A DNA stretch of 64,000 nucleotides from Lacrimispora xylanolytica (GTDB taxonomy: Bacteria > Bacillota > Clostridia > Lachnospirales > Lachnospiraceae), in the NCBI RefSeq assembly GCF_026723765.1, contig NZ_CP113524.1:1907001-1971000 (forward strand). Direction: 5' to 3'. Under the pieces are notes generated by a model. The model was not told where the DNA came from and did not search any database. It saw only the letters and a program-made list of their open reading frames with translations. Made by a program: the position numbers and the translations under genes. Shown here in pieces: positions 1-64,000 of this stretch. The first letter of the stretch is position 1. Each line of letters starts with the position of its first letter.

Positions 1-1
1 T

Positions 2-121
2 CAAGTGGGACAGGCGCTGATTGAAGCCGAATTAGACCGTATTCCCAAAGAAAAGGTACGGCTGATTTGTGAAGATCATTTAAAGAAGATAGAAGAAGGC
101 ATCAGGGATTTCCGTTTCTAG
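2..121 (+). CDS. hydG: [FeFe] hydrogenase H-cluster maturase HydG, C-terminal end (partial)
   Basis: Only the last 39 codons are inside the window; the 5' end lies upstream. The visible frame ends in IRDFRF followed by TAG, which resembles the usual HydG C-terminus (a GERDLYF-like ending). HydG is the radical-SAM tyrosine lyase that makes the CO and cyanide ligands of the hydrogenase H-cluster. The identification rests on this short tail and on the next gene, hydF, which starts 31 bases downstream on the same strand; hydG-hydF adjacency is common in Clostridia. ThiH, a related tyrosine lyase, is the main alternative but would not be expected next to hydF. Confidence 0.7.
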   Translation, partial: QVGQALIEAELDRIPKEKVRLICEDHLKKIEEGIRDFRF

Positions 122-152
122 TAGTAGCACATACGAATAATGAGGTGAAAGC

Positions 153-1349
153 ATGGGACTTAACGAGACACCGTCATCTGAACGGGTACACATCGGCTTT
201 TTCGGCCGCCGCAATGCAGGCAAATCCAGCGTAGTCAATGCAGTGACAGGACAGGAACTGTCCGTAGTATCTGATGTAAAAGGCACCACCACCGATCCTG
301 TTTACAAGTCCATGGAGCTTCTTCCCATGGGTCCGGTAGTCATCATAGATACCCCAGGTTTTGATGATGAGGGAGCCTTGGGGGAAATGAGAGTCAGAAA
401 GACAAAGCAGATACTTAACCGGGCAGACTGTGCTGTTTTAGTGGTTGACGGCACCCTTGGTAAGACTGAGATGGATGAAGAACTCATCGGCCTGTTTCAA
501 GAAAAAAAAATACCTTATGTAGTCGCTTATAATAAATGTGACCAGACAGGCAGTCAGGAGTATTCAGACGGTTTGGCTGTCAGTGCAACCGAAGGGCTGT
601 TTATCCATGAATTAAAGGAGAGAATCGGAGCCCTTGTAAATACCGGGGATGCCAAGATGAAGATTGTCGGAGATTTATTAAAGCCTCTGGATCTGATTGT
701 TCTCGTAATCCCAATTGACACGGCAGCACCCAAAGGACGTCTCATACTGCCGCAGCAGCAGACCATAAGGGATATTCTGGAAGCAGGGGCCGTAGCCATT
801 TCCGTTCGTGACACGGAACTTAAGGATACTCTTCATCGGCTAGGGACAAAGCCTGCTCTTGTGATTACCGACAGCCAGGCGTTTGAACAGGTAAATAAGG
901 ATACGCCGGAAGATATTTTACTTATCTCTTTTTCCATTCTCATGGCCAGATACAAGGGCTTTCTGGCTGATGCGGTGAAAGGCGTTTCCGTAATTCCAGA
1001 GTTAAAGGATGGGGATAAGGTTCTTATTTCTGAAGGCTGTACCCACCACCGGCAGTGCGATGACATCGGCACGGTAAAGCTGCCCCGCTGGCTGAAGGAG
1101 TCTACGGGAAAGGAGCTTGTAATAGAAACCACATCCGGCAGAGAATTCCCCGATGATATTTCTTCCTACCGCCTGATTATCCACTGCGGAGGCTGTATGC
1201 TGAATGAAAGAGAGATGGAGTACCGCAGAAAATGCGCGGCAGATGCCGGTGTGGCATTTACCAATTATGGAACAGCCATTGCATTTATGAAAGGGATTTT
1301 AAAGAGAAGTCTCATGGTACTTCCGGATTTGGAACATTTGATACCATAA
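153..1349 (+). CDS. hydF: [FeFe] hydrogenase H-cluster maturation GTPase HydF
   Basis: Scaffold GTPase on which the diiron subcluster of [FeFe] hydrogenase is assembled before transfer to apo-HydA. The 398-residue length is normal. The N-terminal GTPase domain has a P-loop GRRNAGKS at residues 18-25, a G3 motif DTPGFDDEG near 66, and G4 NKCD near 127. The C-terminal cluster-binding part has Cys296 in a CTHH motif and the HCxxC motif His344-Cys345-Cys348, which supply the [4Fe-4S] ligands in this family. The ATG has an upstream GAGGTG ribosome-binding site. It follows hydG by 31 bases and is closed by a terminator, so it is probably the last gene of the hyd operon. Confidence 0.96.
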   Translation: MGLNETPSSERVHIGFFGRRNAGKSSVVNAVTGQELSVVSDVKGTTTDPVYKSMELLPMGPVVIIDTPGFDDEGALGEMRVRKTKQILNRADCAVLVVDGTLGKTEMDEELIGLFQEKKIPYVVAYNKCDQTGSQEYSDGLAVSATEGLFIHELKERIGALVNTGDAKMKIVGDLLKPLDLIVLVIPIDTAAPKGRLILPQQQTIRDILEAGAVAISVRDTELKDTLHRLGTKPALVITDSQAFEQVNKDTPEDILLISFSILMARYKGFLADAVKGVSVIPELKDGDKVLISEGCTHHRQCDDIGTVKLPRWLKESTGKELVIETTSGREFPDDISSYRLIIHCGGCMLNEREMEYRRKCAADAGVAFTNYGTAIAFMKGILKRSLMVLPDLEHLIP

Positions 1350-1367
1350 TAGAATCACAGTATAAAT

Positions 1368-1414
1368 AAAAGACAAGGCCAGTATCTGTAACCGAAGATA
1401 CTGCTTTGTCTTTT
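1368..1414 (+). terminator. Intrinsic terminator after hydF
   Basis: Long inverted repeat: AAAAGACAAGGCCAGTATCT pairs with AGATACTGCTTTGTCTTTT across an 8-base loop. The 3' arm itself ends in a U-rich run. It separates the hyd genes from the cobalamin operon. Confidence 0.85.
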
Positions 1415-1499
1415 ATTGTTACTATATTGATGCTATAAAATAAATCACTCTATGGGGGTGAAATCTCAATTAAAATCACCACAGGTATCTGGAATACAA

Positions 1500-1528
1500 A
1501 TGACAATTTCCTGATTGTGTGGTATGAT
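1500..1528 (+). promoter_or_regulatory. Probable sigma-A promoter of the cobalamin operon
   Basis: ATGACA (1500-1505) and TATGAT (1523-1528) are separated by 17 bases, 54 bases upstream of cobS. A small inverted repeat, GGTGA...TCACC, lies at about 1457-1481. I see no B12-box or other cobalamin riboswitch core in the 233-base gap between hydF and cobS. Confidence 0.55.
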
Positions 1529-1582
1529 ATTTTATGTCTAAAAATGGAAAAGTAATTTCATCGTTTGTAATTTAGACAGGCT

Positions 1583-2371
1583 ATGGCAGAGGCAGGTATA
1601 AAAATAATGATAAATTTAATGGGAAGCTTTGTAATCGCATTTTCCATGTATTCCCGGATCCCCATGCCTCAGGTGGAATGGACCAGGGAACGGATGAAAT
1701 ATGCCATGTGCTTTTTTCCTCTCATTGGAGCGGTGATTGGAGTATTACAGCTATTGGTTTATTGGGCCTGTAATCGGTTTGGTTTTTCTTATTTTGGCAA
1801 ATTATTTCCTGTGATTCTCCCGATTCTTATTACAGGGGGAATTCACATGGATGGACTTTTAGATGTGATAGATGCAAGGTCCTCTCATATGGAGACAGAA
1901 AGGAAACTGGAAATTTTAAAGGATCCCCATACGGGAGCATTTGCCATCATAGGATGCGGCGTTTACCTGCTTTTATATGCGGCTGTATTTGGAGAGCTGA
2001 GACCCAATATGCTTCCTGCATTTGGAATGATATTTATTCTCACAAGAGCCTTGAGCGGATTAGCAGTGGTTACGTTCCCAATGGCAAAAAAAAGCGGACT
2101 GGCTGCTTCGTTTTCCGGTGCTGCTCATAAAAGAACGGTTGGAATTGTGATGATTCTTTATCTTCTCATAGGAGAGGTTGGCATCTGGTATTTTAGTGGT
2201 ATTCTTGCTGCGGCAATTGTATTTTTGATTGCCTCCTTGGTGTACTGGTATTATTACACTATGGCAAAACGGGAATTTGGCGGTATTACCGGGGATTTGG
2301 CCGGATATTTCCTGCAGATATGTGAACTTGCTCTGGTAGCGGGGCTGGCAGTGGTGTCACATCTGGTGTAG
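1583..2371 (+). CDS. cobS: Adenosylcobinamide-GDP ribazoletransferase (cobalamin synthase) CobS
   Basis: Integral membrane enzyme that joins adenosylcobinamide-GDP to alpha-ribazole (or its phosphate) in the last steps of B12 assembly. The 262-residue protein starts like the family (FVIAFSMYSRIPMP) and carries the conserved GGIHMDGLLDVIDA segment near residues 84-97, with several hydrophobic helices. A later ATG at 1607 is a possible start, because the ribosome-binding site for 1583 is weak; both keep the conserved region. It is the first of six co-directional genes with gaps of 4-26 bases. Confidence 0.93.
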   Translation: MAEAGIKIMINLMGSFVIAFSMYSRIPMPQVEWTRERMKYAMCFFPLIGAVIGVLQLLVYWACNRFGFSYFGKLFPVILPILITGGIHMDGLLDVIDARSSHMETERKLEILKDPHTGAFAIIGCGVYLLLYAAVFGELRPNMLPAFGMIFILTRALSGLAVVTFPMAKKSGLAASFSGAAHKRTVGIVMILYLLIGEVGIWYFSGILAAAIVFLIASLVYWYYYTMAKREFGGITGDLAGYFLQICELALVAGLAVVSHLV

Positions 2372-2394
2372 CAGAGAAACAGAAAGGAAGGACA

Positions 2395-2781
2395 ATGATA
2401 CTGATTATTGGAGGAGCGTGGCAGGGTAAACTTGATTTTGCCAGGGAGCTGGCTGAGAAACGGGGAATCATGGTTAACGTCTCAGAAGGAAAGACAGATT
2501 CCTTAAAATATGCGGAAAGCAGCTCTATCATCCACGATTTTCATGAATACATAAAGCGGATTTTAAAAACAGATGACAGTGTGGAGGATTTTATTTCCAC
2601 CATAGAAAGAAACAATCCGGATGCGATCATCATATCCAATGAACTTGGCTGTGGCATAGTTCCAATGGACCCGGAGGACAGGGCATGGAGAGAAGAAACA
2701 GGAAGAGCCTCAGTCCGTATCGCAAAATCATCCGATGAAGTATACCGCCTGGTTTGCGGCATTGCCACCAGGATTAAATAG
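2395..2781 (+). CDS. cobU: Short CobU-like protein (adenosylcobinamide kinase / guanylyltransferase family)
   Basis: Family member of the bifunctional enzyme that phosphorylates adenosylcobinamide and transfers GMP to it. The C-terminal half matches CobU well: SNELGCGIVPMDPEDR near residues 82-97, then the TGR and VYRLVCGI segments. The protein is only 128 residues, against about 170-190 for CobU. The N-terminal P-loop is GGAWQGK (residues 6-12), lacking the Ser/Thr that normally follows the lysine, and the middle region with the guanylylated histidine is not recognisable. It may be a reduced or specialised CobU, or may have lost activity. The start has a clear AGGAAGG site. Its place between cobS and cbiB supports a cobinamide role. 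Confidence 0.7.
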   Translation: MILIIGGAWQGKLDFARELAEKRGIMVNVSEGKTDSLKYAESSSIIHDFHEYIKRILKTDDSVEDFISTIERNNPDAIIISNELGCGIVPMDPEDRAWREETGRASVRIAKSSDEVYRLVCGIATRIK

Positions 2782-2801
2782 AGATAATAAGGAAGAAACG
2801 T

Positions 2802-3797
2802 ATGATTCAACTACATTTATTAGCAGTGCTTACCGGATGTTTTCTGGACTTCTTATTGGGTGATCCAAGGTGGCTGTGGCACCCGGTCTGCGGCATTGGT
2901 AATTTGATTGCAAGGCTTGAGAAGGCGTTAAGAAAATGGTTTCCAAAAGGGGAGAAAGGAGAGCGAATGGCAGGACGTTTTCTGGTGGCTCTTGTCCTGT
3001 TGGTGACAGGAGGGCTATCCGGAGGTATCCTGCTTGCGGCTTACTCCTTCTCTCCCTGCATCGGTTATGTGGCAGAAAGTATCATCTGCTATCAGATGAT
3101 GGCCTGGCGCTCTCTTCGGTCTGAAAGCATGAAGGTCTTAAAGGCGTTTGAAGCAGGAGATGTGGAAGAAGCCAGGACGGCAGTTTCCATGATTGTAGGA
3201 AGAGATACCAAATCCCTGTCCGAAGAGGGAATTGCAAAAGCGGCCATTGAAACCGTAGCGGAAAATGCATCTGACGGTGTGATTGCTCCCTTACTCTCCA
3301 TGATTTTCTTTGGAGGGGTGGGAATCTGCCTTTATAAAGCAGTCAATACCATGGATTCCATGGTTGGCTATAAGAATGACCGTTATCTGTGGTTTGGCCG
3401 GACGGCGGCAAAGCTTGATGATGTCTGCAATTTTATACCGGCAAGGATATCAGCCGGACTCATGATAGGAGCAGGCTATGTGTGCCAGTTCCTTTCCAGA
3501 AGAAAGAAAGCTGACAATCCCTATAATGGAAGCAAAGGGATTGAAATTTTTAAAAGAGACCGTTTCAATCACAAAAGTCCCAACTCCGCCCAGACAGAAT
3601 CCGTATGCGCGGGGGTCCTGCAGATTCAGCTTGCAGGCAACGCCTGGTATTTTGGGAAGCTGTATGAAAAGCCGACCATTGGAGATTCCGTAAGGCCAGT
3701 GGAATATGAAGATATCAGAAGGGCCAATGACCTTATGACCGTTACATACCTCCTCGCCCTGGTCCCGGTCATCATACTCTTTTTTATCACCCTATAA
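2802..3797 (+). CDS. cbiB: Adenosylcobinamide-phosphate synthase CbiB
   Basis: Membrane enzyme that attaches aminopropanol phosphate (made by CobD) to adenosylcobyric acid. The family signature DFLLGDPRWLWHPV is at residues 16-29, followed by the conserved segments VAENASDGVIAPL near 150 and YKAVNTMDSMVGYKN near 178. The 331-residue length and multiple hydrophobic segments are typical, and the PNSAQTESVCAG motif is present. It starts 20 bases after the cobU-like gene with a GGAAG site. Confidence 0.96.
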   Translation: MIQLHLLAVLTGCFLDFLLGDPRWLWHPVCGIGNLIARLEKALRKWFPKGEKGERMAGRFLVALVLLVTGGLSGGILLAAYSFSPCIGYVAESIICYQMMAWRSLRSESMKVLKAFEAGDVEEARTAVSMIVGRDTKSLSEEGIAKAAIETVAENASDGVIAPLLSMIFFGGVGICLYKAVNTMDSMVGYKNDRYLWFGRTAAKLDDVCNFIPARISAGLMIGAGYVCQFLSRRKKADNPYNGSKGIEIFKRDRFNHKSPNSAQTESVCAGVLQIQLAGNAWYFGKLYEKPTIGDSVRPVEYEDIRRANDLMTVTYLLALVPVIILFFITL

Positions 3798-3823
3798 TTG
3801 TTTATTGTATACAGGAGAAAACC

Positions 3824-4912
3824 ATGGAATATCAGCACGGCGGAGACATTTACACCAATCATGTTAAAATAGATTATTCAGCAAATATTAATCCTTTGGG
3901 AGTTCCAAAGGGCGTAGCAGAGGCAATCTGCGGGGCAGTGGCAGATTGTGACCGTTACCCGGACAGCCAGTCAGCTTCCCTTAGAAACAAGCTTTCTAAG
4001 TTTCATGGAGTTTCTGAAAATACGATTGTGTGCGGGAATGGCGCTGCAGACCTGATCTTTCAGGTGGTATTTACTCGAAAGCCTAAGGAGGCTCTTTTGA
4101 TTGCTCCCTCTTTTCTGGAATATGAGCAGGCCCTCAGGGCGGTTTCCTGCCATATATCCTATTACGATCTAAAGGCAGAAGAGGGATTTTTACTGAATGT
4201 GGAAAATTTAATATCCTGGATTCAGGAAAGTAACATCCGGTTTCAGATGATATTTCTATGCAATCCAAACAATCCCACTGGCTTTGCCATTACAAGAGAG
4301 CGTATGGAAGCGTTTCTTGAGTTTTGCAGGACAAACCGCATATTTTGTGTCGTGGATGAATGCTTTAATGAATTCCTGGAGGAGCCGAAACGCTACTCCA
4401 TCCTGGATTCCATGAGCTGTCTGGAATGGAATCATGTATTCCTTCTTAAGGCATTTACAAAGATTTATGCCATGGCAGGAATTCGCCTTGGGTATGGGAT
4501 TTGCAATGATGGTAAGATTCTGGAGCAGATTCACAGCCTGCGGCAGCCCTGGAGTATATCTTCTTTGGCTCAGGCGGCCGGGGAAGCGGCATTATCTGAA
4601 ACAGAGTATGTAGAGAATACAAGAAAACTGATGAGGAAAGAACGGGATTTTATGAAAGGCCAGCTGTCCTCCCTGGGATTTCATGTATTTGATTCTATGG
4701 CAAACTATATTTTCTTCAAAGATGAAAGGCCAGAAGCATTGGTACAGGATAAGCTTTTATATCATCAGATGCTGTCAAAACAGGTTCTTATTCGGTCCTG
4801 TGGAAACTATAGAGGACTTGACGGGACGTATTACCGTATCTGCATCAAACAAAGAGCAGAGAATGAAGAATTTCTAACTATATTAAAAACCATACTGGAA
4901 AAAGGGGAATAA
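3824..4912 (+). CDS. cobD: Threonine-phosphate decarboxylase CobD
   Basis: PLP enzyme of the HisC-like class I/II aminotransferase fold. It decarboxylates L-threonine O-3-phosphate to (R)-1-amino-2-propanol phosphate, the linker used by CbiB. The N-terminus HGGDIY...[10 protein letters not shown] is characteristic of CobD rather than of histidinol-phosphate aminotransferase. NPNNPTG lies near residue 147. The PLP-binding lysine is probably Lys213 in the [15 protein letters not shown] segment. Length is 362 residues. It ends four bases before cobQ, so translation is probably coupled. The cbiB neighbourhood decides between CobD and HisC. Confidence 0.92.
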
Positions 4913-4916
4913 GAGG

Positions 4917-6443
4917 ATGGCAAAAACGATTATGATACAGGGAACCATGTCAAATGCAGGAAAAAGCCTGATTGTTGCAGGTTTATGCCGTATCTTTAAA
5001 CAGGATGGCTTCCGGGTCGCGCCCTTTAAATCCCAGAACATGGCTCTGAATTCCTATATCACGGAAGATGGCCTGGAAATGGGGCGTGCCCAGGTGGTTC
5101 AGGCAGAGGCAGCGGGAGTAAAGCCGGATGCATCCATGAATCCCATCCTTCTAAAACCCACCAATGACGTAGGCTCCCAGGTGATTGTAAATGGAATCTC
5201 CATAGGGAATATGCCGGCAAAAGAGTATTTTGCATACAAGAAAGAACTGGTTCCCCAGGTTCAAAAAGCCTTTAAAAAGCTTTCCGATGAGTATGATATT
5301 ATTGTGATAGAAGGTGCAGGAAGCCCGGCTGAGATTAATTTAAAGCAGGATGATATCGTAAATATGGGAATGGCTAAGATGGCGGATTCTCCTGTCCTTT
5401 TGGTAGGAGACATTGACCGGGGAGGTGTATTTGCCCAGCTTTATGGAACTGTTATGCTCTTAGAACCAGAAGAAAGGGCGCGAATCGCCGGGCTGGTGGT
5501 CAACAAGTTCCGTGGCGATAAAACCATTCTGGATCCAGGACTTGAGATGATTGAAGATAAGCTTCATATACCGGTGGCAGGTGTAGTGCCTTACATGAAG
5601 GTGGATATCGAAGATGAAGACAGCCTTGGGACCCATTTGGAAGGAACCGAGCGGACGGAGCACACAAAAGCCGAAATCGCAGTGATCCGGTTTCCCAGAA
5701 TATCCAATTTTACAGATTTTCAGGTATTTTCCATTATGCCTGAGGTACAGCTTCGGTATGTGGAACGGGAAAAGGACCTTGGAAGTCCTGACATGGTAAT
5801 CCTGCCGGGAAGTAAAAATACCATGGAAGATCTTCTCTGGATGCGGCAAAATGGGTTGGAAGCCGCTATCCTTAAGCTGGAAGCAGAGGGCATTCCGGTG
5901 TTTGGAATCTGTGGTGGGTTCCAGATGCTTGGGGAAAGCCTTTCAGACCCTCATGGAGTGGAGACAGCATCTGCTGCCCAGCAGATAAGGGGAATGGGAC
6001 TTTTACCAGTAAGGACCGTATTTGAAAAAGAAAAAACCAGAACCAGAGTGACGGGAGCCTTTGCAAGTGTAGATGGGATACTGGCAGGGATGTCCGGCAG
6101 AAGTTTAGAAGGTTATGAGATACATATGGGAGAAACGGTGCGTGCAGTGCCGCCTCTATCCTATGTAATGGAAAGCCAGTCCGGCTCCCATTTGGCAAAG
6201 ATGGACGGATGTCAGCGGGGGAATGTATACGGAACCTATATCCATGGCATCTTTGATAAAGAAGGCATCGGAGAAGCTGTGGTTGAAGGGCTTATGAAGA
6301 TGAAAGGAATCTCTGGTAATGTTCAGGGGATCTCCTATCAGGATTATAAGGAAAAGCAATATGAACGTCTGGCAGATATGCTGAGAGAAAGCCTTGATAT
6401 GGAAGCAATCTACCGTATCATGGGGTTAACCAAGAACAAATGA
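4917..6443 (+). CDS. cobQ: Cobyric acid synthase CobQ (CbiP)
   Basis: ATP-dependent glutamine amidotransferase that amidates four side chains of adenosylcobyrinic acid a,c-diamide. Residues 1-240 form the dethiobiotin-synthetase-like ATPase (GTMSNAGKS near 9-17, then [12 protein letters not shown]). The C-terminal class I-type glutaminase domain has its nucleophile Cys332 in [10 protein letters not shown] and a histidine at 443 in [10 protein letters not shown]. The 508-residue length is normal. The stop overlaps an ATG of the next frame, but the next gene probably starts slightly downstream. Confidence 0.97.
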
Positions 6444-6460
6444 CAACAACGGAGGAATCA

Positions 6461-7096
6461 ATGAAACAATACGAATTAGAGCGAGTGCTGCCGGAAGAAA
6501 TTGAAAAGAGAAGCTTTGAGATTATTACTAAAGAGCTGGGCGAGAAAAAGCTGGATCCTGAAAATGAGCTGGTAATCAAACGAGTGATCCACACCTCAGC
6601 CGATTTTGAGTATGCGGATAATCTGATTTTTTCCCCTCATGCCGTGGAACTTGCGTTAAAAGCGATAAAAGAAGGCGTTTCTATTATTACGGATACCAAT
6701 ATGGGGAAAGCTGGAATTAATAAGGCAGCTTTAAAAAGACTTAACTGCACCGTAGACTGTTTTATGGCAGATGAGGATGTGGCAGAATATGCAAAGGAGC
6801 ACAATACCACCAGAGCCTGCGCAAGCATGGACAAGGCCTCCAAGCTTCCTGGGGAATGTATTTTCGCCATTGGAAATGCACCAACAGCCCTGGTACGGCT
6901 TCATGAACTGATAAAAGAAGGTAAGATCCGTCCAAGACTGATCATAGGAGTTCCTGTAGGATTCGTCAATGTAGTGCAGTCAAAAGAGATGATCCTCTCT
7001 CTTGAGGGAATCCCCTATATTGTGGCCAGAGGAAGAAAGGGTGGAAGCAATGTGGCAGCAGCCATCGTGAACGCCTTGTTATATCAGGTAAAATAA
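6461..7096 (+). CDS. cbiC: Precorrin-8X / cobalt-precorrin-8 methylmutase CbiC (CobH)
   Basis: Moves the C-11 methyl group to C-12 to give (cobalt-)hydrogenobyrinate or cobyrinate. With this start the protein has 211 residues; His44 in RVIHTSADFEY is the probable catalytic histidine, and the GNAPTAL and GVPVGFVN segments of the family follow. I chose ATG 6461 because it has GGAGGA five bases upstream; the in-frame ATG at 6440 overlaps the cobQ stop and has no comparable site. It is the only corrin-ring-modifying gene here, so the other ring-building genes must lie elsewhere. I see no terminator before the regulator gene 31 bases downstream. Confidence 0.94.
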   Translation: MKQYELERVLPEEIEKRSFEIITKELGEKKLDPENELVIKRVIHTSADFEYADNLIFSPHAVELALKAIKEGVSIITDTNMGKAGINKAALKRLNCTVDCFMADEDVAEYAKEHNTTRACASMDKASKLPGECIFAIGNAPTALVRLHELIKEGKIRPRLIIGVPVGFVNVVQSKEMILSLEGIPYIVARGRKGGSNVAAAIVNALLYQVK

Positions 7097-7127
7097 TCAG
7101 GATGTTTCTTATGAGGGGTAGGACAGT

Positions 7128-8744
7128 ATGGATTTATACAGCATTATTTTAGTGGACGATGAAGAAGAGGTACGCAAAAGCATTATAAAGAAAATTGAAT
7201 GGCAGGCCGCTGGATTCCACGTGGTTGGGGATGCGGAAAATGGGGAAGATGCCATGGAAAAAATAGAGATGCTGGAGCCGGATGTGGTTTTGACTGACAT
7301 CCGTATGCCTTACATGGATGGGCTTCAACTGGCAGAAAAGGTCAGACAGCGTTACCCTTCCATGAAGGTGGTGATTTTTTCCGGGTATGATGATTTTGAA
7401 TATGCCCAAAGGGCCATCAAGCTGAATGTATCCGAGTATATTTTAAAACCGGTCAATGTGGAGGAGCTAACCTCCATTTTAAAACGGATTAAAGAAAATC
7501 TGGATCTTGAGATTGAAGAAAAACGAAATCTAAGCCGTTTAAGGGAGAAATACCGGAAAAGCCTTCCTATTATTCGGGAGCAGTTTTTTAATGAGCTGAT
7601 CCATAAAAATCTAAAAAAAGACTTGGCGGAACAGAAGCTAAGGGAATATGATATCCCCATTCTGGGAGCGAGAAAATGGATGCTGGCAGCCATTGATGTA
7701 GAAGAAGGAGATGTTGTGGAGTCCCTATCACTTCATAGCGAGGAAGAGCTGATTCCCATATCTGTCATGCAGATTGTAAGAGAGAAGCTGGAGGGATACT
7801 GCCGGTTCGCCCTGTTTCAGTCTGCCTCAGAAGCAGACATGGTGGTCATTACCGCCCTTGATGAGGACAATTCCATCACAGGGCTTACCGATGTTCTTGG
7901 GGATATCTGCAAAGAAACGAAACGTATCTTAAAGGTTCCTGTCACCATTGGCATTGGCCATAGCTGTGAAGATATCTCGGGAATTCCAAAGGCATACCAG
8001 TCTGCGGTAGATGCCCTTGGCTACAAGGCCATCGCAGGGAACGGCAGTACCATATATATCAATGATATGGAGCCTGTGGGCTCCGGAAAACTGGAATTTG
8101 ACAGCTTAACAGAAGGAGAACTGATCTCTGCTATTAAATTCGGACCGGAAGAAAAGATTGAATCTTCTGTGAAGAATATTATGGAGAAGATGAAAACTGC
8201 CAAGGTCCATTTTCGTCAGCAGCAGATCTACATGATTGGCATCTTTAACAGCATCATTCAGATGATGCAGCAGTATGATCTGGCTCTTGAGGATATTATG
8301 GGGGAGGAGCTGGAGTCCATGGTCCTGTTTGACAAGCTGAAAAAGATAGAGGAATTTGGTCAGTGGCTTCTAAGGATTGCAGGCAAATTAAATCATCTCA
8401 TCAATCAGGAACGTGATATGACCACCAGACAGGTCATTCAGGAGGCAAAACAGTATATCCTGGATAACTACCAGAATCCGGATTTGTCGGTTGAGATGAT
8501 CTGCCGCCATCTTCATATGAGTCCGGCGTACTTTTCCACTGTATTTAAAAAGGAGACCGGACAGGCTTATATCGCTTACCTTACGGAGGTAAGGCTTAAT
8601 AAGGCGGTGGAGCTTTTAAACAAAACCGATGATAAGACCTACATCATTGCTTCTAAGGTAGGATACCAGGAACAGAATTATTTCAGCTATGTGTTTAAGA
8701 AAAAATTCGGTGTATCACCCACCAGATATCGCGGAGCCAGGTAA
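7128..8744 (+). CDS. YesN-type response regulator with AraC-family DNA-binding domain
   Basis: Two-component response regulator of 538 residues. The receiver domain (1-120) has acidic residues Asp10-Asp11, phospho-acceptor Asp57 in DIRMPYMDG, and the conserved lysine of ILKPVN near 107. A central region of about 300 residues follows, and a C-terminal AraC helix-turn-helix pair (about 435-535) contains SPAYFSTVFKKETG and NYFSYVFKKKFGVSPTRYR. Such regulators usually activate carbohydrate transport genes. Its stop overlaps the start of the partner kinase by one base, and the sugar-binding and mgl genes downstream are the likely targets. Confidence 0.92.
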   Translation: MDLYSIILVDDEEEVRKSIIKKIEWQAAGFHVVGDAENGEDAMEKIEMLEPDVVLTDIRMPYMDGLQLAEKVRQRYPSMKVVIFSGYDDFEYAQRAIKLNVSEYILKPVNVEELTSILKRIKENLDLEIEEKRNLSRLREKYRKSLPIIREQFFNELIHKNLKKDLAEQKLREYDIPILGARKWMLAAIDVEEGDVVESLSLHSEEELIPISVMQIVREKLEGYCRFALFQSASEADMVVITALDEDNSITGLTDVLGDICKETKRILKVPVTIGIGHSCEDISGIPKAYQSAVDALGYKAIAGNGSTIYINDMEPVGSGKLEFDSLTEGELISAIKFGPEEKIESSVKNIMEKMKTAKVHFRQQQIYMIGIFNSIIQMMQQYDLALEDIMGEELESMVLFDKLKKIEEFGQWLLRIAGKLNHLINQERDMTTRQVIQEAKQYILDNYQNPDLSVEMICRHLHMSPAYFSTVFKKETGQAYIAYLTEVRLNKAVELLNKTDDKTYIIASKVGYQEQNYFSYVFKKKFGVSPTRYRGAR

Positions 8745-10516
8745 TGGAAAAAAAGAATAACAGCATTCGCTATACCATATTTGTATATTTTACCGTGACA
8801 GCACTGGCTGCCAGCCTTTTAATCACCTTTTCCCTATACCAGCGTCTCACCGGCCAGGTAACGGAAAAGGTAATGGCTGAGAATCAGAGCCTGATCAATC
8901 AGGTGGCAAGGTCTGTGGAATCTTATCTGCGAACGGTCATGAAGCTGTCAGATTCCCTTTATTATGGTGCCGTTAAAAATGCAGACATTTCTTCCGAATC
9001 CATCAATAATGAAATCACCCTGCTATATGACAATAACAAGGACAATGTGGATAATATTGCCCTTTTTACCCAGACAGGTTCCATGGTGGAGGCGGTTCCT
9101 GCGGCAAGGCTTAAAAATGGCCTGAAGGTCACAGAAGAGCACTGGTTCATCAATGCGCTGGATAAAACTGAGAACCAGCATTTCTCCTATCCCCATGTCC
9201 AGTACATTTTTGACAGCAATGAAAATCAGTACCGATGGGTGATTTCCCTTTCAAGAGCCGTGGAGCTTACGGAAGGAACCTCCACCACCCAGGGGGTACT
9301 GCTTGTGGACTTAAGCTACTCCAGTCTGGAGCATCTTTTTGACGGGGTAACCACTGGAAAGGACGGCTACGTCTATCTCATAAGCAGCGACGGTCAGATT
9401 CTTTATCACCCCAACATGCAGCTTATTGACTCCGGCCGTTTGAAAGAAAGCAATCTGGCGGCTGCTACCTATAAGGATGGAAACCACAGAGAGGAGCTGG
9501 AGGGGAAAGAGAGAATCATAACGGTCAAATCAATTGGCTATACAGGCTGGAAGGTCATCGGAGTGACTCCCAAAAATGTGGTATCCTTAAATTCCATTAA
9601 AACAAGACTTTTCATTGTCTTTTTAATCACCTTAATTTTATCGGTACTTGCCGTAATAAACTCTTACATCTCATCACGTATCACGAATCCGATCAAAGAG
9701 CTTGAAAAATCCGTAGGAATGCTGGAAGAAGGAAATTTAGACACCCCTGTTTTAATTGGAGGTTCTTATGAAATCCAGCATTTAGGAAATTCCATTAAAA
9801 ACATGGCAAAGCAGATCCGCGTCCTTATGGATGACATTGTTTCCGAGCATGAAGCCAAACGTAAACAGGAATTTGACACTCTCCAATCTCAGATCAATCC
9901 TCATTTCTTATACAATACCCTTGACATCATAGTATGGATGATCGAAAATGAACAAAAAAATGAAGCGGTGAAAGCGGTAACCGCCCTGGCCAGATTCTTC
10001 CGTATCAGCTTAAGCAAAGGAAAAAGCATTATTACCGTCCGGGACGAGCTTGAGCACGTAAGGAATTATTTGATGATTCAGCACATGCGGTTTAAAAATA
10101 AATTCTCCTATGAAATCCATGTAGAGGAAGAATGTCTGGAGCTGACCAGTTTAAAACTCATGCTGCAGCCTCTTGTGGAAAATGCCATTTATCATGGCAT
10201 GGAGTTTATGGATGGAGAGGGAGAGATCTATTTAGAGGTTTTTTGCCGGGGAGAAGAGCTTTATTTTATCGTAAAGGACAATGGACTGGGAATGACAGAG
10301 GAGCAAGTCGAAAGCTTATTTACCGGACAGTCTCACAGTACCTCTAAAAAGGGCTCAGGAATCGGCGTAAAGAATGTGAATGAACGGATTAAGCTTTATT
10401 TTGGGGAAGCGTATGGCCTTATTATCAGCTCTGAGCCAGACGAAGGAACCACCATTACCATTCACCTGCCTGCCGTTTCTTATGGTTCTGTTTCAGAAAA
10501 GGAAAAAAGAGTATGA
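8744..10516 (+). CDS. YesM-type sensor histidine kinase
   Basis: Membrane sensor kinase of 590 residues, partner of the preceding regulator. A first membrane segment at about 12-32 is followed by a roughly 250-residue extracellular sensor that looks like a Cache domain, a second membrane segment at about 288-308, and a HAMP linker (ITNPIKELEKSV). The His_kinase domain has its phospho-acceptor His387 in QINPHFLYN, and a HATPase domain follows with VENAIYHG and DNGLGM. The last four bases overlap the next gene in an ATGA, so the sugar-binding protein is translationally coupled to the kinase. That suggests the binding protein feeds the sensor. Confidence 0.93.
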   Translation: MEKKNNSIRYTIFVYFTVTALAASLLITFSLYQRLTGQVTEKVMAENQSLINQVARSVESYLRTVMKLSDSLYYGAVKNADISSESINNEITLLYDNNKDNVDNIALFTQTGSMVEAVPAARLKNGLKVTEEHWFINALDKTENQHFSYPHVQYIFDSNENQYRWVISLSRAVELTEGTSTTQGVLLVDLSYSSLEHLFDGVTTGKDGYVYLISSDGQILYHPNMQLIDSGRLKESNLAAATYKDGNHREELEGKERIITVKSIGYTGWKVIGVTPKNVVSLNSIKTRLFIVFLITLILSVLAVINSYISSRITNPIKELEKSVGMLEEGNLDTPVLIGGSYEIQHLGNSIKNMAKQIRVLMDDIVSEHEAKRKQEFDTLQSQINPHFLYNTLDIIVWMIENEQKNEAVKAVTALARFFRISLSKGKSIITVRDELEHVRNYLMIQHMRFKNKFSYEIHVEEECLELTSLKLMLQPLVENAIYHGMEFMDGEGEIYLEVFCRGEELYFIVKDNGLGMTEEQVESLFTGQSHSTSKKGSGIGVKNVNERIKLYFGEAYGLIISSEPDEGTTITIHLPAVSYGSVSEKEKRV

Positions 10517-11484
10517 CAAAACAGGAAAAATTACTATGGAGTTTCATGGCATTACTGCTTGTTGTCCTGTTTCTTTTGTCCTCCACGGATCTGATCATTA
10601 AAGAAAAGAAAACAGATATTTATCCAGTTTCCATAATTATCAGTGACACCAGCGACGAATATTATGCGAATTTCAGAAAGGGCGTGGATAAGGCGGCAGA
10701 AGAATATAATGTGGATGTCAGCTTTATCACACTTTTTGAAAAAGGAGATGACATTCAGCAGATGGAGCTGTTAAAAAGAGAGATGGATGACGGTGCGGCG
10801 GCAGTCATCTTGGCACCAGCCAAACCAGAAGCGTGTGCTAAGGCCCTGGATAACATGGTTCTTAACAGCCCGGTTGTTGTACTTGGAAATCTGTTCCCCA
10901 ATGAACTTGTCCGCAGCAGCGTTTCTCTTAATTATGAAGATGAGGGAAAAAAGCTTGGACAAGCCATTGCATCAGAACATTCTACGTCTCTCCCGGTGTG
11001 GATTTTTACGCAAGGACTTGATTATGGATATAACAGAGAAGTGTACGACGGACTGACTGCCGTTCTTAAGGCCTCTGGATTTTCTGTTGGTCTGTATGAA
11101 AAGAAGGAGATCGAAACCTTTCGAAAGGTCATAGAAGGAACCGTATATCCAGACAGCAAAGAGGCTATTATCGCAGCCATTGACGTGGAAAGCCTTGATG
11201 AAGCAGCAACCATCATCGCCGGAAGTCCGGTATATGGCAATTATATTGCAGGACTTTATGGAGTAGGCAGTACCACAAAACTATTAAAGCAGCTGGATAA
11301 TGGAGTCATAAAAGGGCTTATGGCAAACAATCAGTTTGATGCAGGCTATACCAGCATTGAGAAGGCAGTGGATGCGCTGCACAAAAGACAGGAAAGAGAC
11401 CAGATTATTTTGGAATCCTATTATATTAACAAATCCAATCTGCGAGAAAGCAAGTTGGAAAAAATCTTATATCCGATTGATTAA
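10513..11484 (+). CDS. Membrane-anchored periplasmic-binding-type sugar-binding protein
   Basis: 323 residues: an N-terminal hydrophobic anchor (about 8-28) without a lipobox cysteine, then a type I periplasmic-binding fold of the ribose/galactose group (VSIIISDTSDEYYANFRKGV near residue 39 and AAAVILAPAKPEA near 95). Overlap with the kinase gene and absence of an adjacent permease suggest it acts as an extracellular sensor partner of the kinase, as proposed for similar operons, rather than in uptake. The ligand cannot be read from the sequence. It lacks the calcium-loop DxNxDG motif seen in the MglB-like neighbours. Confidence 0.75.
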   Translation: MTKQEKLLWSFMALLLVVLFLLSSTDLIIKEKKTDIYPVSIIISDTSDEYYANFRKGVDKAAEEYNVDVSFITLFEKGDDIQQMELLKREMDDGAAAVILAPAKPEACAKALDNMVLNSPVVVLGNLFPNELVRSSVSLNYEDEGKKLGQAIASEHSTSLPVWIFTQGLDYGYNREVYDGLTAVLKASGFSVGLYEKKEIETFRKVIEGTVYPDSKEAIIAAIDVESLDEAATIIAGSPVYGNYIAGLYGVGSTTKLLKQLDNGVIKGLMANNQFDAGYTSIEKAVDALHKRQERDQIILESYYINKSNLRESKLEKILYPID

Positions 11485-11498
11485 ATGGGGGAAGGAAT

Positions 11499-12521
11499 AT
11501 GAGAAAAATTCATGGGATCATAGCAGCAGCATTCGTAATACTTTTGATTTTGGCAGGGGTTTCTTATAAGAATTTTAAAGCGGGAGAAGCAGACGATAAA
11601 AAAGCCATTCGCATTGGTGTAGCACTTTACCGGGGGGATGACTCATTTATCAATATGCTGCGTTCCAATTTAGAGGGCCAGGCAAAGGAATACGAAAAAA
11701 GGACCGGAGTTAAGGTAGTTATGGAAGTCGTAGATGCCAAGGGAAACCAAAATACGCAAAACAGCCAGGTAGACCGCTTTATTTCCCTTGGATATAATGC
11801 CATCTGCGTTAATGTGGTAGACCGCTCCATGGCGTCTAACATTATAAATAAGACAATGGACGCCAAGCTGCCTGTAGTATTTTTTAACAGAGAGCCGGTA
11901 GAAGAGGATATGAGGCGGTGGGAGAAGCTTTACTATGTGGGAGTGAATGCAAAGGAAACTGCTGTTTTGCAGGGAAATATACTGGTGGAGGCATATAAAA
12001 AAGATCCGGCTTCTCTTGATTTAAATGGAGACGGGAAAGTAAGCTACGTTCTTTTAGAAGGAGAGAGCAGTCATCAGGATGCGCTGATTCGTACAGAATG
12101 GTCCATACAGACTCTGAAAAATGGGGGAGTGCCCTTAGAGAAAATCACTGGTGCCATAGCCAATTGGGACAGAAGTCAGGCCTCCGCCTGGATGGAACAG
12201 TGGCTCTCCGAATATCCGGACCAGATTGAGGTAGTGATTTGTAACAATGATGATATGGCTCTTGGAGCATCAGATGCCCTGGAGAGAAATAACATTAAAA
12301 AACCAATTAAGATCGTAGGGATTGACGGCACTCCCCAGGGCATAGAAGGGCTTCGTACCGGTAAAATATTCGGAACCGTTCAGTGTGATGGCGAGGAATA
12401 TGCAAAGGTCATATTTGAAATTGCAGCAGCAGAATCCTTAGGAGATAATGTACAGGATAAAGTAGCTCTTCGTGATGGCAAATATTATGACTGCAGTCAG
12501 AGGGCGGTTTACCAGCAATAA
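11499..12521 (+). CDS. MglB-like galactose-family binding protein, membrane anchored
   Basis: 340 residues with an uncleaved-looking N-terminal hydrophobic segment (about 5-22) and no lipobox. The body resembles the galactose/glucose-binding protein MglB: IRIGVALYRGDDSF near residue 33, a probable calcium-binding loop DLNGDGKVSY at 174-183, and VVICNNDDMALGA near 245. It starts 14 bases after the previous gene behind a GGGGGAAGG site. With the regulator, kinase and previous gene it makes a four-gene unit placed just before mglBAC. A sensory role for an extracellular sugar is an inference. Confidence 0.8.
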   Translation: MRKIHGIIAAAFVILLILAGVSYKNFKAGEADDKKAIRIGVALYRGDDSFINMLRSNLEGQAKEYEKRTGVKVVMEVVDAKGNQNTQNSQVDRFISLGYNAICVNVVDRSMASNIINKTMDAKLPVVFFNREPVEEDMRRWEKLYYVGVNAKETAVLQGNILVEAYKKDPASLDLNGDGKVSYVLLEGESSHQDALIRTEWSIQTLKNGGVPLEKITGAIANWDRSQASAWMEQWLSEYPDQIEVVICNNDDMALGASDALERNNIKKPIKIVGIDGTPQGIEGLRTGKIFGTVQCDGEEYAKVIFEIAAAESLGDNVQDKVALRDGKYYDCSQRAVYQQ

Positions 12522-12644
12522 AGAACTGTGCTTTGTCTGTGAGTTACAAAAATATAAAAATATTCTATAAAAATATAGATAATCTAAAAAATTCGATATA
12601 TGACCCAATAATATCTTATGGAAAAGTGCACAAAAAAACTATAT

Positions 12645-12690
12645 AATGAGCGTGTTGATAAAGCAAAGTGCTTACATCGATACGCTCATT
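12645..12690 (+). promoter_or_regulatory. Long inverted repeat in the mglB leader
   Basis: AATGAGCGT...ACGCTCATT encloses a second pairing of AAGCA with TGCTT, giving a near-continuous stem with a tiny AAG loop. It is followed by TTTATAAT and then the mglB ribosome-binding site. A TATAAT overlaps its left edge at 12642-12647. It could be a terminator for the upstream sensor operon, an RNA stabiliser for mglB, or an operator. The rest of the 194-base gap is AT-rich. Confidence 0.5.
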
Positions 12691-12715
12691 TTATAATGTA
12701 AAGGGAGGATTTTTC

Positions 12716-13837
12716 ATGAGATTACTTAAAAAAGTATTAGCAGTTGGCCTTGCATCAGCAATGGTATTATCCATGGCAGGATGCGGTTCAGGAGGCAAAG
12801 GAACTACGGCAGCATCAGAGGCTACCACTGCAGCTGAGACCAAAAAAGAGGATGGAAGCGCGGCTGAAACCACTGCAAAGGCAGTAAAGGACGCAGTAGG
12901 CGGAGACTTAGCAGATAAGAAAGTGGGTATTTCTATCTACAAGTTTGACGACAACTTTATGACTCTTTACAGAACAGAGCTTCAGCGTTATCTGACAGAG
13001 GACCTTGGCTTTAAAAAGGAGAATGTAGTTATTCAGGATGGTAAGGGTGATCAGGCAGAGCAGACCAATCAGATTCAGAACTTCATCACACAGAAGTATG
13101 ATGTACTGATCTTAAACCTTGTTCAGGCTTCCTCCGCTCCGGAAATCACCAACATGTGTAAAGAAGCAGGAATTCCGGTTGTATTCATTAACCGTGAGCC
13201 TGATACAGAAGAAGAGCAGAGATGGAAAGATGAGAAAATCAATGCAACCTACGTAGGATGTGACGCAAGACAGTCTGGTACCTATCAGGGAGAAGAAATT
13301 CTTGAAACCTCCAACAAAGGTGATATCAACGGCGATGGCGTTATTAACTATATTATGATTCAGGGTGACCCAGAGAACGTTGATGCACAGTATAGAACCG
13401 AGTTTTCTGTGAAAGCTCTTACAGAGTCTGGTATGAAAGTAAAAGAACTCTTAAAGCAGCGTGGTGACTGGGATCAGGCAAAAGCACAGCAGATTGCTCA
13501 GGATGCCTTAACACAGTACGGCGATCAGATCGAAGTTATCTTCTGCAACAACGATGCTATGGCACTTGGTGCTTTACAGGCAATCGAGGCAGCAGGCCGC
13601 ACAGTAGATAAAGATATCTATTTAGTTGGTGTTGATGCGTTAACAGAAGCAGTACAGAACGTAATCGACGGCAAGCAGACCGGTACCGTATTCAACGATC
13701 ACTTCTCACAGGCTAAGACAGCAAGTGATATGGCTGTTAAGTTCTTAAAAGGGGAAGCAGTTGAAAACGTAAACATGGTTGACTATATCAAGGTTACCAA
13801 AGGAAATGCTCAGGATATCTTAGATAAATTAAAATAA
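12716..13837 (+). CDS. mglB: Galactose/methyl-galactoside ABC transporter substrate-binding lipoprotein MglB
   Basis: Extracellular sugar-binding lipoprotein of 373 residues. The signal peptide ends in a lipobox with Cys23 (MAGC), followed by a Thr/Ala/Glu-rich linker. Type I binding fold: KVGISIYKFDDNFM near residue 72, a calcium loop DINGDGVINY at about 203-212, VIFCNNDAMALGA near 276, and DHFSQAKTASDMA near 327. ATG 12716 is chosen because GGGAGG precedes it and the signal peptide begins here; an ATG at 12668 would add an implausible extension. A hairpin separates it from the ATPase gene. Confidence 0.93.
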   Translation: MRLLKKVLAVGLASAMVLSMAGCGSGGKGTTAASEATTAAETKKEDGSAAETTAKAVKDAVGGDLADKKVGISIYKFDDNFMTLYRTELQRYLTEDLGFKKENVVIQDGKGDQAEQTNQIQNFITQKYDVLILNLVQASSAPEITNMCKEAGIPVVFINREPDTEEEQRWKDEKINATYVGCDARQSGTYQGEEILETSNKGDINGDGVINYIMIQGDPENVDAQYRTEFSVKALTESGMKVKELLKQRGDWDQAKAQQIAQDALTQYGDQIEVIFCNNDAMALGALQAIEAAGRTVDKDIYLVGVDALTEAVQNVIDGKQTGTVFNDHFSQAKTASDMAVKFLKGEAVENVNMVDYIKVTKGNAQDILDKLK

Positions 13838-13854
13838 TTAAAAAAGCTGAATAG

Positions 13855-13885
13855 CGGGTGTGTCGGTAAGGCACACCCGATTTTT
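13855..13885 (+). terminator. Attenuating hairpin between mglB and mglA
   Basis: CGGGTGTG pairs with CACACCCG across a nine-base loop, followed by ATTTTT. As a partial terminator inside the operon it would give more binding protein than ATPase and permease, a common arrangement in ABC sugar operons. The two following in-frame-less ATGs before mglA show no gene. Confidence 0.75.
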
Positions 13886-13966
13886 AAAGATAATGAAGCA
13901 CCCTACGGGTATACCTGGATGCCCAAAGAACATGGGCAATAATAATGTAATGAAAGGAGAAACGGG

Positions 13967-15523
13967 ATGGCAGAGCAGTATAGACTGGAAATGGTTGGAG
14001 TCAGTAAATCCTTTCCCGGAGTCAAGGCACTTGATAAGATTAACTTAAAAGTACGTCCCGGTACCGTTCACGCCTTGATGGGGGAGAACGGAGCAGGCAA
14101 ATCAACCCTTATGAAATGCCTTTTTGGCATCTATAACATGGATGAAGGTGAAGTCTTCATCGACGGCAACAAAGTGGATATTGCAAACCCTGATGATGCA
14201 TTGCACAAAGGGCTCGCCATGGTACATCAGGAGCTGCAGCCGGTTCCGGCGCGTTCCATTGCAGAGAACATGTATCTGGGAAGATATCCTCTCATAAAAT
14301 TTGGTCCATTAAAGATTGTGGATCATAAAATTATGAATGCAGAAGCAGAAAAATGGCTTAAGGATGTTAAAATGGAGTTTAATCCCAAAGCAAAGCTGGG
14401 AACTCTTTCAATCGGACAAATGCAGTCAGTAGAGATTGCAAAAGCGGTAAGCCAGAATGCGAAGCTGGTAATTCTGGATGAGCCGACTTCTTCTCTGACT
14501 GATAACGAAGTAGAAGCCCTCTTTCGGATTATAAGAGACTTAAAATCCAGGGGAGTTTCTATGATATATATCAGCCATAAGATGGCAGAAATCAGACAGA
14601 TCGCTGATGATATTACCATCATGCGGGATGGCACTTACGTAGGCTCCTGGGAAGTTAAGGACATTACAGATGAAGATATTGTAAAACAGATGGTAGGACG
14701 TGAACTTGGTAATGTTTATCCGCCAAAGGATGATTACAGAACGGATGAAGTGTTATTAAAGGTAAGCCATTTGTCAAGCATTCACAAGCGTTCCTTTCAG
14801 GATTGCTCCTTTGAGTTAAGACGTGGGGAGATATTAGGCTTTGGAGGTCTGGTTGGAGCTCAGAGGACCGAGCTTATGGAAGCCATCTTTGGGATGCGAA
14901 ACATCGCTTCCGGAGATATTGAAATCCTTGGGGAAAAAGTGTCAATCAAGCACCCGCAGGATGCGATTAATAATTCCGTTGGGATGATAACCGAAGACCG
15001 AAGGGGAAACGGAATCTTCGGATGCCTGAGTATTTCTGACAATACGGCAATCTCCTCTTACCGGAATTATACAAAAGCAGGTGTCATTAACAGTAAAAAG
15101 GTCGGAACGGTAGTAAAAGACAGCATTTCCAGGCTGAGTATAAAAACGCCTAATGACAGAACGCAGATTCAATCCCTTTCAGGAGGAAACCAGCAAAAGG
15201 TAATTATAGCAAGATGGCTGGCCAATAATCCGGATATTCTTATCATGGATGAACCGACCAGAGGAATTGACATAGGCGCTAAGTTTGAAATTTATCAAAT
15301 TATGGTGGATTTAGTGAAGCAGGGAAAATCCATTATTATGATATCCTCTGAAATGCCTGAACTCATTGGCATGTCAAACCGAATCATTGTTATGTGCAAC
15401 GGACGTATAACAGGAGAAGTAGAAGATGAGGAGGCAACTCAGGAGAAGATTATGGCGTTTGCCACTAAATTTGATCTAAACGATAAAATAGGAGAAAGTT
15501 CCACTCAGGAGGTTAAGTCATGA
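13967..15523 (+). CDS. mglA: Galactose/methyl-galactoside ABC transporter ATP-binding protein MglA
   Basis: Fused double ATPase of 518 residues that powers sugar import. The first domain has Walker A GENGAGKST near residues 39-47, signature LSIGQMQ and Walker B VILDEPTS. The second has the divergent P-loop region GLVGAQRTE near 296, usual for this subfamily, then SLSGGNQQKV and ILIMDEPTRGID. It overlaps mglC by four bases. The domain pair and the flanking mglB and mglC place it in the MglA/RbsA family; galactose is preferred over ribose because of the MglB-type partner. Confidence 0.93.
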   Translation: MAEQYRLEMVGVSKSFPGVKALDKINLKVRPGTVHALMGENGAGKSTLMKCLFGIYNMDEGEVFIDGNKVDIANPDDALHKGLAMVHQELQPVPARSIAENMYLGRYPLIKFGPLKIVDHKIMNAEAEKWLKDVKMEFNPKAKLGTLSIGQMQSVEIAKAVSQNAKLVILDEPTSSLTDNEVEALFRIIRDLKSRGVSMIYISHKMAEIRQIADDITIMRDGTYVGSWEVKDITDEDIVKQMVGRELGNVYPPKDDYRTDEVLLKVSHLSSIHKRSFQDCSFELRRGEILGFGGLVGAQRTELMEAIFGMRNIASGDIEILGEKVSIKHPQDAINNSVGMITEDRRGNGIFGCLSISDNTAISSYRNYTKAGVINSKKVGTVVKDSISRLSIKTPNDRTQIQSLSGGNQQKVIIARWLANNPDILIMDEPTRGIDIGAKFEIYQIMVDLVKQGKSIIMISSEMPELIGMSNRIIVMCNGRITGEVEDEEATQEKIMAFATKFDLNDKIGESSTQEVKS

Positions 15524-16518
15524 CAGCTAAGAAGGTTAATATGAAGGATTTCCTTATTAATAATGGAATCATCGTTGTCCTCATCCTGCTGGCCATATTT
15601 ACGGCAATCAAGCAGCCAGCTTTTGCATCACCAGATAACTTGAAAAATATTGCACTGAATGTTGCACCTCGATTCATCATTGCCTGCGGTATCTCAGGCT
15701 GTCTGATCACCAGAGGTACAGATCTTTCCGCAGGACGTATTGTAGGACTTTCTGCCTGTCTTGCAGGTACTCTGCTCCAGAAGCCAGGATACAGCGGAAA
15801 ATTCTTCCCTAATCTTCCTGATTTTGGGATCTGGTGGGTCTTTGCAGTGCTTTTAATCTGTATCGCTGTCTGTGCCATTTTCGGACTGATCAATGGCCTT
15901 GTTATTTCATACCTTAAGGTACCGGCCTTTATCGGAACTTTGGGTATGCAGTTAATTGTATACGGAGCATGTCTTGTGTATACCAATGCAACACCAATCG
16001 GAGGCTACCGCCCGGCTTATACCGAGGTGGCAAAAGGAAGACTTTTTGGTGTGATTCCTTATTTATTTTTAATCGCTCTGGCAATTGGTCTCATTATCTG
16101 GTTTGTTTATAACAAGACTCCTCACGGAAAATATATGTATGCCATCGGTGGAAACGAGCAGGCAGCAGAGGTTTCCGGTGTAAATACCAATAAGACCAAG
16201 ATCATTATCTATGTAACAGCAGCCGTTCTTTATGCACTGGGAGGATTTCTTGTAGGCGCCAAATCAGGCGGTTCCTCTGTAAACATGGGTATGGGCTGGG
16301 AGCTGGAGGCAATCGCCGCCTGTACCATCGGTGGTGTTTCCGTTAACGGTGGTATTGGTAAAGTATCCGGTGTTCTCATTGGTGTATTGGTATTTGAGAT
16401 TTTAAAGACATGTCTCCAATACCTTGGAGTGGATACCAACTACCAGTACATTGCGCAGGGTATTGTTATCGTAGTAGCAATTGCTCTTGATATCAGAAAA
16501 TATATCGCTAAGAAATAA
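15520..16518 (+). CDS. mglC: Galactose/methyl-galactoside ABC transporter permease MglC
   Basis: Inner-membrane permease of 332 residues with about eight to ten hydrophobic segments. The family motifs SGCLITRGTDLSAGRIVGLSA (near 65-85) and YAIGGNEQAAEVSGVN (near 207-222) are present, and LEAIAACTIGGVSVNGGIG lies near 264-282. It starts within the last codons of mglA (ATGA overlap) and is followed by a strong bidirectional terminator, so it ends the mgl operon. Confidence 0.94.
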   Translation: MTAKKVNMKDFLINNGIIVVLILLAIFTAIKQPAFASPDNLKNIALNVAPRFIIACGISGCLITRGTDLSAGRIVGLSACLAGTLLQKPGYSGKFFPNLPDFGIWWVFAVLLICIAVCAIFGLINGLVISYLKVPAFIGTLGMQLIVYGACLVYTNATPIGGYRPAYTEVAKGRLFGVIPYLFLIALAIGLIIWFVYNKTPHGKYMYAIGGNEQAAEVSGVNTNKTKIIIYVTAAVLYALGGFLVGAKSGGSSVNMGMGWELEAIAACTIGGVSVNGGIGKVSGVLIGVLVFEILKTCLQYLGVDTNYQYIAQGIVIVVAIALDIRKYIAKK

Positions 16519-16554
16519 TATAAATGACAGGAAGACTTTCGTCTGCATAGTCAG

Positions 16555-16615
16555 AAAAAGAACCGAAGCGAAGGTGTAGAATATTAATTTATTCTGCCTT
16601 CGCTTCGGTTTCTTT
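16555..16615. terminator. Bidirectional terminator between mglC and the CYTH gene
   Basis: AACCGAAGCGAAGG (16561-16574) pairs with CCTTCGCTTCGGTT (16597-16610), flanked by A-rich and T-rich runs on the two sides. The inner AGAATA...TATTCT can extend the stem. It serves the convergent genes on both strands. Confidence 0.85.
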
Positions 16616-17066
16616 ATGCCAGCCTGCTTAAACGGCTGTTTTGATACTCGCCGGAAAACGTTACATCTTCGCCGAACCATTCCGGTGCAGCAAAGGCTTC
16701 CGCCGCCTCCCGGCTCTCAAACTCTACTTCTGCAAGCATGAGCCCTTCAAACCGTCCCTCAAAGATATCCAGCTCAATCGTCAGAGAATCAGAATCCTCT
16801 ATTGGAATTAAGTATCTTTTTTTTGTAAGGATATGCCCATCTGCCTTCAGAATTAAATGATCATAGGAATCCTTAGTCAGAGGAAGGTTATATTCCTCTC
16901 TCTCTAAAAGCCCTTTTGATTTATAGGTAAGATAATAGCTGTCATCCTCTCTTCTTACACGGACCACTGGCTCTGTGGAAAGGTATCCCTGCTCAATGAG
17001 ATGATACGGATGGTCAGTAGCTCCCTCCGGGAGAGCGGAGATTAAATATTTTCGTTCTATTTCCAT
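16614..17066 (-). CDS. CYTH domain protein (triphosphate tunnel metalloenzyme family)
   Basis: 150 residues. The N-terminal MEIERKYLI is the CYTH signature (ExExK). Charged beta strands typical of the tunnel fold follow, including VVRVRREDDSYYLTYKSKG near 34-52 and LTIELDIFEG near 102. Family members hydrolyse inorganic triphosphate or related substrates; the substrate here is unknown. I chose the ATG at 17066 because AGGAGG stands six bases before it on this strand; an upstream in-frame start at 17117 would add 17 unusual residues. It is a single reverse-strand gene inside the sugar-related region. Confidence 0.88.
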   Translation of the reverse strand: MEIERKYLISALPEGATDHPYHLIEQGYLSTEPVVRVRREDDSYYLTYKSKGLLEREEYNLPLTKDSYDHLILKADGHILTKKRYLIPIEDSDSLTIELDIFEGRFEGLMLAEVEFESREAAEAFAAPEWFGEDVTFSGEYQNSRLSRLA

Positions 17067-17202
17067 AAAAGGCCTCCTAATGCTTGTTTTATGCCGAATG
17101 GTGTTAGTATAGCACAATTGGATAAAAAATAGAAGTATGTGGCAAAATCAAGAAAAACGTGGTAATATGAGAAATACAGTAAAATCCAGGAGAAAGAAAG
17201 AG

Positions 17203-18252
17203 ATGAAGTGGTCAAAAAAAGGGATATTGACAGCCTTTTTCATCGCAGGAACCATTTTCCTGCTTCATGGCTGCACTTTTTCCAAAAAACAAAAAGAAGT
17301 GAACGAGACCCAGGCGAAAGAAACAGAGAGTGGCCAGGTTCTGGAAGAAAAAGGACCTAAGATTGGTGTGAGTATATATCGTTATGATGACACCTTCATG
17401 AAGCTGTATCGTGCAGAGTTAAAGCAGTATCTGGAAGAGACGTATCGTGCAGAGGTGATTATGCGCAATGCAGGCGGCAATCAGGATATCCAGAACCAGC
17501 AGGTGAGCCAGTTTATTGCAGATGGCTGCCAGGGAATCATTGTAAATCCAGTCAACACCTCTGTGGCAGGGAAGCTGGCAGATGCGGCAAGTCAGGCAAA
17601 GATTCCGTTGGTATTTATTAACCGGGTACCAAACGAGACGGAGCAGCAAAGGTGGAAAAGCAGCCAGATGGCAATATCCAGTGTAGGAACCGATTCCAGG
17701 CAGGCTGGGACTTATCAGGGCGAGATTATATTAGAAACTCCTCAAAAAGGAGATATCAATAAAGATGGAGTGGTATCCTGCGTTCTGTTAAAGGGAGAGC
17801 CTGGCAATGAAGACAGCGATTACCGTTCGGAATATGCCATTAAGGCTCTTGTAAAAGGGGGCGTAAAGACAGAAACCCTCTATACAGCAAACGGGGACTG
17901 GAGCATGGAGACTGGAAAGAAGCAGGCGCAGGAGGCTTTTTCACAATATGGGAAACAGATAGAGGTGATGTTCTGCGGAAACGATGCCATTGCAATGGGT
18001 GCCATGGAAGCAGCTAAAGAAGCGGGCTATCAACCGGGAAAAGATATTTATCTGGTAGGAGTGGACGCGCTTTTGGAGACAGTCCAGGCGATAAAAGCAG
18101 GTGATATCGAAGGAACTGTATTAAATGATCATGAGGGCCAGGCAAAATTGGCAGCGGATACCCTGATTCAGATGATAAGCGGCGAAGAGGCAGAAACAAA
18201 GTATATGGTAGACTATATAAAAATTACAACAGTCAATAAATTTGAAGAGTAA
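17203..18252 (+). CDS. Second MglB-like sugar-binding lipoprotein
   Basis: 349 residues with a signal peptide and lipobox Cys24 (LLHGC). The mature part parallels MglB: KIGVSIYRYDDTFMKLYRAE near 50-70, a calcium loop DINKDGVVSC at about 184-193, and VMFCGNDAIAMGA near 254. The start at 17203 has AGGAG nine bases upstream and places the signal peptide at the N-terminus. It has no transporter genes of its own; it may share MglA/MglC or act as a sensor. It is 15 bases from the next gene. Likely a paralogue of mglB produced by duplication. Confidence 0.85.
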   Translation: MKWSKKGILTAFFIAGTIFLLHGCTFSKKQKEVNETQAKETESGQVLEEKGPKIGVSIYRYDDTFMKLYRAELKQYLEETYRAEVIMRNAGGNQDIQNQQVSQFIADGCQGIIVNPVNTSVAGKLADAASQAKIPLVFINRVPNETEQQRWKSSQMAISSVGTDSRQAGTYQGEIILETPQKGDINKDGVVSCVLLKGEPGNEDSDYRSEYAIKALVKGGVKTETLYTANGDWSMETGKKQAQEAFSQYGKQIEVMFCGNDAIAMGAMEAAKEAGYQPGKDIYLVGVDALLETVQAIKAGDIEGTVLNDHEGQAKLAADTLIQMISGEEAETKYMVDYIKITTVNKFEE

Positions 18253-18267
18253 AAGGAGTGGATTGCT

Positions 18268-18828
18268 ATGGGTAAAGTGTATGCATTTTTGGCAGATGGT
18301 TCAGAAGAAGTTGAGTTACTGGCAGTTACGGATGTATTGATTCGCGGAGGACAGGATGTAAAGCTGGTATCTGTCATGGGGACCAGGGATGTTATTACCT
18401 CTCATAAGGTAAAGCTTCAGGCAGATTTAGAGTTTTCAGAAGCAGAGTTCTCTGATGCTGATTTACTGTTTCTTCCGGGAGGAATGCCGGGAACCCAAAA
18501 TTTAGGAGCCCATGAAGGTCTTTTAGAGCTGCTGAAACAAGCGTATGAGAAGAATGTAAGAATCGCTGCAATTTGTGCAGCTCCCAGTGTATTAGGAAAG
18601 CTTGGCCTTTTAGAAGGGAAAAGGGCGACCTGCTTCCCGGGATTTGAAAGCGAGCTGACAGGCGCCAGACATACCAGCCAGGGTGTGGTTACAGACGGAA
18701 CCATTACAACAGCAAGAGGACTTGGCTATGCCCTTGACTTAGGGATTGAGCTATTAAAATATTTATCAAGTGAAGAAGAGGCAGGAAGAATCAAGGAGGC
18801 AATCCAGTACGATCAGATTCCTATGTGA
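18268..18828 (+). CDS. DJ-1/PfpI family protein
   Basis: 186 residues, full length for the DJ-1 subgroup. The nucleophile-elbow cysteine is Cys103 in AAICAAPSVLG, and an N-terminal acidic residue lies in EEVELLAVTDVL (residues 12-23), as in DJ-1. LFLPGGMPG is near 68-76. Members of this group act in protein or metabolite deglycation, glyoxalase-type reactions or stress protection; the precise activity is not determined by sequence. It sits between two extracellular binding-protein genes with short gaps, so it is probably co-transcribed with them. Confidence 0.9.
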   Translation: MGKVYAFLADGSEEVELLAVTDVLIRGGQDVKLVSVMGTRDVITSHKVKLQADLEFSEAEFSDADLLFLPGGMPGTQNLGAHEGLLELLKQAYEKNVRIAAICAAPSVLGKLGLLEGKRATCFPGFESELTGARHTSQGVVTDGTITTARGLGYALDLGIELLKYLSSEEEAGRIKEAIQYDQIPM

Positions 18829-18844
18829 CAGGGTGGGTCAAAGT

Positions 18845-20290
18845 ATGAGAAAAACATGGCTGCTGCCTATTATGATGGCTGTCTTCTTAAGCCTTTTGAC
18901 GGGCTGTGAAAAAAGGGACCCCTACGGGCTTTCCGAAGAAAATCCCATCACCATTACCGTATGGCATTACTATAATGGCGTACAGAAAGAAGAATTTGAT
19001 AAGCTGATTCGTTCCTTCAATGAAAATGAGGGCCGAAAGCAGGGGATTATTGTAAAAGCATTTAATAAAGGAAGCATAGACGAATTAAGCAATCTGATCA
19101 ATGAAAGCATAGATAAGAAAATTGGTTCTGATCCATTGCCTGATGTATTTTCAGCCTATGGGGATAAGGTATATGAGATCGACCAGATGGGGCTTGCGGC
19201 TGACTTAAGCCCATATCTGACACCGGAAGAAATCTCAGAATACGTAAACGCCTATATGGAAGAAGGGAAAATAGATGGGAGCGATGCCATAAAGGTATTC
19301 CCCATTGCAAAGTCAACGGAAATTCTTGTGGTAAATCAGACCGATTGGGAAAAGTTTGCAGAGGCAACAGGAGAGACAGAAGCTGTATTCTCAAGCTGGG
19401 AAGGTATTGTACGGGTAGCAGAGGCCTACTATAAGTGGACAGACAGTCTCACAAGTACGCCGGATGATGGGAAGGCATTTTTCGGAAGAGATGCCTTTGC
19501 AAACTACATAATTATTGGAAGTATGCAGCTTGGCCATGAAATCTTTCAGACTGAGAACGGTAAGATTGTCTTGGATTTTGATAAAGAAACCATGAGAAAG
19601 CTATGGGATAACTATTACGTTCCTTATGTCAATGGATATTTTGGTTCCTATGGCAAATTCAGGAGCGACGATGTTAAGACTGGAAAACTGGCGGCGTATG
19701 TGGGAGCAACCAGTGGGATTTCTTATTTTCCTACGTCTGTTACTCTAGACGATGGGACCAGCTATTCCATCAAAGGTAAGCTCTATTCTCTGCCTAATTT
19801 CGAGGGAACGATTCCTTCCGCCGTTTCCCAGGGAGCTGGTATGATGGTATTTCGTTCCGAAGAAAAAAGGGAATATGCAGCAACTGTATTTCTAAAGTGG
19901 TTTACGCGTGTGGAAAACAACATGAAATTTTCCATCGGCTCCGGCTATCTTCCTGTGAAAAAGGTATCAGGAACCCAGGAGATCTTAAAGCCGTTTTTGG
20001 AGGAGTCAGGGGAAACAAGTCCGGCATCACAAAATCTGCTTATTGGACTGGATACAGCCAATCGATACCGGCTCTACACTTCAAAACCTTTTAAGGGCGG
20101 AGATAAGGCCAGGGAGATCCTGCAAACTTCCATGAGTGGGAAAGCAAAAGAAGATTATGAAAAGGTAAGTGCGCTTATGGAACAGGGAATGGCCAGGGAG
20201 AATGCGGTTTCTGCTTTTCTCTCAGATGATAATTTTGAACAATGGTATGAAATCACCAAAAAGCAGCTGGAGACGATCATCGGAGAATAA
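18845..20290 (+). CDS. Extracellular solute-binding lipoprotein, family 1 (orphan)
   Basis: 481 residues, with a signal peptide and lipobox Cys21 (LLTGC). The mature protein matches family 1 sugar-binding proteins: ITITVWHYYNGVQKEEFDKL near 34-53, LPDVFSAYGDKVYEI near 98, and a YAATVFLKWFT segment near 343. The start ATG at 18845 puts the signal peptide at the N-terminus and has GGGTGGG upstream. No permease or ATPase genes accompany it. It ends four bases before a GGDEF-EAL gene, so it probably delivers ligand information to that membrane protein rather than to a transporter. Ligand unknown. Confidence 0.85.
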   Translation: MRKTWLLPIMMAVFLSLLTGCEKRDPYGLSEENPITITVWHYYNGVQKEEFDKLIRSFNENEGRKQGIIVKAFNKGSIDELSNLINESIDKKIGSDPLPDVFSAYGDKVYEIDQMGLAADLSPYLTPEEISEYVNAYMEEGKIDGSDAIKVFPIAKSTEILVVNQTDWEKFAEATGETEAVFSSWEGIVRVAEAYYKWTDSLTSTPDDGKAFFGRDAFANYIIIGSMQLGHEIFQTENGKIVLDFDKETMRKLWDNYYVPYVNGYFGSYGKFRSDDVKTGKLAAYVGATSGISYFPTSVTLDDGTSYSIKGKLYSLPNFEGTIPSAVSQGAGMMVFRSEEKREYAATVFLKWFTRVENNMKFSIGSGYLPVKKVSGTQEILKPFLEESGETSPASQNLLIGLDTANRYRLYTSKPFKGGDKAREILQTSMSGKAKEDYEKVSALMEQGMARENAVSAFLSDDNFEQWYEITKKQLETIIGE

Positions 20291-20293
20291 GTC

Positions 20294-23272
20294 ATGAAAA
20301 AAAAGAAAAGTGAATCCATTCGTACCCAGCTGCTTGGACCGTTGCTTATTCTTCTGGTACTACAGGCAGCGGTCATTGCCGGAACCGTTTTATTCGGCGG
20401 AGTTTCCATCAAACTAAAAAAGAACGAAATAAATATACTGACAGAAAACACAAAGAATACCATGACCGGATTTGAGAAGGAAACCATGCACCATTGGGTG
20501 GTGATGCTTAATAATTCCGGATTTATGTCAGAAGAGATCGAAAAATTACTTAAAAAAGAACAACGAGAGCCGGAAGCCATATTTTCAGATTATGACTTAA
20601 ACCGTGATATCATCGATACCATAATGGGAAAGTCCATTGAAATGCTCCATTTAAGCAATGCCACTGGTGTTTTTATGGTATTAAATGGGCCAGCGGCTAT
20701 GAAAAGCCCCACAGGGATGAAAGCAGGTTTCTATATCCGGAATTCCAATCCGGGAGGATATCTAAATGACAATTCCTCCCTTTTAATGGAACGGGGATTA
20801 CCCTCACTGGCTGAAAAATACAATATTCCATTGGATTCTTTCTGGGAACTGGGATTTTTAAATACAGGAGGAAAAGGAGCGGCTGATTTTTATCAGAAGC
20901 CTTTTGATGCGGCGATAAAGTATAAGGGAAAGAAGAAGGATACCATGAGGTATGCTTATTTAAGTTCACCCTTTCGCCTAAGCCCCAAAGATACAGAGGT
21001 CATTACCTATTCTGCCCCTGTTATTTTGGAAGACGGTACGGTTTTAGGGGTCTTCGGACTTGAGATGACGGTAAATCAGCTGGAGCAGATTCTTTCGCAG
21101 GAACAGATTAATGGCAGCTTTAATGAATGCTGGCTCCTTGGCATACGGGAAAAAGGAACGAATACTATCATTCCCGTTGCGGAATCAGGATATCTCTATA
21201 ATCAGTATTTCAATGAAAATACAAAAATTGAATATGAATACAACCATAAGGAAAATATCAGTACCTTAAGATCACCGGAAGGCACCGAATGGTATGCCAG
21301 CGTAAATAAGCTTGATGTTTATGGCGCAGACGATATGTATGGAGGAAGCGAATGGGTAATGGTGGGCATGGCGAGGCAGAAAGATCTTCTGTCCTTTTAT
21401 AATGCCGTTAGGCGCATGCTTTTTAGCTCCATGCTGGTTCCGCTGCTTTTCAGCCTTCTGGGAGCATATATGATAGGAAGAATTATGACAGAGCCTATTC
21501 GCAGACTGGTGGAGGAACTTAGAAGAAAATCAGGAAGCCGCGGTTTGTCACTGGAGCGGGTCCATGTAAAGGAAATCGACGAATTATCAGAAACCATTGA
21601 ACTGTTAAACCGTGATGTGGACCGGGCCTCCTATAAAATGTCCGGGATTTTGGAGCATGCGAATGTTCTTGTTGGAGTATTTGAATACGAGGAGGAAGAA
21701 AATAGAGTTTTCTGCAGCAGATCCCTCTTTGAAATGCTTGGCTGGGGTAAGATGAAAGAGGCTTATTGTTACATAAAGGCAGAGGAATTCAACCCCCTGT
21801 TAAGACAGACCTTTGGGCAGATAGAATTAAAAGGAGACCGGATTTTAAAGTGTCTTGAGGGGCCAGATGGCCTTAGATGGATTGAAATCATTCTGGATGA
21901 GTCAAAAAAAGGAACCGTTCTTGGAGTCTGCACCGATGTAACGGTAAATGTAGAAGAGAAAGAAAAGCTTGAACGGGAACGAAATTATGATCTTTTAACA
22001 GAAATATATAACCGCAGGGCGTTTCGAGAGAGGGCTCTGGCCGCCATAGAGGGGCTGCAAGACGAAATTGCAGCCGTAATTATGTGGGATCTTGATAATT
22101 TAAAATATATCAATGATACATACGGTCATGACGAGGGTGACCGCTATATTGTGCTGTTTGCAGACTGCCTGAAAAAATTTATGGAATATGGAGGTATTAT
22201 TTCCAGATATTCGGGGGATGAATTTGTAGTATTCTTAAAAGGCCGGGAAAAAGAAGATATCCGAAGAATTGTCCGGGATTTTATGAAGCACCTTAAAAAG
22301 TTCACCTTGAAGATGGAGAGCGGCTATCAGTTTCCCATACGGGTATCCGGGGGGCTTTCCTGGTATCCGGATGATGCGCTTGATTTTGATGCGTTGTTTA
22401 ATTATGCAGACTTTGCCATGTACATGGTGAAGCACAGTGTAAAGGGTGTGGTTAAGGAATTTGATATGTCTGAGCATAGACATAATTCCTATATGCTCAC
22501 AGGAAGTGAAGAGCTTAACCGGCTGCTGGACAGGAAGGAAGTGCGGTTTGCCTTTCAGCCAATTGCTACAAGAGAAGGAGCTGTTTATGGATATGAGCTT
22601 CTTATGCGGCCTGATTTTTCCAATATCAAAGGAATTGGTGAGGTGCTTAACTTAACAAGAGCCCAGGCAAAGCTGCCGCAAATGGAGATCCTTACCTGGT
22701 TTGCCGGACTGAGGGCTGCAAAGGCGGAGGCAGAGGCAGGACAGCTTGGGAAGGATGAAAAGCTGTTCATCAATTCCATTGCCAGTGTCTGTCTGACAAA
22801 AGAAGGAATCAAAGAGCTGGAGGAGCAGTACGGAGAGCTTCTTAAAAGAGTGGTAATCGAGATGACGGAAGGGGAGCCGGCCAGCCAGAACTTCATGCAA
22901 AGCAAAAAGGAAATGGCAAAGGACTGGGGAGGGCTCACAGCCATCGATGATTTTGGAACCGGATACAACAGCGAATCCATTCTTCTTCACATGAAACCGG
23001 ATATTGTGAAGATGGATATGAGCCTGATCCGGCGCATCCATGAGGACCCCAACCGCCAGATCATTTTAAAAAACCTAATGGGCTTTGCGGAAAAAAACAG
23101 CATCCAGGTGCTGGCAGAAGGCGTGGAAACGGCAGAAGAACTGGAATTTTTAATGAATTGCGGTGTCCAGCTTTTCCAGGGATATTATATTGCCAGACCA
23201 CAAATGGAGATCCGTCCCCTTGACCCGTACATTGTGAAGAAGATGCAGGAGTTTTCAGGAAATGCCTTATGA
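20294..23272 (+). CDS. Membrane GGDEF-EAL cyclic-di-GMP enzyme with extracellular sensor domain
   Basis: 992 residues. A first membrane segment at about 14-36 and a second at about 374-397 enclose a large extracellular sensor, probably Cache-like. A HAMP-like stretch (TEPIRRLVEELRR) and a PAS-like region (about 450-555) follow. The GGDEF domain starts near 563 (DLLTEIYNRRAF) and has SGDEF at 640-644; I see no RxxD inhibitory site just upstream. The EAL domain has ELLMR at 768-772, DDFGTGY near 885, EGVET and QGYY, so all main metal and catalytic residues seem present. Both synthesis and breakdown of c-di-GMP are possible. Its start lies four bases after the solute-binding gene. Confidence 0.93.
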   Translation: MKKKKSESIRTQLLGPLLILLVLQAAVIAGTVLFGGVSIKLKKNEINILTENTKNTMTGFEKETMHHWVVMLNNSGFMSEEIEKLLKKEQREPEAIFSDYDLNRDIIDTIMGKSIEMLHLSNATGVFMVLNGPAAMKSPTGMKAGFYIRNSNPGGYLNDNSSLLMERGLPSLAEKYNIPLDSFWELGFLNTGGKGAADFYQKPFDAAIKYKGKKKDTMRYAYLSSPFRLSPKDTEVITYSAPVILEDGTVLGVFGLEMTVNQLEQILSQEQINGSFNECWLLGIREKGTNTIIPVAESGYLYNQYFNENTKIEYEYNHKENISTLRSPEGTEWYASVNKLDVYGADDMYGGSEWVMVGMARQKDLLSFYNAVRRMLFSSMLVPLLFSLLGAYMIGRIMTEPIRRLVEELRRKSGSRGLSLERVHVKEIDELSETIELLNRDVDRASYKMSGILEHANVLVGVFEYEEEENRVFCSRSLFEMLGWGKMKEAYCYIKAEEFNPLLRQTFGQIELKGDRILKCLEGPDGLRWIEIILDESKKGTVLGVCTDVTVNVEEKEKLERERNYDLLTEIYNRRAFRERALAAIEGLQDEIAAVIMWDLDNLKYINDTYGHDEGDRYIVLFADCLKKFMEYGGIISRYSGDEFVVFLKGREKEDIRRIVRDFMKHLKKFTLKMESGYQFPIRVSGGLSWYPDDALDFDALFNYADFAMYMVKHSVKGVVKEFDMSEHRHNSYMLTGSEELNRLLDRKEVRFAFQPIATREGAVYGYELLMRPDFSNIKGIGEVLNLTRAQAKLPQMEILTWFAGLRAAKAEAEAGQLGKDEKLFINSIASVCLTKEGIKELEEQYGELLKRVVIEMTEGEPASQNFMQSKKEMAKDWGGLTAIDDFGTGYNSESILLHMKPDIVKMDMSLIRRIHEDPNRQIILKNLMGFAEKNSIQVLAEGVETAEELEFLMNCGVQLFQGYYIARPQMEIRPLDPYIVKKMQEFSGNAL

Positions 23273-23307
23273 TTTCGTAAATAATACTGGAATTTACGGG
23301 ACGAGTA

Positions 23308-23316
23308 TGATATAAT
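23308..23316 (+). promoter_or_regulatory. Extended -10 promoter of tig
   Basis: TGATATAAT (TG, one base, then a perfect TATAAT) lies 67 bases before the trigger-factor start. No good -35 is seen at the usual distance, which fits an extended -10 promoter. Confidence 0.6.
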
Positions 23317-23382
23317 GCTAAATTGAAGTGTAACGCCCTGTCGGTATGGCGGTTCACATATATTTCAAGGAGGAACCCATTG

Positions 23383-24669
23383 ATGAGTTTACAAGTAGAA
23401 AAATTAGAGAAGAACATGGCAAAGTTAACGGTAGAGGTGCCGGCTGAGGAGTTTGACAAGGCGCTTACCGCAGCTTACAATAAGAATAAGGGCAGATTTA
23501 ATATCCCAGGTTTCAGAAAAGGGAAAGCTCCTCAGGCCATGATTGAAAAGATGTACGGAGCAGGCGTTTTATACGAAGATGCAGTAAACGAGGCTCTTGA
23601 TGCAACATATGCAGGTGCAGCAGAAGAAAGCGGACTGGACATCGTTTCCAGACCAGAAATCAGCATTGTACAGGTAGAAAAAGGACAGAACTTAATCTAT
23701 ACCGCTACTGTTGCCGTAAAGCCTGATGTGACTTTAGGCGAGTATAAAGGAATTGAAGTAACAAAAGCTTCTGCAGAAGTGACTGAAGAAGACATTGCTG
23801 CAGAATTAAAGAGAGTTCAGGAGCAGAATTCCAGACTGGTATCTGTAGAAGACAGAGCAGTGGAAGACGGCGATCAGACTGTCGTTGATTTTGAAGGTTT
23901 TGTTGATGGAAAGACTTTTGAAGGCGGAAAAGGAGAGGATTATCCTCTTACTATCGGTTCCCATTCCTTCATTGATACATTTGAAGAGCAGTTAATCGGT
24001 AAGAAAATCGGTGAAGCTTGTGAAGTGAATGTTACATTCCCAAATGAGTACCATGCAACAGATTTAGCCGGAAAGCCAGCTATGTTCAAGGTTACCGTTA
24101 AGGAAATCAAGAAAAAAGAGCTTCCTGAGTTAACCGATGAGTTCGCCAGTGAAGTTTCTGAGTTTGAAACTTTGGAAGAGTACAAAAATGACATCAAAGT
24201 TAAGCTTGCAGAAAAGAAAGAAAAAGAAGCAGCAACAGAGAACGAAGACAATGTAGTTCAGAAGGTTGTTGAGAATTCTACCATGGAGATTCCTGAGCCA
24301 ATGATCGAAAGCCAGGTAAATAACATGGTAAACGATTATGCAAGAAGAATGCAGAGCCAGGGATTATCTCTTGACCAGTACATGAAATTTACAGGCATGA
24401 CAATCGAATCCTTAAAGGATCAGATGAAGCCACAGGCACTTAAGAGAATTCAGACCAGACTTGTATTAGAAGCAGTTGCTAAGGCTGAGAACATCACAGT
24501 AGCTGATGAAGCTGTTGAGAAGGAAATCGCTGGCATGGCAGAAGCTTACAAGATGGAAGCTGACCAGGTGAAAGAATATCTTGGAGAGAGCGGTATCAAT
24601 CAGATGAAGGAAGATCTTGCAGTTCAGGAAGCAGTAGACTTTCTTGTTGCGGAAGCAAAATTAGTATAA
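23383..24669 (+). CDS. tig: Trigger factor Tig
   Basis: Ribosome-associated chaperone and peptidyl-prolyl isomerase, 428 residues. The N-terminal ribosome-binding domain has FRKGKAPQAMIEKMYG near 45-60. The FKBP-type domain is at about 150-245 (VVDFEGFVDGKTFEGGKGEDY), and a helical C-terminal domain runs to the end. The ATG at 23383 follows AAGGAGG and gives the standard N-terminus; an upstream start would be spurious. It precedes clpP, clpX and lon in the order usual for Firmicutes. Confidence 0.97.
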   Translation: MSLQVEKLEKNMAKLTVEVPAEEFDKALTAAYNKNKGRFNIPGFRKGKAPQAMIEKMYGAGVLYEDAVNEALDATYAGAAEESGLDIVSRPEISIVQVEKGQNLIYTATVAVKPDVTLGEYKGIEVTKASAEVTEEDIAAELKRVQEQNSRLVSVEDRAVEDGDQTVVDFEGFVDGKTFEGGKGEDYPLTIGSHSFIDTFEEQLIGKKIGEACEVNVTFPNEYHATDLAGKPAMFKVTVKEIKKKELPELTDEFASEVSEFETLEEYKNDIKVKLAEKKEKEAATENEDNVVQKVVENSTMEIPEPMIESQVNNMVNDYARRMQSQGLSLDQYMKFTGMTIESLKDQMKPQALKRIQTRLVLEAVAKAENITVADEAVEKEIAGMAEAYKMEADQVKEYLGESGINQMKEDLAVQEAVDFLVAEAKLV

Positions 24670-24679
24670 GATGTTTCAC

Positions 24680-24720
24680 CCGGATAGATTCCTGACGTTT
24701 TTTGTCCGGAGTCTATTCGG
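24680..24720 (+). other. Stable hairpin between tig and clpP
   Basis: CCGGATAGATTCC (24680-24692) pairs with GGAGTCTATTCGG (24708-24720) over 13 positions, two of them G-U. No U-run follows, so it is not a standard terminator. It may be an RNA processing or stability element, or a partial terminator. Confidence 0.55.
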
Positions 24721-24750
24721 CTTTGAAGAAAAGAGACAGGAGGAAGACAG

Positions 24751-25338
24751 ATGAGTTTAGTACCTTATGTCATTGAATCAACCAGTAAGGGCGAGCGTTC
24801 TTACGATATTTATTCCAGACTTCTTAAGGAGAGAATTATTTTCCTTGGTGAAGAGGTTTCTGATGTATCAGCAAGCCTGATTGTGGCACAGCTGTTATTT
24901 TTAGAGGCAGAAGATCCTAATAAGGATATCAATCTCTATATCAATAGCCCTGGCGGTTCTGTTACCGCAGGTATGGCAATTTATGATACCATGAATTACA
25001 TCAAATGTGATGTCTCAACCGTTTGTATGGGTATGGCAGCCAGTATGGGTGCTTTCCTCTTAGCCGGCGGAGCAAAAGGCAAGAGATTTGCACTTCCTAA
25101 TGCTGAGGTAATGATCCATCAGCCTTCAGGCGGAGCTAAGGGACAGGCGACGGATATCAGAATCGTTGCAGATAACATTTTAAAGATTAAAAAGCGTTTA
25201 AATGATATACTGGCAGCTAATACAGGCCAGCCGTACGAAGTAATTGAGCGCGACACAGAACGTGACAATTATATGACTGCGGATGAAGCAAAAGCATACG
25301 GCCTGATAGATGATATACTTTACAACCACAATCGTTAA
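24751..25338 (+). CDS. clpP: ATP-dependent Clp protease proteolytic subunit ClpP
   Basis: Serine protease subunit that forms the tetradecameric chamber served by ClpX and other Clp ATPases. 195 residues; Ser98 in [11 protein letters not shown] and His123 in VMIHQPSGG are the catalytic pair, and the aspartate follows in the [13 protein letters not shown] region near 170. The start has an AGGAGGAAG site. It is followed by clpX after 64 bases. Confidence 0.98.
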
Positions 25339-25402
25339 TCCCTTTGGGGCAGACCTTTATGTTTAAAGCATAAGTAACTATAGGAAAGAATGAGGTGTAT
25401 GT

Positions 25403-26704
25403 ATGCCGGTCAGAACTGACGAAAAGATCCGATGCTCTTTTTGCGGGAAAACCCAGGATCAGGTAAAGAAATTGATTGCCGGTTCCAATAATGTTTATAT
25501 CTGCGATGAGTGCATTGATTTATGCGCAGAGATATTGGAAGAAGAATTTGACAATCACGAAGAAGAAGGACCTGATTTTGCTGATATCAATCTGATGAAG
25601 CCAAAGGAAATCAAAGAATTTCTGGACAGCTACGTGATTGGTCAGGACAACGCAAAAAAGGTATTGTCAGTAGCAGTCTATAACCACTATAAGAGAATCA
25701 CATCCAGAAAGAAATTGGATGTGGATGTGCAAAAGAGCAATATTCTTATGTTAGGACCTACCGGCTCCGGTAAAACTTACCTTGCCCAGACCCTTGCAAA
25801 GGTGTTAAATGTTCCTTTTGCCATTGCAGATGCAACTGCCCTGACAGAAGCAGGCTACGTGGGAGAGGATGTAGAAAACATTCTTTTAAAATTAATCCAG
25901 GCAGCTGATTATGATATAAGCAGAGCGGAATACGGAATTATCTATATCGATGAAATCGATAAGATAACAAAGAAATCGGAGAATGTCTCCATTACAAGAG
26001 ATGTTTCCGGTGAAGGTGTTCAGCAGGCGCTGTTAAAGATCCTGGAAGGTACGGTTGCGAGTGTGCCTCCACAGGGAGGAAGAAAGCATCCTCATCAGGA
26101 ACTTTTACAGATCAATACAACGAATATTTTGTTCATCTGCGGCGGAGCCTTTGATGGACTGGAAAAAATTATTGAAAGCCGTTTAAGTGCCGGTTCTATC
26201 GGCTTTAATGCGGAAATCGTAGATAAGAATAAGACAGATATTGATGATCTTTTAAGAAAGACCCTTCCTCAGGATCTGGTGAAGTTTGGTCTGATTCCAG
26301 AGTTTATCGGTCGTGTGCCGATTACTGTTTCCCTGGAGCTTTTAGACAGGGAGGCACTGGTTAAGATATTAACAGAGCCAAAGAATGCTCTGGTAAAACA
26401 ATATCAGAAATTGTTTGAACTTGACGATGTAAAACTTGAACTGTCCAAGGAAGCGGTAGAAAGAATTGCAGAGCTGGCCGTAGAGAGAAAAACCGGTGCC
26501 AGAGGTCTTCGTTCCATCATGGAAAGCGTGATGATGGAGCTGATGTATGAAATTCCTTCCGACAGCAACATCGGAATCTGCAAGATTACCAAGGAAGTTG
26601 TAGATAAGACAGGTGAGCCAGAACTCATCTTCCGGGATACGACAGTTCCCAGAAAATCGCTGGCCCAAAAGCTTAGAAAAGATAAAACAGGCGAGATCGC
26701 ATAG
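25403..26704 (+). CDS. clpX: ATP-dependent Clp protease ATP-binding subunit ClpX
   Basis: AAA+ unfoldase that feeds ClpP. The N-terminal zinc-binding domain has CSFCGK (Cys11, Cys14) and CDECIDLC near 34-41. Walker A GPTGSGKT is near 114-121, Walker [10 protein letters not shown] near 180, and the pore loop GYVGED near 148. The 433-residue length is standard. A hairpin terminator lies between it and lon. Confidence 0.98.
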
Positions 26705-26722
26705 ATCCCTGCATGAGTCGGG

Positions 26723-26760
26723 AAGGTGTTACAGCGAGAAAACTGCTGCAACACCTTTTT
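26723..26760 (+). terminator. Intrinsic terminator between clpX and lon
   Basis: AAGGTGTTACAGC pairs with GCTGCAACACCTT with one A-C mismatch and a nine-base loop, followed by TTT. It ends 21 bases before the lon start, so readthrough or an internal promoter must supply lon. Confidence 0.7.
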
Positions 26761-26781
26761 GAATGCAAAGGAGAGAACATT

Positions 26782-29100
26782 ATGGTGCATAAGACAATCA
26801 CAATGCCAGTTATCGCCCTGCGCGGCATGACGGTTCTTCCCAAAATGATGTTACATTTTGATATCAGCCGGCCAAAGTCTGCGACAGCCGTAGAAAAAGC
26901 AATGGTTGGAGACCAGAAGGTGTGTCTCGTCACCCAGAGGGATTCGGAAGAAGAGAACCCTGATTTCGGGGGACTGCATTCCATCGGTACGGTTGCTGTT
27001 ATCAAGCAGCTGGTAAAGATGCCTGGCAATGTAATCCGTGTTATGGTGGAAGGTCTGGAACGTGCAGAGCTTTTGGCTCTTGAGAATGAAGAACCCATGC
27101 TGGTGGGAGAAATCGATACAGTATTTGAATTTGATGAGATGATAGATGATGTTACAAAACAGGCTATGCTGCAGATTGTTCAGGATAAGCTTTCAGAATA
27201 CGGCAAGGAGAACCAGAGGCTTTCCAAAGAAGTGATTCCTGGTCTTTTAGTACTGACAGATTTAGGGGAGCTTCTGGATCAGATCGCCGTGCAGCTTTCC
27301 TGGGATTACCAGGTACGCCAGCAGGTATTAGAGAGCATTATGCTGGATGAAAGGTATGCTCTAGTCATGAAGCATCTTTTGACTGAAATTGAGGTCACAA
27401 AGGTAAAACGGGAATTACAGTCTCAGGTAAAAGATCGAATTGATAAAAACCAGAAGGATTATATTTTAAGAGAGCAGTTAAAGGTAATCCGGGAAGAGTT
27501 AGGAGAGGATAATCCTCTTAGCGATGCAGATGAATACAACAAGCGGTTAAAATCATTAAAGGCTGATAAGGAAATTAAAGATAAGATCCAAAAGGAAATT
27601 GAGCGCTTTAAGGCGATGCCAGGCGGCAGCCAGGAGGCCAACGTAGTGCGCATGTACTTAGAGACTGTTTTGGAGCTTCCCTGGAAAAAGGTTTCCAAGG
27701 ATAACAACAGCATATCCCATGCCGAAGATATTTTAAATGAGGACCATTATGGCCTTTTAAAGGTGAAGGAACGTATTCTTGAATACCTTGCAGTCCGTAC
27801 GCTGACAAAAAAAGGAACAAGCCCTATTGTTTGTCTGGTGGGACCTCCAGGAACCGGTAAAACCTCTATCGCCCGCTCTGTGGCAAAGGCACTGAATAAG
27901 GAATATGTAAGAATCAGTCTGGGCGGAGTGAGAGACGAAGCTGAGATCAGAGGTCACAGGAAAACATATGTAGGTGCTATGCCGGGAAGAATTGCAGAGG
28001 CTCTAAGACAGGCAGGAGTCAGCAATCCTCTTATGCTTTTGGATGAAATCGATAAGGTCAGCAGAGATTACAAGGGAGACACGTCTTCCGCACTTTTAGA
28101 AGTCCTTGACAGTGAACAGAATGTAAAGTTCCGGGATCATTATATAGAGCTTCCCATTGATTTATCCAATGTTTTATTCATTGCTACGGCCAATACCACC
28201 ACAACCATACCTGGGCCTCTCCTTGACCGTATGGAATTAATTGAAGTAACCAGCTATACGGAGAATGAAAAATTCCATATTGCAAAGAATTACTTAGTAA
28301 GAAAGCAAAGGGAAAAGAATGGACTGACCGAGAGTCAGGTCACCATCACAGATAAAGCCCTTGAAAAAATAATTCACAATTATACAAGAGAAGCAGGTGT
28401 CAGAACTCTGGAGAGAAGAATCGGTGCTGTTTACCGTAAAGCTGCCAGACAATTTCTGGAGAACAAAAAAGAGGTTATTGAGATTACCGATTTAAGTCTT
28501 GAAACATACTTAGGCAAAGAGAAGGTAACCTTTGAAGATGTCAATGAGGATGATGAGGTTGGCATCGTAAGAGGCCTTGCCTGGACCAGCGTTGGAGGAA
28601 GCACTCTGCAGATCGAAGTCAATGTTATGCCTGGTAAAGGAAATCTATCCCTCACCGGACAGATGGGAGATGTCATGAAGGAATCTGCCCGGACGGCACT
28701 TAGTTACGTGCGTTCGATCTGCCCGGACTATAAGGTGGCAGATAATTATTTTGAAAAGCACGACATCCATCTTCATATCCCGGAAGGAGCCGTTCCAAAG
28801 GATGGTCCTTCGGCAGGCATCACCATGGCAACAGCCATGCTCTCTGCGGTTATTAACCGCAAAGTAAAGGCAAAGGTGGCCATGACTGGAGAGATCACCC
28901 TAAGAGGTCGTGTGCTTCCAATCGGCGGTCTGAAAGAGAAGATACTGGCTGCCCGTATGGCACATGTGGAAACCGTGCTGGTTCCATTTAAGAATAAATC
29001 TGATATTCTGGAGCTTTCAGATGAAATTATCGGGAATCTTACCATTGTGTATGTCAAGCATATGTCAGAGGTCTTACAGGAGGCATTTCTCCAGGAATAG
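26782..29100 (+). CDS. lon: ATP-dependent protease Lon
   Basis: AAA+ serine protease for damaged and regulatory proteins, 772 residues from the ATG at 26782, which has AAAGGAG upstream. Domains: N-terminal substrate-binding (MPVIALRGMTVLP onward, to about 200), a coiled helical region, AAA+ with Walker A GPPGTGKT near 354-361, and the protease domain with Ser677 in KDGPSAG and Lys720 in LKEKIL. The next gene, ysxC, starts 12 bases downstream, the lon-ysxC order known from Bacillus and Clostridia. Confidence 0.97.
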   Translation: MVHKTITMPVIALRGMTVLPKMMLHFDISRPKSATAVEKAMVGDQKVCLVTQRDSEEENPDFGGLHSIGTVAVIKQLVKMPGNVIRVMVEGLERAELLALENEEPMLVGEIDTVFEFDEMIDDVTKQAMLQIVQDKLSEYGKENQRLSKEVIPGLLVLTDLGELLDQIAVQLSWDYQVRQQVLESIMLDERYALVMKHLLTEIEVTKVKRELQSQVKDRIDKNQKDYILREQLKVIREELGEDNPLSDADEYNKRLKSLKADKEIKDKIQKEIERFKAMPGGSQEANVVRMYLETVLELPWKKVSKDNNSISHAEDILNEDHYGLLKVKERILEYLAVRTLTKKGTSPIVCLVGPPGTGKTSIARSVAKALNKEYVRISLGGVRDEAEIRGHRKTYVGAMPGRIAEALRQAGVSNPLMLLDEIDKVSRDYKGDTSSALLEVLDSEQNVKFRDHYIELPIDLSNVLFIATANTTTTIPGPLLDRMELIEVTSYTENEKFHIAKNYLVRKQREKNGLTESQVTITDKALEKIIHNYTREAGVRTLERRIGAVYRKAARQFLENKKEVIEITDLSLETYLGKEKVTFEDVNEDDEVGIVRGLAWTSVGGSTLQIEVNVMPGKGNLSLTGQMGDVMKESARTALSYVRSICPDYKVADNYFEKHDIHLHIPEGAVPKDGPSAGITMATAMLSAVINRKVKAKVAMTGEITLRGRVLPIGGLKEKILAARMAHVETVLVPFKNKSDILELSDEIIGNLTIVYVKHMSEVLQEAFLQE

Positions 29101-29112
29101 AAAGGAAATCAT

Positions 29113-29712
29113 ATGATTATTAAATCCGTAGATCTGGAAACGGTATGTGGTATTACAAGCACGCTTCCGGAGAACACTAAGCCGGAATTCGCCTTTGCAG
29201 GAAAATCAAACGTAGGAAAATCCTCTTTGATCAATGCTTTGATGAACCGCAAATCATTTGCCAGGACATCTTCCCAGCCGGGAAAGACCCAGACAATTAA
29301 CTTTTACAATATCAATGATGCGTTTTATTATGTGGATCTTCCTGGATACGGTTATGCAAAGGTAGCCCTGGAGGTAAAAGCAAAATGGGGAAAGATGATT
29401 GAAAATTATCTTCACAAATCCCCTATGCTCCAATGCGTATTCTTATTGATTGATATTAGACACGAACCTTCCGTCAATGATAAGACCATGTATGACTGGA
29501 TCGTGTATCAGGGGTATCAGCCGGTAATCATCGCGACAAAACTGGATAAATTAAAGAGAAGCCAGGTACAGAAGGCAATTAAGACAGTGAGGACCGGTTT
29601 GGGAATCGGAAGTGATGTAACTGTGATTCCTTTTTCTGCGGAAACAAAGCAGGGAAGGGATGAAATTTGGGAGCTGATATCAGATTACGCAAATAGTCTT
29701 GACAAGGAATAA
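29113..29712 (+). CDS. ysxC: Ribosome biogenesis GTPase YsxC (EngB/YihA)
   Basis: Essential GTPase involved in 50S subunit assembly, 199 residues. G1 GKSNVGKSS is at residues 30-38, G3 DLPGYGYA near 76, G4 ATKLDK near 142 and G5 PFSAETKQG near 176. It follows lon by 12 bases. The promoter of the next transcription unit overlaps its last codons. Confidence 0.97.
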   Translation: MIIKSVDLETVCGITSTLPENTKPEFAFAGKSNVGKSSLINALMNRKSFARTSSQPGKTQTINFYNINDAFYYVDLPGYGYAKVALEVKAKWGKMIENYLHKSPMLQCVFLLIDIRHEPSVNDKTMYDWIVYQGYQPVIIATKLDKLKRSQVQKAIKTVRTGLGIGSDVTVIPFSAETKQGRDEIWELISDYANSLDKE

Positions 29713-29754
29713 AAATCTTTTTATAATGAACCTATTTATTACATAGAGTTCATT
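29699..29754 (+). promoter_or_regulatory. Consensus sigma-A promoter and inverted repeat before the amino-acid ABC operon
   Basis: TTGACA (29699-29704) and TATAAT (29722-29727) match the consensus exactly with 17-base spacing. An inverted repeat AATGAAC...GTTCATT (29725-29731 and 29748-29754) overlaps the -10 and the start of the transcript, where a repressor could bind; it could also act as a short hairpin in the RNA. Confidence 0.8.
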
Positions 29755-29779
29755 TTGGCAAGAAGAGGAGAAAACAGTT

Positions 29780-30655
29780 ATGAAAAAGACAATAAAGAAA
29801 ATTGCATCAACTCTTTTAGCAGTTTCCCTTGCGGCGGCAGCTCTTACTGCCTGCGGCGGAGGTGCTGGAAAAGGAACCACTGCAGCTGGTAAAGATGCAG
29901 ACGGTAAGAAAGTACTGAAAGTTGCTATGGAGTGTAGTTATGCGCCTTATAACTGGACCCAGTCAAATGATGCCAATGGAGCAGTTCCTATTTCCGGTGG
30001 TTCTGATTTTGCTTACGGCTATGATGTTATGATGGCTAAGAAAATTGCAGATGAACTTGGATACGGCCTTGAGATCGTAAAGCTGGACTGGGATTCTTTA
30101 GTTCCTGCTGTTCAGTCTGGCAAGGTTGACTGCGTCATTGCAGGACAGTCCATTACAGCAGAGCGCCTCCAGTCAGTAGATTTTACAGATCCATATTACT
30201 ATGCGACCATCGTAGCCCTTGTAAAGGGCGGCGGCAAATATGAGAATGCAAAAAGCGTAGCAGATCTTTCTGGTGCAACTGGTACTTCCCAGTTAAATAC
30301 CATCTGGTATGACAGCTGCCTTCCTCAGATCCCCAATGCAGATATCCAGCCGGCTATGGAATCCGCACCTGCCATGTTAGTAGCTTTAAGCTCTGGCAGA
30401 TGTGACGTGGTAGTAACAGACAAACCTACCGGACAAGCAGCATTAATTGCTTATCCTGATTTTAAGCTTCTTGACTTTACCGGTACAGACGGTGACTTCA
30501 AGGTATCTGACGAAGACATTAACATCGGAGTTTCCTTAAAGAAGGGCAACACGGAGTTAAAGGATGCCATCAACGGAGTCCTTTCTAAGATGACAAAGGC
30601 TGACTTTGACAAGATGATGGAAGAAGCCATTTCCGTACAGCCATTGTCAAAGTAG
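29780..30655 (+). CDS. Polar amino-acid ABC transporter substrate-binding lipoprotein
   Basis: 291 residues, with a signal peptide and lipobox Cys25 (LTAC). The mature part is a type II binding fold of the amino-acid family (KVAMECSYAPYNW near 47, YGYDVMMAKKIADELGY near 79, VDCVIAGQSITAERLQSVDFTD near 115). It is encoded ahead of one permease and one ATPase gene, completing an importer. The substrate class (glutamine, cystine, arginine or other) cannot be settled from sequence. Confidence 0.9.
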   Translation: MKKTIKKIASTLLAVSLAAAALTACGGGAGKGTTAAGKDADGKKVLKVAMECSYAPYNWTQSNDANGAVPISGGSDFAYGYDVMMAKKIADELGYGLEIVKLDWDSLVPAVQSGKVDCVIAGQSITAERLQSVDFTDPYYYATIVALVKGGGKYENAKSVADLSGATGTSQLNTIWYDSCLPQIPNADIQPAMESAPAMLVALSSGRCDVVVTDKPTGQAALIAYPDFKLLDFTGTDGDFKVSDEDINIGVSLKKGNTELKDAINGVLSKMTKADFDKMMEEAISVQPLSK

Positions 30656-30684
30656 TACGAAATAAAAGAGAATCAGGGCTTGCA

Positions 30685-30717
30685 GGCACGGGACAAGAGC
30701 GTTCTTATCTTCGTGCC
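30685..30717 (+). other. Possible hairpin between binding-protein and permease genes
   Basis: GGCACG (30685-30690) can pair with CGTGCC (30712-30717), and further overlapping pairings are possible. There is no clear U-run. It may lower expression of the distal genes. Confidence 0.35.
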
Positions 30718-30759
30718 GCTTGTTCTGTCTAAATGACAGTTAGAAAAGGAGAAGGTAAT

Positions 30760-31560
30760 ATGTCTTTACCATCAGATTTTTTAGGCAGAATGCTGTTTAT
30801 TCTGCGGGAATACGGTCCCTCCTTCCTGAGCGGCGCCGGTAAGACAATGGCGATTGCCATTGTAGGAACACTGATTGGCTGTATCATTGGTTTTGCAGTG
30901 GGAATTGTTCAGACCATTCCTGTTTCAAAGTATGATAACCCGGTAAAACGAGTCTTGCTGAAAGCAGTTAAAGTTATTTTAAATGTTTACGTAGAGATTT
31001 TCAGGGGAACCCCTATGATGGTCCAGGCCATGTTCATATTTTATGGTTCCTCGGCTCTCTTTCAGATCAATATGTCCATCGTATTTGCTGCATATTTCAT
31101 CGTGTCCATCAATACAGGTGCTTATATGGCAGAAACGGTAAGAGGCGGAATTCTTTCCATTGATCCAGGTCAGACAGAAGGCGCCAAAGCCATTGGTATG
31201 ACACATTTTCAGACCATGGTCAATGTTATCATGCCACAGGCTCTCCGTAATATCATGCCTCAGATCGGTAACAACTTAATCATTAATATTAAGGATACCT
31301 GCGTACTTTCCGTTATCGGTGTGGTTGAATTATTCTATGCCACAAAAGGCGTGGCAGGAGCGTACTATACTTATTTTGAAGCATTTACCATTACCATGAT
31401 CATTTACTTTATTCTTACCTTCACCTGCTCCAGAATCCTGCGTCATTGGGAGAAGAAGATGGATGGTCCTGACAGCTACGATCTGGCAACTACCGATACC
31501 CTGGCTTATACCAGCGGTATGGTGAAATTCCCAGATCCGAAAGAGAAGGAGGATAAATAA
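30760..31560 (+). CDS. Amino-acid ABC transporter permease
   Basis: HisM/GlnP-family membrane protein of 266 residues with several hydrophobic segments. The family EAA-type loop is at YMAETVRGGILSIDPGQTEGAKAIGM. The start at 30760 has AAGGAG upstream; an earlier ATG at 30733 would add nine residues. It is adjacent to the ATPase gene, separated by only the stop and start codons. Confidence 0.93.
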   Translation: MSLPSDFLGRMLFILREYGPSFLSGAGKTMAIAIVGTLIGCIIGFAVGIVQTIPVSKYDNPVKRVLLKAVKVILNVYVEIFRGTPMMVQAMFIFYGSSALFQINMSIVFAAYFIVSINTGAYMAETVRGGILSIDPGQTEGAKAIGMTHFQTMVNVIMPQALRNIMPQIGNNLIINIKDTCVLSVIGVVELFYATKGVAGAYYTYFEAFTITMIIYFILTFTCSRILRHWEKKMDGPDSYDLATTDTLAYTSGMVKFPDPKEKEDK

Positions 31561-32304
31561 ATGGCAGAAGAGAAAGTACTGGAAATTCATCACTTAAGTA
31601 AGACCTTTGGAACCAATGTTGTCCTGCGGGATATTGATTTTTCTGTAAATGCTGGCGATGTGACCTGCATTATTGGAGCTTCCGGTTCCGGTAAATCAAC
31701 CCTTCTTCGCTGCATCAATCTTTTAGAGACTCCAACTACCGGTGAGATTTTATATCACGATGTAGATATCACGGACAGAAAGATGAATGTTCCGTCATAT
31801 CGGACTAAGGTAGGTATGGTGTTTCAGAGTTTTAATCTGTTCAACAACATGACGGTTCTCGAAAACTGTCTGGTGGGCCAGATTAAGGTCCTGAAAAAGG
31901 ATAAAGACGAAGCAAGAAAAAAAGCTATGATGTATTTAGAGAAGGTTGGAATGGCTCCCTACATCAATGCAAAGCCAAGACAGCTTTCCGGAGGACAGAA
32001 GCAGAGAGTTGCCATTGCCAGAGCTTTGGCCATGGAGCCTGAGATCCTCTTATTTGATGAGCCGACCTCAGCCCTTGATCCTCAGATGGTAGGAGAGGTG
32101 CTGGCAGTTATGAGAACACTTGCAAAAGAAGGTCTTACAATGATTATAGTAACCCATGAGATGGCTTTTGCCAGAGACGTTTCCAGTCGTGTGGTCTACA
32201 TGGCGGGCGGTGTCATTGAGGAAGAAGGAAAACCATCAGATATATTTGGAAATCCCCAGAAAAGTTCCACCAAAGAGTTTTTAAACCGCTTTATGCAGGG
32301 ATAA
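31561..32304 (+). CDS. Amino-acid ABC transporter ATP-binding protein
   Basis: GlnQ/HisP-type ATPase of 247 residues. Walker [10 protein letters not shown] is near 39-47, the Q-loop is in MVFQSFNLF, the signature is LSGGQKQRV and Walker [13 protein letters not shown], with the switch histidine in VTHEM. It directly follows the permease gene and is followed by a hairpin terminator. Confidence 0.94.
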
Positions 32305-32310
32305 CATAAG

Positions 32311-32363
32311 AAGGAGCTGAGTCAAGATAACTGAACAATCAGTTGTGGAGCAGGCTCCTTTTT
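32311..32363 (+). terminator. Terminator after the amino-acid ABC operon
   Basis: AAGGAGC (32311-32317) pairs with GCTCCTT (32354-32360), followed by TTT; an inner AACTGA/TCAGTT stem (32329-32344) makes a multi-part hairpin. It lies only 30 bases before the dehydrogenase start, so it could also regulate that gene. Confidence 0.65.
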
Positions 32364-32392
32364 GGTATGGTGAATCAGAACGGAGGTCTTAT

Positions 32393-33358
32393 ATGAAAAT
32401 AGTCTTTTTGGAAACAGATTCATTAGGTGATGATGTGGATTACGCTCCATTTTACTCCATAGGAGAAGTGGTCAAATACAACAATTCTGATCCAGAGGAA
32501 AATTCTGCACGTGTAAGGGAAGCAGATATCATAGTAGCTAATAAAATATCTATGGACGAAGAACTGCTTCGAGATGCAAAAAAGGTAAGACTTATCTGCC
32601 TGACAGCTACCGGAACCAACAACGTGGATTTTCAATATACCAATAAGAGGAAGATAGCTGTGGCTAATGTAAAAAGCTACTCCACAAGATCAGTCGTACA
32701 GCATACCTTCGCTCTTTTGTTCTATGTCTATGAAAAGCTGTCCTATTATGACTCCTTTGTAAAATCAGGGGACTATACAGACAGTGATGTCTTCAGCTGT
32801 TTTGATAAAAAGTTTAATGAGCTTTATGGAAAGACCTGGGGGATCATTGGTCTTGGAGAAATCGGACGGGAAGTAGCAAAGGTGGCGGAGGCCTTTGGCT
32901 GCCGGATCATCTATTATTCCACCTCTGGGAAAAACAATCAGTCCAATTATGAAAGAGTAGAATTTGAGACCCTGCTGAAAGATTCTGATATCATTTCCAT
33001 ACACGCTCCTCTTAATGAGAAAACCGAGAATCTTATTGATAAAAAAGCTTTAAAGGCAATGAAAGAGACTGGGGTACTGTTAAATCTGGGAAGAGGAAAA
33101 ATTATAGATGAAGAAGCACTTACCTGGGCACTATTAGAAGGGGAGATTGCAGGGGCTGGTCTTGATGTTCTCCGTGAAGAGCCAATGAGCAAGGATAATC
33201 CGCTTTTAAGTATTAAGGACAGTACCAGATTGATTATTACGCCCCATATTGGCTGGGCAACGGTAGAAGCAAGAAGAAGGTGCCTGTCAGAAATCTATGA
33301 GAATATCAGTGCATTTCTGAACGGAGAAGAAAGAAACATCGTAAAAGGAACGAATTAA
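32393..33358 (+). CDS. D-2-hydroxyacid dehydrogenase family protein
   Basis: NAD(P)-dependent oxidoreductase of 321 residues. The Rossmann motif GLGEIGREV is near 153-161. The catalytic arginine is in LNLGRGKIIDE, the glutamate in DVLREEP and the histidine in ITPHIGWAT, all present. Similar proteins reduce hydroxypyruvate, glyoxylate or other 2-oxoacids, and the glycerate dehydrogenase group is a good candidate; substrate not certain. The start at 32393 has CGGAGG upstream. It is a single gene closed by a strong terminator. Confidence 0.88.
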   Translation: MKIVFLETDSLGDDVDYAPFYSIGEVVKYNNSDPEENSARVREADIIVANKISMDEELLRDAKKVRLICLTATGTNNVDFQYTNKRKIAVANVKSYSTRSVVQHTFALLFYVYEKLSYYDSFVKSGDYTDSDVFSCFDKKFNELYGKTWGIIGLGEIGREVAKVAEAFGCRIIYYSTSGKNNQSNYERVEFETLLKDSDIISIHAPLNEKTENLIDKKALKAMKETGVLLNLGRGKIIDEEALTWALLEGEIAGAGLDVLREEPMSKDNPLLSIKDSTRLIITPHIGWATVEARRRCLSEIYENISAFLNGEERNIVKGTN

Positions 33359-33361
33359 AAA

Positions 33362-33397
33362 GGCGGTCTGAGTGTTAACACTCAGGCCGCCCCTTTT
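33362..33397 (+). terminator. Strong intrinsic terminator after the dehydrogenase gene
   Basis: GGCGGTCTGAGTG (33362-33374) pairs with CACTCAGGCCGCC (33379-33391) around a TTAA loop, followed by CCTTTT. Confidence 0.9.
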
Positions 33398-33430
33398 ACG
33401 TTTCAGGAATCAATCACAAAAGCTCCAATA

Positions 33431-33673
33431 TTATTTGGGCAGGTGGTCATCTTTAAAAGGACATGTTGTCTTAGTAAAAAGACTCCTGACCTTAATCTGT
33501 ATAAACGTGCGAGTCACCTGAATTGCAAGAGCAAAAATAAAGATTGGAAGAAAGACAGTTAAAAACAACTTTACTTTCAAATGGGACAACCTTTTATTCT
33601 GCTGCTTTCGTACAGACTCATAATGGTCATGAATGGTTTGAAACCACGTTTGTTTCACTTGGGCTTTATTCAA
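33431..33673 (-). CDS. Small single-span membrane protein, unknown
   Basis: 80 residues beginning at a TTG codon preceded by AAGGGGG at good distance. It has a basic N-terminal half, one hydrophobic segment (about residues 36-52, FLTVFLPIFIFALAIQV), and a C-terminus with PFKDDHLPK. It lies 37 bases downstream of the DUF4364 gene on the same strand and so is probably co-transcribed. I do not recognise the family. The reading frame could be spurious, but the ribosome-binding site and the context favour a real gene. Confidence 0.5.
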   Translation of the reverse strand: MNKAQVKQTWFQTIHDHYESVRKQQNKRLSHLKVKLFLTVFLPIFIFALAIQVTRTFIQIKVRSLFTKTTCPFKDDHLPK

Positions 33674-33710
33674 GTAAATTCCCCCTTAACTTTTACTGAC
33701 CTCCAGATCG

Positions 33711-34235
33711 TCAGGAACCGCTCATCAGAGATTTCATAGCAAAAGCATAAATTTCCTGGCTTTTTGATTTCCAGTGGTCACACATGATTTCTGCCTGGTC
33801 CTTGTCAGGAACAGATAGGTCTAAGCTGATCAGACAGTTTTTTCCTTCCCGTACTTCGCAGTGAACAATGTAATCCTGGCTCGTGGATTTGTAATAATCC
33901 GCTGTGACCCCAACTTCATTGCGGAGACGAAATTTGTTGTCCTTTAAATACTCATCCATATCATTGATGATGGCAGGTGATATTTTGTTCCCAAAAAAGG
34001 AAAGAGTCTCTTCGCCCTCTCTGGTAATATCATACCGGCTGCTGTTGTGATTGGTCTCCACATGAAGGAGCTTTGCCTCCAGCAGTTCGTTTAACGCCTG
34101 GTTCAATGTAAAGTAAGTCGTGTATTCATGCTCCAGAAAAAAGTTAGACAATTGTGCGCTGGTCAGGGGGAAATTAACCTGTTTAAGCATATATAAAATC
34201 ATTAGTTTGTACAGGGTCATAGGTTCTGACAGCAT
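33711..34235 (-). CDS. DUF4364 family protein
   Basis: 174 residues with the typical N-terminus LSEPMTLYKLMILYML. It looks like a winged-helix domain at 1-80 (LTSAQLSNFFLEHEYTTYFTLNQALNELLEAKLL) followed by an alpha/beta C-terminal part. The PadR-like appearance suggests a DNA-binding or adaptor role; the function is not known. The start has GGAGG six bases upstream. It follows the malic enzyme gene on the reverse strand. Confidence 0.85.
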   Translation of the reverse strand: MLSEPMTLYKLMILYMLKQVNFPLTSAQLSNFFLEHEYTTYFTLNQALNELLEAKLLHVETNHNSSRYDITREGEETLSFFGNKISPAIINDMDEYLKDNKFRLRNEVGVTADYYKSTSQDYIVHCEVREGKNCLISLDLSVPDKDQAEIMCDHWKSKSQEIYAFAMKSLMSGS

Positions 34236-34273
34236 AGTTACCTCCAGTGACGCATTTTTTGCGCCCTAATATA

Positions 34274-34302
34274 AAGGATGGCCGAAAAGCTTCCAGCCAT
34301 TC
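34274..34302 (-). terminator. Probable terminator after the malic enzyme gene
   Basis: On the reverse strand, GGAATGGCTGG pairs with CGGCCATCC around AAGCTTTT, followed by TTTATATT. The U-run is short and mixed. Confidence 0.55.
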
Positions 34303-34310
34303 CTCTTGTT

Positions 34311-35468
34311 TTACGCCTGACGGATATGATCCTTTACTGCCTGGCTCACAGCATCGGCAACCCGGGGATCAAATGCCTCAGGAAGTATGTTGTTTTCATC
34401 TAACTCTGAAGGTGCCACAAGCTCAGCAATGGCAACGGCAGCAGCCAGCTTCATCTCTTCTGTAATGGAAGAGGAACGTCCCTCCATAGCGCCTTTAAAG
34501 ATGCCAGGGAATACAACGACGTTATTGACCTGATTTGGGAAATCGGATCGGCCGGTCCCTACGACTCTGGCTCCGGCTGCTTTTGCAAGATCCGGCATGA
34601 TTTCGGGAACCGGGTTTGCCATGGCAAAAAGAATGGCATCAGAATTCATGGAAGCGACCATCTCCTGAGTTACAATCCCGGGAGCAGAAACACCTACGAA
34701 AATATCAGCTCCTTTTAAGGCATCCGCCAGGGAGCCCCTCATACCTGTAAGGTTGGTCACCTCTGTCATCTTTTCCTGCATCCAATTTAAGCCTTCCATA
34801 CCCTTTGCCAGGATGCCGATACGATCACACATAATAATGTTTGTAAATCCATAGGTCAAAAGAAGCTTTGTAATGGCAATTCCGGCAGAACCTGCTCCAT
34901 TTACCACAACGCGGCATTCTTCCATTGTCTTTCCGGTAACCTTTAAAGCATTGATGATTCCGGCTAACACCACAATGGCTGTTCCGTGCTGGTCATCATG
35001 AAAAACAGGAATATTAAGAAGCTCCTTAAGCCGTTCTTCAATTTCAAAGCAGCGTGGAGCAGATATATCTTCTAAGTTGATTCCCCCAAAGGCAGGAGCG
35101 ATATGAACAACGGTTTTAATGATCTCTTCCGTATCCTGGGTATCCAGACAGATCGGGATCGCATTGATTCCTCCAAATTCTTTGAAAAGAACGGCCTTTC
35201 CTTCCATGACCGGCATGGCAGCCAGAGGACCGATGTTTCCAAGGCCAAGAACAGCGCTTCCGTCTGAGACTACAGCTACTGTATTGGATTTCATGGTATA
35301 CTTATAAGCAGCTTCCGGATTCTCGGCAATGACCTTGCAGGGTTCAGCCACTCCAGGTGTATAAGCAAGGGCAAGATCTTCCCTGGTTTTGACCTTTGCT
35401 TTGGAATTTATTTCCAGCTTTCCGTTCCATTCTTCATGCAGCAATAAAGCTTTCTCGTTGGTTGTCAT
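34311..35468 (-). CDS. NAD(P)-dependent malic enzyme
   Basis: Oxidative decarboxylation of malate to pyruvate, 385 residues, the short bacterial type. The N-terminal domain has LALAYTPGVAEPC near 28-40 and the catalytic-region segment NTVAVVSDGSAVLGLGNIGP near 62-81. A metal-binding EDIS segment is near 134 and FHDDQHGTA near 156. The Rossmann part has VVNGAGSAGIAI near 188. Coenzyme preference is not settled. The promoter lies in the divergent region shared with the DUF5717 gene. Confidence 0.95.
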   Translation of the reverse strand: MTTNEKALLLHEEWNGKLEINSKAKVKTREDLALAYTPGVAEPCKVIAENPEAAYKYTMKSNTVAVVSDGSAVLGLGNIGPLAAMPVMEGKAVLFKEFGGINAIPICLDTQDTEEIIKTVVHIAPAFGGINLEDISAPRCFEIEERLKELLNIPVFHDDQHGTAIVVLAGIINALKVTGKTMEECRVVVNGAGSAGIAITKLLLTYGFTNIIMCDRIGILAKGMEGLNWMQEKMTEVTNLTGMRGSLADALKGADIFVGVSAPGIVTQEMVASMNSDAILFAMANPVPEIMPDLAKAAGARVVGTGRSDFPNQVNNVVVFPGIFKGAMEGRSSSITEEMKLAAAVAIAELVAPSELDENNILPEAFDPRVADAVSQAVKDHIRQA

Positions 35469-35498
35469 AATCAGTTTGTCCTTTTTTTCGCAGTTTTT

Positions 35499-35507
35499 AT
35501 TATATCA
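35499..35507 (-). promoter_or_regulatory. Extended -10 promoter of the malic enzyme gene
   Basis: On the reverse strand TGATATAAT lies 30 bases upstream of the malic enzyme start. On the forward strand TTTTAA (35522-35527) and TAGAAT (35545-35550), 17 bases apart, may serve the DUF5717 operon, but that match is weak. Confidence 0.5.
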
Positions 35508-35611
35508 TACCAATTTTAGGGTTTTAAATCAATAGAAAATGTGTTAGAATATAGAGTAATTAATTTTTAGCAAACGAATAATATAAGGAAATTAAAGATA
35601 CAGGTGGTACT

Positions 35612-38600
35612 ATGAGAGAACGAATCAACAGGCTGGCAAAAGGCATCATTGATTCTGAAATTCCAAAGATAAAGGTTACCCCATCGGGAATTGATGATGT
35701 GGTGCGCTCCGGAGGAGCTACCAGGCGGGAGCTTGTCGTTACCAGTGAGAATAATCTGCACATAAAAGGACTTGCCTATTCCTCAAACTTCCGCGTCAGG
35801 CTGATTAGCGGAGCATTTGGCGGTACATATAACCATCTGGTCTATGAGATAAACGGAAGTTTCTTGGAAGATGGGGATGTCATTAAGGGATCTTTTTACC
35901 TGGTTACCAATGGCGGCGAGAGAGAAGTCCCTTATTCTTTTCGTGTGGAGCTTGGTACGTCAGGAAAAGCGCTCAGTGATTTAAAGACAGCAGAAGATTT
36001 TGCAGATGCTGCAAAGAAAGATATGGACACGGCTCTTCGTTTATTCGAGTACCGGGATTTTGTTACGGCTCCTTTTATGGATGATCTCCACATAAGGGCC
36101 ATATATGACGGATTAAAGGGAAGACCGGACAGACGAAAAGAACTGGAAGAGTTTTTGACCGCTCTTAAGGTAAAGAAACCGGTCGTGCTGTCGGTGGATG
36201 ATAAGGAGCTAAGATTTGGAGAACTGGAGGACGTTTTACACGATCAGGTATTTATTACACGGAGCGGTTGGGGCTATGTGAACCTGGATGTGACAACGGA
36301 CTGTGAATTTATAGAGCTGCCTAAAAAGACGGTTGGTGAACTTGACTTTGAAAACGACCAGTGCAGCGTACCGTTTCTGATTCACCCGGAACGGATGCAT
36401 CAGGGAGAGAATTCCGGCAGAATCATGATAACCGGAATGGAAGATAGATTTATAATACCGGTCACGGCGGTTGTAAACCCCGGAGGAGGGATATCGGCGG
36501 AGGATGCCTTTGCAAAAGAGGCTTTCGGCCGATTTTTGCGGCTGCGCCTTTTGGAGGAAAGCGGTCAAAGAAGCGGCGACGTTCTCTGTGAAGACATGGA
36601 AAAGGCCCTTGATGAGCTGGAGCTGATGAAGGGAGAGCAAAGCCTTTATAAGCTTTTTCGGTCTGAGGTCTGCCTGTTACAGGGGAAGCCATCAAAAGCA
36701 GCTCTTTTGCTTGACGAGTGCCGGGATGAAATCTTAAATGAGCGTCAGGAAAAACGGGAAATATATTGTTATTATCAGTATTTGCGGTTACAGGTTCAGC
36801 CGGATGAATATCAGAGGGAATCCCTGATCCGCCTCATGAAGAAGTATCTGGAAGAAGACAGAAGATTATTTTGGCTGTTTCTTCTTCTGATGAAGCTGGA
36901 TCGCAGGATGTTTGACAATATGCCTGCTTTGTTTTCCATGTTAAAACGTCAATTTGATACGGGAGTAAGAAGCCCATTTTTCTATCTATGGGGCTGTCGG
37001 GTGCTCAAGGAAGCTCCGGACTTAATCCGGTCCCTGGGACCTATGGAGCTGCAGATTCTTTATCACTGCGTGGGCAAGGGCTTAGTGGATAAAAAGCTGG
37101 CTCTGGCAGTTTCAAAGCTGACCCTATCATCAAAGCATTTTAACAGTCTCCATTACCGGATGCTTGTAAAGCTTTACGAGGAATTTCAGGAAAAGGAAGT
37201 ACTGGAAGCTATTTGTGCACTCCTAATTAAGGGAGAGTGCCGTATGGCAGAGGCCTTTGCCTGGTATGAAAAGGGAATAAAAGCAGGAATCAGCCTGACT
37301 AGGCTTTATGAATATTATATCTATGCCCTTCCAAAGAATTATTGCTATCTTCTGCCTAAGGAAGTACTTTTGTATTTTTCCTACGGAGGAAGTGAGCTGG
37401 ATTTAAACAACAGAACAGTTCTTTATAAAAATGTCCTGGTATATCTGGAGCCGACAGATCCGTTATACCAGGCTTATGAACGAACCATAGAAAAGTTTGC
37501 GACCGAGCAGCTGTTTGAGTCCAGAATCGACAATCGTCTGGCCTCCATCTATGAAAAGATGATATTTAAGGATGTCATAGATCTGCCTATGGCCATGGTA
37601 TTGCCATCGATTTTACGTTCTTACCGGGTGGAATGCCAGAATAAAAAGATGAAGTATGTGATTGTCTGCTACGAAGAGCTGACAGAAGAGGATGCATTCC
37701 TACTTGACGATGGAGTCGCCTATGTACCATTATTTTCAGAGCACAGCATTCTGTTATTCCAGGATGCCTATGGAAACCGGTATGCCAATATACCCTATAA
37801 GAAAGATGCGGTCATGGACCGGCCGGAGCTTGAGGAGCGTTGCTTTGAACTGTTTCCGGAGCATTCCATGCTTCGCTTGAGGGCGTGTGAAAAAGCACTG
37901 TCAAAGGGAATCACGGACAGAAAAGAAGTTAAGATTTTAGAAGCGACGTTAGAAGATCCTAAGCTTCGTCCGTATTATCAGCGACTTTTATTATCGAAAG
38001 TGATTGAGTTCTATCAAAAACAGACCGATGCTCCGGAAGAAGACGGAGATGGAGCTAAATATCTTCTGACTTTGGATAAAAAGGTTCTTACCAAAGAGGA
38101 ACGGATTGGAGTCTGCAATACCCTGATCCTTAACGGTTATATGGAAGAAGCATTTCATATGATACGGGAATTTGGTTGTGAAGGCATAGGAATGGAGCAG
38201 CTTTATAAGCTGTGTACAAAGATGATTCTCCAAAAGCTATTTGACGAGGATTCTCTGCTTTTGACCATCGCCTATGAAGTTTTTAAAGAAGGAAAAAATG
38301 ACAGTGTTATTTTGGACTATCTGTGTGAACATTTTAACGGTCTGTCAGACCAGATGTATCATGTTTTGATGCAATCGGTTTCCGGTCATGTGGAAACCTA
38401 TGATTTAGAGGAAAGGCTAACGGCCCAGATGATGTTTTCCGGGGCCATGACAAAGCTTGATAAGGTATTCCATTTATATAGAAACCGCAAGGAGACCAAT
38501 GACAATATTGTTAAGGCATATCTGACCATAAAGTGTACGGAATACTTTATGGAGGATAAGGAACCGGAAGAAAAGGTATTAGCTTATTTGGAAGGCGTGG

Positions 38601-39184
38601 TAAAAGCCTCCTCCATAAAGGGACGTCTGCCCACCATTTATTTACTGTCCCTCTCCAAGTATTATGCCAAGCTTTCAGAGCTTACGGATGAGCAGAAGGA
38701 ACTGTGCAGGGAGACGGTTGAGTTTTTACTGGAGGAAGGATATGTCTTCCCGCATTTTAAAGACTTGTCAAAGTATGTTCCCATGCCTGAGGATATCCTC
38801 GATAAAGCTATGATCCAGTACTGCGCAGGCCGTGATTCCAAGATTGACCTTCAGATAAGGATTCTGCCAGATGAGGAAGAATTCCATAGTGAAGATATCT
38901 CCCGTGTCTACCAGGGCGTGTTCGTGAAGCAGAAGATTCTGTTTGAAGGCGAGATTATGGAGTACCGGATCAGCGAGCTGATTGACGAAGACTGGGTACT
39001 TAAAAAAGAGGGCAGCATAAGCTGCGATGCCGGGGAATCTTCAAAAGATATGGACAGCAGATTTGCGTGTCTCAATGAAATGAGCCTGTCTTTGAGTTTA
39101 AAGGATGAAACGGCGCTTAAAATACGGATGCAGGAGTACTTAAGGAAGAATGCTGCTGCAGAAGAATTATTTCCACTGATGTAA
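35612..39184 (+). CDS. DUF5717 family protein, large helical-repeat protein with Ig-like ends
   Basis: 1190 residues, no signal peptide and no membrane segment, so probably cytoplasmic. Residues 1-310 look beta-rich with two Ig-like units (for example KGLAYSSNFRVRLISGAFGG and EFIELPKKTVGEL). Residues about 320-1080 are helical with solenoid-like character. The C-terminal 100 residues are again beta-rich (LQIRILPDEEEF, KILFEGEIMEYRIS). I assign DUF5717 from its size, composition and its DUF5716 neighbour; function unknown. It begins a three-gene operon, 17 bases before the DUF5716 gene. Confidence 0.75.
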   Translation: MRERINRLAKGIIDSEIPKIKVTPSGIDDVVRSGGATRRELVVTSENNLHIKGLAYSSNFRVRLISGAFGGTYNHLVYEINGSFLEDGDVIKGSFYLVTNGGEREVPYSFRVELGTSGKALSDLKTAEDFADAAKKDMDTALRLFEYRDFVTAPFMDDLHIRAIYDGLKGRPDRRKELEEFLTALKVKKPVVLSVDDKELRFGELEDVLHDQVFITRSGWGYVNLDVTTDCEFIELPKKTVGELDFENDQCSVPFLIHPERMHQGENSGRIMITGMEDRFIIPVTAVVNPGGGISAEDAFAKEAFGRFLRLRLLEESGQRSGDVLCEDMEKALDELELMKGEQSLYKLFRSEVCLLQGKPSKAALLLDECRDEILNERQEKREIYCYYQYLRLQVQPDEYQRESLIRLMKKYLEEDRRLFWLFLLLMKLDRRMFDNMPALFSMLKRQFDTGVRSPFFYLWGCRVLKEAPDLIRSLGPMELQILYHCVGKGLVDKKLALAVSKLTLSSKHFNSLHYRMLVKLYEEFQEKEVLEAICALLIKGECRMAEAFAWYEKGIKAGISLTRLYEYYIYALPKNYCYLLPKEVLLYFSYGGSELDLNNRTVLYKNVLVYLEPTDPLYQAYERTIEKFATEQLFESRIDNRLASIYEKMIFKDVIDLPMAMVLPSILRSYRVECQNKKMKYVIVCYEELTEEDAFLLDDGVAYVPLFSEHSILLFQDAYGNRYANIPYKKDAVMDRPELEERCFELFPEHSMLRLRACEKALSKGITDRKEVKILEATLEDPKLRPYYQRLLLSKVIEFYQKQTDAPEEDGDGAKYLLTLDKKVLTKEERIGVCNTLILNGYMEEAFHMIREFGCEGIGMEQLYKLCTKMILQKLFDEDSLLLTIAYEVFKEGKNDSVILDYLCEHFNGLSDQMYHVLMQSVSGHVETYDLEERLTAQMMFSGAMTKLDKVFHLYRNRKETNDNIVKAYLTIKCTEYFMEDKEPEEKVLAYLEGVVKASSIKGRLPTIYLLSLSKYYAKLSELTDEQKELCRETVEFLLEEGYVFPHFKDLSKYVPMPEDILDKAMIQYCAGRDSKIDLQIRILPDEEEFHSEDISRVYQGVFVKQKILFEGEIMEYRISELIDEDWVLKKEGSISCDAGESSKDMDSRFACLNEMSLSLSLKDETALKIRMQEYLRKNAAAEELFPLM

Positions 39185-39201
39185 GATAAAGGGGGCTGTC
39201 G

Positions 39202-40425
39202 ATGGACGGACTGATAATAGGGCTTGATCTTTGTGATGCCTATACCCGCATATGCTGCCATGACAGGGAAAAGTCATGGTGCATTCCAACGGTAATCTGC
39301 CGTAAAAAGGATGAAGATGCCTGGTATGTAGGAGAGGAAGCCTATGCCTACACGCTCGTAGGGGAAGGTATCATAGTAGACAAGCTGATAAAAATGGTTA
39401 GAAAAGAAGGAACTGCCACTCTGGGCGGTATCAAATACGAAGGTCTTAACCTTCTGACAATGTTCTTAAAAAAGATATTAAAGCTTCCCATGGAGGAATT
39501 TTTCTGCGAAGAAGTAAAGCAGCTTGTGGTCACACTGCAAAAGGCGGATGCGAAAATTATGGACGCTCTCATGTATTGCGGAGACGCCCTTGGCATTCCC
39601 AGAGACCGGATACATATCGTAAGCCATACGGAAGCATTTGTATATTACGTGCTCAGCCAGAAAAAGGAAGTCTGGAGCAACCAGGTAGGGGTATTTGACT
39701 TATCTGAGGATTCCTTTCATTATCATGAATTAAAGGTTCAAAGAGGGCTTCGAAAGATGATGGTCATTGCAGAGGATGAGGCATTAGAGGAGAGCTTTAA
39801 CCTGGATATTTTAGATACGCCATCCGGCGGAAAGCTGGCGGATAAGATCTTAAGCTCCTGTGCAGACAGACTCCTTCAGAAAAAGCTGTTCTCCTCCTTA
39901 TTCCTCACGGGAAAAGGATTTGAACGCCACGACTGGGCACCTGACTCCATGAAGCTTCTCTGCCATCGCAGAAAGGTATTTATGGAGCCGGAATTGTTTG
40001 CAAGAGGAGCCGCTATAAGGGGGATGGATTATCTCCAGGAAAAATCGGCGTATCCATTTATCTGTATTTGTGAAGGACGTCTCCATTCCACCGTTTCCAT
40101 GCGGGTGCTTCATAAGGAACGGGAGAGCCAGCTGGTGGTTGCAGCCGCAGGTGACAACTGGTATGAATCAAAGAGCAGTGTAGATTTGATTGTGGATAAT
40201 CAGGATTACGTAGAGTTTATGGTAACTCCAATGGATCCGAAGCAAAGACGCTTAATTAAAATAGATCTGGAAGGATTTCCAAAGCGTCCGGGGAGAACCA
40301 CAAGGCTTGGCATCAGCTTTGGGTTTCTGGATGAAAAAACCATGGCAGTGGTATTAAAAGACAAAGGCTTTGGGGAATTGTTTCCGGCTTCAGATACCAT
40401 CATAAGACAAGAGGTCATGCTATGA
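39202..40425 (+). CDS. DUF5716 family protein, Hsp70-like with altered phosphate loops
   Basis: 407 residues. The architecture follows DnaK: residues 5-19 IIGLDLCDAYTRICC at the phosphate-1 position, IPTVICRKKDEDAWYVG near 31-47, VKQLVVTLQKADAKIMDALMY near 107 (DnaK ITVPAYF region), HTEAFVYYVL near 144 (EPTAAALAY region), VGVFDLSEDSF at 162-172 (phosphate 2, with the glycines replaced), FLTGKGFE near 234 (adenosine loop) and FARGAAIRG near 266. The C-terminal 120 residues resemble an Hsp70 substrate-binding beta domain (ISFGFLDEKTMAVVLKDKG). The changed loops suggest weak or absent ATP hydrolysis. The Hsp70 assignment is my reading by eye. It overlaps the next gene by four bases. Confidence 0.7.
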   Translation: MDGLIIGLDLCDAYTRICCHDREKSWCIPTVICRKKDEDAWYVGEEAYAYTLVGEGIIVDKLIKMVRKEGTATLGGIKYEGLNLLTMFLKKILKLPMEEFFCEEVKQLVVTLQKADAKIMDALMYCGDALGIPRDRIHIVSHTEAFVYYVLSQKKEVWSNQVGVFDLSEDSFHYHELKVQRGLRKMMVIAEDEALEESFNLDILDTPSGGKLADKILSSCADRLLQKKLFSSLFLTGKGFERHDWAPDSMKLLCHRRKVFMEPELFARGAAIRGMDYLQEKSAYPFICICEGRLHSTVSMRVLHKERESQLVVAAAGDNWYESKSSVDLIVDNQDYVEFMVTPMDPKQRRLIKIDLEGFPKRPGRTTRLGISFGFLDEKTMAVVLKDKGFGELFPASDTIIRQEVML

Positions 40426-41237
40426 GTCTGATACTTTGCCGGCAGGAGCCGGTTAAACATCCATATTATTTTGAAGGTCTGGGAGTTCGCTTGTATTCCT
40501 CTCAGGAGCTTTGCTATGTTATTTATAACAATCCTCTCCTTGTTATGGAGGGCTTCGTAGATAATGCACTGATTGAATTCATTCGGGATGATCTTGATAT
40601 GGCCTTTCTAGCGCTTAAGCTGGTCAAATGGCAGCAAAGCGGTGAAGACGGCGACGAGCTGCTGGCGCTCATTCTTCATGAATGCGATTATTACAATGGG
40701 GCAGAGGTAAGCCGTTTTAGGCAGAAGCTCTCATCCTACCGCAGAATGCCTGAGGCAGAGTTCTTAAAAGAAAGAGCCGATTATTTATTTTCCAGAAAGC
40801 AATATGGAAAATCAGCGGCAGAATACCAGAAGATTTTAGATCTCCCAAAGGGAAACCGTGGATCAGAGGTATTTCAGGCCAAAATTTATAATAACCTGGG
40901 AGCATCCTACGCCAGGCTGTTTATGACGGACAAGGCTTATCTGGCCTATCAGAAATCCTTTGATCTTGTGAAAAGCAGCGAGGTATTAAAAAGAATCTGC
41001 CATCTTTCCCAGTGGAATCCCGGCCTTGTCATCAGTGAGCGGTTAAAGGTTCTGATTACGGAGGAGCTTTTGCAGGAATCCGGGCAGGATCGAAAGGAAG
41101 CAGAAGAAAAGGCAGAACAGGCAGACAGCCTCTTAGAGCTTGATAAGCTGTTTCAAAAGGATCCCATTAAGCGTTTCCAGGGAGCTGGAGAGCTTGTGCA
41201 AAAATGGAAGCAGGAATACCGTAACATTATGTCTTGA
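40422..41237 (+). CDS. TPR-containing protein, third gene of the DUF5717-DUF5716 operon
   Basis: 271 residues, soluble. A tetratricopeptide-like repeat is visible at about 125-185 (ADYLFSRKQYGKSAAEYQKIL, then YNNLGASYARLFMTDKAYLAYQKS). The N-terminal 110 residues are of unknown type, and the C-terminus is charged and probably helical (about 200-271, with KEAEEKAEQADSLLELDKL). Its start overlaps the DUF5716 stop by four bases, so the two are translated together. TPR proteins often act as partners of Hsp70 proteins, which fits the context; no function is established. Confidence 0.75.
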   Translation: MSLILCRQEPVKHPYYFEGLGVRLYSSQELCYVIYNNPLLVMEGFVDNALIEFIRDDLDMAFLALKLVKWQQSGEDGDELLALILHECDYYNGAEVSRFRQKLSSYRRMPEAEFLKERADYLFSRKQYGKSAAEYQKILDLPKGNRGSEVFQAKIYNNLGASYARLFMTDKAYLAYQKSFDLVKSSEVLKRICHLSQWNPGLVISERLKVLITEELLQESGQDRKEAEEKAEQADSLLELDKLFQKDPIKRFQGAGELVQKWKQEYRNIMS

Positions 41238-41262
41238 CAAAACCAGGAAAACACACTATCAT
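41234..41262 (+). promoter_or_regulatory. Sigma-A promoter of the valS T-box transcript
   Basis: TTGACA (41234-41239) and TATCAT (41257-41262) with 17-base spacing. The -35 overlaps the stop codon of the TPR gene. Confidence 0.8.
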
Positions 41263-41269
41263 TACATGG

Positions 41270-41527
41270 TATAAGATAACAATAAGAAAAAGGTTAAGAA
41301 AAAGAGGAGTACGATCATAACCCTGAAAGAGAGAATCGTCCATCGGCTGAAAGGCGGTTAAGGAAGTATGTTCGGAAGGTAGCTTTGGAACCGGAAGGCT
41401 GAAATTTAAGAAGTAAGTCTTCACGCCTGGCAGCGTTAAAGGCCTTAAGAGATATGACCAAGTGTCATAATATAAGGTGGTACCGCGACGATTCGCCCTT
41501 TGCATCCCAGGATGCAAGGGGCTTTTC
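41270..41527 (+). promoter_or_regulatory. T-box leader controlling valS
   Basis: tRNA-responsive riboswitch filling most of the 330-base gap. The T-box core GGTGGTACCGCG is at 41476-41487. The stem I region has an AGAGAGAA motif near 41328. The terminator is GCCCTTTGCATCC (41495-41507) with GGATGCAAGGGGC (41510-41522) and TTTT. A candidate valine specifier is GTA at 41366-41368 within GGAAGTATG, but placing the specifier loop by eye is uncertain. Uncharged tRNA-Val would stabilise the antiterminator and allow valS transcription. Confidence 0.93.
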
Positions 41528-41567
41528 TTATGTTCTAAAAACTGATGGAAGAATAAAGGAGAAGAAT

Positions 41568-44207
41568 ATGAAAGAGTTGGAAAAAACTTATGATCCGGCA
41601 GGGATCGAAGGAAAGCTTTATCAGAAGTGGCTGGATAAAAAATATTTCCACGCTGAGCCTAATCAGGATAAAAAACCATTTACCATTGTAATGCCGCCGC
41701 CAAACATTACAGGACAGCTTCACATGGGGCATGCTCTTGATAATACCATGCAGGATATCCTTATTCGTTATAAGAGGATGCAGGGCTTTGAGGCTCTTTG
41801 GCAGCCGGGAACCGACCATGCGGCCATTGCGACGGAAGTAAAGGTTATTGAGAATTTAAAAAAGCAGGGCATTGATAAGGCTGATCTTGGCAGAGATGGC
41901 TTTTTAGAAAAGTGCTGGGACTGGAAACAGGAGTACGGCAGCAAGATCATTAACCAGCTTCATAAGATGGGCTCCTCCGCAGATTGGGAGAGAGAACGTT
42001 TTACCATGGATGAAGGTTGCTCCGAAGCTGTACAGGAAGTATTTATCCGCCTTCATAAAAAAGGATATATCTATAAAGGATCAAGAATTATTAACTGGTG
42101 TCCAGTGTGTCAGACCTCCATTTCAGATGCTGAGGTAGAGCATGAGGACCAGAACGGCTTCTTCTGGCATATTAATTATCCCATTGCCGGGGAAGAGGGA
42201 AGATATGTAGAGATCGCTACCACAAGACCGGAGACTCTCCTTGGAGATACGGCTGTTGCTGTAAATCCGGAAGATGAGCGGTATCAGGGACTCATTGGAA
42301 AGATGCTTAAGCTTCCGCTTACAGACCGTGAGATACCTGTTGTTGCAGATTCCTATGTAGATAAAGACTTTGGTACCGGCTGTGTTAAAATCACACCGGC
42401 CCATGACCCTAACGACTTTGAGGTAGGTAAAAGACATCATCTGCCGGAGCTTACCATTATGAATGACGATGCAACCATTCATCTTCCTGGCAGCAAGTAT
42501 CATGGCATGGACCGCTATGAGGCCAGAAAGACCATGGTTAAGGATTTAGAAGCACTTGGCTTATTGGTTAAGGTGGTTCCCCATACCCATGCGGTAGGAA
42601 CCCATGACCGCTGCGGCACCACAGTAGAGCCTCTGGTAAAACAGCAGTGGTTCGTTAAGATGGAAGAGATGGCAAAGCCAGCCATTGAAGCATTGAATAA
42701 CGGTGCCTTAAAGTTTGTTCCAGAGCGTTTTGACAAGACCTATCTTCACTGGCTTGAGAACATCCGTGACTGGTGTATTTCCAGACAGCTTTGGTGGGGA
42801 CACCGGATTCCGGCTTACTACTGCGATGAGTGCAAGGAAATTATCGTAGGGAAGGAAGCCCCAGATGTTTGCCCAAAATGCGGCTGCACTCACTTTACTC
42901 AGGATGAAGATACCCTGGATACCTGGTTCTCCTCTGCATTATGGCCATTTTCTACACTTGGCTGGCCCAATGAAACAGAGGAACTTAAATATTTCTACCC
43001 AACAGACGTACTGGTAACAGGTTATGATATCATATTCTTCTGGGTAATCCGTATGGTATTCTCAGGCATTGAGCAGACCGGAAAACTTCCATTCCACACC
43101 GTACTGATCCACGGCCTTGTAAGGGATTCGGAAGGACGTAAGATGAGCAAATCCTTAGGCAATGGAATCGATCCTCTGGAAATCATTGATAAGTACGGCG
43201 CCGATGCGCTTCGTATGACTCTGATTACAGGAAATGCTCCTGGAAATGATATGCGTTTTTACTGGGAGAGAGTAGAAGCCAGCAGAAACTTTGCCAATAA
43301 GGTTTGGAATGCGTCCCGTTTCATTATGATGAATATTGAGAAAGCACCAAATGCAGAGGCTGAGTTATCCCAGCTAACCATGGCGGATAAGTGGATTTTA
43401 TCTAAGGTCAATTCTCTGGCGAAAGATGTAACAGAAAACCTGGATAAATATGAGCTTGGAATTGCCCTTCAAAAGGTATATGATTTTATTTGGGAAGAAT
43501 TCTGTGACTGGTATATTGAGATGGTAAAACCAAGATTGTGGAACGATGAAGATACCACAAAGGCGGCAGCCATCTGGACCTTAAAGACAGTACTCATTCA
43601 GTCCTTAAAGCTGCTTCACCCATATATGCCGTTCCTTACCGAGGAGATTTTCTGTAATCTTCAGGAAGAGGAAGAGTCTATTATGATTTCTCAGTGGCCG
43701 GTATTTAAAGATTCCTGGAATTTTGCCTCAGAGGAACACGCGGTAGAGACCATTAAGGAAGCTGTAAGAGGAATCCGTAATGTGCGTACCTCTATGAACG
43801 TTCCGCCAAGCAAAAAGGCTAAGGTTTACGTGGTATCTGAAAACCAGGAAATCCTTACGATCTTTGAGCAGAGCAAAGTATTTTTTGCGACCCTTGGATA
43901 TGCAAGTGAGGTTTGTCTCCAAAAGGATAAGAACGGTATCTCTGACGATGCAGTTTCCGCAGTTATCCATCAGGCGGTAATCTATATGCCATTTGCAGAG
44001 CTGGTAGACATTGAGAAAGAGATTGAGCGTCTGAAGAAAGAGGAAGAACGTTTGGAGAAAGAGCTTGCCCGTGTAAACGGAATGCTGAACAACGAAAGGT
44101 TCGTAAGCAAAGCGCCGGAAGAAAAGATCGAAGAAGAAAAGGCAAAGCTTCAAAAATATACCCAGATGCTTCTGCAGGTTAAGGAAAGACTTGATCAGCT
44201 TTCTTAA
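41568..44207 (+). CDS. valS: Valyl-tRNA synthetase
   Basis: Class Ia synthetase of 879 residues from the ATG at 41568, which follows AAAGGAG; an ORF beginning upstream in the T-box is not real. HIGH-type motif LHMGHA is near 49-54, the editing domain is in the middle, zinc-type CDECKEI and CPKCGC motifs lie near 420-440, and KMSKS is near 525. The C-terminal coiled coil (IEKEIERLKKEEERLEKEL) is characteristic of ValRS. Expression is controlled by the T-box upstream and ended by a terminator downstream. Confidence 0.98.
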   Translation: MKELEKTYDPAGIEGKLYQKWLDKKYFHAEPNQDKKPFTIVMPPPNITGQLHMGHALDNTMQDILIRYKRMQGFEALWQPGTDHAAIATEVKVIENLKKQGIDKADLGRDGFLEKCWDWKQEYGSKIINQLHKMGSSADWERERFTMDEGCSEAVQEVFIRLHKKGYIYKGSRIINWCPVCQTSISDAEVEHEDQNGFFWHINYPIAGEEGRYVEIATTRPETLLGDTAVAVNPEDERYQGLIGKMLKLPLTDREIPVVADSYVDKDFGTGCVKITPAHDPNDFEVGKRHHLPELTIMNDDATIHLPGSKYHGMDRYEARKTMVKDLEALGLLVKVVPHTHAVGTHDRCGTTVEPLVKQQWFVKMEEMAKPAIEALNNGALKFVPERFDKTYLHWLENIRDWCISRQLWWGHRIPAYYCDECKEIIVGKEAPDVCPKCGCTHFTQDEDTLDTWFSSALWPFSTLGWPNETEELKYFYPTDVLVTGYDIIFFWVIRMVFSGIEQTGKLPFHTVLIHGLVRDSEGRKMSKSLGNGIDPLEIIDKYGADALRMTLITGNAPGNDMRFYWERVEASRNFANKVWNASRFIMMNIEKAPNAEAELSQLTMADKWILSKVNSLAKDVTENLDKYELGIALQKVYDFIWEEFCDWYIEMVKPRLWNDEDTTKAAAIWTLKTVLIQSLKLLHPYMPFLTEEIFCNLQEEEESIMISQWPVFKDSWNFASEEHAVETIKEAVRGIRNVRTSMNVPPSKKAKVYVVSENQEILTIFEQSKVFFATLGYASEVCLQKDKNGISDDAVSAVIHQAVIYMPFAELVDIEKEIERLKKEEERLEKELARVNGMLNNERFVSKAPEEKIEEEKAKLQKYTQMLLQVKERLDQLS

Positions 44208-44245
44208 ACCGTTATAGAATAATCGACAATTAAAAATGGTTTGGT

Positions 44246-44291
44246 AAAAACAGTCGAACATGGCCATAGGGCCGTGTCCGGCTGTTTTTTT
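44246..44291 (+). terminator. Intrinsic terminator after valS
   Basis: AAAAACAGTCGAACATGGCC pairs with GGCCGTGTCCGGCTGTTTTT around an ATAG loop, followed by a run of T. Confidence 0.9.
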
Positions 44292-44433
44292 GTGGCAGGA
44301 AAGTGGGAGTGGAGGGGAGAGCACAGAAGTGCTGGATTGACTTTCAAGACAAGTTTTTGGTGTAAAAATATGTCAGCAAATGCCGTAGCAGGATGGAAAA
44401 AGACGATGAAAAAGTGGAATTATTCCCTTGGTT

Positions 44434-44466
44434 TTGACAAATTCTGAAAGGTATACTGGCTATAAT
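44434..44466 (+). promoter_or_regulatory. spoIIG promoter with 21-base spacing and possible Spo0A box
   Basis: TTGACA (44434-44439) and TATAAT (44461-44466) match the sigma-A consensus but are 21 bases apart instead of 17. The Bacillus subtilis spoIIG promoter is known for a similarly long 22-base spacing and depends on Spo0A. The -35 sits in TTTTGACAAA, one mismatch from a reverse-oriented Spo0A box (TTCGACA). A more conventional alternative would use TATACT at 44452-44457 with a poorer -35. Confidence 0.6.
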
Positions 44467-44484
44467 GTTCGTACAGGGCAGGAG

Positions 44485-45321
44485 GTGAATGCAGCAACGG
44501 AAATAAACCTGTACATAGACGTGTTGTTCTTTATTAATTTTACCATGGATTTGCTTGTATTATCCATCGTGAGACGAGGTCTCAAATATCGTTTGATCTG
44601 GTGGAGAATGATTCTTGGGGCAGGGTTAGGAGCTTCCTGGGCTGTATTTGCCGCCGCATTTTCCTTGTTGCCCCCATGGCTTTTAATGGGAATCACCTAT
44701 CTTGTGATAAGCACTCTGATGGTGATGACAGCCTTTTGTATAAAAAAACCAAAGGAAATAGTTAAGGCAGTGGCAGCGCTTTACCTGGCAACGGCATTGA
44801 CAGCCGGTATTATGTATGCCCTATATCAACATACGAAGGCCGGTTATTATATAGAACAGATTCTTAGAGGAAATGGCAGAGCTGCCATGCCTCTTTACCG
44901 GTTAATTTTTCTTGCAGCAGGCGCTTATTTTGGCATTCGGTATTTTCTTTGGAGGATTCCCGCCATATGGAAAGGAAAGAGCAATTTTTTTGAAGTCACC
45001 ATGCGTTATCGAGGAAAGGAAAAAAAGGTGATGGCTCTTCTTGACACGGGTAACCGACTCTATGAACCAGTAAGCCGCAGGCCTGTCCATGTTGTGACTT
45101 ATGAGGCTGTACGGGAGATCTGCGAGACCGTATCAGAGGTTATTTATATTCCCTTTGGAAGTGTGGGGAAAAGCAGTGGAGTAATGCCCGGGATTTTTTT
45201 AGACGAGATGGAGGTACGTCAGGGAGATGAAGTAAAAGTAATTGAAAAGCCTTTGATAGCTGTCTGTAAAAAGACATTATCCGTTAACGGTGAATATCAG
45301 ATGCTGCTGCACGAAGAGTAA
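44485..45321 (+). CDS. spoIIGA: Sporulation sigma-E factor processing peptidase SpoIIGA
   Basis: Membrane aspartic protease that cleaves pro-sigma-E in the mother cell. It has an N-terminal five-helix membrane part (LYIDVLFFINFTMDLLVL onward, to about 145). The soluble C-terminal protease domain has the catalytic LLDTGNRLYEP motif, Asp187 with this start. The start is uncertain. The frame is open from a TTG at 44428, but that lies upstream of the promoter -10, so I use GTG 44485, which has AGGG upstream. The strongest Shine-Dalgarno (AGGAGGTG) is followed by an out-of-frame ATG. The length of 278 residues fits the family. sigE follows 29 bases downstream. Confidence 0.88.
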   Translation: MNAATEINLYIDVLFFINFTMDLLVLSIVRRGLKYRLIWWRMILGAGLGASWAVFAAAFSLLPPWLLMGITYLVISTLMVMTAFCIKKPKEIVKAVAALYLATALTAGIMYALYQHTKAGYYIEQILRGNGRAAMPLYRLIFLAAGAYFGIRYFLWRIPAIWKGKSNFFEVTMRYRGKEKKVMALLDTGNRLYEPVSRRPVHVVTYEAVREICETVSEVIYIPFGSVGKSSGVMPGIFLDEMEVRQGDEVKVIEKPLIAVCKKTLSVNGEYQMLLHEE

Positions 45322-45350
45322 ATGTTTGATGTAAAGGAGAGAGTATCGAC

Positions 45351-46091
45351 ATGATTATAAAAGTTTCTGTACCAAATCGTTTCCAGTTCAAGGCAATTCC
45401 AACGTTCAGGACGCTTATGATGCCGTCTCAGGGGGAGATCCATTACATCGGAGGAGCAGATATCCTGCCTCCGCCGCTAGACAATGAAAAGGAGGCACAA
45501 ATTATTGGGCTCCTGGGCGGAGACGATGACCAGAGGGCAAAATCTGAATTGATCGAGCACAATCTCCGGCTTGTTGTATACATAGCGAAGAAGTTTGATA
45601 ACACCAGCGTTGGTGTAGAGGATCTGATTTCCATAGGGACAATTGGACTCATTAAGGCAATCAATACCTTTAATCCGTTAAAGAATATTAAACTTGCAAC
45701 TTATGCATCCCGATGTATTGAAAATGAAATACTAATGTATCTGCGCCGGAATAATAAAACAAAGATGGAAGTTTCCATAGATGAGCCTCTGAATGTGGAT
45801 TGGGACGGCAATGAGCTGCTCTTATCTGATATACTGGGGACAGAAGAGGATGTGATTTATAAGGATCTGGAAACAGAGGTAGAACGTAATCTCTTAAACA
45901 CGGCCATCAGTCGCTTAAGCCCAAGGGAACGTAAGATTGTAGAACTCCGGTTCGGTCTGACGGATGATGAAGGAGAAGAGATGACCCAGAAAGAAGTTGC
46001 AGATCTCCTTGGTATTTCCCAGTCTTATATCTCCAGACTGGAGAAAAAAATCATGAAACGACTAAAAAAAGAGATTGTTCGTTTTGAATAA
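45351..46091 (+). CDS. sigE: RNA polymerase sporulation sigma factor SigE (pro-sigma-E)
   Basis: Mother-cell sigma factor, 246 residues. It has an N-terminal pro-sequence with the predicted SpoIIGA cleavage region around EIHYIGG (residues 29-35), followed by the conserved LPPPL. Region 2 contains [12 protein letters not shown] and [14 protein letters not shown]. Region 4 has [15 protein letters not shown] and a helix-turn-helix [13 protein letters not shown]. It is co-transcribed with spoIIGA and ended by a strong terminator. Unlike many Clostridia, sigG does not follow directly on the same strand. Confidence 0.97.
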
Positions 46092-46106
46092 TGATATAAT
46101 ATAGTG

Positions 46107-46135
46107 GGAAAGGCTCATAGGAGTCTTTCCTATTT
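46107..46135 (+). terminator. Intrinsic terminator after sigE
   Basis: GGAAAGGCTC (46107-46116) pairs with GAGTCTTTCC (46121-46130) around ATAG, followed by TATTTTT. Confidence 0.9.
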
Positions 46136-46145
46136 TTGTGTGGAT

Positions 46146-46171
46146 TGAAACTTTTTGATGAGAATATCGTC
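46146..46171 (+). promoter_or_regulatory. Probable autoregulatory ECF (SigV-type) promoter
   Basis: TGAAAC (46146-46151) and CGTC (46168-46171) with a 16-base spacer match the known pattern of B. subtilis ECF promoters, including SigV. It stands 31 bases before the sigma factor gene it would serve, which supports self-regulation. Confidence 0.75.
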
Positions 46172-46202
46172 TAATAGATAGAACCTTATATAGGAGGGAA
46201 AA

Positions 46203-46682
46203 ATGAAACAAAAGATGGAAGACGAAGCAGAGAGAATGCTTATTGACAATTATGATAAGTATTACCGGCTTGCATACAGCTATGTAAAGAATGAACAGGA
46301 TGCCTTGGATATTGTTCAGGAAAGTGCCTACCGGGTGATTAGGGATCTGGACAAACTAAAGGAAAGAAAATATTTATCTACCTGGATCTATCGGATTGTC
46401 ATTAATACGGCCATTGACACCTTAAGAAAAAAGAAACGGGAAACAGTAAGCTATGAGGACATAGAAATTGTTCATGAAGACCAGTACAAAGAAGAGGATC
46501 CACTTGAAATTCTAAACGTGCTGGAGGATAAGGACCGTGCACTGGTCATCTTAAAATACTTAGAGGACTGGAAATTGGAAGAAATCTCAGAGGCACTTGA
46601 TATGAACGTAAGTACGGTAAAGAGCCGGCTATATCGTGCACTAAAGAAGCTTAAGGTAATACTGGAACCGGAAATGGTTTAA
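46203..46682 (+). CDS. ECF sigma factor, SigV-like
   Basis: Sigma-70 family ECF protein of 159 residues. Region 2 has YVKNEQDALDIVQESAYRVI near 27-46. Region 4 begins with ALVILKYLEDWKLEEISEALDM and ends in VSTVKSRLYRALKKL. It is followed after 16 bases by an RsiV-like anti-sigma gene, the usual pair. SigV in Bacillus and Clostridioides responds to lysozyme and controls cell-wall modification genes; that role is inferred here. GGAGGG precedes the start. Confidence 0.88.
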   Translation: MKQKMEDEAERMLIDNYDKYYRLAYSYVKNEQDALDIVQESAYRVIRDLDKLKERKYLSTWIYRIVINTAIDTLRKKKRETVSYEDIEIVHEDQYKEEDPLEILNVLEDKDRALVILKYLEDWKLEEISEALDMNVSTVKSRLYRALKKLKVILEPEMV

Positions 46683-46698
46683 GAGAGGAGCCGCTACA

Positions 46699-47565
46699 AT
46701 GGAACATAAGGATAAAAATACATTATTAAATCTAAAAGACAGCTATCATCAAATTCCTGTGCCAGATCAGGCACGTAATGCTGTATTGGAAGGAATTCAA
46801 AAAGGAAAAAAAGAAAAGAGGAATACAATTATGATGAAAATTACAAAAAGATCAGCTCTATCCGCAGCCGCCGCAGTTTCTATGATTGCTATTATGGCTA
46901 ACGCCAGCCCTGTTACCGCCAACGCCATGGAAAACATCCCTGTCATCTCCGCCATTGCTAAAGTCGTAACGTTCCGCACTTTTTCTGATAACCAGAATAA
47001 TTACGAAGCCCAAATTGATATTCCTAAGGTTTCTATCAATGAAAAAGATAATACCAGGGTAAACCGTTCCATAGAAGACTATGCGAATCAGCTGATAAAA
47101 GAATATGAAACCCAGGTCACTCAGGATATTGCAGGAAATGGTCATTATTCCGTGACTTCTGGATATGAAGTGGTAACGGATAACAGCAAATATTTAAGCC
47201 TGAGAATTAACACCACGGTTATTATGGCAAGTGGGGCAGAATACGTAAAAATCTTTACCATTGACAAAGGGACAGGAGAAGTGGTTTCTTTAAATCATTT
47301 ATTTCGCGGAGATAACAAGATTTTAGAACATATCAGTGATAATATTAAGAGCCAGATGGCAGAGCAGATGGCAGCCGATGATTCAAAAGTCTATTATTAT
47401 AACTCAGAAGAGCCAACCGAAGATTTTAAGGGATTAAAAGGAGAAGAAAGTTATTACTTTAATGAGAAAGGCGAGATTGTTATCGTTTTTGATGAATATG
47501 AAGTGGCACCGGGATATATGGGCGTCGTAGAATTTACCATACCCAAGTCAGTGACTGGATATTAA
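46699..47565 (+). CDS. RsiV-like anti-sigma factor with DUF3298 domain
   Basis: 288 residues. A short cytoplasmic N-terminus (about 1-50) precedes one membrane segment (about 52-75, rich in Ala, Ile and Met). The extracellular region (about 95-288) resembles the DUF3298/RsiV lysozyme-binding domain (SVTSGYEVVTDNSKYLSLRI near 151, FNEKGEIVIVFDEYEVAPG near 253). RsiV holds its sigma factor until lysozyme binding allows cleavage by signal peptidase and RasP; this is family knowledge. Its gene follows the ECF sigma gene by 16 bases. Confidence 0.85.
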   Translation: MEHKDKNTLLNLKDSYHQIPVPDQARNAVLEGIQKGKKEKRNTIMMKITKRSALSAAAAVSMIAIMANASPVTANAMENIPVISAIAKVVTFRTFSDNQNNYEAQIDIPKVSINEKDNTRVNRSIEDYANQLIKEYETQVTQDIAGNGHYSVTSGYEVVTDNSKYLSLRINTTVIMASGAEYVKIFTIDKGTGEVVSLNHLFRGDNKILEHISDNIKSQMAEQMAADDSKVYYYNSEEPTEDFKGLKGEESYYFNEKGEIVIVFDEYEVAPGYMGVVEFTIPKSVTGY

Positions 47566-47576
47566 TAATATGTAGG

Positions 47577-47609
47577 ATAAGCCTGCCTTTGTCTCAAAGG
47601 TGGGCTTAT
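47577..47609. terminator. Bidirectional terminator between rsiV-like gene and sigG
   Basis: ATAAGCCTGCCTTTG (47577-47591) pairs over 15 positions with CAAAGGTGGGCTTAT (47595-47609), two of them G-U, around a three-base loop. The U-tracts are short on both sides. Confidence 0.7.
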
Positions 47610-47621
47610 GCTATGGAGGAA

Positions 47622-48398
47622 TCAAGAAAGGTAATTTTTCATAGTCTTCAGTGCATTCTTTTCCAGACGGCTGACCTGGGCCTGGCTGATATGAATTTCT
47701 TCTGCCACCTCTGTCTGAGTCTTGCCTTCGAAAAATCTCATATCAATGATATGACGCTCCCGTTCCGGAAGCCGTCTCATTGCCTCGTTTAAGGAAATAT
47801 CCTCAACCCAGTTCTCTTCCAGATTCTTCTTATCGCTGATCTGATCCATGACGAAAAGAGGGTCCCCACCGTCAGAATAAACAGGTTCATAAAGGCTCAC
47901 AGGGCTTTGAATGGCATCGAGAGCATAGGTGATGTCTTCCTTGCTGACACCGATTTCCTCTGCAATTTCCATAAGGGTGGGTTCCTTTAAGTTTCTTTTC
48001 ATCAAGTTTTCTTTTGCATAAATTGCTTTATAAGCGGTATCACGCAGAGAACGGCTGACACGGATCGAGTTATTATCTCGAAGATAACGCCGCACTTCCC
48101 CCAGAATCATGGGAACGGCATAGGTGGAAAACCGGACATTCTGTGTAATATCAAAATTGTCGATGGCTTTAATCAGGCCGATGCATCCAATCTGGAATAA
48201 ATCGTCCACATTTTCGCTGCTGCCGGAAAATCGCTGTATGACACTGAGAACCAGTCTTAAGTTTCCTTTGATGTAATCTTCCCGGGCTTTTTTATCCCCT
48301 TCAAGTATACGCTTGAACAGAACTTCCTTCTCCTCGTTGGTGAGAAGAGGCAGTTTGGAAGTATTGACGCCGCAAATTTCTACTTTATATCCAGACAT
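47622..48398 (-). CDS. sigG: RNA polymerase sporulation sigma factor SigG
   Basis: Forespore-specific sigma factor, 258 residues. The N-terminal YKVEICGVNTSKLPLL is characteristic of SigG, with region 2 at NLRLVLSVIQRFSGSSENVD and the core LFQIGCIGLIKAIDNFD. Region 3 has SVSRSL-like VSRSLRDTAYKA, and region 4 ends with ISQAQVSRLEKNALKTM. GGAGGG precedes the ATG. It is transcribed towards the SigV/RsiV genes instead of following sigE. Confidence 0.97.
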   Translation of the reverse strand: MSGYKVEICGVNTSKLPLLTNEEKEVLFKRILEGDKKAREDYIKGNLRLVLSVIQRFSGSSENVDDLFQIGCIGLIKAIDNFDITQNVRFSTYAVPMILGEVRRYLRDNNSIRVSRSLRDTAYKAIYAKENLMKRNLKEPTLMEIAEEIGVSKEDITYALDAIQSPVSLYEPVYSDGGDPLFVMDQISDKKNLEENWVEDISLNEAMRRLPERERHIIDMRFFEGKTQTEVAEEIHISQAQVSRLEKNALKTMKNYLS

Positions 48399-48433
48399 AT
48401 CTTTCCCTCCGCATCATCTTTATTCTCTAAAGA

Positions 48434-48463
48434 AATGATGTACTCATTCGAGGGCTTTTATAC
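48434..48463 (-). promoter_or_regulatory. Possible forespore (sigma-F/G type) promoter of sigG
   Basis: On the reverse strand GTATA (-35-like) is followed after 18 bases by CATCATT, similar to the sigma-G -10 CATACTA, about 36 bases upstream of sigG. The match is partial. Confidence 0.35.
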
Positions 48464-48497
48464 GACTGCCGGATTAATTTTTATTTCCAGTTTTTGG

Positions 48498-49274
48498 TCA
48501 CAGCGTTTCCTGATTATTTTTTTCATAAAGGATCAATAATCCTTTTAATAAAAGCGCGTCATCATAATGAATTTCATGACGGCATAACGGAACCACTGCA
48601 GATGCAAGTCCGCCGGTAGCTACGATACTGGCAGATGCATTTAATTCTTCCTCCATACGATCAATCACTCCGTCAATCATGGCAGCATTGCCGTAAAGAA
48701 TCCCATTTCTCATACAGTCAATGGTGTTCTTACCGATAATCTTGGTAGGATTATTCAGACCGATGTATGGAAGCTGGGCAGCCCGGCTGCTTAAGGAATC
48801 AAGAGAGACACGAAGTCCTGGAAAAATAATGCCGCCGGTATAATTGCCTGCCTGGTCAATGACTGACATGGTGGTTGCAGTACCCATATCAATAATAATG
48901 ATAGGAGATGGGTAATCCTTTAGTGCGGCAACTGCATCAACGATTAAATCACTGCCTACTGTTTTTGGATTGTCCATTTTTATATTAAGCCCTGTCTTCA
49001 TTCCAGGACCAACTAAGAGCGGTGTTTTACCAGTTATCTTTTTGACCGCAGAAATCACCACTTCAGTAAGAGGCGGCACGACGGAGGAAACGATGGCACC
49101 TTCTATCTCAGAAAGAGAGTAGTGGTGAATTTCCATAATATCTTTTATGTTGACTGCATATTCCAGCTCAGTTTTTCCATGATTGGTAGTGACACGTTCT
49201 ACAAAGTAAGTTCTGGTATTGTCGATACCTCCTATGACGATATTACTGTTTCCCAAATCAATGGCTAAAATCAT
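48498..49274 (-). CDS. coaX: Type III pantothenate kinase CoaX
   Basis: First step of coenzyme A synthesis from pantothenate, 258 residues. The ASKHA fold begins with AIDLGNSNIVIG at residues 4-15. GPGMKTGLNIKMDNP near 97 and DMGTATTMSVID near 130 are conserved. The start at 49274 has AAGGAG upstream on this strand; a longer frame to 49346 lacks such a site. It is divergent from coaBC, the second and third enzymes of the same pathway, across an 84-base gap. Confidence 0.95.
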   Translation of the reverse strand: MILAIDLGNSNIVIGGIDNTRTYFVERVTTNHGKTELEYAVNIKDIMEIHHYSLSEIEGAIVSSVVPPLTEVVISAVKKITGKTPLLVGPGMKTGLNIKMDNPKTVGSDLIVDAVAALKDYPSPIIIIDMGTATTMSVIDQAGNYTGGIIFPGLRVSLDSLSSRAAQLPYIGLNNPTKIIGKNTIDCMRNGILYGNAAMIDGVIDRMEEELNASASIVATGGLASAVVPLCRHEIHYDDALLLKGLLILYEKNNQETL

Positions 49275-49358
49275 AGAGGGAACTCCTTTCCAACTTTTTT
49301 TTCTTATGCTATACTGTAGAGTATCACATTTTAAGTCGAAACACAACGGGAGGCGCTT

Positions 49359-50546
49359 ATGCTAAAAGGAAAAAATATCATACTGGGAGTAACAGGAAGC
49401 ATCGCAGCCTATAAAATTGCATCACTTGCCAGTATGCTGATGAAACAGGGCTGCAACGTACACGTCATGATGTCACAGAATGCAACGAATTTTATAAACC
49501 CCATTACCTTTGAAACTTTAACAGGCAACAAATGCCTGGTAAATACCTTTGACCGGAATTTTCAGTATAGCGTGGAGCACGTTTCTCTGGCAAAGCTTGC
49601 GGATGTCGTCATGGTGGCACCAGCCAGTGCCAATGTGATTTCAAAGATTGCTCATGGTATGGCTGATGATATGCTTACCACCACTGTCCTTGCATGTAAG
49701 TGTAAAAAAATCATAGCACCAGCCATGAATACCAACATGTACGAAAATCCCATAGTACAGGACAACCTAAAACTCTGCGCTTCTTACGGCATGGAAATTA
49801 TTGATCCAGCAGTAGGCTACTTAGCCTGCGGAGATACGGGAGCCGGAAAGATGCCGGAGCCGGAGGTGCTTTATGAATACATTGAAAAAGAAGTTACCTG
49901 TAACAAGGATTTATCCGGTAAAAAGATTCTTGTAACCGCAGGACCTACCATTGAAGCCATAGATCCTGTTCGATTTATTTCTAATCATTCTACCGGGAAG
50001 ATGGGATATGCGGTTGCAAAAGCGGCGTATTTAAGAGGAACTGAGGTGACTTTGGTCACTGGAAGAACAGAGACGAAAAAGCCGCTCTTTGCAAAGGTCA
50101 TTGAAGTGGAAAGTGCAAAAGAAATGTTTAATGCCGTAAAAGCCTGCCATATGGAGCAAGATGCCATCATAAAGGCAGCAGCGGTAGCAGATTACCGGCC
50201 AAAAACAGTAGGAACCGAAAAAACGAAAAAGACAGATGGAGATATGACTGTTGAACTGGAACGGACGGATGACATCTTATTGTGGCTTGGACAGCACCGA
50301 AGGGAAGGCCAGTTCCTCTGTGGTTTCTCCATGGAAACTCAGAATATGCTGGAGAATTCCAGGAAAAAGCTTGATAAGAAAAATATTGATATGATTGTAG
50401 CCAATAATTTAAAAATGGCAGGAGCTGGATTTGGCACCGATACGAATATTGTGACCCTGATCACCAGGGAGCGTGACCAGGAGTTAGAGATGATGACTAA
50501 GGATGAGGTGGCCCACCGCATTCTGGATGAGATATTCTGCCGTTAA
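49359..50546 (+). CDS. coaBC: Bifunctional phosphopantothenoylcysteine decarboxylase / phosphopantothenate-cysteine ligase CoaBC
   Basis: 395 residues. The flavoprotein decarboxylase half (1-180) has GVTGSIAAYKIASL near 7, His in VEHVSLAKLADV near 70, PAMNTNMYENP near 124 and the active-site cysteine in LACGDTGAGKMPEP near 154. The ligase half (185-395) starts with KKILVTAGPTIEAIDPVRFISN. GGGAGG precedes the ATG. It is paired divergently with coaX, so both share a short control region. Confidence 0.97.
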   Translation: MLKGKNIILGVTGSIAAYKIASLASMLMKQGCNVHVMMSQNATNFINPITFETLTGNKCLVNTFDRNFQYSVEHVSLAKLADVVMVAPASANVISKIAHGMADDMLTTTVLACKCKKIIAPAMNTNMYENPIVQDNLKLCASYGMEIIDPAVGYLACGDTGAGKMPEPEVLYEYIEKEVTCNKDLSGKKILVTAGPTIEAIDPVRFISNHSTGKMGYAVAKAAYLRGTEVTLVTGRTETKKPLFAKVIEVESAKEMFNAVKACHMEQDAIIKAAAVADYRPKTVGTEKTKKTDGDMTVELERTDDILLWLGQHRREGQFLCGFSMETQNMLENSRKKLDKKNIDMIVANNLKMAGAGFGTDTNIVTLITRERDQELEMMTKDEVAHRILDEIFCR

Positions 50547-50574
50547 AATAAGGTTTCTTCTATAAGAGTGAATC

Positions 50575-50603
50575 TTGACTTATGACTGGAATCATACTAC
50601 AAT
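50575..50603 (+). promoter_or_regulatory. Sigma-A promoter of prfC
   Basis: TTGACT (50575-50580) and TACAAT (50598-50603), 17 bases apart, 39 bases before the prfC start. Confidence 0.75.
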
Positions 50604-50641
50604 AGACAAGACTTAGACGTATAATTGGAGGAACTATTTTT

Positions 50642-52231
50642 GTGAATATAGCGGAAGAAATAAAAAAGAGAAGAACATTTGCCATTATTTCCCACCCGGA
50701 TGCCGGTAAGACCACACTGACAGAGAAGTTTTTGCTCTATGGAGGTGCGATTAATCTTGCTGGTACCGTTAAAGGAAGAAAGGGCGCAAAACATGCAGTC
50801 TCTGACTGGATGGAGATTGAAAAAGAGAGAGGTATTTCCGTCACCTCTTCCGTGCTGCAGTTTAATTACGACGGATTCTGCATTAACATTTTGGACACGC
50901 CTGGCCACCAGGATTTCTCAGAGGATACCTACCGTACTCTAATGGCGGCAGACTCTGCGGTCATGGTCATTGACGGTTCCAAAGGTGTTGAGGCACAGAC
51001 CATAAAGCTGTTTAAGGTTTGTGTCATGAGACATATCCCTATTTTTACCTTTGTAAATAAGATGGACCGGGAAGCAAGAGATCCCTTTGAGCTTATGGAC
51101 GAAATCGAAAACGTACTTGGTATCCGTACCTGTCCGGTCAACTGGCCCATTGGATGCGGCAGAGATTTTAAAGGCGTTTATGACCGTTATAAAGAAACCA
51201 TCACAACCTTTAAGGCAACCTCGAATGGACAAAAAGAAGTGGAATCCACGGAAGTTACCTTAGGAGATGAGCGAGTGGATGCATTGATTGGTGAATCCTT
51301 CCATCGTCAGCTCATGGATGAAATTGAACTGTTAGACGGTGCCAGTGACGAGCTTGATATGGAACGGGTAAGCAGAGGTGATTTATCTCCGGTTTTCTTT
51401 GGTTCCGCACTTACAAACTTTGGTGTTGAGACATTTTTACAGCATTTCCTTCAGATGACAACTTCTCCTCTTCCAAGGCTTACGACAACTGGAGTTGTAG
51501 ATCCCTTTGAAGAGGATTTCTCCGCTTTTGTTTTCAAGATTCAGGCCAATATGAACAAAGCCCACCGGGACCGTATTGCTTTTATGAGAATCGTTTCCGG
51601 CAAATTCGATGCCGGTATGGAAGTGAATCATGTTCAGGGCAATAAAAAACTTCGTCTGTCCCAGCCACAGCAGATGATGGCGCAGGACAGAAAAATCGTG
51701 GAAGAGGCGTATGCAGGCGATATTATCGGTGTCTTTGACCCCGGTATTTTCTCCATTGGAGATACTCTTTGCAAATCCGGTCAAAAGTTTGAATACGAAG
51801 GAATTCCTACCTTTGCCCCGGAGCATTTTGCCAGAGTGCGCCAGATGGATACCATGAAGCGAAAACAGTTCATCAAAGGTGTAAACCAGATCGCTCAGGA
51901 AGGTGCCATTCAGATCTTCCAGGAGTTTAACACAGGTATGGAAGAAATCATCGTAGGCGTAGTAGGAGAGCTTCAGTTCGAGGTACTTACCTATCGTCTG
52001 GAAAATGAATATAACGTGGAAGTAAGACTTGAGAAGCTTCCATATGAATATATCCGTTGGATCGAGAATAAAAATGAAATCGATGTGGCAAAGATACAGG
52101 GCACATCCGATATGAAACGAATCAAGGATTTAAAAGACAATCCACTGCTTCTTTTTGTAAACAGCTGGAGTGTTCAAATGGTACTCGAACGTAACCCAGG
52201 ACTTAAGCTTTCTGAGTTTGGCCATAACTAA
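50642..52231 (+). CDS. prfC: Peptide chain release factor 3
   Basis: Translational GTPase that recycles RF1 and RF2, 529 residues. G1 SHPDAGKTT is near 18-26, G3 DTPGHQDF near 84-91 and G4 NKMD near 139. The RF3-specific C-terminus follows, with GVVGELQFEVLTYRLENEY near 439. The start is GTG at 50642 with TTGGAGGAA upstream. It is followed by yqeY after 24 bases. Confidence 0.97.
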   Translation: MNIAEEIKKRRTFAIISHPDAGKTTLTEKFLLYGGAINLAGTVKGRKGAKHAVSDWMEIEKERGISVTSSVLQFNYDGFCINILDTPGHQDFSEDTYRTLMAADSAVMVIDGSKGVEAQTIKLFKVCVMRHIPIFTFVNKMDREARDPFELMDEIENVLGIRTCPVNWPIGCGRDFKGVYDRYKETITTFKATSNGQKEVESTEVTLGDERVDALIGESFHRQLMDEIELLDGASDELDMERVSRGDLSPVFFGSALTNFGVETFLQHFLQMTTSPLPRLTTTGVVDPFEEDFSAFVFKIQANMNKAHRDRIAFMRIVSGKFDAGMEVNHVQGNKKLRLSQPQQMMAQDRKIVEEAYAGDIIGVFDPGIFSIGDTLCKSGQKFEYEGIPTFAPEHFARVRQMDTMKRKQFIKGVNQIAQEGAIQIFQEFNTGMEEIIVGVVGELQFEVLTYRLENEYNVEVRLEKLPYEYIRWIENKNEIDVAKIQGTSDMKRIKDLKDNPLLLFVNSWSVQMVLERNPGLKLSEFGHN

Positions 52232-52255
52232 TAAAATATTTAAGGAGGAAGTACG

Positions 52256-52708
52256 ATGAGTAAGATTGATGAAGTAAGAGCAGCCATGGTTGAGGCAATG
52301 AAGGCAAAAGATAAGCCGAGAAAAGATGCTTTATCCATGCTTTTGTCAGCACTGAAAAATTTTGAGATTGATAAAAAGGATCATTCCCCTATCACAGAAG
52401 AAGAGGCAAATGCAGTTGTGAAGAAGGAAATCAAGCAGACCCAGGAAACCTATGAACTGGCACCTGCTGATCGGGATGACATCAGAGAAGAAGCTGCCAT
52501 TCGTATCTCCATATTTAAAGAATTTGCTCCGGAGGATATGGGAGAAGATCAGATCAAAGAGATCATTCTTTCTGTTCTTGCTGAGCTTAGCATTGAAACC
52601 CCTTCACCAGCGGATAAGGGTAAGATCATGAAAGTCCTGATGCCTCTGGTAAAAGGAAAAGCTGACGGCAAGGTCGTAAATGAAGTTCTGGCAGCAATGA
52701 TGAAATAA
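52256..52708 (+). CDS. GatB/YqeY domain protein
   Basis: 150 residues, entirely the helical YqeY-type domain also found at the C-terminus of GatB. ARKDALSMLLSALKNFEIDKK-like start at about 22-42, and KGKIMKVLMPLVKGKADGK near 122-140. It probably binds tRNA or assists aminoacyl-tRNA metabolism, but the stand-alone role is not well defined. It is 24 bases after prfC and 16 bases before the dipeptidase gene. Confidence 0.92.
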   Translation: MSKIDEVRAAMVEAMKAKDKPRKDALSMLLSALKNFEIDKKDHSPITEEEANAVVKKEIKQTQETYELAPADRDDIREEAAIRISIFKEFAPEDMGEDQIKEIILSVLAELSIETPSPADKGKIMKVLMPLVKGKADGKVVNEVLAAMMK

Positions 52709-52724
52709 GAAAAGGGGTGTTTTT

Positions 52725-54128
52725 ATGTATAAGAAGGAAATCGAAGAATATATAGAGGCCCATAAGCAGGAGATGCTTGACGATATCTGCACCCTGTGCC
52801 GGATCAACAGCGAAAAGATGCCTTATAAAGAAGGAATGCCTTTCGGCCCGGGAGCCTTTGAAGCCCTGACAGAAGCTTTGTCCATATCGGAATCCTATGG
52901 CTTTTCCATTAATAATTACGACAATTATGTTGGAACTGTGGATCTAAACGACAAGGAGACTCAGCTTGATATCCTGGCTCATCTTGATGTAGTTCCGGCC
53001 GGAGAAGGCTGGAAGGAAACAGAGCCATTTAATCCAATCGTTAAGAATGGAAAGCTCTTTGGCCGTGGCTCTTCTGATGATAAGGGACCTGCAGTCGCTG
53101 CTCTTTATGCCCTTAGAGCGGTAAAGGATTTAAACATCCCTCTCAGTAAAAATGTACGTTTGATTCTTGGTACAGACGAGGAATGCGGAAGCTCTGATAT
53201 TGCTCACTATTATTCTGTGGAAAAAGAAGCGCCAATGACATTTTCACCAGATGGGGCTTTCCCAGTGGTGAATACAGAAAAAGGCGGTCTGGCTGGTCAC
53301 TTTACGGCAGAATGGGAGGCATCGGGTGAACTTCCTAAGATTGTTAAGCTGGAAGCAGGACTTAAAGTCAATGTGGTTCCCGGTAAGGTATTTGCTACTG
53401 TTGCTGGAGTGGAAGAAGCACTGTTAAAGAAATTTGCGGATGAAACTCAGGTAACGACAGGAATTCGTTATGAGATAGAGATGATGGGAGACCAAGGTAT
53501 CATAACCGCTATTGGAGAAGGCGCTCATGCATCGACTCCGGAAGAGGGGAACAACGCTTTGACCGGACTTCTCTATTACCTGTTAAAACTTCCCCTTGCA
53601 GAATGCCCACAGGTAACCATGCTTCGCAGACTTCATGATTTGATTCCTCATGGAGATACCAGTGGAAAGTCACTTGGAATCGCTATGGGAGATGAAATCT
53701 CTGGAGATTTAACGCTGGCATTCAGTTTGCTGAAAGTAACAGACACTGGACTGGAAGGAACCTTTGACAGCCGTTGTCCTATCTGCTCCAACGAAGAAAA
53801 TGTTCTTCAGGTAGTAAAGAAGAATATGGAAGATAAGGGCTTTACTCTTCATAATGACTCCATGAGACCTCCTCACCATGTTGATGGAAACTCAGAGTTT
53901 GTAAAAACACTGTTACAGGTTTACGAAACATACACCGGCAGAAAAGGGGAATGCATCTCCATGGGCGGCGGTACTTATGTCCATGATCTGAAAAATGGAG
54001 TTGCGTTTGGAGCTTCCATGCCGGAAACAGACAACCGTATGCACGGAGCAGATGAATTTGCCGTTGTGGAGGAGCTTGTAGTAAGCGCCAAAATATTCGC
54101 ACAGGTAATTGTAGATCTTTGCTCCTAA
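52725..54128 (+). CDS. Sapep/PepV-family dipeptidase
   Basis: Metallopeptidase of the M20 family, 467 residues. Metal ligands and catalytic residues are seen in LAHLDVVPAGEGW near 85, GRGSSDDKGPAVAAL near 110, the EE pair in GTDEECGSSD near 149, and a histidine in HASTPEEGNNAL near 268. The C-terminal metal ligand region is GGGTYVHDLKNGVAFG. The family cleaves dipeptides in the cytoplasm with Zn or Mn. Promoter elements of the met transcript begin after its stop. Confidence 0.9.
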   Translation: MYKKEIEEYIEAHKQEMLDDICTLCRINSEKMPYKEGMPFGPGAFEALTEALSISESYGFSINNYDNYVGTVDLNDKETQLDILAHLDVVPAGEGWKETEPFNPIVKNGKLFGRGSSDDKGPAVAALYALRAVKDLNIPLSKNVRLILGTDEECGSSDIAHYYSVEKEAPMTFSPDGAFPVVNTEKGGLAGHFTAEWEASGELPKIVKLEAGLKVNVVPGKVFATVAGVEEALLKKFADETQVTTGIRYEIEMMGDQGIITAIGEGAHASTPEEGNNALTGLLYYLLKLPLAECPQVTMLRRLHDLIPHGDTSGKSLGIAMGDEISGDLTLAFSLLKVTDTGLEGTFDSRCPICSNEENVLQVVKKNMEDKGFTLHNDSMRPPHHVDGNSEFVKTLLQVYETYTGRKGECISMGGGTYVHDLKNGVAFGASMPETDNRMHGADEFAVVEELVVSAKIFAQVIVDLCS

Positions 54129-54163
54129 TATAAAGTACTTTTGCCAATATTTCAAAAATAGTA

Positions 54164-54192
54164 TTGACAAATAGCAAAAGAAAGCGTAAAAT
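54164..54192 (+). promoter_or_regulatory. Sigma-A promoter of the methionine leader and metNIQ
   Basis: TTGACA (54164-54169) and TAAAAT (54187-54192) with 17-base spacing. The transcript would start near 54199. A short hairpin ATTCCTA/TAGGAAT (54207-54213 and 54223-54229) precedes the leader's ribosome-binding site. Confidence 0.82.
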
Positions 54193-54248
54193 ACGCCTCA
54201 GAAGTAATTCCTACTTTTACTATAGGAATCAGGGAAGGAGTAGCTGCC

Positions 54249-54344
54249 ATGAATCATTCAGAAGCTATGCAGATGAATATGGATCGGATGAACGACATGT
54301 GTATGATGATGTGTTGTATGTCAGAGTGCGTAAAAAACCGATAA
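54249..54344 (+). CDS. Methionine/cysteine-rich leader peptide upstream of metN
   Basis: A 31-codon frame beginning MNHSEAMQMNMDRMNDMCMM and ending in CVKNR-stop. Ten of 31 residues are Met (positions 1, 7, 9, 11, 14, 17, 19, 20, 21, 24) and four are Cys (18, 22, 23, 27). AAGGAG stands eight bases before the ATG. It is followed by a terminator directly upstream of the methionine transporter genes. Composition, start site and position all point to an attenuation leader whose translation senses charged tRNA-Met, possibly also tRNA-Cys. I know of no established Firmicute methionine leader peptide of this type. No function other than regulation is expected for the peptide. Confidence 0.8.
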   Translation: MNHSEAMQMNMDRMNDMCMMMCCMSECVKNR

Positions 54345-54440
54345 TGATTTTCATTTGTATGGATTGTGATTGAATTCGCAAGAAGCAGCTAACGCGGAGA
54401 TTATCAGGTCGCAAGTCTGTGCAGGACTTGCGGCCTTTTT
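54338..54440 (+). promoter_or_regulatory. Attenuator: antiterminator candidate and terminator before metN
   Basis: The terminator is GGTCGCAAGTC (54407-54417) paired with GACTTGCGGCC (54425-54435), 11 bp with one U-G, a seven-base loop and TTTTT. Competing structure 1: CCGATAAT (54338-54345), covering the leader stop codon, can pair with ATTATCAGG (54400-54408) with one bulged A, taking the two G at the foot of the terminator. Competing structure 2: TTCGCAAG (54375-54382) repeats the 5' arm and can pair with the 3' arm. Folding energies were not computed. The 338-base gap shows no S-box or T-box core. Confidence 0.7.
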
Positions 54441-54466
54441 ATATCTAAAAGAAAGGAAATACACAC

Positions 54467-55483
54467 ATGCAGTCAGCAGAACCAATTATAGAGCTGGTAG
54501 GGCTTGGAAAAGAATTTCATACTTCCAGCGGTCCTATAAAGGCATTGGATGATATCAATCTCTCCATCGGACGGGGGGAGATTTTTGGAATAATCGGTTT
54601 AAGCGGAGCCGGAAAGAGTACCTTAGTCCGCTGTATTAACTATTTAGAAGTACCCACTTCAGGTACTGTACTTTTTGAAAATAAAAGTCTTACAGCCATG
54701 CGGCCAAGAGAGCAGCGTCTGGCAAGACAGTCCATGGGAATGATCTTTCAGCAGTTTAACTTACTGGCCCAGAGGAATGTCCTTCAAAATGTCTGCTTTC
54801 CCCTGGAAATAGCCGGAGTATCAAAGAAGGAAGCGGTAGACAGAGCCATGGAGCTTCTTCATATGGTCGGATTAAGTGATCGGTCAAAGGCATACCCATC
54901 TCAGCTTTCCGGTGGTCAGAAGCAGAGAGTTGCCATTGCAAGGGCCTTAGCAACGAAACCAAAGATTCTTCTTTGCGATGAAGCCACCAGTGCTCTTGAT
55001 CCCAATACGACTAAATCCATTCTCGGTCTTTTAAAAGAAATCAACAAGACACTAGGAGTAACGGTGGTTGTTATCACCCATGAGATGTCAGTCATTGAAG
55101 CCATATGTGACCGAGTGGCAATCATTGACCAAAGCCACATTGCAGAGTCAGGCTGTGTCGCTGATATCTTCTCCGAGCCAAAGTCTAAGATTGGACGACA
55201 GTTGATCTTAGGAGAGGCAGCGGAACGTGTCGTTCAATTTGGAGAATCCAAAAGAGTCAGAATTACCTTTGACGGAAGATCTTCCTTTGAACCAGTTCTT
55301 TCTAATTTAATCCTGGCCTGCAAGGTTCCTGTAAATATCATACATGCGGAAACAAAGGATATTAACGGAACTGCCATGGGTCAGATGGTGATCCAGCTTC
55401 CGGAAGATGAATTAGATCAGAACCGTATCTTAAATTACTTAAAAACAGCTAAAATAACTCATGAGGAGGTGAAGGATCTATGA
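54467..55483 (+). CDS. metN: Methionine ABC transporter ATP-binding protein MetN
   Basis: 338 residues. ATPase domain with Walker A GLSGAGKST near 43-51, MIFQQFNLL Q-loop, signature LSGGQKQRV, and Walker B ILLCDEATSALDP. The C-terminal 70 residues form the NIL domain, which binds methionine and inhibits transport (ITFDGRSSFEPVLSNLI near 265). It overlaps metI by four bases. It lies immediately after the leader terminator, so its transcription depends on readthrough. Confidence 0.96.
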   Translation: MQSAEPIIELVGLGKEFHTSSGPIKALDDINLSIGRGEIFGIIGLSGAGKSTLVRCINYLEVPTSGTVLFENKSLTAMRPREQRLARQSMGMIFQQFNLLAQRNVLQNVCFPLEIAGVSKKEAVDRAMELLHMVGLSDRSKAYPSQLSGGQKQRVAIARALATKPKILLCDEATSALDPNTTKSILGLLKEINKTLGVTVVVITHEMSVIEAICDRVAIIDQSHIAESGCVADIFSEPKSKIGRQLILGEAAERVVQFGESKRVRITFDGRSSFEPVLSNLILACKVPVNIIHAETKDINGTAMGQMVIQLPEDELDQNRILNYLKTAKITHEEVKDL

Positions 55484-56145
55484 TATTTGATGCGGCTACT
55501 TTAAGCATGCTTAAATTAGGAATTTGGGAAACACTATACATGACCTTTACCTCATCCTTTTTTGCATATTTAATCGGAATCCCTTTGGGAATCATACTTA
55601 TTGTAACGGATAAAGACGGAATCTTTCCAATTCCCTGGTTTCAGAGAATCCTGGGTCTTATTATAAACCTTCTTCGTTCCGTACCATTTATTATTTTGCT
55701 GATCATGGTTCTTCCTATTACAAAGATGGTAGTAGGAACCACCCTGGGTGCAAGTGCAGTTATTCCGCCCCTTGTCATCGCTTCCGCTCCTTACGTTGCA
55801 AGAGTCGTGGAATCTTCCTTTAAAGAAGTAGATGCAGGCGTCATTGAAGCTGCAAAATCCATGGGTGCCTCACCATTACAGATTATATGGAAGGTTTTAT
55901 TACCCGAAGCCAAACCGTCTTTATTGGTGGGGGCGGCCTTATCCATAACAACGATTCTCGGTTATTCCGCCATGTCAGGCTTTGTAGGCGGTGGTGGTTT
56001 AGGAGATATTGCAATCAAATACGGCTATTACCGTTATCAGACAGCAATGATGTTCGCAACCGTTGCCATTCTTGTTATCATCGTACAGATTATTCAGGAA
56101 GCTGGTATGAAGCTTTCCAGAGTCAGCGACAAAAGGATTAAGTAG
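55480..56145 (+). CDS. metI: Methionine ABC transporter permease MetI
   Basis: Membrane permease of 221 residues with about five hydrophobic segments. The N-terminal ETLYMTFTSSFFAYLIGIPLG and the loop EVDAGVIEAAKSMGASPLQIIWKV near 109-132 are typical of MetI, as is GYSAMSGFVGGGGLGDIAI. It is translated with metN (ATGA overlap) and precedes metQ by 46 bases. Confidence 0.96.
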   Translation: MIFDAATLSMLKLGIWETLYMTFTSSFFAYLIGIPLGIILIVTDKDGIFPIPWFQRILGLIINLLRSVPFIILLIMVLPITKMVVGTTLGASAVIPPLVIASAPYVARVVESSFKEVDAGVIEAAKSMGASPLQIIWKVLLPEAKPSLLVGAALSITTILGYSAMSGFVGGGGLGDIAIKYGYYRYQTAMMFATVAILVIIVQIIQEAGMKLSRVSDKRIK

Positions 56146-56191
56146 TAACCGCCACAGGCGTTACCATATAAAGATCAAGGAGGAAGAAATT

Positions 56192-57088
56192 ATGAAAAAA
56201 TCATTTTACGTTCTTACCGCAGCCGTACTTTTAGCAGGTGCATTAACTGCTTGCTCTTCTGGCAAGGGATCTACTGCTACAACAGCAGCAGAGTCTAAGA
56301 CAGAAGCAGCTTCTTCAGAGACAACAAAAGCAGGCGATGAAACAAAAGCAGCAGGCGATTTAGAGAAAATTGTTGTCGGTGCAACTCCTGCTCCACACGC
56401 AGAAATCTTAAATGCAGCAAAAGATATTTTAAAAGAAAAAGGTTATGAGCTGGTAGTAAAAGAGTATACCGATTACGTGCAGCCAAACCTGGCACTGGAT
56501 TCCGGTGATCTGGATGCTAACTATTTTCAGCATCAGCCTTATTTAGATCAGTTCAACGAACAGAATAAGACCAATCTTGTCAGTGCAGCAGCGATTCACT
56601 ATGAGCCTTTTGGTATTTATGCAGGTAAGACGAAATCCCTGGAAGAGCTGAAAGAAGGGGCACAGATTGCAGTTCCTAACGATGTTTCCAATGAAGCAAG
56701 AGCACTTCTTCTTTTGGCAGACAATGGTCTCATCGAACTTAAGGAAGGCGTAGAACTGGAAGCAACTAAGAATGATATTGTTAAAAATGAAAAGAACTTT
56801 AAGATCATTGAAGTAGAAGCAGCTCAGCTTCCACGTTCTCTTGGAGATGTTGATGTTGCAGTTATTAACGGAAACTATGCCATTGAGGCTGGTTTAAAGG
56901 TATCAGAAGCTTTAGCAGTAGAAGATGCAAAATCAGTGGCAGCAACTCGTTACAGCAATATCGTAGCAGTTCGTTCCGGCGATGAGAGCAACGAAAAGAC
57001 AAAAGCGCTTGTAGAAGCACTTACAAGTGAAGAGGTAAAGAAATTCATCAATGATAAGTATGATGGAGCAGTTGTTCCTTCATTCTAA
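56192..57088 (+). CDS. metQ: Methionine-binding lipoprotein MetQ (NlpA family)
   Basis: 298 residues; signal peptide with lipobox Cys21 (LTAC), then a Thr/Ala/Glu-rich linker. The NlpA fold begins at IVVGATPAPHAEIL near 60, with YTDYVQPNLALDSGDLDANYFQHQ-like segment near 92 containing the family signature, and the GNYAIEAGL segment near 225. It binds methionine outside the membrane and delivers it to MetI/MetN. A strong terminator follows. Confidence 0.95.
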   Translation: MKKSFYVLTAAVLLAGALTACSSGKGSTATTAAESKTEAASSETTKAGDETKAAGDLEKIVVGATPAPHAEILNAAKDILKEKGYELVVKEYTDYVQPNLALDSGDLDANYFQHQPYLDQFNEQNKTNLVSAAAIHYEPFGIYAGKTKSLEELKEGAQIAVPNDVSNEARALLLLADNGLIELKEGVELEATKNDIVKNEKNFKIIEVEAAQLPRSLGDVDVAVINGNYAIEAGLKVSEALAVEDAKSVAATRYSNIVAVRSGDESNEKTKALVEALTSEEVKKFINDKYDGAVVPSF

Positions 57089-57112
57089 GTGTAATTATTA
57101 AAAAGAAACGAG

Positions 57113-57152
57113 ACGCCATGAATCGGCAGCTATCTGGTTCATGGCGTTTTTT
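57113..57152 (+). terminator. Intrinsic terminator after metQ
   Basis: ACGCCATGAA (57113-57122) pairs with TTCATGGCGT (57138-57147), followed by six T. Confidence 0.92.
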
Positions 57153-57176
57153 ATATATAGTATGCAAATAATTGAA

Positions 57177-57205
57177 TTTACAGATTCCTTTAATTATTGT
57201 ATAAT
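57177..57205 (+). promoter_or_regulatory. Sigma-A promoter of the DUF4190/DUF975 genes
   Basis: TTTACA (57177-57182) and TATAAT (57200-57205), 17 bases apart, 33 bases before the first start. Confidence 0.72.
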
Positions 57206-57238
57206 CTATATAAGATTACAAAAGGGAGTTGAAACTAT

Positions 57239-57634
57239 ATGGATCAAGAGAATCAAAAAGATTATAACAATGAACCATCAGTGGAACAAAGGGAGGATAC
57301 ATATCCTGATACCTTAAAGACAGAAGAACCCAGCTGGAATGCACAGAATGTCGCCCCTCAGCAAGTAAGGGCTTCTCAAAGCACCATGGCACTTGCCTCA
57401 TTGGTTATGGGAATACTGAGTCTTGTCACATGCTGCTGTATTTATGGTGGCTTCATATTCGCAAGCCTTGGTATCTTGTTTGCGTTGTTATCCAGGACAG
57501 AAGACAAAATGGAAGGATATGCGAAGGCAGGTCTTATTACTTCAATCATTTCCTTTGTCCTCATGTTCTTATTACTTATGGTATATTTAGTATTAATGGC
57601 TGGAGGATATATTGACAGAGGAGGTGTATTTTAA
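57239..57634 (+). CDS. DUF4190-like small membrane protein
   Basis: 131 residues. A hydrophilic, acidic and Gln/Asn-rich N-terminus (1-48) precedes two hydrophobic segments (about 50-82 and 95-122). ASLVMGILSLVTCCC and the GYAKAGLITSIISFVL segment fit the DUF4190 pattern. Function unknown. Its TAA stop overlaps the ATG of the next gene by one base, so the two proteins are probably made together. Confidence 0.75.
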   Translation: MDQENQKDYNNEPSVEQREDTYPDTLKTEEPSWNAQNVAPQQVRASQSTMALASLVMGILSLVTCCCIYGGFIFASLGILFALLSRTEDKMEGYAKAGLITSIISFVLMFLLLMVYLVLMAGGYIDRGGVF

Positions 57635-58452
57635 TGAAGACCACATCTGCGGAGCTTAAATTACGGGCTAGAAGAAAATTAAAAGGAAAATACCCCATAA
57701 GTATAGGGGCAGGCCTGATCATTGGAGCTATTTTATCTGTTCTTTTTACTGTGTTTATTATTTTCTCTGTTATTTTCGGCGCAACAAGTGAAAGGCTTTT
57801 TTACGATGGATTAGACTCTGGAATAGGATTTGCATTATTTCAGATTTTTACAATCCTTTTCGGTATCATATATACAGCAGTTATGGCTTTGCTAATGCCT
57901 GGTTACATAAAGATGTTTCTTAACATAACTACGGACCAGAAATATGGCATATCTGATCTGGCCTTTGCATTGAAAAATAAACCTTTGAAATTTTTAGGCA
58001 TTCATCTATTGTTATTTCTTATAGGAATTATCTTAGGGATACCTTTCATGGTCGTATTTGTTGTTTCAATGATTACAGATTTTATTCCGATCATGATTGT
58101 GCTTCTATTCCTTATGTATATTGCACTTTTAGTTGGCTGCATCATGACCACTATTTATTTTTCCCAGTGCTTATTTATCCTGATTGAATCAACGGATAAA
58201 GGAGTGCTTCAATGCTTACGGGAAAGTGTAGAACTTATGAAGGGGAACAAAGGACGCTTTTTCTACATCATGTTAAGCTTTACCGGAATGATGTTGCTTG
58301 GATATGCTTCTATGGGAATTGGATTATTATGGATCATGCCTTATATTCAATGTACATTTACGGAGTTTTACCTTGACATTAAGGCAGATAAAACAGAGAG
58401 TGTACCTGTAAGTCAGGTGGATCATTCCTACGAATCCATGCAGAATTACTAA
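57634..58452 (+). CDS. DUF975 family membrane protein
   Basis: 272 residues with about five or six membrane segments. The N-terminus ELKLRARRKLKGKYPISIGAG is the usual start of DUF975 proteins, and the conserved CLRESVELMKGNKGRFFYI segment lies near 190-208. Function unknown. It is translationally coupled to the preceding DUF4190-like protein. Confidence 0.87.
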   Translation: MKTTSAELKLRARRKLKGKYPISIGAGLIIGAILSVLFTVFIIFSVIFGATSERLFYDGLDSGIGFALFQIFTILFGIIYTAVMALLMPGYIKMFLNITTDQKYGISDLAFALKNKPLKFLGIHLLLFLIGIILGIPFMVVFVVSMITDFIPIMIVLLFLMYIALLVGCIMTTIYFSQCLFILIESTDKGVLQCLRESVELMKGNKGRFFYIMLSFTGMMLLGYASMGIGLLWIMPYIQCTFTEFYLDIKADKTESVPVSQVDHSYESMQNY

Positions 58453-58523
58453 AATCATTTCTAAACCGTGTCACCTGGTTTTTGTGCGCATAGAATACAC
58501 TAAGCATTGTAGGAGGTGTATCT

Positions 58524-58784
58524 ATGCGCATTTGTGATCTTAAGGCAAAAGAAGTGATAAATATCTGTGACTGCAGACGACTGGGGTATGTGGGCGATGT
58601 GGATTTTGATATGGATACGGGGTGTCTCCTGGCGATCATTGTCCCAGGCCCAGGCTGCTTTTGCGGCTTTTTGGTAAGAGAAAAAGAGTATATCATTCCC
58701 TTCTGCGATATCAGACAGGTAGGACCGGATATTATCCTTGTAAATGTGGATCTGGATAAAGCAACGGAAAAATGCGGGATATAG
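58524..58784 (+). CDS. YlmC/YmxH family sporulation protein (PRC-barrel)
   Basis: 86 residues, a single PRC-barrel-type domain (LKAKEVINICDCRRLGYVGD near 6-25). It contains eight cysteines (4, 15, 17, 34, 45, 47, 61, 84), unusually many for its size. Homologues are annotated as sporulation proteins. AGGAGGTG precedes the ATG. It is a single gene between the DUF975 gene and nrdR. Confidence 0.85.
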   Translation: MRICDLKAKEVINICDCRRLGYVGDVDFDMDTGCLLAIIVPGPGCFCGFLVREKEYIIPFCDIRQVGPDIILVNVDLDKATEKCGI

Positions 58785-58796
58785 TAGAAGATGGGC

Positions 58797-58825
58797 TTGT
58801 CAATCTGCGGAATGTAAGTTATGAT
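58797..58825 (+). promoter_or_regulatory. Sigma-A promoter of nrdR
   Basis: TTGTCA (58797-58802) and TATGAT (58820-58825) with 17-base spacing, 42 bases before nrdR. Confidence 0.7.
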
Positions 58826-58867
58826 ATACATAATATAATACAGTCCGTAAGATAGGAGGATAGAGGC

Positions 58868-59320
58868 GTGAAATGTCCATTTTGCAACGAGGCAGATACT
58901 AAGGTCATTGATTCAAGACCAGCGGATGACAACAGTTCCATCAGGCGGCGCAGACAGTGCGAGAAATGCGGGAAGCGCTTTACAACTTATGAGAAGCTTG
59001 AGACCATGCCTCTCATGGTAATTAAGAAGGATCGTTCCAGAGAGGTCTATGACCGTTCGAAGATAGAGTCAGGGATTTTGCATTCCTGCCATAAGAGGCC
59101 TGTGTCATCCCAGCAGATTGATTCCATGGTCGATGAAGTGGAGCTGCAAGTTTTTAACCGGGAAGAAAAAGAAGTGGAAAGCACCGTCATTGGTGAGCTT
59201 GTGATGAAGAAGTTGCAGGAGGTCGATGAGGTGGCTTATGTACGATTTGCTTCTGTATATCGGGAATTTAAAGATGTGAATACGTTTATAGAAGAAATAG
59301 GAAAATTGTTAAAGAAGTAG
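58868..59320 (+). CDS. nrdR: Transcriptional repressor NrdR
   Basis: Represses ribonucleotide reductase genes, 150 residues. The N-terminal zinc ribbon has CPFC (Cys3, Cys6) and CEKCG (Cys31, Cys34). The ATP-cone domain begins near 49 with VIKKDRSREVYDRSKIESG. The start is GTG at 58868 with AGGAGG eight bases upstream. No nrd genes are in the window. Confidence 0.97.
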   Translation: MKCPFCNEADTKVIDSRPADDNSSIRRRRQCEKCGKRFTTYEKLETMPLMVIKKDRSREVYDRSKIESGILHSCHKRPVSSQQIDSMVDEVELQVFNREEKEVESTVIGELVMKKLQEVDEVAYVRFASVYREFKDVNTFIEEIGKLLKK

Positions 59321-59327
59321 GAGAGTT

Positions 59328-59837
59328 ATGTTTAATACATTTTATCCGGACGAAGATGTGGTATCCGCATACGACATTCCTTATGAGCGCTTATATAAAA
59401 GCGGAATCCGTGGTGTGATTTTTGATATTGACAATACTTTGGTCCCTCATGGTGCACCAGCAGATGAAAGGGCAAAAAAGCTTTTTGCCCGTTTAAATGA
59501 AATCGGGCTTAAGTCTTGTCTCCTTTCCAACAACAAAGAACCAAGAGTTGCTTCCTTTGCACGTGCATCAGGAAGCACCGACTATATCTTTAAAGGAAAC
59601 AAGCCTGGCATCGCTGGCTATCACAGGGCCATGAACGTAATGGGTACCAATAAGGAAACCACTATTTTTGTCGGAGATCAGCTGTTCACAGATGTTTTTG
59701 GTGCAAAAAGAGCAGGCATCTACAGTATACTGGTAAGACCCATCAATCCCAAGGAAGAAATTCAGATTGTGTTAAAGAGGTATTTGGAAGCCGTAGTCTT
59801 ATTTTTTTACCATAGAGATAAGAAGAAAGTCATGTAA
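59328..59837 (+). CDS. YqeG family HAD IIIA-type phosphatase
   Basis: 169 residues of the HAD superfamily. Motif I is GVIFDIDNTLVPHG near 29-42, with the nucleophile aspartate in FDID. Motif II is LLSNNKEPR near 67, the motif III lysine is in KGNKPGIAGY, and motif IV is FVGDQLFTDVFGAKRAG. Related enzymes dephosphorylate phosphatidylglycerophosphate (GEP4 group); the bacterial YqeG substrate is not settled. It starts seven bases after nrdR. Confidence 0.9.
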   Translation: MFNTFYPDEDVVSAYDIPYERLYKSGIRGVIFDIDNTLVPHGAPADERAKKLFARLNEIGLKSCLLSNNKEPRVASFARASGSTDYIFKGNKPGIAGYHRAMNVMGTNKETTIFVGDQLFTDVFGAKRAGIYSILVRPINPKEEIQIVLKRYLEAVVLFFYHRDKKKVM

Positions 59838-59956
59838 CCATTGAAAAAAAGTCTTCTTCCGGGCTAAAAGGCAGCTTTTCGGATATAATAGAAATTGAGA
59901 ATTCGCAAATGTCTGCCATTATTTTGACCGGTAGGAGGAAAGGCAGAAGAAAATCT

Positions 59957-60385
59957 ATGAAAATTCTTGTTTTAAACGGGCCTAATATTAACTTTTTAGG
60001 GATTCGGGAAAAAGGAATCTATGGAAGTGAAGATTACAATTCCCTGGTTACCTCCCTGGAAGGGAAGGCAAAAGAGGAAGGTCATGAGCTGGAAGTCTAC
60101 CAAAGTAACTATGAAGGCGGGCTCATTGACAAGATTCAGGAGGCGTATCATAACGGTACAGAGGGTATTATCATCAATCCGGGTGCGTTTACACATTATA
60201 GCTATGCACTGCGGGATGCCTTAGGATCTGTAGAGATTCCCAAAATCGAAGTTCATATATCCAATGTCCATAAAAGAGAAGAGTTCCGTCATTTGTCCGT
60301 TACAGCACCAGTGTGTACGGGACAAGTTGTCGGTCTTGGACTGAAAGGATATGCTTTGGCCATGGACTTTTTAACGGGAAGATAA
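59957..60385 (+). CDS. aroQ: Type II 3-dehydroquinate dehydratase AroQ
   Basis: Third step of the shikimate pathway, 142 residues. The N-terminal ILVLNGPNINFLGIRE (residues 3-18) includes the active-site Asn and Arg region. Tyr23 in EKGIYG is the candidate catalytic tyrosine. NPGAFTHYSYAL near 76-87 and the histidine region EVHISNVHKREEFRH near 96-110 are present. I chose ATG 59957 because it gives the standard N-terminus; AGGAGG lies about 19 bases upstream, farther than usual, so the site is weak. Confidence 0.94.
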   Translation: MKILVLNGPNINFLGIREKGIYGSEDYNSLVTSLEGKAKEEGHELEVYQSNYEGGLIDKIQEAYHNGTEGIIINPGAFTHYSYALRDALGSVEIPKIEVHISNVHKREEFRHLSVTAPVCTGQVVGLGLKGYALAMDFLTGR

Positions 60386-60427
60386 GCTCTTTCTGGGGAG
60401 AAAATGGAGATATTTGCAAAAAAACGG

Positions 60428-60456
60428 TTGAAAATGCGTTTGTTATAGTATAGAAT
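60428..60456 (+). promoter_or_regulatory. Sigma-A promoter of efp
   Basis: TTGAAA (60428-60433) and TAGAAT (60451-60456), 17 bases apart, 41 bases before efp. Confidence 0.72.
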
Positions 60457-60497
60457 ATAAAAGGTTAAGAAGAGAAATTCAAGGAGGAATATCATTT

Positions 60498-61055
60498 ATG
60501 ATATCAGCGGGTGATTTTAGAAACGGTATCACATTGGAGATCGATGGTACTGTTTATCAGATTATTGAGTTCCAGCACGTAAAACCTGGAAAGGGTGCTG
60601 CTTTCGTAAGAACAAAAATTAGAGATGTGGTAAACGGAGGCATCAACGAACGCACATTCCGCCCGACAGAAAAGTTTCCACAGGCAAGAATCGACAGAGT
60701 AGATATGCAGTATCTGTATGCTGATGGAGATCTTCATAATTTTATGGATACAAGTACTTACGAGCAGGTTGCATTAAGCAATGAAGTAATTGGTGATGCA
60801 CTTAAGTTCGTAAAAGAGAATGAGACGGTTAAGGTATGTTCCTATAATGGTAAGGTATATTCCGTAGAGCCTCCGTTATTTGTTGAGTTAGTAATCACAG
60901 ATACAGAACCAGGCTTTAAGGGTGATACCGCACAGGGCGCTACAAAACCAGCTACCGTTGAGACCGGAGCAATTGTGTATGTTCCTCTGTTTGTTGAGCA
61001 GGGTGATAAAATTAAGATTGATACACGTTCAGGTGAATATCTGTCCAGAGTTTAA
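60498..61055 (+). CDS. efp: Elongation factor P
   Basis: Relieves ribosome stalling at proline runs, 185 residues, three-domain KOW/OB fold. The loop carrying the modifiable lysine is [14 protein letters not shown] near 27-40. The C-terminal signature is [21 protein letters not shown] precedes the start. It is followed by a strong terminator, so it is monocistronic. Confidence 0.97.
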
Positions 61056-61065
61056 TCCGTATGAA

Positions 61066-61092
61066 AAAGGACCGGCATGCCCGGTCTTTTTT
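61066..61092 (+). terminator. Intrinsic terminator after efp
   Basis: GACCGG (61070-61075) pairs with CCGGTC (61081-61086) around CATGC, preceded by AAAAAG and followed by a T-run. Confidence 0.9.
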
Positions 61093-61124
61093 GCTATTAT
61101 AACCCTTGGTACTTAGAAAAGAAT

Positions 61125-61153
61125 TTGATTTTTAACCTTGTTTGTAATATAAT
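61125..61153 (+). promoter_or_regulatory. Sigma-A promoter of argS
   Basis: TTGATT (61125-61130) and TATAAT (61148-61153) with 17-base spacing, 47 bases before argS. There is no room for a T-box. Confidence 0.75.
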
Positions 61154-61200
61154 TAATATTTAGCTTAGAAATTTCTGGATATAAAGGAGACTAGCAACCA

Positions 61201-62970
61201 ATGAATAAGATTCTTGATTTGATTACGGCAGAGATGAAGGCTGCATTTGCAGATTGCGGATACGAGGAAGCCTATGCAAAGGTGACGCTGTCGAACCGCC
61301 CGGACCTTTGCGAATACCAGTGCAACGGAGCGATGGCAGCGGCCAAGGCGTTTAAAAAGAAACCTTTTGATATAGCGTCAGAAGTGGTGGCAAAGCTTGC
61401 TGGAAACAGAGTATTTGCTGCAGTAGAAGCAGTTATGCCGGGATTTATCAATTTAAAGCTTGACTCCAGCTATCTGGCAGAATATATGAATGGCATGGCT
61501 AAGGCAGACCAGTGCGGCTTAGATAAGACAGTAAATCCTTTGACCATTGTAGTGGATTACGGCGGTGCCAACGTGGCTAAGCCTCTTCACGTAGGTCATC
61601 TGCGCTCTGCAATTATTGGCGAGACCATTAAAAGAAACGGACGCTTACTGGGCCATAAGGTCATTGGTGACGTTCATCTCGGAGACTGGGGTCTTCAGAT
61701 GGGACTTATCATTGAAGAATTAAGAGACAGAAAGCCGGAGCTGTCTTATTTTGATGATACTTTTGAAGGGGAATATCCAGCGGAAGCACCATTTACCATC
61801 AGCGAGCTGGAGGAAATCTATCCAGCTGCTAGTGCGAAGTCTAAGGCAGACGAGGCATTCAGCAAAAGAGCCCATGATGCTACGTTAAAGCTTCAGAATG
61901 GCTATCGTCCTTACCGTGCCATCTGGCAGCATATCATTGCTGTTTCAGTTGCTGATTTAAAGAAGAATTATGGCAATCTTAAGGTTTCCTTTGACTTGTG
62001 GAAAGGGGAGAGCCATGCAGAGCCCTACATTCCCGGATTGATTCAGGAACTGGTGGAGAAAGGGCTGGCATATGAAAGCCAGGGCGCTCTTGTAGTTGAT
62101 GTCACAGAAGAGGGAGATTCCAAGGAACTGCCGCCATGTATCGTAAGAAAATCTGACGGAGCTGCACTTTACTCCACATCAGATCTTGGAACCATTATTG
62201 AAAGGGAAAAAGACATTAAGCCTGACTGGTATATTTACATTACCGATAAGCGTCAGGAGCTGCATTTTGTTCAGGTCTTCCGCGTAGCCAAGAAGGCTGG
62301 ATTTGTTTCAGAAGATAAAAAGATGTCTCACCTTCCTTTTGGTACGATGAATGGCAAGGACGGAAAGCCATTTAAAACAAGAGACGGCGGTGTTATGCGA
62401 CTTGAGAATCTGATTTCAGACATCTGCCAGGCTGCGTATGAAAAGATAACAGAAAACCGGACGGTTTCAGAGGAAGAAGGGAGAGAAACATCAAAGATTA
62501 TCGGACTTGCTGCCTTAAAGTATGGAGATCTCTCCAACCAGGCTTCCAAGGATTATATTTTTGATATGGATCGTTTCGTATCCTTTGAAGGAAATACCGG
62601 TCCATACATTCTTTATACCATTGTCCGAATTAAATCCATTCTGGCTAGATACCAGAGCCAGGAAGAGAAGTACGAAGGAGAAGCGAAGATCCTTCCTGCA
62701 GTATCAGGTTCAGAAAAGGATTTGATGCTTCAGCTTTCCCGGTATAACGAGATCATGGAAACAAGCTTTACAGAGCTTGCTCCCCACAAGATATGCCAGT
62801 ATATCTATGAATTAGCCAATGCTTTTAATCGGTTCTATCATGAGACCAAGATTATTTCCGAAGAAAACAAAGAGCGTCAGGCATCCTGGATATGCTTAAT
62901 CAGTCTTACCAAAGATGTGTTAAATGAATGCATCGATGTTCTGGGTATTGAAGCACCAGAGCGTATGTAA
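61201..62970 (+). CDS. argS: Arginyl-tRNA synthetase
   Basis: Class I synthetase, 589 residues. The HIGH-type motif KPLHVGHLRSAI is near 126-137. GDVHLGDWGLQMGL near 155 and KMSHLPFGTMNG near 377-388 are conserved; the canonical KMSKS is not present, as in many ArgRS. The C-terminal anticodon-binding domain includes ANAFNRFYHETKI near 540. AAAGGAG precedes the start. The next gene begins 23 bases downstream. Confidence 0.97.
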   Translation: MNKILDLITAEMKAAFADCGYEEAYAKVTLSNRPDLCEYQCNGAMAAAKAFKKKPFDIASEVVAKLAGNRVFAAVEAVMPGFINLKLDSSYLAEYMNGMAKADQCGLDKTVNPLTIVVDYGGANVAKPLHVGHLRSAIIGETIKRNGRLLGHKVIGDVHLGDWGLQMGLIIEELRDRKPELSYFDDTFEGEYPAEAPFTISELEEIYPAASAKSKADEAFSKRAHDATLKLQNGYRPYRAIWQHIIAVSVADLKKNYGNLKVSFDLWKGESHAEPYIPGLIQELVEKGLAYESQGALVVDVTEEGDSKELPPCIVRKSDGAALYSTSDLGTIIEREKDIKPDWYIYITDKRQELHFVQVFRVAKKAGFVSEDKKMSHLPFGTMNGKDGKPFKTRDGGVMRLENLISDICQAAYEKITENRTVSEEEGRETSKIIGLAALKYGDLSNQASKDYIFDMDRFVSFEGNTGPYILYTIVRIKSILARYQSQEEKYEGEAKILPAVSGSEKDLMLQLSRYNEIMETSFTELAPHKICQYIYELANAFNRFYHETKIISEENKERQASWICLISLTKDVLNECIDVLGIEAPERM

Positions 62971-62993
62971 ACAGCGAACGGATGTGAGGAGCT

Positions 62994-64000
62994 ATGAAAG
63001 TATCACATATAACGACTAACGCTTTCTGGAAGGGTGAATCAGGCGTCAAAGCAGTTGTAGAGGATCAGGGAAGAGAATATAAGGCAAGTCTCCATATCAA
63101 GGGTAGTCAGGCAATTGACTACTCTTGTTCCTGTGCCCAGGGAAATTCCTACCGGGGCATGTGCCCGCACTGTCAGGCCTTATTCCAGGCGTATAAGGAA
63201 CAGGAATCAGAAAACCAGGGAAGGATTGTAACCACCTCCCAACAGGCAAGAGCGATGATTCGGGAATACACCAACCGGGAGGTTGCCCGCATTATGAGCG
63301 AAGGAGAGGGAGAGCAGGTAAAGCTTTTTGTTGCAATGATGGCTGGCCGCAGAGAGATAAAGCTTGAATTTAAACTGGGTAAAGACCGTCTGTATGTACT
63401 AAAGGACCTATCTGCATTTGTACGGGCGGTAGCCAACGGTACTTATGTGGAATATGGAAAAAACCTATCCTTTCATCACAGCGTTCAGGCATTTCAAAAA
63501 GAAAGTCAGCCGCTCCTTGAATTTGTTATGGAGGTAGTGAATACCTACTTAGAGCATCATGAACAGTTTCAGAAGGCATCCTTTACCACAAGTCCTGTGA
63601 TGCGTTTTCTTACCTTAAGCCGTACCAGCATGGACCGCTTTTTCGGACTGATGAAGGGAAACCTTTTAGAAATTGAGGATCATAAGGGCCATAGCCGCCA
63701 GGTGGCGGTCACGGATAAGTCTCCGGAGCTTACGGTGACCGTAAGAAGGAGAGGCAGGGAAGGAGTGCTTGTTTCCATTCCCAAGGATTTGATGGTATTA
63801 GAAGGGGAGCGGTATTTGTATTTTGCAGATACCAAATATCTGTACTGCTGTGACCAGGAATGCAGTGAGGCACTTCTCATCTTCTTTAAACAGATGACAG
63901 AAGGGTTTGGCTCTGCCTATGAAATTGAGGTAAATAATAAAGATATGCCACTCTTCTATGAGCGGGTCTTAAAGAGAATCGCGGCATACTGTACCATTGA
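62994..64000 (+). CDS. SWIM zinc finger / SNF2-associated helicase, N-terminal part (runs off the window)
   Basis: At least 335 codons without a stop. The SWIM-type zinc motif is near residues 44-60: CSC, then CPHC about eleven residues on. The following region (about 90-335) matches the bacterial SNF2-associated domain that precedes a DEAD/DEAH-like SNF2 helicase (for example VKLFVAMMAGRREIKLEFKLGKD near 106). The helicase motor would lie beyond the window. The ATG at 62994 has GAGGAG just upstream. A DNA or chromatin-like remodelling role is inferred from the family only. Confidence 0.85.
   Translation, partial: MKVSHITTNAFWKGESGVKAVVEDQGREYKASLHIKGSQAIDYSCSCAQGNSYRGMCPHCQALFQAYKEQESENQGRIVTTSQQARAMIREYTNREVARIMSEGEGEQVKLFVAMMAGRREIKLEFKLGKDRLYVLKDLSAFVRAVANGTYVEYGKNLSFHHSVQAFQKESQPLLEFVMEVVNTYLEHHEQFQKASFTTSPVMRFLTLSRTSMDRFFGLMKGNLLEIEDHKGHSRQVAVTDKSPELTVTVRRRGREGVLVSIPKDLMVLEGERYLYFADTKYLYCCDQECSEALLIFFKQMTEGFGSAYEIEVNNKDMPLFYERVLKRIAAYCTI

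What the first reader, a model, noticed from the sequence alone, without database searches (positions are those of the whole stretch)
54199..54440. Methionine-rich leader peptide and terminator before metNIQ: candidate ribosome-mediated methionine attenuator
Seen: a TTGACA-N17-TAAAAT promoter, then a 31-codon frame with a good Shine-Dalgarno, ten Met and four Cys codons, including MMM (residues 19-21). An 11-bp terminator with T5 follows, 26 bases before metN. CCGATAAT at the leader stop codon can pair with ATTATCAGG at the foot of the terminator. Model (inference): with enough Met-tRNA the ribosome reaches the stop, covers CCGATAAT, and the terminator forms; when it stalls on Met codons, the antiterminator pairs and metNIQ is transcribed. 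Known: Firmicute methionine genes usually use S-box or T-box RNAs, and I see neither core here. Cys codons suggest a joint sulfur amino-acid response.
Basis: partly seen in the sequence, partly recalled or inferred. Interest (0 to 1): 0.92.

Follow-up and report, generated by a model that had tools for sequence, protein, structure and literature searches.

The report
Methionine-sensing attenuator upstream of metNIQ
A tiny methionine-packed gene in front of a methionine importer very probably works as a switch: when the cell runs short of methionine the ribosome stalls on it, an RNA stop signal fails to form and the importer is made.

Summary
In detail: promoter, 31-codon frame (10 Met, 4 Cys), terminator and metN lie where stated. 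It is not chance. The leader occurs in 24 of 25 genus genomes and 16 of 397 family genomes (13 of 334 genera), all 16 before metN. Frame spacing is a multiple of three in 51 of 51 aligned leaders; 52 of 53 have a terminator. The anatomy is a classical four-segment attenuator: Met codons 7-11 (segment 1) pair with segment 2 behind the stop; segment 2 can instead pair with the terminator's 5' arm and loop. Masking codons 7-11 in silico frees the antiterminator in 14 of 23 leaders; masking MMM (19-21) does so in 0 of 23. Covariation of 2:3 is weak. Unrelated Met/Cys-rich leaders precede other metN genes, including this genome's second copy and some outside the family. Nothing was measured. One annotated precedent exists, Streptomyces lividans metL. 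Verdict: ribosome-mediated methionine attenuator, a new variant of a known kind.

The parts
54164..54192 (+). sigma-70-type promoter, TTGACA-17-TAAAAT
   Evidence: promoter-like sequence in 52 of 53 distinct leaders against 8 of 265 shuffles
54207..54229 (+). 5' hairpin ATTCCTA/TAGGAAT before the Shine-Dalgarno
   Evidence: minimum free energy fold; visible in much of the alignment; role unknown
54235..54240 (+). Shine-Dalgarno AAGGAG of the leader frame
   Evidence: similar sequences in relatives
54249..54344 (+). leader peptide frame, 31 codons, 10 Met
   Evidence: start-to-P2 spacing 57, 60, 63 or 72 nt in 51 of 51 aligned leaders, all multiples of three
54265..54277 (+). segment 1, CTATGCAGATGAA, over Met codons 7 and 9 (codon 11 follows)
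   Evidence: pairs with segment 2 in 94.2% of cells; native pairing better than swapped, 0 of 20000 permutations
54292..54317 (+). hairpin P2 inside the frame, ACGACA...TGTTGT around MMM, candidate pause hairpin
   Evidence: 97.7% paired, covariation score reached by 0 of 500 shuffles; found independently by RNAalifold
54350..54371 (+). segment 2, TTCATTTGTATGGATTGTGATT, shared by the 1:2 and 2:3 structures
54407..54425 (+). segment 3, terminator 5' arm plus loop, GGTCGCAAGTCTGTGCAGG; antiterminator partner of segment 2
   Evidence: 90.1% paired with segment 2; the terminator loop is itself conserved
54406..54440 (+). intrinsic terminator 3:4 with T5
   Evidence: 96.1% paired, covariation score reached by 0 of 500 shuffles
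54467..55483 (+). metN, methionine ABC transporter ATPase with NIL domain
   Evidence: Pfam NIL 1.4e-21; best NCBIfam model TIGR02314 MetN, below its cut-off
55480..56145 (+). metI, permease
   Evidence: NF008049 MetI over its cut-off
56192..57088 (+). metQ/NlpA-family lipoprotein
   Evidence: PF03180 4.7e-92; NCBIfam MetQ models below their cut-offs

Best explanation
A ribosome-mediated transcription attenuator that senses charged elongator Met-tRNA and controls metNIQ. Shown by sequence comparison: a conserved short frame with Met codons 7, 9, 11, 14, 17 and 21 nearly fixed; segment 1 (Met codons) complementary to segment 2 behind the stop; segment 2 also complementary to the terminator's 5' arm and loop (segment 3); a terminator (3:4). 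Inferred: with enough Met-tRNA the ribosome passes codons 7-11 and is released, 1:2 forms, 3 is free to pair with 4 and transcription stops. When Met-tRNA is short the ribosome stalls at codons 7-11, covers segment 1, segment 2 pairs with 3 and metNIQ is transcribed. P2 may pause RNA polymerase to keep it in step with the ribosome (inference). In some relatives with a weak 1:2 the frame ends inside or next to segment 2, so that a ribosome finishing translation would mask it instead.
For: Leader in 24 of 25 genus genomes and in 16 of 397 family genomes at E <= 8.9e-6, 13 genera, all 16 upstream of a MetN Walker A motif. Of 43 pattern hits in 84,980 species genomes, 42 carry the in-frame start and 39 have a MetN Walker A within 900 nt; in three the fetched DNA ends 48-260 nt after the match start, and one is a chance match. 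Spacing within the frame is a multiple of three in 51 of 51. Terminator in 52 of 53. Pairing: 1:2 94.2%, 2:3 90.1%, 3:4 96.1%, P2 97.7%. Masking codons 7, 9 or 11 raises 2:3 by at least 0.15 on average in 14 of 23 representatives, masking 19-21 in 0 of 23, and abolishes 1:2. Rfam finds nothing in 20 loci of this class, 19 with the leader. One relative (G111) has promoter, 5' hairpin and terminator but lacks frame and segments 1-2 together. Met/Cys-rich leaders precede other metN genes too.
Against: No expression, ribosome or structure data. The 2:3 helix is conserved but hardly covaries: 4 cells with both sides changed, no more than in the slid controls (1 to 8), and swapping partners between lineages costs little (native -18.3, swapped -18.0 kcal/mol, 5266 of 20000 permutations as good). 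In 1:2 only one pair has a change on both sides and pair types do not exceed shuffles. In 9 of 23 representatives the masking model shows little or no switch; in six of them 2:3 is already high without a ribosome. Masks at codons 3-6, before the first internal Met, free 2:3 as well (0.67-0.75), so the model does not single out Met codons. RNAalifold does not:2 or 2:3. L027 keeps the RNA pattern with only four internal Met codons. Met shortage should also slow initiation on the leader itself.
Confidence: 0.87

Rival explanations
1. An undescribed metabolite riboswitch (SAM, Met or homocysteine) that happens to contain an open frame; the alternative structures switch by ligand binding, not by a ribosome.
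For: Strong RNA conservation, including P2 inside the frame and near-invariant ATGCAGATGAATATG letters; z-score -3.87 for folding.
Against: Spacings inside the frame are all multiples of three, those outside are not; start codon and SD-like sequence kept; Met is frequent at codons 13 and 24, outside the 13-bp 1:2 core and the P2 stem; leaders of the second class share Met richness but not this sequence.
Confidence: 0.06
2. Nascent-peptide sensing: the peptide itself (AMQMNM..MNGM) stalls the ribosome in response to a small molecule, in the manner of TnaC or Erm leaders (recalled).
For: Q8, N10 and C22 are conserved along with Met.
Against: The codons of Q8 and N10 lie in segment 1 and C22 in the P2 stem, so RNA pairing can explain them; residues 16 and 23 vary where the P2 pairs change; second-class peptides look unrelated.
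Confidence: 0.05
3. A functional Met/Cys-rich small protein (for instance metal binding) that merely lies upstream of metNIQ.
For: Peptide conservation in 45 distinct peptides.
Against: Position inside a terminator/antiterminator system; variable C-terminus; every class-1 hit with enough downstream DNA lies before metN.
Confidence: 0.02

Closest known systems
Classical ribosome-mediated attenuators (trp, his, thr, ilv leaders; recalled, and described in passages of PMC8079986 and PMC2965389)
   Same: Short leader frame rich in codons for the relevant amino acid, 1:2 / 2:3 / 3:4 alternative helices, intrinsic terminator
   Different: Methionine as the amino acid; an importer operon as target; extra covarying hairpin inside the frame; Clostridia, while PMC2965389 calls leader peptides in Firmicutes a noticeable finding
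metL leader of the metNIQ operon in Streptomyces lividans TK24 (PMC8079986, passages read)
   Same: Short frame with Met and Cys codons upstream of metNIQ, proposed as a methionine attenuator
   Different: 29 codons, leaderless transcript, no typical Rho-independent terminator reported, no comparative support in the passages read; by eye its peptide differs from the leader here
Cysteine leader peptides of Actinobacteria (PMC1262725, passages read; Canestrari 2020, seen only as a citation in PMC13236596)
   Same: Sulfur amino acid codons in a short leader frame
   Different: Cys runs, cys operons, no conserved terminator hairpins; described as translation attenuation in M. smegmatis
S-box (SAM-I riboswitch, RF00162) and T-box (RF00230)
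   Same: RNA control of methionine genes in Bacillota
   Different: Sense SAM or uncharged tRNA directly, no leader frame (recalled); no match here

Membership tests
Ribosome-mediated transcription attenuator | Short translated frame with start and SD directly upstream of the operon | tested here: met
   Frame spacing kept in 51 of 51 aligned leaders, SD-like sequences; actual translation not measured
Ribosome-mediated transcription attenuator | Enrichment of codons for the amino acid handled by the downstream genes | tested here: met
   4 to 11, mean 8.6, internal Met codons in 45 distinct peptides; metNIQ downstream
Ribosome-mediated transcription attenuator | Intrinsic terminator between frame and first gene | tested here: met
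   52 of 53; L110 lacks one by this scan
Ribosome-mediated transcription attenuator | Antiterminator helix exclusive with the terminator | tested here: met
   2:3 paired in 90.1% of cells, 26-50% when slid; little covariation, and the partner-swap test does not support it
Ribosome-mediated transcription attenuator | Control codons within a segment whose occupation by the ribosome frees the antiterminator | tested here: met
   1:2 pairing; masking model, 14 of 23 representatives
Ribosome-mediated transcription attenuator | Readthrough depends on amino acid supply and on leader translation | not testable with these tools
   needs reporter or RNA-seq data
SAM-I riboswitch (S-box) | Match to the Rfam covariance model | tested here: not met
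T-box | Match to the Rfam covariance model | tested here: not met
   the only T-box in the window is at 41287-41503
Streptomyces metL-type leader | Homologous leader sequence | not tested
   Peptide read; no alignment made

The most novel reading that the evidence does not exclude
Methionine-codon attenuators are a recurrent replacement for the S-box at metNIQ in Lachnospiraceae and scattered other Clostridia. They arose at least twice, in one class sensing Met alone through segment 1 and another whose Met-Cys runs sense both sulfur amino acids and which uses stop-codon masking of the antiterminator. This would move control of import from the SAM pool to Met-tRNA charging while metK keeps its S-box.
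Probability: 0.45. Interest if true: 0.78.

Novelty: new variant of a known kind. Interest (0 to 1): 0.68.

Why it matters
Methionine control in Bacillota is usually described through S-box, T-box and protein repressors (recalled; the S-box also in passages). A conserved Met-codon attenuator adds a ribosome-read methionine sensor, raises the question of how a leader that itself needs initiator Met-tRNA can report Met shortage, gives a ready test of switching between sensing systems at one operon, and supplies a compact candidate methionine-responsive RNA from named anaerobes such as Lacrimispora, Hungatella and Enterocloster. It would also account for Met-rich small frames before other metN genes.

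Tried and rejected

Long-range closing helix TAGCTGC:GCAGCTA, part of the window's minimum free energy fold: weak, 53.2% paired.

Partner-swap test for 2:3: no support, since both strands are conserved. Mononucleotide shuffles of region 2 gave mixed support, from 0 to 81 of 200 shuffles as good in 24 representatives.

Search for class-1 leaders with profile A3 in 391 class genomes: only the window's own species (two genomes) and one partial hit at E = 0.003 (G485, L215) that I did not examine.

In one search, 30 of 397 genomes matched at E <= 0.1; 16 are leaders. Of the other 14, seven (L055-L059, L062, L063) were inspected and showed no metN Walker A motif and no class-1 leader; seven were not inspected. 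In one search, 15 of 200 genomes matched: eight leaders, L007 with the terminator only, and L010-L015 (six) without a Walker A match in the locus.

A first pass over the loci forgot to reverse minus-strand matches and was replaced. In one search my search for the P2 arm hit an earlier in-frame copy in two leaders (the value 48); the spacing was recounted on alignment A2.

Rows dropped: of 53 distinct leaders, L110 (no terminator) and L026 (same aligned stretch as L025) were left out of A2, which has 51. L053 was left out of the masking runs: 24 clusters, 23 representatives. In the metN survey the four class-1 loci already in hand (G033:C20, G119:C2, G132:C64, G172:C24) and G089, G124 and one of three G163 hits were not fetched again; 86 regions passed the Walker A and length filters. 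Outside the family 69 loci were held, L225 left out as same-family, and 52 regions passed the filters; 60 of those 68 loci were scanned with Rfam. They were taken from the top of the NIL score list, a biased sample.

Literature: nine searches and passages of four papers. Among the listings and passages seen, only the S. lividans metL annotation describes a methionine leader before metNIQ. Most subscription papers are not held, so absence in print is not established.

Full report
OBSERVATION. Read directly from the sequence: TTGACA at 54164, 17 bases, TAAAAT ending 54192; AAGGAG; a 31-codon frame 54249-54344 translating to MNHSEAMQMNMDRMNDMCMMMCCMSECVKNR; a terminator with T5 ending 54440; metN ATG at 54467. 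Downstream are metN (NIL domain), metI and metQ (the best MetN and MetQ models are below their NCBIfam cut-offs, MetI is above). Rfam finds only a T-box elsewhere in the window.

CONSERVATION. A DNA search with 54200-54466 found the leader region in 24 of 25 genomes of the genus, 22 of 22 of good quality. A peptide profile found the leader in 16 of 397 family genomes from 13 of 334 genera at E <= 8.9e-6, each upstream of a GLSGAGKS MetN. A 32-base pattern over 84,980 species genomes gave 43 stretches. Of these 42 have an in-frame ATG six codons upstream and 39 have a MetN Walker A within 900 nt; L084, L107 and L109 hold only 48-260 nt from the match on, and L097 is a chance match. Record titles include Lacrimispora, Hungatella and Enterocloster. 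L075, Clostridium sp. 12(A), is identical to the window over the 320 bases compared.

IT IS A CODING FRAME. Between the start codon and the 3' side of hairpin P2 the spacing is 57, 60, 63 or 72 nt in 51 of 51 aligned leaders, always a multiple of three; the spacings behind P2 are not. Part of this is built in, because the pattern search fixed the first stretch of the frame; the loop of P2 was free to vary. Met is fixed or nearly so at codons 7, 9, 11, 14, 17 and 21 (43 to 45 of 45 distinct peptides) and common at codons 13 (24 of 45) and 24 (23 of 45), outside the 1:2 core and P2 stem.

IT IS ALSO AN RNA. On a structure-free MAFFT alignment of 51 leaders (A2) four helices are kept: P2 inside the frame (97.7% of cells paired, 21 cells with both sides changed, covariation score reached by 0 of 500 shuffles; the number of pair types is not raised); 1:2, Met codons with the stretch behind the stop (94.2%, only one pair with both sides changed); 2:3, that stretch with the terminator's 5' arm and loop (90.1%, 4 cells with both sides changed, not more than slid controls); and the terminator (96.1%, 0 of 500). 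P2 pairs change at codons 16 and 23, where Gly/Asp/Ser/Asn and Arg/Cys alternate, so RNA rather than peptide seems selected there. 1:2 is better between native partners than between swapped ones (-25.0 against -21.9 kcal/mol, 0 of 20000 permutations), whereas 2:3 is not (-18.3 against -18.0). Its support is conserved complementarity, mostly in one register, and a conserved terminator loop that would otherwise be unconstrained. RNAalifold alone recovers P2 and the terminator, not 1:2 or 2:3.

HOW IT SWITCHES. I folded the transcript cut at the end of segment 3, with a 30-base ribosome mask at each codon, for 23 representatives (recounted). Without a ribosome 1:2 averages 0.70 and 2:3 0.38. With the A site at codons 7-11, 1:2 is zero and 2:3 is 0.59-0.68; from codon 17 on 2:3 is back near 0.4. 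Averaged over codons 7, 9 and 11, 14 of 23 gain at least 0.15; at codons 19-21 none of 23 do. Masks at codons 3-6 act too (0.67-0.75), so the model marks the stretch up to about codon 13, within which the internal Met codons are 7, 9 and 11. In six representatives (L005, L006, L008, L009, L051, L082) 2:3 is already high without a ribosome. In L005, L009 and L051 the stop codon lies inside segment 2, in L008 just before it, and in L051, L008 and L009 a mask near the end of the frame lowers 2:3. So the early Met codons, not the MMM run, are the predicted sensor. This is a model with equilibrium energies, not kinetics.

The idea of a ribosome at the stop covering the antiterminator fits other leaders instead. 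In L231 the last codons and stop pair with the terminator arm at -23.4 kcal/mol, and its relative L268 keeps such a pairing at -16.1.

WIDER PICTURE. NIL-domain matches occur in 94 of 200 family genomes. I examined 86 regions upstream of metN: 16 have a Shine-Dalgarno frame with a Met/Cys score of 4 or more, against 0 of 860 shuffles and 0 of 86 reverse complements and 0 of 240 regions upstream of other genes in the window and in the loci. Seven of the 16 are of the window's class or close to it; nine are different, several with Met next to Cys-Cys, including the second metN of this genome (L143). Of 14 second-class candidates (score cut relaxed) 12 have a terminator, and six of these an antiterminator matched by at most 7 of 300 shuffles; L143 does not. 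Outside the family 5 of 52 metN regions have such a frame, against 0 of 520 shuffles. S-boxes lie in 14 of 60 loci scanned outside the family and in none of 60 family sources, 53 distinct loci; T-boxes in 4 and 1. None of the five outside leader loci has either. In this genome one S-box was found (150 of 330 candidates scored); the gene behind it looks like metK (recalled from its sequence). The samples are not phylogenetically corrected, and the outside loci come from the top of a NIL score list.

A NATURAL DELETION. G111 (L148) keeps the promoter, the 5' hairpin and a GGTCGCAGGTCTGTGCAAGG terminator before metN, but frame and segments 1-2 are gone together, as expected if they form one module.

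KNOWN AND NEW. Leader-peptide attenuators are old knowledge. A methionine leader before metNIQ was annotated in Streptomyces lividans (metL, PMC8079986, passages read), with termination called unclear. PMC1262725 (passages) reports no conserved RNA structure at methionine operons of Actinobacteria and describes Cys leaders. PMC2965389 (passages) calls leader peptides in Firmicutes a noticeable finding. My searches showed no methionine attenuator in Clostridia, in a library that lacks most subscription journals. I therefore file it as a ribosome-mediated attenuator by anatomy, a new variant in amino acid, taxon and inner hairpin, with function untested.

Noticed in passing
L143 (G000:C1:132000-138000), frame about 208 nt before metN: Second metN of the same genome has its own Met/Cys-rich leader MNRMMHAACCISQRAGNMTMAMSLMCCAHLYFLYSHPGK; its operon also carries, between metI- and metQ-like genes, one that looks like a lactate/malate dehydrogenase (recalled resemblance).
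   Followed up: partly
L116, L119, L120, L138, L146, L147, L151, L152, L172, L177, L192: Further Met/Cys-rich leaders unlike the window's, before other metN genes in the family.
   Followed up: partly
L231, L268, L243, L230, L281: Met/Cys-rich leaders before metN outside the family; L231 and L268 look homologous and both have a terminator/antiterminator pair overlapping the end of the leader.
   Followed up: partly
L148, shown in reverse 2200-1400: metN locus with promoter, 5' hairpin and terminator but without the leader frame and segments 1-2.
   Followed up: yes
window 41287-41503: T-box before a gene whose start looks like valyl-tRNA synthetase (recalled).
   Followed up: no
L144, about 1225-1351 (G000:C1:377724-377850): The one S-box found in this genome lies before a metK-like gene.
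   Followed up: partly
L117, 2569-2630: RAGATH-18 RNA match in a metN locus of one relative.
   Followed up: no
L086, L094, L100: Contigs titled Paenibacillaceae carry leader regions identical to those of genus relatives, so the record names are probably misassigned.
   Followed up: no
L134, L242, L248, L275, L284: T-boxes in a few metN loci, perhaps a third way of sensing at the same operon.
   Followed up: no
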